Shown: piece by piece, positions 1 through 40,861 of the stretch
Numbering within the stretch: the stretch's first letter is position 1
Layout: each line of letters starts with the position of its first letter
Assembly: GCA_024742875.1 (NCBI GenBank)
Contig: JANSXP010000063.1
Location: 1-40,861, forward strand
Direction: 5' to 3'
Length of the DNA: 40,861 bases
Source of the DNA: Planctomycetaceae bacterium
GTDB taxonomy: Bacteria > Planctomycetota > Planctomycetia > Planctomycetales > Planctomycetaceae
Position numbers and translations under genes: made by a program
The notes under the pieces: generated by a model
What the model saw: the letters and a program-made list of their open reading frames with translations, nothing else
The model's database searches: none
What the model was told of the DNA's origin: nothing

Positions 1-2
1 GA

Positions 3-173
3 CGCGTTGCACCCCAATCTGAGGCCGAGCTCTTTGAGGCGCTCTGGCCCAACCCGCCGAGTCGGCTCTTTGACGTTTTGTTGGCACGCACACTCTTTAC
101 CATCGTCCCGCCGGAGCTCCGCGCAAACAGGACAGGGTGGCTCGCCGGTCAGACGATGCAAAGATGTGATTGA
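3..173 (+). CDS. 3' end of an unidentified gene (partial, cut by window edge)
   Basis: An open frame runs in from the left edge and stops with TGA at 171-173, giving about 56 residues. Its codons mostly end in G or C, as in the surrounding genes, and the translation has a natural mix of hydrophobic and charged residues (SEAELFEALWPNPPSRLF, then LLARTLFTIVPPELR). It overlaps the 3' end of the convergent Ada-like gene by 77 bases. No family was recognised from this fragment, and it could be a chance open frame. The main support is that the minus-strand gene appears to have lost its normal C-terminus exactly where this frame lies. Confidence 0.35.
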   Translation, partial: RVAPQSEAELFEALWPNPPSRLFDVLLARTLFTIVPPELRANRTGWLAGQTMQRCD

Positions 174-684
174 TCCGAGTCTGGGCGGCCACATCATCGT
201 GACACAGCTTCGCACCTGGCCAGTCCTGCAGCAAAGACTGCGTGGCTGTGTCCGTGTCGGCGTCGTCCACGAAGGCCAGCCGCAGAATGCCGCGTGGACC
301 GGCCGCCATGAAACACGTTCCAAACGGCGAATCACCAAAGCCGAAGCCAATGGTCCATCCGGCGCCGCCTGTTTTGATTTCTCCCGGGGAGGCGGCTTCC
401 AGGCGAACCGTCAGATCATGCAGCCGTCCAGGTCCGGACAGACCGGAGTCCAGCGCTGCATCCAGCACACTCGCTCCGGCCTCCAGCCGCTGCCGAGCCG
501 CCTGGACGGTCAGGCACTGCAGGAACTTCTTTGGGGAGACGCCCGCCCACCGCACAAACAGCCGCTGAAAATGGTGGGGACTCAGATCAGCGGCCTCTGC
601 CAGTTCAGACAGTGATGGCTGATTCCGAAAGTCGGACTGCAGCCGCTGGATGGAGGCGGCGATACGCTGGTAGTCATTCGTCAT
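97..684 (-). CDS. Ada-like AraC HTH/methyltransferase protein lacking its catalytic domain
   Basis: The 195-residue product has an AraC-type helix-turn-helix (about residues 22-70, SLSELAEAADLSPHHFQRLF). The linker LSGPGRLHDL and the N-terminal subdomain of an Ada/Ogt alkyltransferase (about 105-170, DSPFGTCFMAAGPRGIL) follow. Full-length relatives are about 280 residues and continue into the domain carrying the PCHR active site. Here the frame reaches LRGAP, close to the conserved LRGT(P/N)F segment, and stops a few residues later. None of the three minus-strand frames beyond the stop resembles the missing domain, so one frameshift does not explain the loss. The protein could still bind DNA but should not repair alkylated guanine. 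It may be a decaying gene. An intact Ogt is encoded at 26123-26611. Confidence 0.8.
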   Translation of the reverse strand: MTNDYQRIAASIQRLQSDFRNQPSLSELAEAADLSPHHFQRLFVRWAGVSPKKFLQCLTVQAARQRLEAGASVLDAALDSGLSGPGRLHDLTVRLEAASPGEIKTGGAGWTIGFGFGDSPFGTCFMAAGPRGILRLAFVDDADTDTATQSLLQDWPGAKLCHDDVAAQTRINHIFASSDRRATLSCLRGAPAGRW

Positions 685-825
685 GTCGGCAGGATATCGC
701 CTGCCTCACCAGCAGCCACCCGATTCCTGCGATGCCCGAATCCGTGCCGGAAAAACAATCGACCAGCCAACAGCGGCCGAGGCAATCCACGGGCCGACAA
801 ACGCCCCGGGGGCAGCACCCCATAG

Positions 826-1989
826 CTAGCGGGACAGTCCGGCAGACGTCAGGCTGGTGTCAGCGATCTGGTTGAGCATTTCCTGAGCAAATTGACGGAC
901 TTCCGGTGCGATCTGAGAGTCCGCCAGCACGATCCGGAGACGTTTGGCCGCTTCACGCGGGCGGCCGTCGGCTCGCAGTGCCAGGACCGCGCCCAGACGG
1001 GCCCCGTCCACAATGCGATGCCGTCCATCAAACTGCGAAATGGCATCGGCGGCCGATTCCGCAAGGCCATCAAAGGCATTCAGAGCCTGCTGGTGGTGGC
1101 CGGCGTGCAGCTGCAGCTTGCCCTCAAACAGACGATAGTCCAGCGCCATATCGGGCAGCCCCTTCAGATGCCGCAGCAAATGTTCGCAGTGCAAAAGGGC
1201 CTCTGGAGAGACGGCGGCCGTGTTGAGCGGTCGCAGCGCCTTCAGGTAGTCCAGGCGGGTCGTGTGGCGATCCACATCACTGTTCGACAGCGGCAGCAGG
1301 GCGTTTGTCGACTTCACACGAACGGACTCCAGCTCGGCCAGAGCGTCGTGAAAATAATATGTGTGTCCTGCGCCAAACACGACGGCGATGCGTTTGCCGG
1401 GGTTGTCCTCGCACAGTTTGCGCAGCTTGCGGGTCACGCGTTCGTTCCACACCTCCCATGGCGTGTCTGCGCCGACCAGTCGATGGAGCTGATCATGGTA
1501 CGTACGCCAGGCCTGCTGCCAGTCGTCCGTGTTCAGAGCGTCAATCGAACGGCCCATACCGTTCAGACGTCGCTGCAGCTGTTCTTCGATGATTTCGAAA
1601 GCCGCGTCACGACCTTCGGCTCGCAGTCCGGTTTTCATGGCTTCAATCTGGGGACCATAGTCTTTCTCGAGGACGCCCACAGCCACAACGGGAATATCAT
1701 GTTCTCGAGCCCACGGTATCGTCACATGGCGACACTCATACGGAGCAGTCGCCATGGGACGGCTGACATTGGTGGCCGCTTCAATGGCGATCAGATCCGG
1801 CTGGATTCTGTCCAGCAGGGCCCGCAGATGTCCGGGCGTGTAGCCCTCGGGCATGTCCGTGATGAAAGGCTGCGTTCCCACAACCACCACCTCGGTCAGG
1901 CCGGCTGAATCGGTGACGGCATCGGGCTGCTTGTCGCCACATCCGGTGGCAACGACGAAAAGCAGAACGGGCAGCAGAAGTCGGTTCAT
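826..1989 (-). CDS. Lipoprotein of unknown function with TraB/ChaN-like N-terminal region
   Basis: The 387-residue protein starts with a lipoprotein signal (MNRLLLPVLLFVVATGC, lipid-modified Cys expected at residue 17), so it is probably membrane anchored outside the cytoplasm. The mature part opens with a beta strand and a GTQPF motif, then LLDRIQPDLIAIEA. About 200 residues in it has GKRIAVVFGAGHTYYFHDAL. This pattern of an early GT-x-F/H motif, a central E and a late GAGH resembles the broad TraB/ChaN/EreA-like fold, but this is a weak inference. The last 150 residues are helical and may form TPR-like pairs. It is transcribed divergently from the PQQ-propeller gene, 61 bases away. The function is not known. 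Confidence 0.85.
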   Translation of the reverse strand: MNRLLLPVLLFVVATGCGDKQPDAVTDSAGLTEVVVVGTQPFITDMPEGYTPGHLRALLDRIQPDLIAIEAATNVSRPMATAPYECRHVTIPWAREHDIPVVAVGVLEKDYGPQIEAMKTGLRAEGRDAAFEIIEEQLQRRLNGMGRSIDALNTDDWQQAWRTYHDQLHRLVGADTPWEVWNERVTRKLRKLCEDNPGKRIAVVFGAGHTYYFHDALAELESVRVKSTNALLPLSNSDVDRHTTRLDYLKALRPLNTAAVSPEALLHCEHLLRHLKGLPDMALDYRLFEGKLQLHAGHHQQALNAFDGLAESAADAISQFDGRHRIVDGARLGAVLALRADGRPREAAKRLRIVLADSQIAPEVRQFAQEMLNQIADTSLTSAGLSR

Positions 1990-2050
1990 GGTCAGCTGTT
2001 TCCTGGGTTAAACTCCGTGGTTAGCGTTCACCGACACCAGGAGTGAAAAG
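1990..2050. promoter_or_regulatory. Divergent intergenic region with a strong RBS for the propeller gene
   Basis: These 61 bases separate two divergent start codons and must carry or overlap the promoters of both genes unless these lie further upstream. On the plus strand AGGAG at 2039-2043 sits seven bases before the ATG at 2051, a near-ideal Shine-Dalgarno that fixes that start. No convincing -35/-10 pair was identified. Confidence 0.55.
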
Positions 2051-3319
2051 ATGGGCCCCATTTGCATCAAACCGCGGCTGGCTGCCGCTTCGCTGGCGAC
2101 CTGTGTTGTCTTCAGCACCACGTGTCATCTCAACGCGTCAGACTGGCCCCGCTGGCGCGGTCCCCAGCAGAACGGTCACTCCACGGAAGGCAGTCTGCCA
2201 GTGCAGTGGAGTTCCGATTCTGTCACCTGGAAGGTGGCAGTCAAAGGAAAAGGTCAGTCGTCTCCGGTCATCGTGGGGAACCGGATCTTCCTCACGTCTG
2301 CTCTGCGGGATGGTGAGGAACGCGTGGTTGTGTGTCTGAATCGCAACACGGGAAAAGAACTCTGGTCGACGTCCGTCTGGACGGGAAATCCGGAGCCGAC
2401 GCACCAGATGAACGGCTGGGCGTCGTCGACCTGCGTGGCCGACGGCGAACGAGTGTTCGCGTTCTTCGGAGCGGCCGGCGGGCTGGTTTGTCTGTCACAC
2501 AGCGGAGAACTGCTTTGGCAACAGGATCTGGGAGCACTGGTCAATGCGTGGGGCAGCGCGGCTTGTCCGGTTCTGGTGGGGGACCTCGTTATTCAGAACT
2601 GCGATGCGGAGCAGGACGGTTTCCTGATTGCGCTGAACAAAGTCACAGGTCAGCTGGTCTGGAAGACAGCGCGACCGGACGCTCGCGGGTGGAGCACACC
2701 AGTACTGATTCATTATGAGGGTCGTGACGAACTGGTGCTCAATGGCGACTCGGCGCTCAAGGCCTACGATCCTGGTACCGGCCGCGAACTGTGGACGGTC
2801 CGCAGCTTCACGGGCCGTGGCAGCCCGACTGTTATTTACACAAACGGGCTGCTGCATGCGGTCTGCGGCAAGCGAGGAGATACTTACGCCGTGCGACCTG
2901 GAGGATCGGGCGACGTGACAGACACCCACATGGTCTGGCACAGCCCGCGGCGAACGTCTCGCGATCTGCCATCTCCGATAGCGATTGACCAGCAGACACT
3001 CGTGATGGATATGCGCCGCGGCGTGCTGACGGCCTACGATATGAAGACCGGGCGGCAGGACTGGCAGGAGCGGACGGCCGAAACAGCAGTTGTGGGAAAC
3101 TTCTGCGCCAGCCCGGTGTCCTGGAACGGCCTCGCATTTTTCGTCGCCGAAAACGGCACCACTGTGGTGGTCAAACCGGGTGAGACGATGGAAATCGTGA
3201 CTCGCAATCAGGTGGCTGCCGGCAAAGACGAGATCTTTCGCTCGTCTTTAGCGGCCAGCAACGGGCACGTGTTTCTGCGATCCACCACACACCTGTACTG
3301 CATCGGCCCAACAAAGTAG
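2051..3319 (+). CDS. Exported PQQ-binding-like beta-propeller repeat protein
   Basis: The 422-residue protein has an N-terminal export signal (about residues 1-30). It then has WPRWRGPQQNG, the entry motif of planctomycete exported PQQ-like propellers. Repeated blades follow, marked by VVCLNRNTGKELW, LIALNKVTGQLVW, LKAYDPGTGRELW and LTAYDMKTGRQDW, each a strand ending in a D/N-x-x-T-G-x-x-x-W turn. This is the PQQ_2/BamB-like fold. The family includes both true quinoprotein enzymes and binding scaffolds. No dehydrogenase-specific residues are obvious, so a catalytic role is not claimed. The start is set by AGGAG at 2039-2043. The gene converges on pilT with only 35 bases between the stops. 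Confidence 0.9.
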   Translation: MGPICIKPRLAAASLATCVVFSTTCHLNASDWPRWRGPQQNGHSTEGSLPVQWSSDSVTWKVAVKGKGQSSPVIVGNRIFLTSALRDGEERVVVCLNRNTGKELWSTSVWTGNPEPTHQMNGWASSTCVADGERVFAFFGAAGGLVCLSHSGELLWQQDLGALVNAWGSAACPVLVGDLVIQNCDAEQDGFLIALNKVTGQLVWKTARPDARGWSTPVLIHYEGRDELVLNGDSALKAYDPGTGRELWTVRSFTGRGSPTVIYTNGLLHAVCGKRGDTYAVRPGGSGDVTDTHMVWHSPRRTSRDLPSPIAIDQQTLVMDMRRGVLTAYDMKTGRQDWQERTAETAVVGNFCASPVSWNGLAFFVAENGTTVVVKPGETMEIVTRNQVAAGKDEIFRSSLAASNGHVFLRSTTHLYCIGPTK

Positions 3320-3354
3320 GCGGCAGGCGGTACACGACAGCACATTGAAGAGCT

Positions 3355-4500
<1,146 letters not shown>

Positions 4501-4526
4501 GTGTGTTGCGCTTCCTGTTCTTGTGT

Positions 4527-5294
4527 TTACAGCCGGACAGGGACACCCTGATCGGCCATATATTGCTTGGTTTCCTGAATGGTGTATTCGCCGTAGTGAA
4601 AGATGCTGGCCGCCAGAGCCGCACTGGCGCCCCCTTTGGTGACGGCATCACACAGGTGCGCTGGTGATCCCGCGCCGCCACTGGCCACCACGGGGATGGA
4701 GACAGCGTCCGCCACGGCGCGAGTGATTTCCAGGTCATAGCCATCTTTGGTGCCGTCGGCGTCCATGCAGGTGAGCACAATTTCGCCGGCCCCCAGTCGC
4801 TCCACTTCCTGAGCCCAGGACACCACTTCCAGACCGGTCGGCAGACGACCTCCGTTGATGTGCACATCCCAGAATTCTGCGCCGTCTTTCTGCACGCGCT
4901 TGGGATCCAGATTGACGACGATGCACTGACTGCCGAAACGCTCCGCCGCTTCGCGAACAAACTCAGGATTCTTCACGGCCGCCGAGTTGATGCTGACTTT
5001 GTCGCAACCGGCATTCAGCAAACGACGAATGTCGTCCACCGTCCGCACACCGCCCCCAACCGTCAGCGGCATGAAGATGACTTCCGACGTCCGCGACACG
5101 ACGTCCAGAATGATATCCCGCTGCTCGTGACTGGCCGTGATATCCAGAAAAACGAGCTCGTCGGCGCCCTGCTGTTCATAACCCTGGGCGATTTCCACAG
5201 GGTCACCGGCGTCCTGCAGATTCACAAAATTCACGCCCTTGACTACACGTCCTGCGTGAACGTCCAGACAGGGAATGATACGCTTCGCCAACAT
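4527..5294 (-). CDS. hisF: Imidazole glycerol phosphate synthase cyclase subunit HisF
   Basis: The 255-residue protein is a (beta/alpha)8 barrel of standard HisF length. The two catalytic aspartates are at the canonical positions: D11 in [11 protein letters not shown] and D130 in [10 protein letters not shown]. Phosphate-binding and barrel motifs ([32 protein letters not shown]) are intact. With HisH it converts PRFAR and glutamine-derived ammonia to IGP and AICAR in histidine synthesis. HisH is not encoded in this window, so the his genes are dispersed here. The gene is divergent from aroB with 193 bases between the chosen starts. Confidence 0.97.
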
Positions 5295-5487
5295 TTTCTC
5301 GTGCTTATCAATGGTTTTCCGACTCGCCGCGCCATCGACCGCAGCGCGAGCGGGGAGCTTATCAAAACGTGGGCCTGGAGTCCGGTCAACTCAGATCCCT
5401 TCTGAGCAACGTTTTCCGAACCGTTTCCTCACCGTTTTGACGGCCGCTGCCTCATATCGTGACCCATTCTCACTCGCCCTACTCCCT

Positions 5488-6609
5488 ATGAATTCTTCCG
5501 GCCAAATCGTTCCCGTGGATCTGGGATCCCGCAGCTACGAAATCTCCATTGCCAGTGGTCTGCTGCCGCAGTTGGGAGGCCGCCTGCGACAGTGGCTGCA
5601 GCTGGCAGACGACGCGGCGCTGAAATGCTTTGTCATCACCGACAGCAACGTGCTGCAGCCGCATGCCAACGCCGTTCGCAGCAGTCTGACACAGGCAGGC
5701 GCCACCGTGCAGGTGGCCTGTGTGCCGTCCGGAGAACGCTCCAAATCCATCGCCGAAGCCAGCGACCTGTATGATCAGCTGGTGGACTTCAAAGCCGATC
5801 GCCGCACCGTCGTGGTGGCCGTGGGAGGCGGTGTCGTGGGTGATCTGGCCGGATTTGTGGCGGCCACTTATGCGCGAGGTCTGCGGTTCGTGCAGGTCCC
5901 CACAACACTGCTGTCGATGGTCGACAGCTCTGTGGGAGGCAAGACGGGCGTCAATCATCCCAAAGGCAAAAACCTGATCGGCGCATTTCATCAGCCGGCC
6001 GGCGTGATGATCGACACGGCCACTCTCGACACGCTGCCGGAACGGGAATACCGCTCCGGTCTGGCGGAGGTCGTTAAGTACGGCGTGATTCTCGATGAGA
6101 CGTTCTTCGCATGGCTGGAAGACAATGTGGCGGGTCTTAATGAACGCTCACCTGATGTGCTGCAGCATGTGGTGGCCCGCAGCTGCGAGCTCAAAGCGTT
6201 CGTGGTCAAAGAAGATGAGTACGAAACCAGCGGACTGCGGGCCATTTTGAATTATGGCCACACCTACGCGCACGCCTTCGAGGCTTTGTCCGGATACGGA
6301 GAACTGCTGCACGGCGAAGCGGTGGCCATTGGCATGATCTGCGGCAGTCGGCTGGCACATCGACTAGGTCGCATTAACGCATCAGTCATTGATCGCCAAA
6401 TTCAGTTGCTGCAGGCTGTGGGACTACCCAGTGAGGTGCCCGAAGCACTGGCCGAGCAGCACACCGCCATTCTCGACTGCATGCTGCTGGACAAGAAAAC
6501 AGTGGCCGGCGATCTGAAATTCGTGCTGCCGGATCGTCTTGGACATGTGGAAACGATGGGCGGGATCGCAGCCGACGACGTGACAGCCTGTCTGAAGGCC
6601 GACGACTAA
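5488..6609 (+). CDS. aroB: 3-dehydroquinate synthase AroB
   Basis: This is the second enzyme of the shikimate pathway, converting DAHP to 3-dehydroquinate with NAD and a divalent metal. The nucleotide and substrate-binding block is intact (VPSGERSKS, VGGGVVGDLAGFVAATY, RFVQVPTTLLSMVDSSVGGK). So are the metal ligands: E in LAEVVKYG, H in LNYGHTYAHAFE and H in LLHGEAVAIGM. The frame is open from 5275, but the upstream stretch has no family similarity. The ATG at 5488 gives 373 residues, near the usual AroB length, with the first strand (IVPVDLGSRSYEI) beginning at once. It is followed by a strong hairpin at 6651-6680. Confidence 0.95.
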   Translation: MNSSGQIVPVDLGSRSYEISIASGLLPQLGGRLRQWLQLADDAALKCFVITDSNVLQPHANAVRSSLTQAGATVQVACVPSGERSKSIAEASDLYDQLVDFKADRRTVVVAVGGGVVGDLAGFVAATYARGLRFVQVPTTLLSMVDSSVGGKTGVNHPKGKNLIGAFHQPAGVMIDTATLDTLPEREYRSGLAEVVKYGVILDETFFAWLEDNVAGLNERSPDVLQHVVARSCELKAFVVKEDEYETSGLRAILNYGHTYAHAFEALSGYGELLHGEAVAIGMICGSRLAHRLGRINASVIDRQIQLLQAVGLPSEVPEALAEQHTAILDCMLLDKKTVAGDLKFVLPDRLGHVETMGGIAADDVTACLKADD

Positions 6610-6650
6610 CGACTTCGCTCTGCGCCCGCTGTGTGGCTGATCAGCAAAGA

Positions 6651-6680
6651 CCACTGCAGCCGACGGGTCGACTGCAGTGG
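6651..6680. terminator. Perfect 9-bp hairpin between convergent genes
   Basis: CCACTGCAG at 6651-6659 pairs perfectly with CTGCAGTGG at 6672-6680. The 12-base loop can itself form a CGAC/GTCG stem. It lies 41 bases after aroB and 62 bases before the end of the minus-strand gene, so it could stop transcription in both directions. There is no T tract, so it is not a textbook intrinsic terminator. Confidence 0.55.
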
Positions 6681-6742
6681 CCAGCGTGCTGACACCTCAG
6701 CGCGACTGTTGAGAGTCACTGTTTAACGCCGTTCCACCCTGG

Positions 6743-7186
6743 TCAGCGGGACGAACTGGCGCCATCCTTTGACGAGTTTTCGGACGACTTCTTTGCACTC
6801 GATTTGCCCTTTTTGGCCGACCTAGATTTCGACGTGGCTGTCTTCGCCGAAGTGACGGGTTTCCTGCCGTCGCGAAACTTTTTCAACGCCGACAATTGCG
6901 TTTTGGTCAGCACGTCGTCGAGCTGTTCCTGCTGTTCTTCACGCAGCCGCTCAAGTTGCTGCCGCAGTTTGGCCAGTTTTTCTCCGTACTGCTCCCGAAT
7001 TTCGTAGATCTCTTCAACCTGATCCGGCTTCAGATTGAGCTTGCCAAAATGTGCAGGCAGGCGACGGTAAGGAGACTTTGTGGCCGCTTTCTCCTCCTGC
7101 CTGGTCGCACCAGGGAGCGATGAGGGCAGAGTAACAGAAACAAACACCGTCAGCAGGACGGCTGGCAACAGGGTGGTTCGGGACAT
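6743..7186 (-). CDS. Small exported Spy-like protein with Lys/Ser-rich tail
   Basis: The 147-residue protein has three parts. A signal peptide (about 1-27) is followed by a helical, heptad-like segment (about 40-105) beginning LPAHFGKLNLKPDQVEEIYEI and containing LEKLREEQQEQL-like charged coils and LTKTQLSALKKF. The end is a low-complexity tail (about 108-147) made almost only of Lys, Ser, Ala and Thr. The middle resembles the LTXXQ/Spy-type periplasmic helical fold, with two 'L-x-x-x-Q' turns, but this is inference. The tail looks like a histone H1-type basic tail on a protein predicted to leave the cytoplasm, which is unusual. The role is not known. Confidence 0.8.
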   Translation of the reverse strand: MSRTTLLPAVLLTVFVSVTLPSSLPGATRQEEKAATKSPYRRLPAHFGKLNLKPDQVEEIYEIREQYGEKLAKLRQQLERLREEQQEQLDDVLTKTQLSALKKFRDGRKPVTSAKTATSKSRSAKKGKSSAKKSSENSSKDGASSSR

Positions 7187-7440
7187 AAGACACTCCGATT
7201 CAGGTTTGAAGCCCGCGCGGTGTTCTGATGTCTGCGAACTATGAAAATTGGCGGCAAACGTTCAACGGCCCCACGACCATGCCGTGACGACTTCCCGGAC
7301 ATTGCCGGAAAATGCCCTCAGTGGTGTTCGCCATGACGCGCCGTGTTCCGGCCGCAGCACCGGGAATTCGAGACAGGGGAACTACCCGGAGCCCTCGATC
7401 CCTCCTGCCGTTTTACGCCCGCAAGGCCGCCATCATCTCG

Positions 7441-8850
7441 CTAGTAAACCTCGTATGTCACGATGCCGTGCTTCTGAGCGCGGCTGATGCGGTCGGTGGC
7501 GTGCAGTCCCGCCAGCACAAACTCAACGCAGGAAGCTCGCACGGCTGCACTGTCCGAGGCATTCAGTTCGAACGCTTTGTCCCAGACGGGCGGTACGCGC
7601 TGCAGCAGCGATTCGTAGTGATCGCTGGGCAGCATGTCGCCCACCTCGATTTTGACACCTTTGGAAAAGATCTGGCTGATCTCTTCCAGCCCGTGCTGCT
7701 CGACGTATTCCTCGAAGATGTTTTTGATCGCTTCCGCCATCACGGAGTCCAGCACCTGTCTTTCGGACATCTGATGACTGCTCATCAGATCGACTTCCAG
7801 CTTGCCCAGCGATGAGGAGTACAGGTGGCCCAGATCACTGATGCGGGGCACCGCGGGAGATTCCTTCAGGACTGCACCCCGTCGTCGGGCACTGGCGATC
7901 ATGGTCTGGTAGTTGGCAATACTGAAGCGGGCGCTGACACCGGACTGCTGATCGATATAGCGACTCTCGCGAGCGCAGCGGCTGATCTCTTCCACGATCT
8001 GCTTCATGAAAAACGGCACTGTCACTGGGTAGTCGCCGTCCAGTGGCACATCGCATTCCTGCTCCATGATGCTGATGCCCATTTCCCGTTCGGTCGGGTA
8101 GTGCGTGTTGATCATGCTGCCGATGCGGTCCTTCAGCTGCGGTATCACCTTGCCACTGCGGTTGTACGTCGACGGATTGGCCGAAAACAGAATCATCACG
8201 TCGATATCGAACTGAATGGGAAAACCGCGAATCTGCACGTCGCGTTCCTCCAGAATGTTGAACAGGCCCACCTGCACAAGTTCGTCCAGTTCGGGCAGTT
8301 CGTTCATCGCGAACAGCCCGCGGTGCATGCGGGGAATCAGCCCGAAATGCAGCGCCTCTTCGGTCGACATACTGGCGCCCGCCGCCAGTTTGGCCGGATC
8401 GATCTCTCCCACGATGTCGGCAAATTTGGTTCCCGGTGCCAGCCGTTCGGCGTAGCGTTCAGACCGTGGCCACCACTGGATGCCCACCTGTTCGTCGGGC
8501 GTGTTGGCCAGAAACTGTTTCGCCTGCGTGGTGATTGGCTGCAGCGGGTCCTCATGAACCGGGCAGCCGGGCAGATCCAGATAAGGAATTTCGTCATCCA
8601 GGAACGCGGCCATTTGCCGCATCAGGCGGCTTTTGCCCTGACCCTTTTCTCCCAGAAACAGCATGTCGTGCCCGGCCAGCAGAGCGAGGCTGATTTCGGG
8701 AATGACCGTGTTTTCGTATCCCAGTATGCCGGGAAACAGATCTCTGCCATCGGCCAGGGCGGCCAGAAAGTTGGCCCGGATTTCTTCTTTGACAGTTTTG
8801 GACTGCCAGCCGCTGGCTTTCAGTTCCGCGAGATTTGCAGGATGAGACAT
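7441..8850 (-). CDS. MoxR/ChlI-type AAA+ ATPase
   Basis: The 469-residue protein has a Walker A motif GEKGQGKS (about 67-74). A Walker B-like segment [13 protein letters not shown] (about 176-188) has N-E where D-E is usual. Next come a sensor-1-like stretch [17 protein letters not shown] and a downstream arginine in PQLKDRIG. The arrangement fits the magnesium-chelatase I/MoxR clade of AAA+ ATPases, which usually remodel a partner holding a von Willebrand A domain. No VWA gene adjoins it: lpxK lies upstream and a Spy-like gene downstream. The 253 bases after its stop (7187-7440) hold no gene I can support. The substrate is unknown. The Mg-chelatase label should not be taken as chlorophyll synthesis. 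Confidence 0.88.
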
Positions 8851-8987
8851 CGTTTCTTTCGACTACAGTGGTTTGCATCACATCGGTCACAGTACCGAAC
8901 GGAAGATTGTAGGCGCGCGATCGAAGGCCAAAAGCGAATATCGGGCGATTCTGCAGGAGGCCGCCGATCGGAATGCGGCGCCACTCG

Positions 8988-10049
8988 CTAACAGCGGGCA
9001 GCGTGGCGTGCCAGCGCAACGGTCAGTTGCTGCCGGACCGACTCCCGGGCAGCCTCAATGGCAAATACGGTTTCGATCAGGACAGCCAGAAATCGTGTTT
9101 CCTCGGCGGGAAGTTTGACCAGATCCTTCAATGTGGTGAGCACGTGCGGTGTGTTGTGCTCGTCCGCCAGCTGCAGCACCTGGGCAATGTTATCCGACGT
9201 GTACAGATGGTGATCGGGAAAGAACCGCTTGGCCACCACATCCAGACCCAGCTGCTGACAGGTGGCCACGAAGGCCGTCGGGTTGCCGATGGCCGTCATC
9301 AGTGTCACGGCCATGTCAGGCAACTCATCGACCGACAGGCGACGGCCGTCGGTTGTCTGCAGGTCGGTCGGCTGGAAAGACACCTCATGGCAGTCCTCGG
9401 CCAAACTCGGACTGTGATGTTCCACAGTCTGCCGAATCGACGCCAGTTGATCGGGCGCGCGATCGGCACGCGTCATCAGCACTACGTCCGCCCGCCGCAG
9501 ACCAGTCACAGACTCCCGCAACAAGCCCCGCGGCAACTGGTGTCCAAACCCAAACGCACAGGTGGCATCAATCAGCACGATATTCAGATCTCGATAAAGG
9601 CGCCGATGCTGAAACGCGTCATCCAGAACAATCACGTCCACACCCTGTTCGATCAGCCGCTTTGAGGCAAACACCCGATCCGGGTTTTGCTCGTGCGGCA
9701 CGTCAGGACACAGCTGCCGGAGCACTCGCTTTTCGTCGTTTTCACCTGACGCATCGGCCCCATAGCCGCGACTGACGATCCCCGGCGTGTGGCCCAGCGA
9801 CTGCAGCTGCCGCACAATGAAGGCCACCACGGGCGTCTTGCCTGTGCCACCGGTGGTCAGGTTGCCAACGGCGATCACGGGAACATCTACCCGATGCACG
9901 CGTTTCCAGCCTCGGTCGAAAGCGAAATTGCGGCCTGCGGTCACCGCCGCCCAGGGCACGCTCAGCACCCAAAGAGCGCCGCGCAGGAGGGCGGCGACCG
10001 GACCTTTCCGTTCGCCGCTGATCAGTTGCATGAAGCGCTGCACATCCAT
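8988..10049 (-). CDS. lpxK: Tetraacyldisaccharide 4'-kinase LpxK
   Basis: LpxK phosphorylates the 4' position of the lipid A disaccharide at the inner membrane. The 353-residue protein has a hydrophobic N-terminal segment (about 18-40, the membrane-associating helix). The modified P-loop VGNLTTGGTGKTP (about 61-73) and the conserved DDAFQHRRL (about 143-151) carrying the catalytic Asp/His follow. VLMTRADRAP and VVAKRFFPDHHLYT are the other family signatures. Its presence supports an LPS-type outer membrane. The gene follows the GNAT gene after 58 bases. Its ATG lacks a clear Shine-Dalgarno. Confidence 0.95.
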   Translation of the reverse strand: MDVQRFMQLISGERKGPVAALLRGALWVLSVPWAAVTAGRNFAFDRGWKRVHRVDVPVIAVGNLTTGGTGKTPVVAFIVRQLQSLGHTPGIVSRGYGADASGENDEKRVLRQLCPDVPHEQNPDRVFASKRLIEQGVDVIVLDDAFQHRRLYRDLNIVLIDATCAFGFGHQLPRGLLRESVTGLRRADVVLMTRADRAPDQLASIRQTVEHHSPSLAEDCHEVSFQPTDLQTTDGRRLSVDELPDMAVTLMTAIGNPTAFVATCQQLGLDVVAKRFFPDHHLYTSDNIAQVLQLADEHNTPHVLTTLKDLVKLPAEETRFLAVLIETVFAIEAARESVRQQLTVALARHAARC

Positions 10050-10107
10050 GAGAGAGTTCTAATCACTGCGCGGCTCACCACCAACTCGGTTTGCCCACAC
10101 AAACCAG

Positions 10108-11004
10108 TCACCCCAGCTCAAAAGTGGTGACCCCATACACGTTCTGCAGCTGCTGCGGCGGTGGCGTACCGTAATACATCCGGCCACACTCAAAAACATA
10201 CCGGGGCTCATAGCGGCCCACCATATCCAGCGCGTCCTGGTTAACACACGGCACATCCAGATAAACGCTGGCCGCGTTTTCGGTCGAGCGGTCGGCTTCC
10301 GTCTGACTGACGGCCGCATTCAGACAGCAGCGATAAAGGGTCTCCGCGCCTTCCGGGCTGTCGCAGAACAGAGGGCCAATTTTGTACCCGGCCGCCACCT
10401 TGCGCAGTACCGCGTATCCATGCAGCAAACCGTGCCTGCGCAGTTGAAACGCACGACTGTCCGGCAGCTGCAGCCATGCTGTGAGAAATGAGGACCGCCG
10501 ATAGCCCACCGCTATTTCGTCATACGAGAAAATCTCGGGCCAGTCAGTGCGGGTGATCAGACTCACCGCAGAAGACACGGGCAGAGCCCGCGCCCGACAT
10601 TCATAGCGGTTGGAGGTAAAGGCCAGTTCGAATCCACCCGCCTGATAGAACGGCTGCATGGCTACGACGCCATCCATGCCAATGGCGGCTCCCGGCTGCA
10701 GTCTTTGCAGCAGAGCATCACGCCGCAGGTGCCACAGACGCTGCCCCAGGCCGCGTCCGCGATAATCCGGATGGACGATGAACAGGCCCATGAATCCAAA
10801 CAGGCGTTCGTACGAGACGATCGCACCCCCGGCGATGAGCCGTTGTTCGTGAAAGAAACCATAATACCCATCAGGGTCGGTCGCATAAAAAGCGGCCGCA
10901 TCATGCGGGCCGGGGTTCCAGCCCTCTGCGGCTGCCCACTCCACGAGGATTTCCAGTTGCCACTGATCCAGCGGCTGCAGAGAGAATTGCTCAGCGTCCA
11001 TCAT
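10108..11004 (-). CDS. GNAT acetyltransferase with YitH-type C-terminal domain
   Basis: The 298-residue protein begins with a GNAT domain whose acetyl-CoA-binding motif A is HPDYRGRGLGQRLW (about 78-91). FYQAGGFELAF follows, typical of the last strand. The second half, ending YGVTTFELG, matches the C-terminal domain found in YitH-like (Acetyltransf_18) proteins. The substrate is unknown; candidates are small amines or a protein N-terminus. GGAG lies six bases upstream of the first of two adjacent ATG codons, supporting the start at 11004. It is probably cotranscribed with lpxK. Confidence 0.88.
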   Translation of the reverse strand: MMDAEQFSLQPLDQWQLEILVEWAAAEGWNPGPHDAAAFYATDPDGYYGFFHEQRLIAGGAIVSYERLFGFMGLFIVHPDYRGRGLGQRLWHLRRDALLQRLQPGAAIGMDGVVAMQPFYQAGGFELAFTSNRYECRARALPVSSAVSLITRTDWPEIFSYDEIAVGYRRSSFLTAWLQLPDSRAFQLRRHGLLHGYAVLRKVAAGYKIGPLFCDSPEGAETLYRCCLNAAVSQTEADRSTENAASVYLDVPCVNQDALDMVGRYEPRYVFECGRMYYGTPPPQQLQNVYGVTTFELG

Positions 11005-11247
11005 TGCTCCAGGCGAGAAATGGATGAAAATCCGCGCCTGCCGTGTGGGGCCGGTGGAACGCGTTGGTAGGCGGGCAGAATACCCGATTTGTGTCCGAAT
11101 GAGAGTCCTGAACGCCCTGGAAAAATGGGCGAGCTTTTCGTCACCTGGTGTGTCCCTGCGGGATCCCGACTGTGTCCACGCTTTTCCGGGAAAATTCGCT
11201 ACACTGCCACCGCTCGGCCCAGAGCCGAAACTGACTGGGTCGACACC

Positions 11248-12591
11248 ATGCCGGAAGCTGCCGCGATTAACGAATCTGAACCAGAAGCCGGGCCCTTTGC
11301 CGCCCCGGCAAATGAAGCTTCACACGCGGTCACCCCGGCGAAGCGCACGTCCGGCTGGCGCACGACGCTGGCCCCCTATCTGCAGCTGCCATTTGCCGTC
11401 CACATTTTGTGTCTGGGATCGTTCGTCAATCGCGCAGGATCGTTTGTCACGGTCTTCATGACGATTTACGTCAGCGAGCAGCTGGGCTACGGCGTGCAGT
11501 TTGCCGCCAACTGCTTCGGCGTGTTTGGCATCGGCTCGATCATTTCCTCCCTGGCCGGCGGCCAGCTGGCCGATCGCTTTGGACGCAAACCCATCATGCT
11601 CCTTGCGCTGTTTGGCGCCGCCACCGCGCTGGTGGCCATGGGGTTTGTGCAGCACCGCTATGGCTTTCTGACGCTGATCCTGATGTTCTCGCTGACCGTC
11701 GAGCTGTACCGACCGGCCGCCTCGGCCATGATGGGTGACCTTGTGCCGCAGATTCATCGCCCGCTGGCGTATGGGTTGATGTATATCGCCTTCAACCTTG
11801 GCTTTGCGGTGGCGGCACCGGTGGGCGGTTTTCTGGCCGAATATTCGTTTCAGTGGCTGTTTTTTGGCGATGCGGCCACCACTGCCACGTACGGCCTGAT
11901 CATCTTTCTGTTTATCAAAGAAACACTGCCCTCAGCGGCGGAAGAAGGCTCACCGGACGTGGCCGCATCTCAGAGCCCGTCCACCACAGTGACGTGGTCT
12001 CAGGCCGTGGGGCACATCGCAGCGGACACCACGTTCCTGCTGTTTGCACTGGCCACTCTGCTGACCAGCCTGGTGTTCATGCAGGCGTTTTCCACGCTCC
12101 CTATTTATCTGAGTCAACTGGGTTTCTCGCGGGAAGAAATCGGCCTGCTGCTGTCGGTCAACGGCATACTGATTGTCGTGTGTCAGATTCCCGTGACGCA
12201 CTTTATGAACCGTTTCCACCGCGTGCTGGTGATCATCATTGGCGAGATTGCCATCGCCATCGGGTTTGGGCTGACCACGTTTGCCGAAACGGGTCCCCTG
12301 TTTCTGACGACCATCATTGTGTGGACGATGGGTGAAGTCATTCAGGCGGCCTTTAAGCAGTCACTGGTGGCCGACATGGCGCCTGCCGATATGCGGGGAC
12401 GCTATATGGGCGTGTTCTCACTGTGTCATGCGATCGGCCTGACGGTGGGCGCCCCGGCTGGCGGCCGCATTCTGGATACGTGGGGCCCGGACGTGTTGTG
12501 GCCCATGTGCTTCGGCATCGTGATGTTGGCGGCTGGCGTCTACGTGCTCGTCTTTTTGCGAACACGAGAGCAGACAGCCGCCGCAGAATAG
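11248..12591 (+). CDS. Major facilitator superfamily transporter (MDR-like)
   Basis: The chosen ATG at 11248 gives 447 residues. About 50 soluble residues precede twelve predicted membrane segments. The A-like motif GGQLADRFGRKPIM follows the second helix, and DLVPQIHRPLAYGLMYIAFNLGFAVAAPVGG is the helix-5 region. In the second half ADMAPADMRGRYMGVFSLCHAIG is typical of proton-coupled drug-efflux MFS proteins. The frame is open back to 11089, but that stretch is unlike a transporter N-terminus. The substrate cannot be told from sequence. It is divergent from the GNAT gene, with 243 bases between starts in which no gene is seen, and convergent with the barrel protein. Confidence 0.9.
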   Translation: MPEAAAINESEPEAGPFAAPANEASHAVTPAKRTSGWRTTLAPYLQLPFAVHILCLGSFVNRAGSFVTVFMTIYVSEQLGYGVQFAANCFGVFGIGSIISSLAGGQLADRFGRKPIMLLALFGAATALVAMGFVQHRYGFLTLILMFSLTVELYRPAASAMMGDLVPQIHRPLAYGLMYIAFNLGFAVAAPVGGFLAEYSFQWLFFGDAATTATYGLIIFLFIKETLPSAAEEGSPDVAASQSPSTTVTWSQAVGHIAADTTFLLFALATLLTSLVFMQAFSTLPIYLSQLGFSREEIGLLLSVNGILIVVCQIPVTHFMNRFHRVLVIIIGEIAIAIGFGLTTFAETGPLFLTTIIVWTMGEVIQAAFKQSLVADMAPADMRGRYMGVFSLCHAIGLTVGAPAGGRILDTWGPDVLWPMCFGIVMLAAGVYVLVFLRTREQTAAAE

Positions 12592-12603
12592 TTGTCGACG
12601 TCC

Positions 12604-12619
12604 GGCGCGTCCTGGCGCC
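12604..12619. terminator. Short GC hairpin between convergent genes
   Basis: GGCGC at 12604-12608 pairs with GCGCC at 12615-12619 around a six-base loop. GTTG at about 12591 and CAAC at about 12627 could extend the structure. It is the only hairpin in the 44-base gap between the MFS transporter and the convergent barrel gene. It has no T tract. Confidence 0.3.
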
Positions 12620-12635
12620 CCGTTGGCAACACCGT

Positions 12636-13979
12636 TTAGAACCACACCTGCACGCCAAACATTGTGCCCTGCAGAGCCACGCCGCCGATGGACCGGTAAT
12701 CGTAGCCGCTGAACAGCTCAAAGCGGTCCAGCATCAGGCCCACACGTCCGGCCGCGTGAAAGTACTCCGCCTGGCCAATGGTGCCCAGATCCACCTCTGC
12801 GCTGATTACCAGCGGTTCGGCGGGAAAGAAGTCGGCTTTGGCCGTTACATTGAAGCCACCGTCTGTGCCAAAGGCGTCATCCAGAATGTTGGCGCCAAGA
12901 CCTGCGCGAACCAGATAGTGTTCATTTTGCGCGACGCGGAACATCAGATTCAGGTCTGTCAGTCTCAGTTCATCGGTGAAGCCGCCACCCAGATCCTCTT
13001 CAAACGAATCCCACTGAAAGTCAAATCCGAACCGCGAGCTGTGTTCGACAAGCAGCCCGAATCCCCGCCGGTCCAGTCCGTCAAAACTGGTGCCGTATTC
13101 GAATCGCGCAGACCCGGACCACGTCTTCTGTGTGCCATAAGCCATCACACCCGGCCCTCCATGAGCATAGGGGAAGGGGAGAAAATCCAGCCGCTCCCAG
13201 CAGGGGGGCGTGAGGAAGGCGGGGCGCTCGGCAGGGGGTGTGATCACCGTGACGGGATCGCGAATTGGCTCGGCCGCAGGCACAGGTTCCACCACGGGAG
13301 TCTCAGTCATCACCGGCTGTTCGAGAATGCGAATCGGCGGTGGAGCAACTTCAGTCACGATCACATCAGGACAAAACGATTCGCTGGCCGCGGGACAGGT
13401 AATGGTGTGATGGTGAAAGTGGGTGCCGAAAGCCTGGGTGCCCACGCCAAAACCCCGATAGTGAATTGGCCGCCGCCACGGGTTGGGTGACGGGCAGGGC
13501 GGGTTGGGTCGGGACCTGGGTGGCCGCTGAGAGGGGGGCTGTGCCGCTGGCGGCCGGGGAGACGGCACCGGTGTTGGGGTCGGCGCGGGAGCCGGTGCCG
13601 CAGGAGCCGGGCGCACCTGCTGACGTGCCCGACTGAGTCGCCCCTGCCGCACAGTTGGTGTCGGTGTCGGCGGTGCAATATTCGACGCGGCGGGAAATGT
13701 CACCGTGCGACGCGGTCGCTGAGGTGAGGGTGCGGCCGTGGACACGGTGGGTGCTGGTGCCGGTGAGGGCGCAGGTTGAGGGGGCGGGCTGACAGGGGTC
13801 GGATCCGGCACGGGGGCCGGTGGCTGGGGTGCGGCTGCTGGCTGTGCCACAGGTGCGGGAACTGGTGCAGGTGTAGGCCGCACAGCACGCCGCGCTCGCG
13901 ACAACTGACCGCAGGCAGTGGAACAGACCACCAGCGTCAACAGGCTGGCTGACACAGAAATTCGAAGCTGCTGAAACAC
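12636..13979 (-). CDS. Exported proline-rich protein with C-terminal outer-membrane beta-barrel
   Basis: The 447-residue protein has a signal peptide (about 1-25) and a proline/alanine-rich domain (about 30-165). That domain contains two copies of one unit: QLSRARRAVRPTPAP right after the signal and RLSRARQQVRPAPAA about 90 residues later. A linker with HFHHHTITCP follows. The last 190 residues alternate polar and hydrophobic residues as in beta strands (SARFEYGTSF, GFDFQWDSF, LVISAEVDLG, FELFSGYDYR) and end VQVWF. A terminal aromatic is the usual BAM recognition feature of outer-membrane barrels. The proline-rich part may span the periplasm or bind the cell wall (inference). No named family was recognised. 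Confidence 0.85.
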   Translation of the reverse strand: MFQQLRISVSASLLTLVVCSTACGQLSRARRAVRPTPAPVPAPVAQPAAAPQPPAPVPDPTPVSPPPQPAPSPAPAPTVSTAAPSPQRPRRTVTFPAASNIAPPTPTPTVRQGRLSRARQQVRPAPAAPAPAPTPTPVPSPRPPAAQPPSQRPPRSRPNPPCPSPNPWRRPIHYRGFGVGTQAFGTHFHHHTITCPAASESFCPDVIVTEVAPPPIRILEQPVMTETPVVEPVPAAEPIRDPVTVITPPAERPAFLTPPCWERLDFLPFPYAHGGPGVMAYGTQKTWSGSARFEYGTSFDGLDRRGFGLLVEHSSRFGFDFQWDSFEEDLGGGFTDELRLTDLNLMFRVAQNEHYLVRAGLGANILDDAFGTDGGFNVTAKADFFPAEPLVISAEVDLGTIGQAEYFHAAGRVGLMLDRFELFSGYDYRSIGGVALQGTMFGVQVWF

Positions 13980-14229
13980 GGCTCGCCTCCATTCGAGTCA
14001 CTTCAGTGAATGGGTCGTCGCCTCCAATCGCTATGACGACCCGGTTCTGGCTGCCATGCCCACCGGCGAACGGTGTGCCGGATCACGAAGGCTGTCTGCT
14101 AAGCGAATGCAGAACGGCAGTTGCGTCGTTTGCCGTTAAACTTTGCCACGTGAGAAACGTGATCGAGCTGACAACAAACGCGTCATTCTGTCGGCGCGAA
14201 ATCTGCCGAACAGCGGAGCGGACAGTCGA

Positions 14230-15341
14230 TCAGTCATCGCCCGTCAGGCCCAGCAGTCGGGTGGCCGCCGCACCCACTTCATCGTGCGGGCGCAGCAGCA
14301 GTGGATGATGCAAAATCATCAGGCGGTCATGCAGCTGCTCCGCAAACCGCAGCTCCCCCACAGCGCGAAACCGCCGCTGCGCATGGATGCGGTGCAGGGC
14401 GGCAAAGCCAGGATCCAGGGCCACGCTGGCTGACCGCGCGGCTCGGCAGAACGTGTCACGATTATCAGCGGCCGGGCCCTGCCAAATCAGGGCCAGCTTG
14501 TACAAACCCGGGCGATGGGTGGACGACCAGGTGTGGGGATCACAGGCGGGCAACAGATCGGGCGCCCTGCTGAGCACATCAAGAAACTGCAGGGCGGCCT
14601 GCTGCCGCTGCGCTGTGCGGTCGGCCAGTTGCTGCAGCTGCACGTTCAGCACGGCCGCCTGCATTTCGGACAGCGGATAGGCGTCATTGCCGCGATGTGT
14701 GTGAACTTTGATCCGCTGAGCGAGGACCGCATCACTGGTGATCACCGCACCCCCGCGACCGGCCGTCAGCAGTTTGCTGCCGCCAAAACTGAAGGTCCCC
14801 AGATGCCCGATCGTGCCGGACGGACGGCCATTGATGAGACCTCCGGACATCTGACAGGCATCTTCTATCACGGTCAGCTGATGAGCGTCAGCGATGCTGC
14901 GAATCTTCTCGATGGGGGCAAAGCAGCCGTGCAGATGGCTGCAGAGGATGGCTTTGGTTTTTTCTGTGATGGCCGCTTCGATCCGGTCGGCATCCATGAC
15001 CGGACGGTCCGGCTGTGTGTCAATCAGCACCGGCTGCGCCTGCAGAGTCAGCACGTTGACGAAGTTGGCTTTATAATCGTAGGCCGCAAGAATGACTTCG
15101 TCATCAGGCTTCACACCGGCAGCCCGCAGGGCCAGTTCGACAGCCGTGGTTCCGCTGCTGCACAGATGCACATGCTCAACGTTGCAGGCCGTCTGCAGTC
15201 CGGCGATCAGCTGTTCGCAGTGTGGTCCGTGGTAGCGACCCCAGCTGCCATCGGCGAGCAGCGCCTCCATCGCACGACGAATCGCATCATCGGTGATGGG
15301 CCAGGGCGGAAACTGAGCCGCCGAGTTGTCTCCAGAGGCGC

Positions 15342-15345
<4 letters not shown>
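14230..15345 (-). CDS. DegT/DnrJ/EryC1/StrS-family PLP aminotransferase
   Basis: The 371-residue protein shows the sugar-aminotransferase pattern. CSSGTTAVELAL (about 62-73) binds the PLP phosphate, VIEDACQ (about 159-165) holds the Asp that contacts the ring, and SFGGSKLLTAGRGG (about 186-199) contains the Schiff-base lysine, K191. The family transaminates nucleotide-linked keto-sugars or similar ketones. The start is TTG at 15345, chosen because AGGAG (15353-15357 on the opposite strand) lies exactly seven bases upstream. The TTG also overlaps the TGA of the Rieske gene by four bases (TTGA), indicating translational coupling. The substrate is unknown. Confidence 0.9.
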
Positions 15346-16957
<1,612 letters not shown>

Positions 16958-17084
16958 AACCCGTCCGATTCCGGGACCTTCAGGACACTCCTTTCACGGG
17001 ACAGCAACGGCAGCTGATTCGACCACCCAGCTTGATTGCCCCGCCGCCTGACGGCCCAATTTTCTTTCCACGGAAGACGAAGCG

Positions 17085-18029
17085 ATGAAAGTTCTGCTGG
17101 CCAACCCTCGCGGATTCTGCGCCGGAGTCAACATGGCCATTGAGTGCCTGGACGAAGCCATCCGTCGTGTGGGTCCGGGCATTTACGTCTACCACGAGAT
17201 TGTCCACAACAAGTACGTGGTCGATCGCTTCACCGCGCAGGGCGTGACCTTTGTCGACACGCTGGAAGAAGTGCCGACCGGCTCGATTCTGCTGTTCAGT
17301 GCGCACGGCGTGTCACCGGAGATCCGGCAGATCGCGCGGGAACGCAGTCTGCAAACCGTGGATGCCACCTGCCCGCTCGTGACGAAGGTTCACCTGGAAG
17401 CCATTCGCTACGCGAACAAAGGATACAACATCATTCTGATCGGCCATGAGGGCCACGATGAAGTGATCGGCACGATGGGCGAAGCACCGGAAAGCATCAC
17501 GCTGGTGGAAACGCCCGATGAGGTCAGCGGCCTGCCGTTTGGCGATGAGGACAAACTGGCCTATCTGACGCAAACCACATTGAGCGTGGCCGAAGCGGGA
17601 GAAGTGATTGATGCGCTCAAGGCCCGCTATCCCCACATCGAGTCGCCCAAAAAAGAGGACATCTGTTACGCCACCACCAATCGCCAGGAAGCCGTGCAGA
17701 TGCTGGTGGAGCGGGCCGACGTGCTTATTGTGCTGGGCAGCCAGAACAGCAGCAACAGCCGACGCCTGATGGAAATCGGAGCAGGCCAGGGAGTGCCATC
17801 GTATCTCGTGGACGGCGCCGCCGAACTGCAGGCCGAGTGGTTTGCCGATGCGGGCACGGTGGTCGTCACCGCCGGCGCCAGTGCGCCGGAGGTGGTCGTT
17901 CAGGAATGCCTCGACTATCTGAAGACAAACTTCAACGCAGAGCTCCAGGAAGAAACTCTGCGTGAAGAAAATGTGCACTTCAATTTGCCGAAGGAACTGC
18001 AGGATCTGAAGGTTCCGGCAGCCGATTGA
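17085..18029 (+). CDS. ispH: 4-hydroxy-3-methylbut-2-enyl diphosphate reductase IspH
   Basis: This is the last enzyme of the MEP isoprenoid pathway, an iron-sulfur enzyme reducing HMBPP to IPP and DMAPP. The three cluster cysteines are present at C12 (RGFCAGV), C96 (DATCPLV) and C194 (DICYATTNRQ). H41 (YHEIVHNK), H124 and E126 (GHDEVIGTMG) complete the active site, and SQNSSNSRRL is the substrate-binding SxN region. The length (314) is standard. It lies 127 bases after obg on the same strand. Its last 50 bases overlap the 3' end of the convergent 783-residue gene. Confidence 0.97.
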   Translation: MKVLLANPRGFCAGVNMAIECLDEAIRRVGPGIYVYHEIVHNKYVVDRFTAQGVTFVDTLEEVPTGSILLFSAHGVSPEIRQIARERSLQTVDATCPLVTKVHLEAIRYANKGYNIILIGHEGHDEVIGTMGEAPESITLVETPDEVSGLPFGDEDKLAYLTQTTLSVAEAGEVIDALKARYPHIESPKKEDICYATTNRQEAVQMLVERADVLIVLGSQNSSNSRRLMEIGAGQGVPSYLVDGAAELQAEWFADAGTVVVTAGASAPEVVVQECLDYLKTNFNAELQEETLREENVHFNLPKELQDLKVPAAD

Positions 18030-20331
18030 AATCGCTGCCGTCGGGAACCAGTTCGGGCTCTGCTGCGGGCTCGGGTTCACTGAGACTGGCGGGCTCACGA
18101 TTTGGTTCCCGTTCCGCTGGACGTGGTAACTCCGCCGGCCGATCAATGGGCCGCTGCCGATCAATGGGCTGTCGAAGATCGGCGTCCGCGTTTCCGCTGA
18201 GGGGATCCCGACGTGGTTCATTCAGACTCGGCCGCAACTCAGCAGGCTCTGGCAGGCGTGAATCCGGTGTGACCGGAGGATCAAAGTCCAGAGGTTGCGA
18301 GCGGAGCAGCGGCTGCTCAAGGTTGTCTCCAAAATCGTCCCGCATCTCAGGTTCGGCCAGCAAATCAAATTCGTCTTCCGGCAGACCCAGAATTCGCTGC
18401 AGCTGTTCATTGACGATCTGCTCGCGGCCAGCCGCACGCTGCTTCACCTGCTTTGACGCGGCCGCCAGGCGGCGGGTCAGCTGATCCACCAGTGCTTCAC
18501 GCGCCTGCTGCTCGGCGTCAAATTTCTTCAGCAGCAGATCCTTCAGCGGCTGTTTGAGCTGCGCTCGTGTGCGGCGATCGCCGGCCGCCAGAATGTCGGT
18601 GACCAGCGAGGCGATGGAGGATTCCAGCGGGCTGTTGGTGCGACGGTTCTGCCGGGCATTTTGAAAGGGAACGTTGTCCGGCATTGCTAAGTCGCCAAAA
18701 TCCGAAAAGCCGTCGCCCGGTGGGCTGGACGGCGGCATATCCATCATCACATCACGTGGGAGGTTATCTGCCAGGGAATTGTCCAGCGGCTGAAAGCCAT
18801 CGGGCTGGGGACGGAACGCAACATCGGACGGATTGTCGGACGGTCCGATGTCGTTAATGAAACGGGGATCAGCAGGATTCACCGGCTGAGCGTTCGGCCG
18901 AAACCCGGCATCGGACATTTCCAGGAATTCATCACCCGCATCAAAAGCCGTGTCACCATAGTCGACGGCCGTCACACCTGCCGTGGGCATGGTAAAGGAC
19001 ACCTGAGGCACGCTGACTTCCGGCAGCTGAACGTCACCGTCATCCTGAGGGTCCGTGAATTGCAGGGTCGCGGAATTCACGACGGCCCAGCGCGGATCCA
19101 CACCGGCAGGTGTCTCCACCTGCAGCATCAGGTCGCCCTCGTAGTCCGCCTTCTCCAGGTAGCAAACAAATTTCCCGGCGTCACTGATCAGCGCGGTGCC
19201 CGTTTCGGGTCGCGTCTCTCGTTCACCTCCCGGGCGCGCCCAGACAACCGCGCGTTTCATCAGCTCAGGCAGCTGGCCCGGCAGGGTTCTGTTGATAAGC
19301 GCATCAACCGCCCGTTCCGTCTCGTCACTTTGTCGAAACAACAGTCCGACTGGCAGCGTGCTGACAACCGCCCGTCCCGCTCGGGAGACAACACGCGTTC
19401 TGGCAGACAGCAGTTCGTCCGACATCTTCACGCTGCCATCAACACGCAATGCGCGAAAATCCTGCACGACGACAGGCCCGGGCAGCAGATTTTCCTCTGT
19501 CTTCTTCACCGTCTTCCACCACACCAGATTACTCATCCATTCCGGTTCCAACTGCTCGTTGAGCGAACCGCCCACACAAAACCGGATGCGACCCTGAGGC
19601 ACCATCTTCAATTCGAACGTCCCGCTGTCATCCACGGGCGCTGACGTCTGGTACGATGCCATCATGGGTCCCTGCATTGCTGTTTCCGGCGACAGGCGGA
19701 TCATCTCCGGCAGATGGGGAAACGACTCCCAGTAGGCATACACGCGAACATTTTTCAGTGGCTTGCCGTTCACGCTCACGGACCCCTGCACTGTCGACCA
19801 CGCCTCCAACTGCACATGAGTCGGCTGCTGCTCCATCTCCTTCAGTGATGTGATCAGGTAACCGGATTCGCCCTCAATCAACAGTAGGGGTCGAGTGGTA
19901 TGAAAACGACCAGCATCGTCCGTCACCTGATCGAGCTGCTCAGCACCGCGAGACGGCTGGATCTGGACAGTGCTCAGTCGGCGACAGCGGATTGTTTCGG
20001 TTCCATCAGAAATCAGCCGAATCGGTCGGCCATCAAAGGCATGCACAAAGGCGCCTTCTTCCGGTTGTCCGTCAGGGCTCAGCACGGTGAATGTCGGTGG
20101 ACTGCCAAAGCCGCCAAAATCTCGGCCGCCGACTTCGTAACTCTCGCTGCCAAAGTTGGCATCATCGCCCTCTGATTCGCCAGCCGCTCCAAAGCCGATA
20201 CCGCCCTGATCTGTTCCTAACAGTGCGTCAGACGACGATGGCGGCTGGTGACCCAGCTGCGAGTGAGCCACCCCCGCTGCCATGATGAGTCCCACCAGGG
20301 ACGAAAGGGAATAACAGACGGAACGTTTCAT
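17980..20331 (-). CDS. Large exported protein of unknown function, third gene of the sigma-kinase cluster
   Basis: The 783-residue protein has a signal peptide (about 1-25, ending AHSQ). The N-terminal half is beta-rich with carboxypeptidase-regulatory-like features: TFTVLSPDGQPEEGAFVHAFDG, then STVQGSVSVNGKPLKNVRVYAYWE and DSGTFELKMVPQGRIRF. A disordered Asp/Pro-rich region (about 470-590) follows, then a charged helical coiled-coil-like segment (about 595-665). The last 110 residues are a Pro/Glu/Arg-rich tail. It starts 54 bases after the Ser/Thr kinase on the same strand and is probably in its operon. It may be the exported target or effector of that system (inference). No enzymatic motif was seen. 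Confidence 0.85.
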   Translation of the reverse strand: MKRSVCYSLSSLVGLIMAAGVAHSQLGHQPPSSSDALLGTDQGGIGFGAAGESEGDDANFGSESYEVGGRDFGGFGSPPTFTVLSPDGQPEEGAFVHAFDGRPIRLISDGTETIRCRRLSTVQIQPSRGAEQLDQVTDDAGRFHTTRPLLLIEGESGYLITSLKEMEQQPTHVQLEAWSTVQGSVSVNGKPLKNVRVYAYWESFPHLPEMIRLSPETAMQGPMMASYQTSAPVDDSGTFELKMVPQGRIRFCVGGSLNEQLEPEWMSNLVWWKTVKKTEENLLPGPVVVQDFRALRVDGSVKMSDELLSARTRVVSRAGRAVVSTLPVGLLFRQSDETERAVDALINRTLPGQLPELMKRAVVWARPGGERETRPETGTALISDAGKFVCYLEKADYEGDLMLQVETPAGVDPRWAVVNSATLQFTDPQDDGDVQLPEVSVPQVSFTMPTAGVTAVDYGDTAFDAGDEFLEMSDAGFRPNAQPVNPADPRFINDIGPSDNPSDVAFRPQPDGFQPLDNSLADNLPRDVMMDMPPSSPPGDGFSDFGDLAMPDNVPFQNARQNRRTNSPLESSIASLVTDILAAGDRRTRAQLKQPLKDLLLKKFDAEQQAREALVDQLTRRLAAASKQVKQRAAGREQIVNEQLQRILGLPEDEFDLLAEPEMRDDFGDNLEQPLLRSQPLDFDPPVTPDSRLPEPAELRPSLNEPRRDPLSGNADADLRQPIDRQRPIDRPAELPRPAEREPNREPASLSEPEPAAEPELVPDGSDFNRLPEPSDPAVPSAN

Positions 20332-20385
20332 GACAGAGAATTCCTTTTGTGAACAGAATGGACCTGAATCCAGACCAACGACCGA

Positions 20386-22023
20386 TCAGCGGTTTTCGAG
20401 ATGTTCCAGCTGCCTGTCGATCGACTGCAGCAGAGCATCCAGCTGAACGCCGTCTGGATCTTCGAGAGCAGGGGGGTTGGGTTTGATCGTGTCCGCTGCC
20501 TTCGACTCTGATTCGTCGCTGGACACTGGAACTGTTGTATCGTGGGGCCGTTGTTCGGTGGCCGGAGAACCTGCCAGCTCTGGTGCCGAGGAGGCAGACG
20601 CCTCGGTGTCGGATGATTGCCTGCCAAAGCGAGCAGCTAAGCCGTCAGCGGCAGAATCCGGTTCCGTTAGTGCCGGATCGATGTCCACTGGAGTCACCCC
20701 TGTAACGGCACTGTCCGTCCCTGGTGTGTCGTGTGGTCTTCGCCTTGCCCCGGTGCTTGCTGTCGCAGCGGAATGACCGGACGGGGGATCACTGGTTTTG
20801 GACCACACAGCCACACACAGACACACAACCAGCACGATGAGCGTCCAGCGTTGCCACACGGGAAGCTGTTTGAGGTTTGCTGGCAATGACGACTGTCGAC
20901 CTGCACAGTCTGTCGCATGTCGTCTCTGCAGCGGTCGACGACCGGCGGTCGGCAGCAGGCTTTCCAGTAAACTCTCCGCCCGCGCCGCTGACGCCACACG
21001 TTGTGAGGGCGCGAAGCAGTGCAGGGCAGACACCGCCTGCTCCAGAGCTCGGGGCACGTCTTCCAGCAACACAGACAGTCGAGGAGGCTGCTCACTGCCG
21101 ACGCGGTGAATGGTCTCCATGCCGGATGCCTCCGGCACCGGCGGCCGACCTGTCAGCATGGTAAACAGCAGTGCGCCCAGACTGAACAGATCGCTGCGTT
21201 CATCGGTCGTCTCACCGCGGGCCTGTTCGGGCGCCATAAACTGCGGCGTGCCCGCCAAAGCGCCAGCACGCGTAATGCTGGCATCATCCACGGCCCGTGC
21301 CAGACCAAAGTCTGTCAGGAGCGCACGTTCTGTCTGACCGGACAACAGAATATTGGCCGGTTTAATGTCACGATGAATCAATCCCTGAGCATGCGCGGCC
21401 TTCAATCCGGCCGCCACCTGACGGGCGATTCGCAGCGCCTCCACGGGAGCCAGCGGTCCCTGCTGTCGCAGGCGTTCTTCCAGCGATGGGCCTGGCAGAT
21501 AGGGCATCACCAGATAAGGCAGACCCTGGTATTCGGACACCTGATGCACGGCGATCACATTGTCGTGAACCACGGCCGCCGCCGCACGGGCCTCCCGCTC
21601 AAATCGGCTGCGCGCCGATTCCGACGCGGCCAGTTGTGGGCTGAGGACTTTGACGGCCACAAAGCGATCCAGCGCCGGATCACGCGCTTTGAAGACCACC
21701 CCCATGCCGCCCACACCCACGCAGCCACTCACTTCAAACGGTCCGATGCGACCCAGCATCCGCGGATCGTCTGTGGGCCCCAGCAGCGTCAGCGGCCACA
21801 ACAGCTGATCGGAGACAATTTGACGCCCTTCGTCCAGTTCATCTGCGCGCAGGGCGGATGTGATGGTCGTCCAGTCGTCCCCCGAACCGGCAGCTGTGGT
21901 CATGCACTGCCGACACACGGGACAGTCAGTCAGGTGCTGTTCGACGGCGCCCTCGTCTTCCGGCGAGAGCGCATCATTCAGATAGTCCTGGATCGTGGAA
22001 GGATGGCAAATCGTCCGCGGCAT
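20386..22023 (-). CDS. Membrane Ser/Thr protein kinase with N-terminal zinc anti-sigma-like motif
   Basis: The 545-residue protein begins with about 45 residues resembling a zinc anti-sigma domain: H30-x3-C34-x2-C37 in EQHLTDCPVC. A full Hanks-type kinase domain follows (about 95-360): glycine loop GVGGMGVVFKA, lysine K125 in VAVKVL, HRDIKPANILL (217-227), DFGLA (238-242) and APEQ (264-267). One membrane helix (about 392-408, WTLIVLVVCLCVAVW) separates it from an acidic, Ser/Thr-rich tail of about 135 residues. The ATG shares one base with the TGA of the sigma-factor gene (TGATG), so the two are coupled. The layout suggests the kinase holds or phosphorylates its sigma factor (inference). Confidence 0.92.
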   Translation of the reverse strand: MPRTICHPSTIQDYLNDALSPEDEGAVEQHLTDCPVCRQCMTTAAGSGDDWTTITSALRADELDEGRQIVSDQLLWPLTLLGPTDDPRMLGRIGPFEVSGCVGVGGMGVVFKARDPALDRFVAVKVLSPQLAASESARSRFEREARAAAAVVHDNVIAVHQVSEYQGLPYLVMPYLPGPSLEERLRQQGPLAPVEALRIARQVAAGLKAAHAQGLIHRDIKPANILLSGQTERALLTDFGLARAVDDASITRAGALAGTPQFMAPEQARGETTDERSDLFSLGALLFTMLTGRPPVPEASGMETIHRVGSEQPPRLSVLLEDVPRALEQAVSALHCFAPSQRVASAARAESLLESLLPTAGRRPLQRRHATDCAGRQSSLPANLKQLPVWQRWTLIVLVVCLCVAVWSKTSDPPSGHSAATASTGARRRPHDTPGTDSAVTGVTPVDIDPALTEPDSAADGLAARFGRQSSDTEASASSAPELAGSPATEQRPHDTTVPVSSDESESKAADTIKPNPPALEDPDGVQLDALLQSIDRQLEHLENR

Positions 22024-22640
22024 CAGACGGTCTCCCGATGATCGTCGGTGTCCGATCGCATCAGTTCTTCCACCAGATGACGAATCCGTTTCAGTACGCG
22101 ACTGCGCGACGCATAAACAACGCCGGCGGAAACACCCAGCTCCGTGGCTACCTGTTCAATCGAACGACCGGCAACCGACGTCTGTTCAAAGGCCGCCCAG
22201 ACAGCCGGTGTGCAGTTGCCCCGGACTTCGGCCGCTGCACGACGATACAGGGCCACTCGTTCTTCGGCGGCCCACATGGCCTGAAGCTGATCTTCATCCG
22301 CGGCAACGGCGTTCAGCTGCTGCAACACCTCGGAACGTCCGCTGCCGCGGTGACGATGATCGCGCTGGATAATCTTCAGCGACGTATGACGAGCCACCTG
22401 AGACAGCCAGCTGCGAAAACGGCCGGCTGACAGATCCGGGGGACGACGCTCAAAGGCATCGGCAACCTGCTGCAAAACCCTCTGCGTGGCATCATCTGCG
22501 TCCGCATCCTGCAGTCCCAGTCGCCGACAAAATCGAAAAATGGCCGGGCGATACAGGGCGCCAAACTGGTCCCAGCAACGCTGCTCCGCCCCGTCCCGCA
22601 GGCGGGTCAGCATACTCAGCGATGTTTGCGGCCAGACCAT
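22023..22640 (-). CDS. ECF-type RNA polymerase sigma factor
   Basis: The 205-residue protein has region 2 (about 20-95, LYRPAIFRFCRRLGLQDADADDATQ, then GRFRSWLSQVARH) and region 4 (about 140-200). Region 4 includes the helix-turn-helix SIEQVATELGVSAGVVYASRSRVLKRI. This is the two-domain ECF pattern without regions 1 or 3. It is directly coupled to a kinase carrying a zinc anti-sigma-like motif, so it is probably controlled by that protein, as proposed for the kinase-linked ECF groups common in planctomycetes. It is the first gene of the minus-strand cluster and is divergent from the 698-residue exported protein. Confidence 0.92.
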   Translation of the reverse strand: MVWPQTSLSMLTRLRDGAEQRCWDQFGALYRPAIFRFCRRLGLQDADADDATQRVLQQVADAFERRPPDLSAGRFRSWLSQVARHTSLKIIQRDHRHRGSGRSEVLQQLNAVAADEDQLQAMWAAEERVALYRRAAAEVRGNCTPAVWAAFEQTSVAGRSIEQVATELGVSAGVVYASRSRVLKRIRHLVEELMRSDTDDHRETV

Positions 22641-22923
22641 GCGGATTTCAAACCTTCAGAAAACGAATTTGACGGCCCACGGCAGAGCGAGCAACAGGAT
22701 GAGGAACACTTCAAAGGCACTGACAGGCCCGGGGTCCCCTATTGAAGTCCGCCCAGGCTCTGATTCTGACAGCAGCCTGCTCAGAATTTTCCAAACTTCC
22801 CAAATCTCCTGACAGGGACCGCGTTTCGACGGCCCTCGACCACGCAAATCGCTTGTGCCATGCGATCGAAAACAATCACAATAAGGGTGATCCCAGACAT
22901 CCCCTTCATTACGGATTGTACAA
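22641..22923. promoter_or_regulatory. 283-base divergent intergenic region upstream of the sigma-factor gene
   Basis: This spacer separates the divergent starts of the ECF gene (minus) and the 698-residue gene (plus), so it should hold the promoters of both. I found no clear sigma-70-type pair. Next to the ECF start a short minus-strand frame ending at 22656 encodes a hydrophobic stretch (FEVFLILLLALPWAVKFVF) with no good start codon. It is noted but not called as a gene. Confidence 0.4.
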
Positions 22924-25020
22924 ATGCCCGTTCTTCTTCGCCGCCTTGGTCTCACCCTGCTGGCAGTTCTGGCAGCAAATCGCGGTCTCAACGCTGCCGC
23001 CGATGAACCAGAGTTTCTGCAGCACACACCCAATGATCGCAGTCTGGTCATGTATGTGCCCGATCCGCTGCCACACCTGCTGCGGACGGCGAAATCCCCC
23101 GGCTTTCAACGGGTGATCACGCGCATGTTTCAGGGACAGCTGGGCGGTCCGGACACGTCCACATGGGAACCCACTTTGAATAACAGCGTGGCCCCCTATC
23201 TGCCGACAGAAATAGTGTTCTCGCTCAACGACCAGGCAACCACGAACCTGTCTCGCCTGTTTCGCATGATGCTGCATGTGGGGCTGTGCAACGGCGCCAT
23301 CGAGGCGGACGCGTCAGAGGATTTTGACAAATTGCAGCAGGTCCTCATCGCAGAGATGGGACAATGGAAGCTGGAAGGCATTGATCTGTGGGTCAATTTT
23401 CGCACGCCGCTGCCCGCTGCGCTGGTATTTGGTCAGGCAAACTCACTGACAGCTTCTTTGTTTGACGTCGAGGGCGTCGAAGTGACTCACCAGGGGCAGT
23501 CCATTCGCCTGCAGTCTCAACTGGGCAACTTCTACGATGAACAGACTCTGCAGTTCCTGCTGCTGGAGTTTGGCGTCGCCACAGACCTGGATTCCGAGGG
23601 CACCAGCGCACTGGGGGCCGCCGTGGCAAAGCTGGAGATCGATGTCACCGTGCAGATGGTGGGCAACGCCATTCAGCTGCGCTTTGGTCACGTGGCAGAC
23701 TTCGAACCGTTGCGTGGCGAATCTCTGGGTGAACTGTGGACGACGGATCCCCGTCTGGTGTTTTTTGCCAGCTATCGCATGCAGGGATTCCTGGACAGCG
23801 TGGCGGGCATCGTCAAAGAGTGGGAAAAATGGGAACCCACTGCAACTGGCAAAGCGACAACGCAGCTGGATGAAGAAGACCTGCTGGGGGATCTGTCCAA
23901 CATTGTTCGGATGGTCGGTCAGTCTTCTCTGGACGGAGCTTCGCGACTGGAGTGGAACGACGACCTGGAACTGGTGCTGCATGAATACGGTGTGCCGACC
24001 GCAGACAGCCTGACGACTCTGCCGATCACAAAGTTCGTGCCTGCGACCGGGGACATCGTGATGGCCAGTTCCACCTATTCCGTCGCCGACCAGTGGAACA
24101 GCCAGCTCACACAGTTTGAGGATCGGCTGGCCAGTAACTCCATGAAGTACGAATTGACGGGCCGTCTGCAGCAGGCCGAAATGAACGAACAGATGACCGT
24201 CTTTTACTATCAGAAACTGAGGAAATTCCGGCAGCTGGTGAAGGAGCGGTCGTATGACGTCTTTCGTGCACCCACCATCACCATCGCAGATGGCCGCGGC
24301 ACCATCCGTCGGCTGTCTGCCCGGTTCCACATCGACGAAGAATCCAGTGGATTTGCAATGAACGATCTTTCTGTTCCCCGCGTGGCGGTGATGGGACGAC
24401 TGCAGGAGGGGGCCGATGCGGAAACACTGATGAAAGACGTCTGGCGCGCCTTTCTGGAGGGTGTGATGCCTGAAGATATCACCGGTCTGCAGCTGGTCGA
24501 GTCCGTCGACTACGGTCTGGGCTGTCCCACGTTTGCCTTCAGTGGAGAGTGGCAGGAGGAACTGCCCAACGATGTGCGCATCATGCTGGAAGGCGACATG
24601 ATGCCGCACTACTTCACGCTGCCGGACGGACTGTTTGTCTTATCCAGTTCGTCAGAACTGAGCCGCGCCATTGTGGCGGCCGGAAATGGCAGTGGAGAAC
24701 GGTTTGATCTGCCAGCCAGTGAAGATCAGCTGGTGGGGTTTGGTGTGATACCGGGCATTAGTCTGGCTCAGATTTCCGGCACTCTCACATCACTGTTTGA
24801 CTACGTGATGGATGAACAAAGTGACCTGGAACTGGAGGGGGAGACACTGCAGATCGGACGCACGATGCTGGCGGCCGATCAGAATTTCTATGACACGATG
24901 CAGGGACTGTTTTCCAGTCTGACACTCGCCTGTGCGTCTGTGGACAGCATTCAGTGGCAAAGTACTCAGCAGACAGATCGTCGGGTGACCAAAGGCTCGA
25001 TGTCGTTCAATACGCCGTAG
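22924..25020 (+). CDS. Large exported protein of unknown function
   Basis: The 698-residue protein has a typical signal peptide (about 1-26, LLRRLGLTLLAVLAANRGLNA). The mature part is a long alternation of strands and helices with no recognisable catalytic motif. It has few cysteines and no membrane segment after the signal, so it is probably periplasmic. Two similar halves may exist: FSLNDQATTNLSRLFRM early, and LPDGLFVLSSSSELSRAI with VGFGVIPGISLAQI late. That is an impression, not an alignment. It is divergent from the ECF-kinase cluster and convergent with thyX. No function is proposed. Confidence 0.85.
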   Translation: MPVLLRRLGLTLLAVLAANRGLNAAADEPEFLQHTPNDRSLVMYVPDPLPHLLRTAKSPGFQRVITRMFQGQLGGPDTSTWEPTLNNSVAPYLPTEIVFSLNDQATTNLSRLFRMMLHVGLCNGAIEADASEDFDKLQQVLIAEMGQWKLEGIDLWVNFRTPLPAALVFGQANSLTASLFDVEGVEVTHQGQSIRLQSQLGNFYDEQTLQFLLLEFGVATDLDSEGTSALGAAVAKLEIDVTVQMVGNAIQLRFGHVADFEPLRGESLGELWTTDPRLVFFASYRMQGFLDSVAGIVKEWEKWEPTATGKATTQLDEEDLLGDLSNIVRMVGQSSLDGASRLEWNDDLELVLHEYGVPTADSLTTLPITKFVPATGDIVMASSTYSVADQWNSQLTQFEDRLASNSMKYELTGRLQQAEMNEQMTVFYYQKLRKFRQLVKERSYDVFRAPTITIADGRGTIRRLSARFHIDEESSGFAMNDLSVPRVAVMGRLQEGADAETLMKDVWRAFLEGVMPEDITGLQLVESVDYGLGCPTFAFSGEWQEELPNDVRIMLEGDMMPHYFTLPDGLFVLSSSSELSRAIVAAGNGSGERFDLPASEDQLVGFGVIPGISLAQISGTLTSLFDYVMDEQSDLELEGETLQIGRTMLAADQNFYDTMQGLFSSLTLACASVDSIQWQSTQQTDRRVTKGSMSFNTP

Positions 25021-25023
25021 AAC

Positions 25024-25042
25024 GTCCGCATCTCTGGCGGAC
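25024..25042. terminator. Hairpin between convergent genes
   Basis: GTCCGC at 25024-25029 pairs with GCGGAC at 25037-25042 around a seven-base loop. It fills most of the 24-base gap between the 698-residue gene and the end of thyX, so it may terminate both. There is no T tract. Confidence 0.4.
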
Positions 25043-25044
25043 CG

Positions 25045-25971
25045 TTACTCGGCCACTAAACCCATCCGCTGCAGTTTGGAGCGGCATTCGTCCCGTTCGC
25101 GACTGCGTTTGAGACTGGCCCAGCCTTCGTCCTGGGCGGCCAGAAAAGCGTCTTCGCTAAACGGCGGGGTCGTGCCGGCTGTCGCTGCATTCGCATTCAG
25201 TCGCTGAATCACGCCCACGTCCAGTCGCGTCAGAAACATGGACTGCATGCGATAATCCTGGAAGGCCTCCCACACGACGGGAAACAGCGGAGCGACAATT
25301 TTTTCCCCGATTGCCGTGGCGTAGTTGCGGATTTCCAGTTGCGCGTGACTGTCCATCCGCAGCGCCAGAAAATGCAGCAGGTTGTGCAGGTCAATCTTCC
25401 AGTAGGCTTCCGTGTAGGTGGCCAGCGGCAAATCCTTGCGGGCCTGTTCGCGGGCTACGCCGGAGTCAATGCGCTGTTGATAGACGGACCGCATTTGATT
25501 CTGCAGCTCGGTTTCGGACTCCGTCAGCTGCTGGCCCAGTTCGGCCGACAGTGGCTCACCGCTGCCCTGACGATTGGATTCCGCCTGAGTTCGCCACTCA
25601 TTCACGGGCGTTGTCTGCGCGGCGTCGATGGCCAGAGAGTAACGTGTGCTGTATTCGTTAATATTGGCCGTGCGATGACGAACCCACTGCCGCCAGCAGT
25701 CCATGGGCACGCGCACGAGAAACTTAATTTCCGCCATTTCGAAGGGAGTCGTGTGGCGATGTCGCAGCAGATAGCGAATGAGAGTGCGATCATCGCTGAC
25801 CTTTTTTGTGCCTTCTCCGTAGCTCACCCGCGCCGCCTGGACCACGCTGCTGTCGTCTCCCATGACGTCCACCAGGCACACAAAACCATCGTCCAGCACG
25901 GGAAACTTCTGCCAGCGAAGTTCGTTTACCTGAGCCAGTCGGTCCTGCGAAGATGAGTCTGCTGCGGCCAT
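25045..25971 (-). CDS. thyX: FAD-dependent thymidylate synthase ThyX
   Basis: ThyX makes dTMP from dUMP using methylene-tetrahydrofolate, with FAD and NADPH. The diagnostic RHR-x7-S motif is present as RHRTANINEYS (residues 98-108 from the chosen start). RYLLRHRHTTPFEMAEIKF before it and LHNLLHFLALRMDSHAQLEIRNYA after it are further family segments. The frame is open up to a GTG at 26055, but the ATG at 25971 (308 residues) is preferred because the extra residues are short, basic and unlike the family. The 60-residue C-terminal extension is longer than in small ThyX proteins. It is divergent from ogt. Confidence 0.94.
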   Translation of the reverse strand: MAAADSSSQDRLAQVNELRWQKFPVLDDGFVCLVDVMGDDSSVVQAARVSYGEGTKKVSDDRTLIRYLLRHRHTTPFEMAEIKFLVRVPMDCWRQWVRHRTANINEYSTRYSLAIDAAQTTPVNEWRTQAESNRQGSGEPLSAELGQQLTESETELQNQMRSVYQQRIDSGVAREQARKDLPLATYTEAYWKIDLHNLLHFLALRMDSHAQLEIRNYATAIGEKIVAPLFPVVWEAFQDYRMQSMFLTRLDVGVIQRLNANAATAGTTPPFSEDAFLAAQDEGWASLKRSRERDECRSKLQRMGLVAE

Positions 25972-26122
25972 GTGTCTTGCTTTGTGTCCTGCTTTGCTGC
26001 GCTGCTCGAACGCTCGTTTTTTGCGCTCAAAAGTCAACCGTTTCGAATTTTGCACTCTAGAGAGAATGCCGGGAAACTACCATTCAGCGACCCCATTTCG
26101 CCCGCGTTCAAACGGAAAAAGC

Positions 26123-26611
26123 ATGGACTACACATGGATGGACGATACACCCGTGGGCCGGCTGCTGCTGGCTGGGTCGGACGATGTGCTGCAGTTGCTG
26201 CTGTTCGATTCTCCCGACAGCCGGGACCGGCACAGGGTGAACCTCACTGACTGGCAGGCCAGCAATCGGGTCTTCAAAGAACACAGGCGACAACTGCGGG
26301 CCTACTTCAACAAAGACCTCAAACAGTTTGACGCCCCGGTGGCCGGGCTGGGGACCGCGTTTCAGCAGCAGGTGTGGTCGGCTCTTTGCGAAGTGCCGTA
26401 TGGCGAAACGGCCACCTATGGTGAGATAGCGAAAGCCATTGGGCGACCCACCGCTTCGCGGGCTGTCGGGATGGCCAACGGACGCAACCCGATTTCCATC
26501 ATCGTGCCGTGCCATCGGATCATCGGAGCCAGCGGAAGGCTGGTCGGCTATGGGGGCGGGCTGGCGGCAAAAACGTGTCTGCTGTCTCTGGAAGGAATCG
26601 CGCTGCCATGA
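26123..26611 (+). CDS. ogt: Methylated-DNA--protein-cysteine methyltransferase Ogt
   Basis: This suicide enzyme removes alkyl groups from O6-alkylguanine. From the ATG at 26123 it is 162 residues, a normal Ogt length, and begins with the usual MDYTWMDDTPVGRLLLAG. The active site is IVPCHRII with Cys130. The DNA-binding helix-turn-helix segment is TYGEIAKAIGRPTASRAVGMANGRNP in short form, and the Asn hinge and GxLxGYGGGLAAK are intact. The frame is open to 25970, and an in-frame ATG at 26066 is a possible alternative start. The next gene overlaps its stop by four bases. It contrasts with the Ada-like protein at 97-684, which lacks this domain. Confidence 0.95.
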   Translation: MDYTWMDDTPVGRLLLAGSDDVLQLLLFDSPDSRDRHRVNLTDWQASNRVFKEHRRQLRAYFNKDLKQFDAPVAGLGTAFQQQVWSALCEVPYGETATYGEIAKAIGRPTASRAVGMANGRNPISIIVPCHRIIGASGRLVGYGGGLAAKTCLLSLEGIALP

Positions 26612-26943
26612 CCAAAGACGCCAATCCCTATCAGCCACCGACTTCAACAGCCGGGTTTGATGGTTTTCCGCTGACAGCCAGTCAGAGATTCACCGTGTGG
26701 ACCGGGTCGGTGGGCGCTTTTCTGGTGTTCTGGCTGATCTTCGGAGTCGGGCTGACCATGCTCACGTTTCTGATCGCCCACGTATTTTCGATCGAGTCGG
26801 TGGCGGCCGTGATCGTCGGATCCGTGGGGACAGGAGCCGGAATCAGTTACGTGATGACACGTCGGTACCATTTGGAGGCCATCTCCGATTTTCAGCGGGA
26901 GAATGAGTTGTCGGCGAAACCCGACCCCCTGACAGTCGAATGA
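26608..26943 (+). CDS. Small membrane protein coupled to ogt
   Basis: The 111-residue protein starts at an ATG overlapping the ogt stop (ATGA), so it is translated with ogt. It opens with a soluble NPYQPP segment, common at the start of small planctomycete membrane proteins. Two membrane helices follow (about 33-55, VGAFLVFWLIFGVGLTMLTFL; about 62-80, VAAVIVGSVGTGAGISYVM), then a charged cytoplasmic tail. No function is known. Coupling to a DNA-repair gene may be only an operon accident. Confidence 0.75.
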   Translation: MTKDANPYQPPTSTAGFDGFPLTASQRFTVWTGSVGAFLVFWLIFGVGLTMLTFLIAHVFSIESVAAVIVGSVGTGAGISYVMTRRYHLEAISDFQRENELSAKPDPLTVE

Positions 26944-27086
26944 TGTTCGTCTGTCTGTCGCCCTGATTTGTCCAGATTCCCGGCGGCCCAGGACTGGAAA
27001 TCAATCGCCGCTCGGCGAAAATAGGGCAGGAGTGCCGATTGTCGGCGGGCGACAGTCAAGCAAATCTACTCGTAAAATATGAAGCC

Positions 27087-28154
27087 ATGTCCGTCACTGA
27101 ATTCACCGAGCAGGAGCTCGATGATCTGGATGATGAAGTCACGCTGCCACTTTACGTTCTGCTGCCGCTGGGCGCATTGGGGCTGTACTCCCTCGCGTTT
27201 CCCTGGCCCGCCGCGTCGCTGCCCGTCTATCTGCTGTGGCTGGGATTCACGACCTTCATCTTCTTTTGCTACACCAGCTGTTTTCACGAGACGGCCCATC
27301 AGACGCTGAGCCAGTCCTCCCGTCTGAGTATCATCGTGGGGCGGATCCTGGGCACGCTGATGTTCACGCCGTATTCGGTGTATCGCGAAAGCCACATTCG
27401 ACATCACGCTTATTTGAACAAGCCGGCTGATTTTGAATTGTGGCCCTACAGCGACCCGCACACATCCGTGTGGTTCCGCCGCATCTTTGTGTGGTTTGAT
27501 CTGCTGCTGGGGATCTTTTCCGGACCCGTCATCTACGGACGCACGTTTTTTCACCGGGACTCACCGATTCGCAATCCCAAAGTCCGGCGTGCCGTCTATG
27601 GCGAATACGCAGTGATGATTGGCTTCTGGGTGATTCTGCTGACGGCCACCGCTTTGTATGACCAATGGTATCGGTTGCTCACCGTCTGGGTGTTGCCTCA
27701 CTGGCTGGCGGGAATCATGCAGACGGCACGCAAGCTGACGGAACACCTCGGTATGAGTAGTTACGATCCTCTCAAGGGGACACGCACCATTGTGGCCGAC
27801 AACTGGTTTACGCGGCTGTGCACGTGGATGAATTTCGACATCTTTGTGCATGGGCCGCATCACCGGCATCCACGGATTGCCCACAATCAATTGCAAAAGA
27901 AGATGCAGGATTACAAAGAGTCCACGCTGGAGGAGTTTCCGGTCTTCGCCAATTATCGATCGGCCACCTGGCAGATGCTCCCGTTTCTGTTTCGCAATCC
28001 GGGCGTCGGTATGAACGCGGGCGCCCCCAGTCCCGAACAGGAAAAAAAGGCGCGGGTCGACAATTTCGTGGCCGATGTCTCATCTGAGATTCTCTCCGAA
28101 CGAGATTCGGAAACCGCTGACATGTCCAGAATCGGAGACGTGACGGCCGCTTAA
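27087..28154 (+). CDS. Membrane fatty-acid desaturase/hydroxylase family protein
   Basis: From the ATG at 27087 the protein is 355 residues. It has the three histidine boxes of membrane di-iron desaturases: HETAH (67-71), HIRHH (103-107) and HGPHHRHP (255-262). These lie among hydrophobic segments (about 22-62, 84-96, 172-212). This is the alkane/fatty-acid desaturase fold that introduces a double bond or hydroxyl group with O2. The substrate is uncertain. The frame is open to a TTG at 27039, but the ATG is the simpler start. A strong hairpin lies 28 bases after the stop. Confidence 0.9.
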   Translation: MSVTEFTEQELDDLDDEVTLPLYVLLPLGALGLYSLAFPWPAASLPVYLLWLGFTTFIFFCYTSCFHETAHQTLSQSSRLSIIVGRILGTLMFTPYSVYRESHIRHHAYLNKPADFELWPYSDPHTSVWFRRIFVWFDLLLGIFSGPVIYGRTFFHRDSPIRNPKVRRAVYGEYAVMIGFWVILLTATALYDQWYRLLTVWVLPHWLAGIMQTARKLTEHLGMSSYDPLKGTRTIVADNWFTRLCTWMNFDIFVHGPHHRHPRIAHNQLQKKMQDYKESTLEEFPVFANYRSATWQMLPFLFRNPGVGMNAGAPSPEQEKKARVDNFVADVSSEILSERDSETADMSRIGDVTAA

Positions 28155-28182
28155 CATCACGCCATCTCACGCGCAAAGAAGA

Positions 28183-28208
28183 CAGGGCCAGCACACGTGC
28201 TGACCCTG
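28183..28208. terminator. Long hairpin between convergent desaturase and PEP-CTERM genes
   Basis: CAGGG-C-CAGCAC at 28183-28194 pairs with GTGCTG-A-CCCTG at 28197-28208, a 12-step stem with one C/A mismatch and a two-base loop. It lies between the stops of two convergent genes and could terminate both. No T tract follows on either strand. Confidence 0.6.
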
Positions 28209-28245
28209 AGAGAGCTTCCCATTGTTTGTGTCGTAATCGCCTGAA

Positions 28246-29037
28246 TCAGTCGACTGCGGCCGCGCTGCGACGACGACGCAGAGCCATACCACCCAGAACC
28301 ATCAAGCCGCCAGCCCACGTGCCGGGTTCCGGCACTGCTGTTGGGGCGACAGAAAACTGGGTATTGAACGACACCCATTCATTGAGCAATTCGAGGGGAG
28401 CCGACATACGAATCACATGATCAAAGCCAGCATCCACGTCTGTCAGAGTCACGGACCAGTTGTCTTCGGCATTCGTGATTCTGTCATCCACGTACTGCCA
28501 GGTCAGATTTCCCATGGTCACCACTGGCGCCGTGATCTGGGAAAGATCATCGTCCGCGCCACCGCCTGTTCCCAAATCCGCGGTGAAGGCCCCGCTATAC
28601 CCCTCAACGGCCCAGACCTGGCCGACGGGGTCGGCCAATGTGCCCTTGTCATCTCGAGCTCCCACACCACCAGGTCCGTTGTGAACCGCAGGTCGAGAGT
28701 TGAACGTGCTTTGGTTGATCACCACGTGGTCGAGCACAAATCCGTCTTCCGGCGTGATTTCCAGTTGAAATGACATAACATCTTCGGTGCCGCTTCTGGG
28801 GGCCGAGCCAAATTCCAATTGCCCACCGTTGTCAGAGCCACCACCATTGGCAAAAGATGGGCTCTGGTTAAAGCCGGCATGGTCGGGCGTAAACGTGTAG
28901 CTCCACGTTCCGAGCAGCGTGTTGGACGTATCGCGAATTTCGCCGCCTTGTTGTCCGGCCACTATTGTAATGACGTCTGCCGGGAGGCTTCCAACTGGCA
29001 GTACAGCCAGCATTCCAATCAGTGTGGTTCGAATCAT
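28246..29037 (-). CDS. PEP-CTERM sorted exported protein
   Basis: The 263-residue protein has a signal peptide (about 1-20, LIGMLAVLPVGSLPA). A beta-rich middle (FQLEITPEDGFVLDHVVINQ and similar strands) follows. The C-terminal sorting tag has VPEPGTW, a hydrophobic helix (AGGLMVLGGMAL) and RRRR. Such tags are recognised by exosortase/EpsH-type enzymes at the inner membrane, which cleave near PEP and release or anchor the protein outside. No exosortase gene is in the window. The middle domain has no known function. A decayed copy of its second half lies upstream at 29309-29700. Confidence 0.88.
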   Translation of the reverse strand: MIRTTLIGMLAVLPVGSLPADVITIVAGQQGGEIRDTSNTLLGTWSYTFTPDHAGFNQSPSFANGGGSDNGGQLEFGSAPRSGTEDVMSFQLEITPEDGFVLDHVVINQSTFNSRPAVHNGPGGVGARDDKGTLADPVGQVWAVEGYSGAFTADLGTGGGADDDLSQITAPVVTMGNLTWQYVDDRITNAEDNWSVTLTDVDAGFDHVIRMSAPLELLNEWVSFNTQFSVAPTAVPEPGTWAGGLMVLGGMALRRRRSAAAVD

Positions 29038-29308
29038 AGTTGTGAATTCCGGGTAGATAGGTTGGCCCTGACGAAGCCTAACGCCACCTGGAACTCAATT
29101 GGTCATTGGGATTCTCTGCGGCGTGCTGAACCAGGGTCATCCTGAAGAGGTCTTCTTAGTAACTGAAACACCCCACCAACTGCCCGCAAACCGATCGATC
29201 CGGATCAGAACCTGCCGATGGTCGAAGACCACCAATGGACAGTTTGGCAAGTAGCGGGTAGTAAGGTGCAGGCCTGCCCATGGCGATGGGCATCGGCGTC
29301 GTCGGGGA

Positions 29309-29700
29309 TCAGACCGACTGGTCAGGGAGGGTGTCCGTTGATCGTCGTCGTCGACGCACGGCCACCACACCCAAGGCAATCAAACCACCGGCCCATGTGC
29401 CGGGTTCAGGAACTGCAGCGGGCGCTGTTGAGAACTGAGTGTTGAACGAAACCCATTCTCTTGACAGTTCAAAAGGAGAGGATGTCCGAATCACATGGTC
29501 AAAGCCGCTGCCCACGTCTGTGAGAGTTACGGACCAGTTGTCGTCCTGATTGTTGATTGTGTCATCAACCTGCTGCCAGACAAGATCACCGAAAACTCGC
29601 CCGGTGCTGTGATCTGTGGCTGGTCGCCGGCCGTGCCGGCGCCACTCCCCTGATTCGATGTGAAGGCTCCTGGCATGGCAGCAAAGTCAGTCACTGCATG
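29309..29700 (-). pseudogene. Decayed paralogue of the PEP-CTERM gene (5' truncated, frameshifted)
   Basis: Read on the minus strand, this segment repeats the last 130 or so residues of the neighbouring PEP-CTERM protein. The upstream part reads GAFTSNQGSGAG...QITAP in one frame, against GAFTADLGTGGG...QITAP in the intact gene. The downstream part reads GDLVWQQVDDTINNQ, DNWSVTLTDVGSGFDH and REWVSFNTQFS in another frame, then VPEPGTWAGGL and RRRRR. Spacing between QITAP and GDLVW/GNLTW is four residues in both copies, so one base has been lost at about 29590-29600. No signal peptide or 5' half is present before the sulfatase gene. The frame from a GTG at 29515 (68 residues) is a remnant, not a functional gene. 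Confidence 0.8.
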
Positions 29701-29808
29701 CGGCCCTTGATCAAGTGGGGGCTTCCAGTGAGTTTGTGCGTGATCCAGACGCTGGCCACGGCTTTCGTTCGCCGGACGCCAGAGAACGCGCGTTTGAAAC
29801 GCACCTGC

Positions 29809-31611
29809 TCAATTCTGTCGACGCAGCAGCAGCAGACGAAAATCCATAACATGATCACCCGGGATGTCTGTCGCCTGCAACTTCAACTGACCTTTTCCGG
29901 CCGTCAGCGGCAGCACACCGAGCGTCATGCGTCCCCAGTTCTGCTCGTACGACTCCATCCGTTCAAAGCGGTCTTCTGCTGCGCCCACCAGTGCTGACGG
30001 ATGAGCGACCCTCACTTTGCCGGTCAGCGTTTGGTCGCCAAAGCTCAGGGCGATGGTCGAACCTTCGTCACCCTTTGGACACGAATAGAAAATCTCCACC
30101 TCGTACGTTCCCTCCGCGAGCACCTCGGCATCAAACGTGATGCTGTCATCCCTCGACGTCCAGTTGGTGAAGAAGGAGCTGTTGGGAAAGCGATTGGATC
30201 GTTTGATGCCACCATGCTCTTTGCCGTCCCGCGCCGGTAATTGCGTGGTGGGAGCATCGGGATGGGCAATCACAAACGGACGATCATCCTGCTCGTGACC
30301 TTTCGTGTCGCGATTGAGGGCCTCTATGGCGGACGACATCTGCTGCACCAGATCCGGGTGGCGGGCGGCCACGTTGTTTCGCTGACCGGGATCGGCCGGC
30401 AGATCAAACAGCGCTCCGTTGTTGTCAAGTCGCCAGCGGCCCAGTTTGGCACTGCGTTTGGTCTTCCACTGCGAGACAATAATCCGTTCGTCTGTGGCGT
30501 CATCGGAACCGAGCAAAGCGGACGACAGATCGACTCCATCCAGCGGCAGTTCATTGACGGTTTTGACACTCGCCAGCGACGTGAGCGTTGGGTGCAGATC
30601 GATGGCAGCGCCATTGGTCGTGACCGTGTGTCCGGCCGCGATTCTCGCTGGCCAGCGGACCAGACAGGGAGAGCGAACACCGCCTTCATCCGTGGACCCT
30701 TTGCGACCTTTCATATCTCCGTTCCACCGGGTCCCATTGGGTCCGTTGTCGCAGAAGTAGACCACGATGGTGTTGTCTGCCTGCTTGCTGTCGGACAGTG
30801 CCTGCATGATCCGACCCACATTCCAGTCGATGTTTTCACACATGGCCAGAGCGGCCCGAATATGCGTCAGGTTTTCCTTTTTGGGATCGCGATTGTGCAT
30901 CTGCAAGTCCCGATCTTTGAACTTGTTCCACCAGCGATCCGGCACCTGCATGGGCGAGTGAGGCGTGTTGTACGGCAGATACACAAAGAAGGGAGCATCG
31001 TCTGCGGCCGTCATGAAATCGATGGCCTGGTCGGTGAGGTCATCAATGATGAAGCCGTCACCCTGCACAATCTCACCATTGCGTTCCAGCATGGGACTGA
31101 AGTAGTGACCCCAGTGGCCCGAACAGAACCCGTAAAACAAATCAAAACCACGGGCGTTGGGATGGTATGGATACTGCATCCCATTGTGCCATTTGCCAAA
31201 CGCGGCCGTTCGATAACCGCCCGCCCGAAAGGATTGAGCGATTGTGATTTCGTCCAGGTCAAGGCGTTCGCCTCCGGCTGATGTGGAATACACGCCACCG
31301 CGGGCGTGGTAGCGTCCCGTCAGAAACTCCGCACGGGTCGGTGAGCACACGGGACACACGTAGAAGCGGTCGAATTTTGCCCCTTCGGCCGCCAGACGAT
31401 CGATGTTCGGCGTGCTCAGGTTTTGATTGCCGTTGAGAGACAGATCCCCCCAGCCCTGATCATCCGTCAAAATCACCAGGACGTTGGGTCGGGCGGCTGA
31501 CGACTGTTGCTTCAAATTTCCCTGATCAGCACAGCTTTCGCCACAAACGACGGACAACAGCAGTCCCGCCGCTGTCAGTTTCCACCAGGCAAACGGCTCA
31601 TGTTTCTGCAT
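29809..31611 (-). CDS. Exported arylsulfatase-type sulfatase
   Basis: The 600-residue protein has an export signal (about 1-28). The metal-binding start is VLVILTDDQGWGD (about 44-56). The formylglycine site is C89-S-P-T-R93 in VCSPTRAEFLTGRY, a type I sulfatase motif that needs oxidation of C89 by FGE or an anaerobic SME. KWHNGMQYPYHP and VYFCDNGPNG carry further metal and substrate ligands. An extra domain of about 130 residues follows the catalytic domain (SRDDSITFDAEVLAEGTYEVEIFY), a beta-sandwich that may bind carbohydrate. It probably acts on sulfated polysaccharides. Its ATG lies inside the 3' end of the upstream fusion gene (14-base overlap). Confidence 0.94.
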   Translation of the reverse strand: MQKHEPFAWWKLTAAGLLLSVVCGESCADQGNLKQQSSAARPNVLVILTDDQGWGDLSLNGNQNLSTPNIDRLAAEGAKFDRFYVCPVCSPTRAEFLTGRYHARGGVYSTSAGGERLDLDEITIAQSFRAGGYRTAAFGKWHNGMQYPYHPNARGFDLFYGFCSGHWGHYFSPMLERNGEIVQGDGFIIDDLTDQAIDFMTAADDAPFFVYLPYNTPHSPMQVPDRWWNKFKDRDLQMHNRDPKKENLTHIRAALAMCENIDWNVGRIMQALSDSKQADNTIVVYFCDNGPNGTRWNGDMKGRKGSTDEGGVRSPCLVRWPARIAAGHTVTTNGAAIDLHPTLTSLASVKTVNELPLDGVDLSSALLGSDDATDERIIVSQWKTKRSAKLGRWRLDNNGALFDLPADPGQRNNVAARHPDLVQQMSSAIEALNRDTKGHEQDDRPFVIAHPDAPTTQLPARDGKEHGGIKRSNRFPNSSFFTNWTSRDDSITFDAEVLAEGTYEVEIFYSCPKGDEGSTIALSFGDQTLTGKVRVAHPSALVGAAEDRFERMESYEQNWGRMTLGVLPLTAGKGQLKLQATDIPGDHVMDFRLLLLRRQN

Positions 31612-33253
31612 CGTCGGATCGCTTTCTCACTACAAACAGCACGGGGGACTTTGGTTTGGGCGGATTGCTGTCCTGCCGCTTCAGATCATAACCTTCGTCA
31701 TGACGATTCAGCAATTCTGCGACGGCACGGTATTCCTCCGGCCCCCCCTCATGGCCGCGATAACACAGCACGGTCAGGATGCCACCTGGTGCCAGCAGCC
31801 GCATGGCCGCCGCAATCGCCACCGTCGACGTGCGGGCCGTTGTCACTTTGGTCTTGTCGCTGCGGGGCAGGTAACCGAGATTGAACATCACGGCCATCGG
31901 ACGAAGGTTCTCTTCGTCTGCCAGTTGCTCATGCCCGGCGTGCCTCAGTTCCACGCAGGTTAGCTCACTGGACTTCAGCCTCTGTGCGGTGGCTGCCAGT
32001 GCTGACTGCTGCACGTCAAAACCGATCACTCGACCGGCGGCACCCACACACTCCGCGAGAAAAGACGTGTCAAAGCCGTTTCCCACTGTTGCATCGATGG
32101 CCAGATCACCAGCGCGCAGGATCTCTTTGACCCGCTGATGCGCACAGCCCGTCAGTGGTCGACGATCGGCTGAGGGGGCCGGGCGTACACGACTGGGCAG
32201 AAAAGCGACCGGCAGGTCTTCGCTGTGCAGCAAATGAGCAGCCAGATATTCCGCCAGTCGTGGCGCTCGCAGCGCCCCTTTGGAACCCAAACCATTGAGC
32301 GTGTAAACGCGGTCGCCTGGTGCGGACGGACCGAGCACTGGTTGATAGTCCTTCATCGTCGGACGCACGGCACCACGATGCCGCAGAATGCGAATGTCTC
32401 CGCCAACCATCCGCCGCACGCCTGTCAGCACCTGATTGCGACCCGCCTGTGTGGGCACATTCTCCAGATACTTCCAGTCATAGGTGCTGCCGATCCGCTG
32501 ATGCCCGTCCGACTGCGGCGCTATCCAGACGCTGCGATGCACCACCTGTTCTGCCGTGTAGTTTTCAATCTTCACATCCAGCAGGTCACCTCGACTGGGA
32601 TTGTCGGGAATCAGCGGAAAGGCCGGACTGGTCCAGGCGCCGGTGCACAGAATGACACGATCCGCCAGCAAGCGGAAATCGGTCCCCGCCGGGCTAAGCT
32701 CAAACGGCCCCGTGCCGTCTGCCTGCTGGAGCAAAGCTGTGATGTCAACGTCGGCGTGATACAGCCGTTGACGCTGGCGGAACCACGCGGCTGAGCCCTC
32801 CAGATATTCACTCACCTGAAGTCGACCAGCGGGCCGCATTTGAATGCCTGGCTGCAGTCGTCCGCCGGACTGCAGTGTGCCATTCCAGCTTTCCACGCTG
32901 TCGCGGACCCGATCTTCGGTGTCACGCAGAAACTCGTCGCGAGAGGCCTTATCGGCAAACAGTCGCAGCATCGGTTCCTGCTGAAAAACGGTCTGCTGCA
33001 GTTGCCGCTCGACATACTGATAAAAGTCTGTGGCCGTCGTCCAGTAAGCCTCAAATTCGTCGGATTTTACCAGTCGTTTTCCGGTCACCGGAGTCAGCAG
33101 TCCGGCCGAAACCCGGGACGCGGTTTCCGACCGTGGATGATCGACGACCACAAAGGACTGGCCGTGCCGCTGCAGGGTCCAGGCCAGGGCCGTGCCCGCC
33201 AGACCCTGGCCAATAATCAGACTGTCCACACGCTGGGACTCTGGATCGGTCAT
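31598..33253 (-). CDS. MnmC(o)-like FAD oxidase fused to a YtqB/MnmM-family methyltransferase
   Basis: The 551-residue protein has two domains. Residues 1-345 are a DAO-type FAD oxidoreductase: nucleotide-binding IIGQGLAGTALAW (13-25), RVSAGLLTPVTGKR (47-60) and the C-terminal GLGSKGALRAPRLAEYLAAH (321-340). The last is close to the GLGSRGL-x-x-AP-x-x-AE motif of the MnmC oxidase. After a linker, residues 368-546 match B. subtilis YtqB (MnmM) in order: AIDATVGNGFDTSFLAE (385-401), FDVQQSA (412-418), FNLGYLPRSDK (457-467) and CYRGHEGG (497-504). E. coli MnmC turns cmnm5(s2)U34 into nm5 by its oxidase and then into mnm5 by its methyltransferase. MnmM does the second step in Bacillus. The fusion predicts both activities in one chain. 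A ThiO- or DadA-like amine oxidase role is the alternative. Confidence 0.88.
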   Translation of the reverse strand: MTDPESQRVDSLIIGQGLAGTALAWTLQRHGQSFVVVDHPRSETASRVSAGLLTPVTGKRLVKSDEFEAYWTTATDFYQYVERQLQQTVFQQEPMLRLFADKASRDEFLRDTEDRVRDSVESWNGTLQSGGRLQPGIQMRPAGRLQVSEYLEGSAAWFRQRQRLYHADVDITALLQQADGTGPFELSPAGTDFRLLADRVILCTGAWTSPAFPLIPDNPSRGDLLDVKIENYTAEQVVHRSVWIAPQSDGHQRIGSTYDWKYLENVPTQAGRNQVLTGVRRMVGGDIRILRHRGAVRPTMKDYQPVLGPSAPGDRVYTLNGLGSKGALRAPRLAEYLAAHLLHSEDLPVAFLPSRVRPAPSADRRPLTGCAHQRVKEILRAGDLAIDATVGNGFDTSFLAECVGAAGRVIGFDVQQSALAATAQRLKSSELTCVELRHAGHEQLADEENLRPMAVMFNLGYLPRSDKTKVTTARTSTVAIAAAMRLLAPGGILTVLCYRGHEGGPEEYRAVAELLNRHDEGYDLKRQDSNPPKPKSPVLFVVRKRSDDAET

Positions 33254-33376
33254 GAATTCGTCACTGTCAGAAGAGGATTTGGCGTTTCGACTGGTATCGC
33301 CGGGTCCTTAGTATCTGGTATCCTCGAGATACCTTAACCCGCTCTTCCCTCCTTCTAAACTCCCCGGAGACTCTCC

Positions 33377-34693
33377 ATGACGAAAACGACGCGACGCCAG
33401 TTTGTCCAGCAAACCACGGCCGCCGCCGCGCTGGCAACCGGTCTGCACGCTGCCGGACGTCCCGCACTGGCCAGCAGCAATCCTCTGGAAAAACTCAATA
33501 TCGCCTGCATCGGTACGGCCAACCGCGCCGCGGCCGATATTGAAGGCGTGATGACGGACAACATTGTGGCCATCTGCGATGTCGATTCTGTCTACATGGA
33601 ACGCTCGAAAAAAATGCTCACGGAGAAACTCGGGCAGGAGCCAAAGACGTTTGCCGACTATCGCGAAATGATCGACTCCTTCGGGGACAAATTCGACGCC
33701 GTCACGGTGGGCACGACGGACCATCATCATGCTCCGGCCACGATGCGTGCCATCAAAGCGGGCAAACATGTTTACTGCGAAAAACCGCTGACTCACACGG
33801 TCACCGAAGCCCGCATGATCGCGGAAGCAGCCGCCAAAGCGGGTGTGGCCACGCAGCTGGGTACTCAAATCCACGCTGGCAACAACTACCGCCGCGTCGT
33901 GGAAATTGTGCAAAGCGGAGCCATCGGCGATGTGACGGACGTGCACGTATGGGTGGGAAAAGGCTGGGGGATCACCAAACTCACCGGCGAACCTTCGCCT
34001 CCTCCCGCCAATCTCAACTGGGACCTGTGGCTGGGTCCCGCGCCTGAACGTCCCTTTGTGGCGGGTCGCTACCACCCTGCACAATGGCGACGCTTTTGGG
34101 ATTTTGGTCAGGGCACCCTCGGCGACATGGCGTGTCACTATATGGACCTGCCCTTCTGGGCCCTCAAACTGCGGCATCCGGTGGCCTGCGAAGCCGAAGG
34201 AGAGACGCCGCATGAAGAAATGGCGCCCACCGGATTGATTGTGCGGTACAAATATCCGGCACGTGGCGATATGCCGGCCTGCAATCTGACGTGGTATGAC
34301 GGCAATAAGATTCCGAAATCCGTCGATGGTCAGCGGGTTCGTGCCAATGGCGTGATGTTTATTGGCACCAAAGGAAAACTGTTCGCGGACTATGGCAGTT
34401 ATCGACTGTTTCCCGCGGACCAGTTTTCCGGTTTTGAGCCACCACCGAAGACCATACCCGATTCCATCGGCCACCATGCGGAGTGGATTAAGGCGTGCAA
34501 GGATGGTTCGCCAACGACGTGCAACTTTGACTACTCGGGCGCTCTGACCGAAGCTGTGCTGCTGGGCAATGTGGCCTATCGTTCAGGGAAGTCTCTTCAA
34601 TGGGATGCGGCTGCGCTCAAAGTGACCAATGACGCGTCTGCCAATCAGTATCTGACAAAGGAGTACCGCTCTGGTTGGGAAGTGGAAGCCTGA
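33377..34693 (+). CDS. Tat-exported Gfo/Idh/MocA-family oxidoreductase
   Basis: The 438-residue protein begins with a twin-arginine signal (TTRRQFVQQ, Arg6-Arg7, then an Ala-rich helix to about residue 33), so it is exported folded. The Rossmann domain follows (LNIACIGTANRAA) with CEKPLTH (about 134-140), whose lysine is the conserved catalytic residue of the family. A C-terminal alpha/beta domain (about 170-430) includes WDLWLGPAPERPF, typical of planctomycete members. Such enzymes oxidise or reduce sugars or inositols with NAD(P), usually with tightly bound cofactor. A hairpin terminator follows. It is divergent from the fusion gene (123 bases). Confidence 0.92.
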   Translation: MTKTTRRQFVQQTTAAAALATGLHAAGRPALASSNPLEKLNIACIGTANRAAADIEGVMTDNIVAICDVDSVYMERSKKMLTEKLGQEPKTFADYREMIDSFGDKFDAVTVGTTDHHHAPATMRAIKAGKHVYCEKPLTHTVTEARMIAEAAAKAGVATQLGTQIHAGNNYRRVVEIVQSGAIGDVTDVHVWVGKGWGITKLTGEPSPPPANLNWDLWLGPAPERPFVAGRYHPAQWRRFWDFGQGTLGDMACHYMDLPFWALKLRHPVACEAEGETPHEEMAPTGLIVRYKYPARGDMPACNLTWYDGNKIPKSVDGQRVRANGVMFIGTKGKLFADYGSYRLFPADQFSGFEPPPKTIPDSIGHHAEWIKACKDGSPTTCNFDYSGALTEAVLLGNVAYRSGKSLQWDAAALKVTNDASANQYLTKEYRSGWEVEA

Positions 34694-34725
34694 GTCGGAT
34701 GAACTCAGTGTGATCAATCGTTTCC

Positions 34726-34761
34726 AAAGAGGACGGCTGCACTTGTGTGGTCGTCCTCTTT
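34726..34761 (+). terminator. Intrinsic-type terminator after the Gfo/Idh oxidoreductase
   Basis: AAAGAGGACG at 34726-34735 pairs perfectly over ten bases with CGTCCTCTTT at 34752-34761, followed by one more T and TGTG. The 16-base loop can form a CAC/GTG stem. It lies 33 bases after the oxidoreductase stop. The A-run on one side and T-run on the other would let it act in both directions. Confidence 0.75.
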
Positions 34762-34770
34762 TGTGTCTGG

Positions 34771-34820
34771 ATGCCAAAATGTCTAATTAAGTAATCTTTA
34801 AAGTATCAGTAGTAACAGAG
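34771..34820. other. AT-rich element, possible DNA-unwinding element
   Basis: 36 of these 50 bases are A or T (for example GTCTAATTAAGTAATCTTTA at 34781-34800), much richer than the flanking genes. It lies immediately to the left of the first DnaA-type box. Position beside the boxes is what suggests an unwinding role; composition alone is not proof. Confidence 0.45.
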
Positions 34821-34831
34821 GGGCGATTGAT

Positions 34832-34840
34832 TGTTGATAA
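34832..34840 (-). promoter_or_regulatory. DnaA-box-like 9-mer (TTATCAACA)
   Basis: TGTTGATAA on the plus strand reads TTATCAACA on the minus strand, one base from the E. coli consensus TTATCCACA. It is the first of the boxes and lies 12 bases right of the AT-rich element. Confidence 0.5.
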
Positions 34841-34898
34841 CTCATTGCCGAGTCAAGCGAACCTGTTTTGAGTCAGTGACTTACGACACTCACTGTGC

Positions 34899-34907
34899 TG
34901 TGGATAA
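34899..34907 (-). promoter_or_regulatory. Exact consensus DnaA box (TTATCCACA)
   Basis: TGTGGATAA on the plus strand is the complement of TTATCCACA, the highest-affinity DnaA box in E. coli. A single exact box can occur by chance; its neighbours are what make it notable. Confidence 0.6.
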
Positions 34908-35043
34908 AGCGTGAATAATGGCTGGTATATCGTCGGACAGCGCGTGGAGAAACGAAGCGTTCGTCAACAGGATTTTGTCCCAGCCGATCGGGTGTTGAAA
35001 AATGGCAGCACGCCGCCCCGTTTCGTGGACGCGTTATTCAAAA

Positions 35044-35067
35044 GTTATCAACAAAGGTGTTGATAAC
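35044..35067. repeat. Perfect 10-bp inverted repeat made of two DnaA-like boxes
   Basis: GTTATCAACA (35044-35053) and TGTTGATAAC (35058-35067) are perfect inverted copies separated by AAGG. Each contains the 9-mer TTATCAACA also found at 34832-34840. Two head-to-head boxes could bind a DnaA pair, or the element could be a hairpin or the operator of an unknown dimeric regulator. Confidence 0.65.
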
Positions 35068-35205
35068 CTGCGGCAACTCAGATCTGCCGGTCGCACGCGA
35101 TGGACGTGGCCTTCACCTGGCACCAGCAGCGCCGGAATGGATGGCGGAATCGTAGCCGCAGGTTTGCCAAAGCGTTTGGTGGTCAGCGTGACGTGTGACG
35201 AAGGT

Positions 35206-36324
35206 TTACTGACCTTCGATATAGACCAGCTGGATTTTGGTGTCTTTCAGGCTCTCCTGCAGCGTTGTGGCACCTGCTTCTGTCACGGGAGTCCGTGTGA
35301 GTTTCAGGTCTTTCAGAGCCGTTAATCCCGCCAGGTCCTTCAGTCCCGCGTCAGAAACACGGGTGGAGCCCAGATGCAAGAACGTCATCTGCTGCATGTC
35401 GGCCAGCGAGGGCAGTGCCGCATCGGAGATTTCTGTGTTGTCCAGATTGAGCCACAGCATGTTCGTCAGTCCGGCCAGGTGAGCCACGCCGTCATCGGAA
35501 ATGTGGACTCGCCACAGATTCAGTTTCTTTAGTCCCGTCAGTCCCGACAGATGCTGCAGACCATCATTGCCGATGGAGTCATTCTCACTTAAGTCCAGTT
35601 CCTCCAGCGTCTTCAGCGTGGCCAGATGCTGCAGTCCCTCGCTGGAAATCTGATTGAACGCCAAACGAAGTTTTTTGAGCTTCGGAAACTGCGCCAGCAC
35701 GGTCAGCCCCTCATCACTGATCAGTGTTGACTTCAGGTAGAGCTCTTCAACGTTCTTCAGTTCTGACAGCTGCTGCAGTCCGTCTTCACTCACCCACAAC
35801 CCGTCAAAAGCCAGCACTTTCAGACGCGTCAGTCCGGTCAAATGGACAAGCCCTTCGTCATCAACCGTCGTTTTGCCTGATGCGCCGTTGAGTCGCACGG
35901 CTTTGAGCGTTTTCCATTCGCTGATATGTGCCAGTCCGGCATTTCCAACTGGACAGCCGCGCAGGTCAAGATTGACGATGGGAGCCTTCCACGCCGCCAG
36001 TTGGGCGAGCCCGGCATCTGTGATGGGCAATTCGTTGAGCAACAGCGATGTGACGCCTTCGAGTTTTGCCACATGTTCGAGTGTCGCGTCGGTAGCCATC
36101 GTTTCACGCAGATTCACCTCGGTAATACGGCCATCACCACCGCGGCGGAAGACGGCCTGAATGTCTTCCAGAGCTTTGACGGCCCCTTCATCATCCGGTT
36201 CCGTGGGGGGCAGCATGGCAGAGGGTTTCGGGGCATCCGTGACAGCCGGCTCTGTCGCTGGCTCCGATTGAGAGCAGCCACAGCAGAGAATCAAACCCAG
36301 TCCCAGGCCAATAAAACAACGCAT
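35206..36324 (-). CDS. Leucine-rich-repeat lipoprotein
   Basis: From the ATG at 36324 the protein is 372 residues. It has a short lipoprotein-type signal (MRCFIGLGLGLILCCGC, modified Cys probably residue 17) and a Pro/Glu-rich linker. About ten LRR units of roughly 24 residues follow, each with L-x-x-L-x-L and an ISDEGL/VSDAGL turn (for example LISDEGLTVLAQFPKLKKL). The 'D-x-G-L-x-x-L' pattern is the cysteine-free variant common in planctomycetes. It is probably surface- or periplasm-facing and binds proteins. The frame extends to 36444. The inner ATG is chosen because the signal begins there and GAGGCGG lies just upstream. Confidence 0.88.
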   Translation of the reverse strand: MRCFIGLGLGLILCCGCSQSEPATEPAVTDAPKPSAMLPPTEPDDEGAVKALEDIQAVFRRGGDGRITEVNLRETMATDATLEHVAKLEGVTSLLLNELPITDAGLAQLAAWKAPIVNLDLRGCPVGNAGLAHISEWKTLKAVRLNGASGKTTVDDEGLVHLTGLTRLKVLAFDGLWVSEDGLQQLSELKNVEELYLKSTLISDEGLTVLAQFPKLKKLRLAFNQISSEGLQHLATLKTLEELDLSENDSIGNDGLQHLSGLTGLKKLNLWRVHISDDGVAHLAGLTNMLWLNLDNTEISDAALPSLADMQQMTFLHLGSTRVSDAGLKDLAGLTALKDLKLTRTPVTEAGATTLQESLKDTKIQLVYIEGQ

Positions 36325-36779
36325 GGTCCGCCTCAGCACAGAAGTTGGACCGTTTTTCGTCATCCGACGAATGGCCCGAAAAAATCGTGGTCTCACAGCG
36401 CCCTTGTGGCCGCTTTCACCGCCAATGTAGCCGTATTTGATCACGATTCGACCGCGATGACCGAATTATTCGTGCGTGCAAACTCTGCGCAGACGGGGTC
36501 AATTGGCCGACAAACTCGAATAACCGTACGAATTGCGGCTAAAAATGTTGAGCAATGGCCGATGATTCATAAGATCGGGCCTTCCCGAATCGTCCACAGA
36601 CTGTCCCAACCAGGGCAGTTTTGTGTCAAAAACCGTGTGTCGGCAGGGTTTGAATGACGTTTCTGTCGTTGATCCCTCAAACAACGGACGGTTCTGAAAA
36701 CAGCTCAAGACACACAATGAAGCTGACGCGGGCCACGCAGCTTCAACATCACGCGACGACTTAACGGCAAAGGTACCTG
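36325..36779. promoter_or_regulatory. 455-base divergent region between LRR lipoprotein and anti-sigma kinase genes
   Basis: If the LRR gene starts at 36324, this region carries the promoters of both genes. The half next to the LRR gene is still open in that frame up to 36444, so a longer LRR N-terminus is possible. The rest holds no gene I can support. Near the kinase start it contains a hairpin (36718-36745) inside a 15-codon open frame, and AAAGG at 36765-36769 as the ribosome-binding site. No clear -35/-10 pair was seen. Confidence 0.45.
36718..36745 (+). promoter_or_regulatory. Hairpin in the leader of the anti-sigma kinase gene
   Basis: TGAAGCTG-A-CG pairs with CGCAGCTTCA with one bulged A and a seven-base loop. 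It lies 35 bases before the ATG at 36780. A 15-codon frame (ATG at 36717, stop TAA at 36762-36764) runs through it. A leader role is possible but not shown. Confidence 0.35.
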
Positions 36780-37418
36780 ATGGTTTCCACGGGCAGGCAG
36801 AATCGCGTCGACAATCCCGAAGGCCCTCCGTACACCGAAGAGCGGATCGTCAACACACCGCAGCTGCGGTACTCCCGTTTGACGATGAAGACAGACCGCC
36901 AATGCGTCAGTGTGCTGCGGGACCGATTCATGGATACGTTTCATGAATTTGGCATCACAGTGGATACAGGTCCAATGCAGATCTGCATGGCTCTGGAAGA
37001 AGCGCTGGCGAACGCCTTTTACCACGGCAATCTCGAACTCGATTCCGCGCTCAAGGAAGATGGTTCTGACACGTTCATGCAGCTCGCCCGCGAACGGTGC
37101 GAACAGTCTCCGTGGAAAGAGCGGGCTATTTATGCGTCCGAACTGGCGACGCCGTTCGGCCTGTGGATCACCATTGCCGACGAAGGCCGTGGGTTTGACG
37201 TTCCGGCAGCCATAGAACGCATCGCCAATCCAGTGGATTTGCTGGCCAGTGGCCGCGGTCTGTTGATGATGAAATCGTTCAGCGATGAATTGATTTTTAA
37301 CCCCACCGGCAACGAAGTCACTTTGGTGTTTTACACCAATAAGAATCAGGACGTCATTGAGCTGCTCAAAGAGCGTGGTCGCCATCTGAACGCTCAGACG
37401 CAGCGGACAGTGGTTTAA
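36780..37418 (+). CDS. RsbW-like anti-sigma factor kinase (HATPase_c_2)
   Basis: The 212-residue protein has a GHKL-type ATP-binding domain. The N box is ALEEALANAFYHGN (71-84), G1 is DEGRGFDVP (134-142) and G2 is GRGLLMMKSFSDE (158-170). There is no histidine phospho-acceptor domain, so it resembles the RsbW/SpoIIAB serine-kinase family, which bind a sigma factor or phosphorylate an anti-anti-sigma partner. An insert of about 30 residues between N and G1 (SALKEDGSDTFMQLARERCE) is longer than in RsbW. No STAS-domain partner or sigma factor is adjacent. AAAGG ten bases before the ATG supports the start. Confidence 0.88.
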   Translation: MVSTGRQNRVDNPEGPPYTEERIVNTPQLRYSRLTMKTDRQCVSVLRDRFMDTFHEFGITVDTGPMQICMALEEALANAFYHGNLELDSALKEDGSDTFMQLARERCEQSPWKERAIYASELATPFGLWITIADEGRGFDVPAAIERIANPVDLLASGRGLLMMKSFSDELIFNPTGNEVTLVFYTNKNQDVIELLKERGRHLNAQTQRTVV

Positions 37419-37422
37419 TCGT

Positions 37423-37441
37423 CGCCGTGAAATCAGCGGCG
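37423..37441. terminator. Short hairpin between convergent genes
   Basis: CGCCG at 37423-37427 pairs with CGGCG at 37437-37441 around a nine-base loop. It lies in the 39-base gap between the anti-sigma kinase and the convergent esterase. It is weak and has no T tract. Confidence 0.3.
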
Positions 37442-37457
37442 TTGACTTTGCCGGCCA

Positions 37458-39518
37458 TTATTTCAGTCGCCAGCCTTCATCAAAAAAATCGGCCTGCACG
37501 ACTTTGCCAGGCCAGACGTTGCCGGCAGGCGTGTTGATGTCGATGATGGCCCAGTCAGGCAGCATGGGCACCTGTCGTGCATTGTTCAGGTAGGCGTAAT
37601 CGCGGTACGTAAAGCTGCTGTTGAGCACGACATATTTCTTTTTGTTCAGCGGGTTCGGATAGATCAGGACGGGCACGTGGTGACTGGCGTCCCATGCGGT
37701 CCGCCGAGTCTGGATGGATTCCGCCGACCACCGAATGGGCAGTTGCTCGACAATTTGTCCCAGCACACGATTGGAAGACGGATCGCCCCAAAGGACCAGA
37801 TTGGCCGATGCGATCTGCTCTGCGGTGACGTCGGTGTCAGCCACCACAACCGCGTCGCCACGAAAGTGCCGCCGCCAGTGAGTTACAGCCCGTCGCATTT
37901 CTGAGTCGACCCATTGGCTGACGGCCCGATGTTTCGCCTGACCGGTTGGTTTGACAAACACAAAAGTGTCCATGAACGCATCATCAATGGGGCCCTGCAG
38001 TCCGTGTACTTTCTGATGTGGCTCCGGCGGCAGCGGTCCGGACACCCAGCCGCCCGTTTCTCCCAGATGAACGGTGGCTGTCGCCGATCCATCGGAAAAT
38101 GGTCCCTCGCCGCGAACCAGTTCCGGCACCGACTGGGAGCCTCGTTCGTTAAACAACAGACTGATGAACGGCTTTTCCGCTGGTCCAGCGGCCGGCGCGA
38201 ATGTGCCTGCGGGAATCAGCAGTGAAAAGGCTGACACATTGCGCGTGCGCACAAAAATCTGGATGCCGTTGTCAGGACGCTCCGGCAGCACAGTATGCAG
38301 TGTCACGGAAGCCGGCTTCCAGTGTTCGATCAGGCCATCGATGGTGATCCATCCGGATGAGTTGTACTTCAGCGTATGTGTTTCGAAGTGCTGATCCAGG
38401 CCCGGTTGTTGTCGACCTTCTCGGGCCAGTTCAGACATCGCCCGTTCAATGATCTGTTTGGAACCCTCATCGATGTTGTGGCCCATCCCGGGGCCAATCA
38501 CATGCCGCAGGCGGATCGATTTTTTAAGCAGCGCCTCGGCCATCACATCCGCCGCCTGTTTCTGAATGTCTTTCTCGCCGCTGTAGGCGATTGTGGGCAC
38601 CGCGGCGAGGTTCCCCGCGTATCGATCACAGTCATACAAATTCCACAGACTTTTTTCCCAGGGCTGCGGACGCAGCGTTTCCTTCTGAAAGTACTTCAGG
38701 AATTTGGGTGTCTCCGAAAAGCCGGCTCCCGGGTTGGCGGCGAACCAGCGATCCGGATAGTGCACTGCAAACTGCCAGCAGGCGGCCCCACCCATGCTGA
38801 ATCCACGCATACTGATGCGATCTTCATCTACCCGATAACGCCGCTGAGTGTCGGCCAGAGCCTCCAGCACGTCGGTCTCGCCGGCAAATTTGAAGGCGTT
38901 GCTGTAGCGTCCGTAGGGATGCAGCACGATGGTGTCCGCCGGCGTATAACGGCCGGCATTCTTCATCCGGTCCCACAGAAAGTTGACCTCGCTGAGTGTC
39001 TCTCCGCGACCGTGAAACCAAACGTCGCAGCGAACCGGCTGACTGCGATCAAAACCATACGTGTCCGGCACCACCAATCCATACGGCTGAACGGTTTGAT
39101 CGATGCGGCTGATAAATCCCCGCACGATGAGTCCTGCCTGCTTCGTCCACGAGGGATTTCCGGCGGCCAGCAGATCGGCCCGCCGATGACCTTCTTTTAA
39201 AAGCTCACGCGCTTTGTTGAAGTCTTTGGGTGAGAAGAACTCGTTGTACTGCACAGCACAGCGGACGGCCCGCTCAAAAATCATCAGGTCCGGCAGCAGA
39301 TCGGTGATTGACCGATCTGCTCTGGCCCGCAGCGCGGCAATTTTTTCCGCCAGAGCCACTCGTTCTGCCGTCAACTCGGCAGCGACGGCCGCCGGAACAG
39401 CGACTCCCTCGCGGGGCACTCGTCGGACGTTTTCAGGATCATTGTCACGTTCACCGTCAAACGCCAAAGTGGCGGAGCACACACAGAAGAACGCAAAAGC
39501 AGCTGACAGCGAACGCAT
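37458..39518 (-). CDS. Secreted alpha/beta-hydrolase (prolyl-oligopeptidase/esterase family)
   Basis: From the ATG at 39518 the protein is 686 residues with a signal peptide (about 1-19, LSAAFAFFCVCSATLA). A helical region comes first. The hydrolase domain follows, with the nucleophile elbow RGFSMGGAACW (Ser241), the acid region YSGEKDIQKQAAD and the histidine in GPGMGHNIDEG. The oxyanion-loop segment is DVWFHGRGETLSE. The C-terminal 300 residues hold a beta domain and a region (VVVADTDVTAEQIASANLVLWGD) of unknown role. Such proteins cleave ester or peptide bonds outside the cytoplasm. The frame is open to 39668, but the signal begins at the chosen ATG. It follows the propeller gene by 44 bases and may share its operon. 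Confidence 0.88.
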   Translation of the reverse strand: MRSLSAAFAFFCVCSATLAFDGERDNDPENVRRVPREGVAVPAAVAAELTAERVALAEKIAALRARADRSITDLLPDLMIFERAVRCAVQYNEFFSPKDFNKARELLKEGHRRADLLAAGNPSWTKQAGLIVRGFISRIDQTVQPYGLVVPDTYGFDRSQPVRCDVWFHGRGETLSEVNFLWDRMKNAGRYTPADTIVLHPYGRYSNAFKFAGETDVLEALADTQRRYRVDEDRISMRGFSMGGAACWQFAVHYPDRWFAANPGAGFSETPKFLKYFQKETLRPQPWEKSLWNLYDCDRYAGNLAAVPTIAYSGEKDIQKQAADVMAEALLKKSIRLRHVIGPGMGHNIDEGSKQIIERAMSELAREGRQQPGLDQHFETHTLKYNSSGWITIDGLIEHWKPASVTLHTVLPERPDNGIQIFVRTRNVSAFSLLIPAGTFAPAAGPAEKPFISLLFNERGSQSVPELVRGEGPFSDGSATATVHLGETGGWVSGPLPPEPHQKVHGLQGPIDDAFMDTFVFVKPTGQAKHRAVSQWVDSEMRRAVTHWRRHFRGDAVVVADTDVTAEQIASANLVLWGDPSSNRVLGQIVEQLPIRWSAESIQTRRTAWDASHHVPVLIYPNPLNKKKYVVLNSSFTYRDYAYLNNARQVPMLPDWAIIDINTPAGNVWPGKVVQADFFDEGWRLK

Positions 39519-39562
39519 GGCGGGCTTTCGAAAGGAAAAACGCGAGATCGTCAGTCGGCCGT

Positions 39563-40861
39563 CTAGCGGCGGGAAACCTGAGACTCTTGCAGTGAGTGGA
39601 TGGTGTTGTGAATGACGCGCTCTGTGTCTCCATCTGGAGTCGGCAGGCGGCACTTGATCTCCATGCACCAGGTGGGTGCGATCTCCGGCAGCATCAGCGT
39701 GACCCGCCGACCATCGCTCGAGACTTTGACGTCGGAAACTGTCAGCTCCCGTTCGTCATAGTGTTTGGAACCGTAGCTGGCCGTGCGTTTCAAAGACCAC
39801 ACCTTCACTCGGTATCGCGAAACGTCGGCCGCTTTGACGGGATCGACCGGATCGCTGAACGTGATTTCCATGCTTCGCTGTGTGGCGTTCAGCCCGGTCG
39901 GCAGCCACGACGGTCGCCCCGTGGCGCGGATGCGATAAAAGCCTCCTTCGGACGCCTGCTGACTGCTGCCCCAGGCAAACATGCCGGACAGATACAGTCC
40001 GCCGTCGGCGGTATGAAATCGGCCGCGGGCCGTTCCCGTGGGAAACTGCGGGATGGGCAGCTGACACATGCCACCCTGCATCTGGCCCCCTTTGTCTTCG
40101 TGCGGCACCACATAGACTTTGCCGTAGCCGTAGGAGATGTTCAGCAGGCTGCCGTTGAGCGGGCCCCACTGTTCGCTGTCGACCCACAGCAGTTCAGCGG
40201 GTGAACGATCAAACGCATTGGTGATCCAGCACAGGGGCTGTTCCATGGCATCATCGGCACTGTCCGTCACGTCGTGGTAGCCAAACATGTTGCCGTAGAA
40301 GCCGCCTTCACGAACCCAGTTGATGCGGTTCTTGGGATTCCAGTGGCCTTCCTGATCGGTGACGATGAATGATCCGTCGGGGTTCAGGCAGACGCCGTTG
40401 GCCGCCCGAAAGCCGGTTGCCAGAATGTCCGTGCGGGATCCGTCGGATGGTACCCGCAGCAGTGTGCCGTGATGCGGCACGACGGCTTTCAGCGCGTGCC
40501 GCGCAGATTTGGCATAGTAGAAGTTGCCGACTTCGTCACGCTGCAGACCCATCGCGAACTCATGAAAGTGCTCGGTGACCTGGTGATCGTTGTTAAAGCA
40601 CTCGTAGAAGTCCGTTTCTCCATCACCGTTGTGATCCCGCAAAATGACCAGCTGGTCGCGGCACGTCAGATAGATGTCTCCGGCCACAATCTTCAGCCCC
40701 AGCGGCTGAAACAGGCCCGAAGCGATTCGCCGCCATTTCAGCTGCGGGGACAATTGTCCGTTCAAAGACTTCAGCCCACTGACGAGCCAGACGTCACCGT
40801 CCCAGGTGCACACCGCCACCCGGTCACCGTCTTCATAAAAGTCATGACCTGTCAGACGAAC
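39563..40861 (-). CDS. Large secreted beta-propeller protein of planctomycete/PVC type (partial)
   Basis: The frame runs off the right edge, so only the C-terminal 432 codons are present, and the ATG-like position at 40819 is internal. The start of the visible part (DGDRVAVCTWDGDVWLVSG) is a propeller blade. GLFQPLGLKIV, DHNGDGETDFYECFNNDHQ and LATGFRAANGVCLNPDGSFIVTDQEG follow, typical of the big secreted propeller proteins of planctomycetes and verrucomicrobia. Many of these carry a haem-binding CxxCH domain; none is in the visible part. The end is a short beta domain (MEITFSDPVDPVKAADVSRYRV), probably fibronectin-like. The function is not known, though a role in polysaccharide use is often suggested. 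Confidence 0.88.
   Translation of the reverse strand, partial: VRLTGHDFYEDGDRVAVCTWDGDVWLVSGLKSLNGQLSPQLKWRRIASGLFQPLGLKIVAGDIYLTCRDQLVILRDHNGDGETDFYECFNNDHQVTEHFHEFAMGLQRDEVGNFYYAKSARHALKAVVPHHGTLLRVPSDGSRTDILATGFRAANGVCLNPDGSFIVTDQEGHWNPKNRINWVREGGFYGNMFGYHDVTDSADDAMEQPLCWITNAFDRSPAELLWVDSEQWGPLNGSLLNISYGYGKVYVVPHEDKGGQMQGGMCQLPIPQFPTGTARGRFHTADGGLYLSGMFAWGSSQQASEGGFYRIRATGRPSWLPTGLNATQRSMEITFSDPVDPVKAADVSRYRVKVWSLKRTASYGSKHYDERELTVSDVKVSSDGRRVTLMLPEIAPTWCMEIKCRLPTPDGDTERVIHNTIHSLQESQVSRR

Follow-up and report, generated by a model that had tools for sequence, protein, structure and literature searches.

A FAD oxidase fused to an MnmM methyltransferase in Planctomycetaceae, a proposed two-step enzyme for the tRNA wobble uridine

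A single gene of a Planctomycetaceae bacterium encodes a DAO-type FAD oxidase followed, in the same chain, by a methyltransferase of the MnmM (YtqB) family. The gene lies within the 40,861 nucleotide stretch analyzed here (the window; contig JANSXP010000063.1 of assembly GCA_024742875.1). The fusion is probably a bifunctional enzyme that uses a distinct oxidase family to convert cmnm5U to nm5U and then to mnm5U, an activity that is inferred and not shown; the lack of activity data counts against this reading. In the proposed pathway, MnmE and MnmG would put the cmnm5 group on U34 and the 2-thio group would come from MnmA. The FAD domain at the N-terminus would then oxidize the N-carboxymethyl C-N bond of cmnm5(s2)U34, hydrolysis of the imine would release glyoxylate and leave nm5(s2)U34, and the C-terminal MnmM domain would use SAM to methylate the amine of nm5(s2)U34, giving mnm5(s2)U34. 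This proposal is built on direct observations of the identity of the two domains, conservation of the catalytic residues of MnmM, the predicted fold, gene linkage, the phylogenetic profile and the presence of MnmE, MnmG and MnmA; the substrate of the oxidase, the order of the reactions, glyoxylate release, any benefit of tethering both sites and catalysis itself are inferred.

According to the MnmM discovery paper, no MnmC(o)-like partner is known for MnmM-bearing organisms, such a partner is expected in organisms with an orphan MnmC(m), including Bacteroides and alpha-proteobacteria, and an oxidoreductase-methyltransferase fusion or operon, hoped for through B. subtilis comparative genomics, was not found (PMC9976899). 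The locus described here offers a candidate oxidase family for several such lineages, and the fusion is itself a functional clue. We think it likely that this family is a third class of enzyme for the conversion of cmnm5U34 to nm5U34, a DAO-family tRNA oxidase apart from MnmC(o) and MnmL that is found in Planctomycetota, Verrucomicrobiota, Bacteroidota and parts of the Alpha- and Gammaproteobacteria, partners either of two methyltransferase families, and was apparently fused with MnmM more than once. MnmL is taken here to be a YtqA-type radical-SAM protein, with TIGR01212 as its model. The oxidase group may be the missing first-step enzyme in several bacterial phyla; if this is true, it would supply the MnmC(o)-like enzyme that is missing from many organisms with an orphan MnmC(m) or MnmM, and, since the oxidase has alternate methyltransferase partners and is fused to MnmM, evolution would have rebuilt MnmC from other parts. 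The same two-step enzyme looks to have arisen on more than one occasion, put together from different components. Given a candidate family and a ready-made fusion, the open question is reducible to one complementation experiment. We found no published description of an oxidase-MnmM fusion in a literature search that did not cover Jaroch et al. 2024 (J Bacteriol; on MnmL and MnmM), whose abstract reportedly mentions 'fusion proteins'; a fusion of this type may thus already be noted there.

Table 1. Features of the fusion gene; positions are those of the window
Feature	Position	Strand	Basis
Fusion gene (551 aa) encoding a FAD oxidase and, after it, an MnmM methyltransferase	31598..33253	(-)	Pfam and NCBIfam profiles, ORF translation
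FAD oxidase domain of the DAO type (residues 11-339), proposed for cmnm5U34 to nm5U34	32237..33223	(-)	Pfam DAO; predicted fold
Dinucleotide-binding motif GQGLAG, residues 15-20	33194..33211	(-)	G15, G17 and G20 invariant in 41 rows of alignment A1
Family signature NGLGSKG, residues 320-326	32276..32296	(-)	Alignments A1 and A3
Interdomain linker, variable, about residues 346-368	32150..32218	(-)	Alignment of 28 fusions
SAM methyltransferase domain of the MnmM (YtqB) family (residues 369-544), proposed for nm5U34 to mnm5U34	31622..32149	(-)	NF053511; PDB 3eey, 8h0s, 8h1b
FNLGYLPRSDK, residues 457-467, equivalents of B. subtilis N101, Y104, K110	31853..31885	(-)	28-fusion alignment
YRGH, residues 498-501, equivalents of B. 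subtilis Y141, H144	31751..31762	(-)	28-fusion alignment

The open reading frame starts with ATG and stops with TGA. The original prediction of a 551-residue chain with a DAO-type FAD domain and then a YtqB-type methyltransferase was upheld by Pfam, which matched DAO (8e-31) and rRNA_methylase, the YtqB family (residues 409-519, 2e-32), and by the MnmM model NF053511. The motifs quoted with that prediction (GLGSKGALRAPRLAEYLAAH, DATVGNGFDT, FNLGYLPRSDK and YRGHEGG) are all present in the translation. The FAD oxidase-MnmM fusion is real, and it is beyond chance because, of 30 loci retrieved from this family with a match across both halves (the window's own among them), 28 hold one complete ORF that reads through the two domains in a single frame. 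The remaining two, one of which runs off its contig (L040) and one of which has a stop between the halves (L057), were left out of the 28-fusion alignment, and L031, L060 and L061 were removed as duplicates. A search of the window for tandem repeats and tRNAs found none.

Judged from its sequence, the C-terminal half is, as had been predicted, a full-length MnmM member; its key catalytic residues are intact, and it would be expected to methylate nm5(s2)U34 in tRNA. It scored 163.9 bits against the curated cut-off of 135 for NF053511, and its PDB matches include C. thermocellum 3eey, B. subtilis 8h0s and 4pon and S. mutans 3lby. In these respects it resembles the MnmM (YtqB) enzymes of B. subtilis, S. 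aureus and plants. Roles for N101, Y104, K110, Y141 and H144 of B. subtilis MnmM are given in PMC9976899. The catalytic or U34-binding residues D34, N101, Y104, Y141 and H144 correspond here to D395, N458, Y461, Y498 and H501; the equivalents of D34, N101, Y141 and H144 are invariant in 28 of 28 fusions, while the Y104 position is Y in 24 and F in 4, and the K110 position is K in 18, H in 9 and R in 1. Counting against the two-step reading, the U33-contacting K11 has no match, being H372 here and H (15) or Q (13) across the fusions, and K11E of the B. subtilis enzyme is described as nearly inactive in PMC9976899. The K11 match was extrapolated four residues ahead of the aligned stretch of 8h0s, and the related structure 3eey likewise has H at this position. 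Whereas MnmM stands alone in Bacillus, where the preceding step is assigned to MnmL (a table cited in PMC12548931), it is fused here to an oxidase, with no TIGR01212 match over cut-off.

The N-terminal half scored 108.2 bits to DAO (PF01266), against a gathering score of 27.9, and its fold agrees, which places it in the DAO superfamily. The domain model (pLDDT 92.1) matched CmiS2, IdaA, glycine oxidase and MnmC in the PDB. The two top-ranked solved folds, the glycine-oxidase homologues CmiS2 and IdaA, share only about 19% identity with the oxidase half and act on small molecules, but they cleave N-carboxymethylamines to glyoxylate and an amine (PMC11284099, PMC7312458). By analogy, this is the same kind of chemistry that would be needed to turn cmnm5U into nm5U. 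The glycine oxidase chains (query TM-score 0.74-0.79) rank above MnmC as folds, and the half scored slightly higher on the ThiO model TIGR02352 (95.7 bits, cut-off 250.8) than on the MnmC(o) model TIGR03197 (84.1 bits, cut-off 174.2), both below cut-off; its profile is nearer to the ThiO of the host genome than to E. coli MnmC. The model scores, the fold ranking and the profile all weigh against the two-step reading. In a tree that kept 18 of 31 family rows and left out SolA and OoxB as long branches, the oxidase family formed its own clade (support 100/100), and its placement next to MnmC(o) reached only 91/85. Where ThiO has G[HLM][HFY]R[NHS]G at its substrate site, nearly all oxidase-family rows have NG[LFM][GA][STA][KRH] instead; MnmC(o) has GSRG. 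K325 is K throughout A3, whose 66 rows are the window and 65 named oxidases; in the 41 rows of A1 it is K in 33, R in 7 and H in 1. The list of structure rows excludes L099, L102, L113, L120 and L122, and A2 (68 rows) takes part of that list.

The oxidase falls below the cut-offs of both the MnmC(o) and the ThiO models and is a clade by itself, so the difference from MnmC extends to both halves. Like E. coli MnmC (bifunctional MnmC2-MnmC1), the fusion is a single chain with a DAO-type FAD oxidase, bearing a G-S-[KR]-G-like motif near its C-terminal end, and a SAM methyltransferase, and the same conversion of cmnm5U through nm5U to mnm5U is proposed for it. Unlike E. coli MnmC, the domain order is reversed and the methyltransferase belongs to the MnmM family. 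Pfam found no PF05430, the MnmC(m) family, at the N-terminus or elsewhere in the fusion protein and, with the oxidase under the TIGR03197 cut-off and outside the MnmC(o) clade, we rejected MnmC orthology for either half. The idea of a rebuilt MnmC oxidase stood as to the DAO type, with orthology to MnmC(o) not shown. On the clustering that was to refute it, with ThiO, DadA or sarcosine oxidases rather than with MnmC(o), the outcome was a clade that is neither MnmC(o) nor ThiO.

MnmE, MnmG and MnmA, whose presence elsewhere the original prediction had called for, were all found in the host genome, where PF05430 was not found and TIGR01212 did not exceed its cut-off. Among 170 genomes of the family, 103 matched (E <= 1e-15). 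In 48 of these one match spans both halves; seven of the 48 report one stop inside, and three of the seven, when fetched, proved to be two intact fusions and one split pair. In six further genomes the two pieces sit in open frames reported with the same length, and the oxidase and MnmM genes are adjacent on the same strand in at least 33 of the 103. PF05430 was found in none of the 170 genomes. The other 67 genomes had no match, with up to eight candidates scored per genome, and five (G107, G071, G058, G259 and G017) had MnmM but nothing matching the oxidase at E <= 1e-5, with up to four candidates scored per genome; both counts run against the two-step reading. Absences in these scans are soft because only up to four or up to eight candidates per genome were scored. 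A contig scan with a single protein sequence as query found no relatives. A second type of fusion in L019 was dismissed as an Arg/Ala-rich frame shadow of 566 aa, with an N-terminal half unlike the oxidase, and a radical-SAM or DAO neighbor of MnmM in L015-L020 was also rejected, on ORF positions and N-termini alone.

A search with the oxidase gave 80 named loci. Nine of them are MnmM fusions, and in 24 an MnmM gene follows downstream on the same strand, mostly close to the oxidase gene or overlapping it, as in Thalassoglobus neptunius (L077) and Methylobacter tundripaludum (L151), which have the operon. The MnmM fusion is one form of a more widely found two-gene operon. The oxidase was apparently joined to MnmM more than once within the Planctomycetaceae. 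The other 47 loci had no MnmM within the flank; the two genes are unlinked in L006, and no MnmM was seen in L090. We drew 50 genomes from the 80 loci, 15 picked for a fused or adjacent MnmM and 35 as unlinked. MnmM was present in 21 of the 50, PF05430 in 18, both in none, and neither over threshold in 11; the hypergeometric values for this profile were 2e-6 (all 50) and 0.008 (the 35), ignoring choice of loci and relatedness. MnmM was located elsewhere in the genome in six of the 35. The 47 loci, the 11 genomes and these six all tell against a two-step enzyme. An MnmC(m)-type gene overlaps the oxidase gene in two loci (PF05430 in L136, NF033855 MnmC2 in L118). MnmC(m) had been expected beside the oxidase in Bacteroidetes, but only L136 was PF05430 among 10 size-picked neighbors, and when every ORF of the loci was searched with E. 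coli MnmC(m) and with the proteins of L118 and L136, no further MnmC(m) turned up beside the oxidase. Since these searches yielded only L136 and L118, the oxidase and MnmC(m) are unlinked in most of the Bacteroidetes loci seen; the genome of Draconibacterium orientale (L117, G474), for one, has the two at separate places. With the MnmM model passed, PF05430 missing from the family, MnmE, MnmG and MnmA present and the linkage recurring, the original prediction of a two-step enzyme rebuilt in reverse order from another methyltransferase family was supported.

Because the oxidase clade is separate from MnmC(o), a different substrate is possible. The FAD half could act on U34 to make or consume another 5-substituent, for example by stripping the MnmM product or feeding a new hypermodification, with MnmM as its partner, and we found no nucleoside data for these organisms to set against this. 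We nevertheless regard it as improbable, since the oxidase adjoins two methyltransferase families, MnmM and MnmC(m), whose sole known common substrate is, to our knowledge, nm5(s2)U, and since TIGR01212, taken as the other known enzyme for cmnm5 to nm5, was over cut-off in none of the 170 family genomes. Still less probable is an oxidase of glycine or another amino acid, of thiamine or catabolic function, that shares no pathway with the MnmM to which it is tied. Such an enzyme would share the DAO superfamily and fit the nearer ThiO profile and the glycine oxidases among the best folds, but the host encodes a separate ThiO (281.1 bits against 250.8), the oxidase half is under that cut-off, and it lacks the R-[NHS]-G motif of ThiO, the Arg of which is the substrate-carboxylate Arg. 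Thus, ThiO identity was rejected. The linkage with MnmM, moreover, recurs in Planctomycetota, Verrucomicrobiota, Alphaproteobacteria and Gammaproteobacteria.

A different question is whether the oxidase half works at all. MnmEG can also make nm5 directly from ammonium (PMC9976899), and therefore MnmM does not strictly need the oxidase, a point against the two-step reading. The planctomycetes with MnmM and no oxidase match would suit a dead or vestigial oxidase half, with MnmM alone working on nm5U from MnmEG and ammonium. We give this very little credence and retain the two-step reading, since the FAD-motif and family residues are invariant in the 41-row and 66-row alignments and the oxidase is also kept in the 18 MnmC(m) genomes, which are without any MnmM match.

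The fusion gene (Table) encodes a DAO-type FAD oxidoreductase at residues ~1-340, and the last ~180 residues form an MnmM/YtqB methyltransferase. The C-terminal half scored 163.9 bits against the curated NCBIfam MnmM equivalog model (cut-off 135), bearing out the original prediction of an FAD oxidase joined to an MnmM-family methyltransferase in one chain, and Foldseek matched its fold to 3eey and to B. subtilis and S. aureus MnmM, with TM-scores of up to 0.92 by target length. AlphaFold models were confident for the entire chain (pLDDT 92.6, pTM 0.79) and for the isolated oxidase half (pLDDT 92.1, pTM 0.92). The oxidase half cleared no named equivalog model among the best 25 of 48 NCBIfam matches, scoring 95.7 bits on the ThiO model (cut-off 250.8) and 84.1 bits on the MnmC(o) model (cut-off 174.2).

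Table. The fusion gene and its neighbors in the window
Feature	Position	Strand	Description
Fusion ORF, 551 residues	33253..31598	minus	DAO-type FAD oxidoreductase + MnmM/YtqB methyltransferase
Sulfatase ORF, 600 aa, PF00884	29809-31611	minus	ATG inside 3' end of fusion gene, 14-base overlap
Gfo/Idh/MocA-type oxidoreductase	33377-34693	plus	Divergent, start 123 bases from fusion start

A 37-row DAO protein tree placed relatives of the oxidase half in a single clade (100/100) and MnmC(o) in a separate one (100/99), with the ThiO and DadA rows elsewhere. The prediction that the FAD half would cluster with MnmC(o) rather than with ThiO or DadA was met only in part: in this tree it stands apart from the latter two, but in a clade of its own distinct from MnmC(o). 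A branch supported at 91/85 placed the oxidase family and MnmC(o) on the same side; the alternative, in which the family joins the ThiO rows together with three planctomycete rows that resemble ThiO, was not rejected (p-AU 0.069), and profile comparison, contrary to the tree, favored the ThiO of the host genome (118.7) over E. coli MnmC (73.4). That ThiO is a separate gene, over the model cut-off at 281.1 bits. Towards the C-terminus of the FAD domain, most family members carry NG[LFM][GA][STA]KG, where five MnmC(o) rows have GSRG and five ThiO rows have G[HLM][HFY]R[NHS]G, the arginine of which we take to bind the substrate carboxylate. The motif lysine was found in 66/66 rows when the window's oxidase was aligned with 65 named oxidases, and K/R/H were 33/7/1 across the 41-row oxidase alignment. 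Foldseek ranked CmiS2, iminodiacetate oxidase (IdaA) and glycine oxidase first, with MnmC only from rank 20. The top two, CmiS2 and IdaA, cleave N-carboxymethylamines oxidatively to glyoxylate and amine (PMC11284099, PMC7312458); this is the type of reaction that conversion of cmnm5U to nm5U needs. The family profile also gave a near end-to-end match (68.6 bits) to PDB 22zt_A, a 353-residue protein named as a predicted D-amino acid dehydrogenase.

Key residues of the MnmM half are numbered here as in B. subtilis MnmM, following Cho et al. (PMC9976899). Equivalents of D34, N101, Y141 and H144 were invariant in 28/28 fusions. The Y104 equivalent was Y in 24 and F in four; that paper gives an approximately three-fold reduction in B. 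subtilis MnmM activity for Y104F. The K110 equivalent was K18/H9/R1. The sole MnmM feature unmet was K11, replaced by H15/Q13 at a position extrapolated just beyond the aligned stretch; the related 3eey likewise has H there.

The host genome (8.18 Mb, 168 contigs, 98.1% complete) was found to contain all three pathway genes that were to be checked. MnmG scored 826 bits and MnmA 337 bits. The MnmE match (G000:C45:9953-11299) fell under the TIGR00450 cut-off, but in its 466 aa ORF the TrmE_N and MnmE_helical domains are matched over their full length and the GTPase domain over 99/113 positions; judged by these Pfam domains, it is a divergent MnmE. The check for absence of canonical MnmC gave the following: PF05430, the MnmC(m) methyltransferase, was found in 0/170 genomes of the host's taxonomic family and in 7/14 control genomes. 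TIGR01212, presumably the MnmL family, was over cut-off in 0/170 and 6/14, respectively.

The predicted recurrence of the fusion in other planctomycetes was confirmed. At E <= 1e-15, 103/170 family genomes matched: at least 48 had a single match across both halves, at least six more had two pieces of equal length in open frames, and at least 33 had adjacent same-strand pairs. Pairs in the family have the oxidase first and mostly overlap by 4 or 13 bases. Complete fused ORFs were recovered from 28/30 fetched spanning loci; of the other two, L040 extends past the end of its contig and L057 is a split pair. One internal stop was reported in 7/48 spanning rows. Three of these were fetched: the fusion is intact in L050 and L054, and in L057 the stop falls between the parts. 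Mapping the fused or split state onto the oxidase tree required seven changes, two forced by starred branches, and fusion or fission therefore appears, from these sequences, to have recurred. One genome (G407) had two spanning matches on separate contigs, C169 and C209.

Across the phylum, 29/294 genomes matched at E <= 1e-5, with at most four candidates scored per genome and absences limited accordingly. Two of the 29 had the fusion (the host and G291), ten others had the genes side by side, and two (G024, G283) had both genes unlinked; five phylum genomes had MnmM without an oxidase match at this threshold, few candidates having been scored. In L015, L017, L018, L019 and L020, planctomycete genomes outside the family, MnmM was present without an oxidase match at E <= 1e-5, few candidates having been scored; nm5U may be made directly by MnmEG in these, or another enzyme may be used.

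Scanning named genome contigs with the 41-row alignment gave at least 563 confirmed stretches, of which the best 80 were kept. An oxidase ORF was seen in all 80; it was fused to MnmM in nine and followed by a same-strand MnmM ORF in 24, overlapping or within 95 bases in 23 of these (1823 bases in L132), while 47 had no MnmM within the flank. Closely linked loci include Planctomycetota, Verrucomicrobiota (L086, L088, L094, L105, L142), Hyphomicrobiales (L106, L108, L128) and Gammaproteobacteria (L133, L137, L151). The six stand-alone MnmM neighbors tested, one from the family genomes (L004) and five from the named loci (L086, L096, L106, L137, L151), passed the NCBIfam MnmM cut-off. In two loci without MnmM, an MnmC-type methyltransferase gene overlaps the oxidase gene: a PF05430 gene in L136 (Bacteroidetes) and an MnmC2 gene (223 bits, cut-off 136) in L118 (1987-3745, an Omnitrophota bin). 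The latter has the methyltransferase first, as in E. coli MnmC, and could reflect lateral transfer or mis-binning. No further MnmC(m) genes were found in the flanks of the 80 loci.

We searched the genomes of 50 of these loci, among them 15 in which MnmM is fused to the oxidase or adjacent to it and 35 in which it is neither. PF05430 exceeded its cut-off in 18 genomes and MnmM in 21, and none had both; all 18 fell among the 35, six of which had MnmM elsewhere. The probability of zero overlap under random assortment was 2e-6 for all 50 and 0.008 for the 35, values that are descriptive only because the 15 were selected on the basis of MnmM and the genomes are not phylogenetically independent. 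Eleven genomes (L090, L091, L110, L111, L115, L121, L129, L130, L138, L140, L141) had neither methyltransferase over threshold; either they are incomplete, or a third methyltransferase is in use, or the pathway ends at nm5U.

In the proposed mechanism, the oxidase half would convert cmnm5(s2)U34 to nm5(s2)U34, which the MnmM half would methylate to mnm5(s2)U34. On the evidence of genomic context, a complete pathway, mutual exclusion with MnmC(m) and the chemistry of the matched folds, we consider it very probable that the fusion performs both steps, although catalysis is inferred rather than shown. The fusion acts, by inference, like MnmC yet is not MnmC. The original view of a two-step enzyme rebuilt in reverse domain order with another methyltransferase family holds for family and order but is incomplete, since the oxidase clade differs from that of E. 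coli MnmC as well. If this is true more widely, the oxidase family would make up a third class of enzymes that oxidize cmnm5U and would close gaps noted by Cho et al. (PMC9976899).

At the start side of the fusion gene, the divergent Gfo/Idh/MocA-type gene matched the NF058561 glycoside 3-dehydrogenase model under its cut-off. Since the sulfatase and fusion genes overlap, the two may be translationally coupled.
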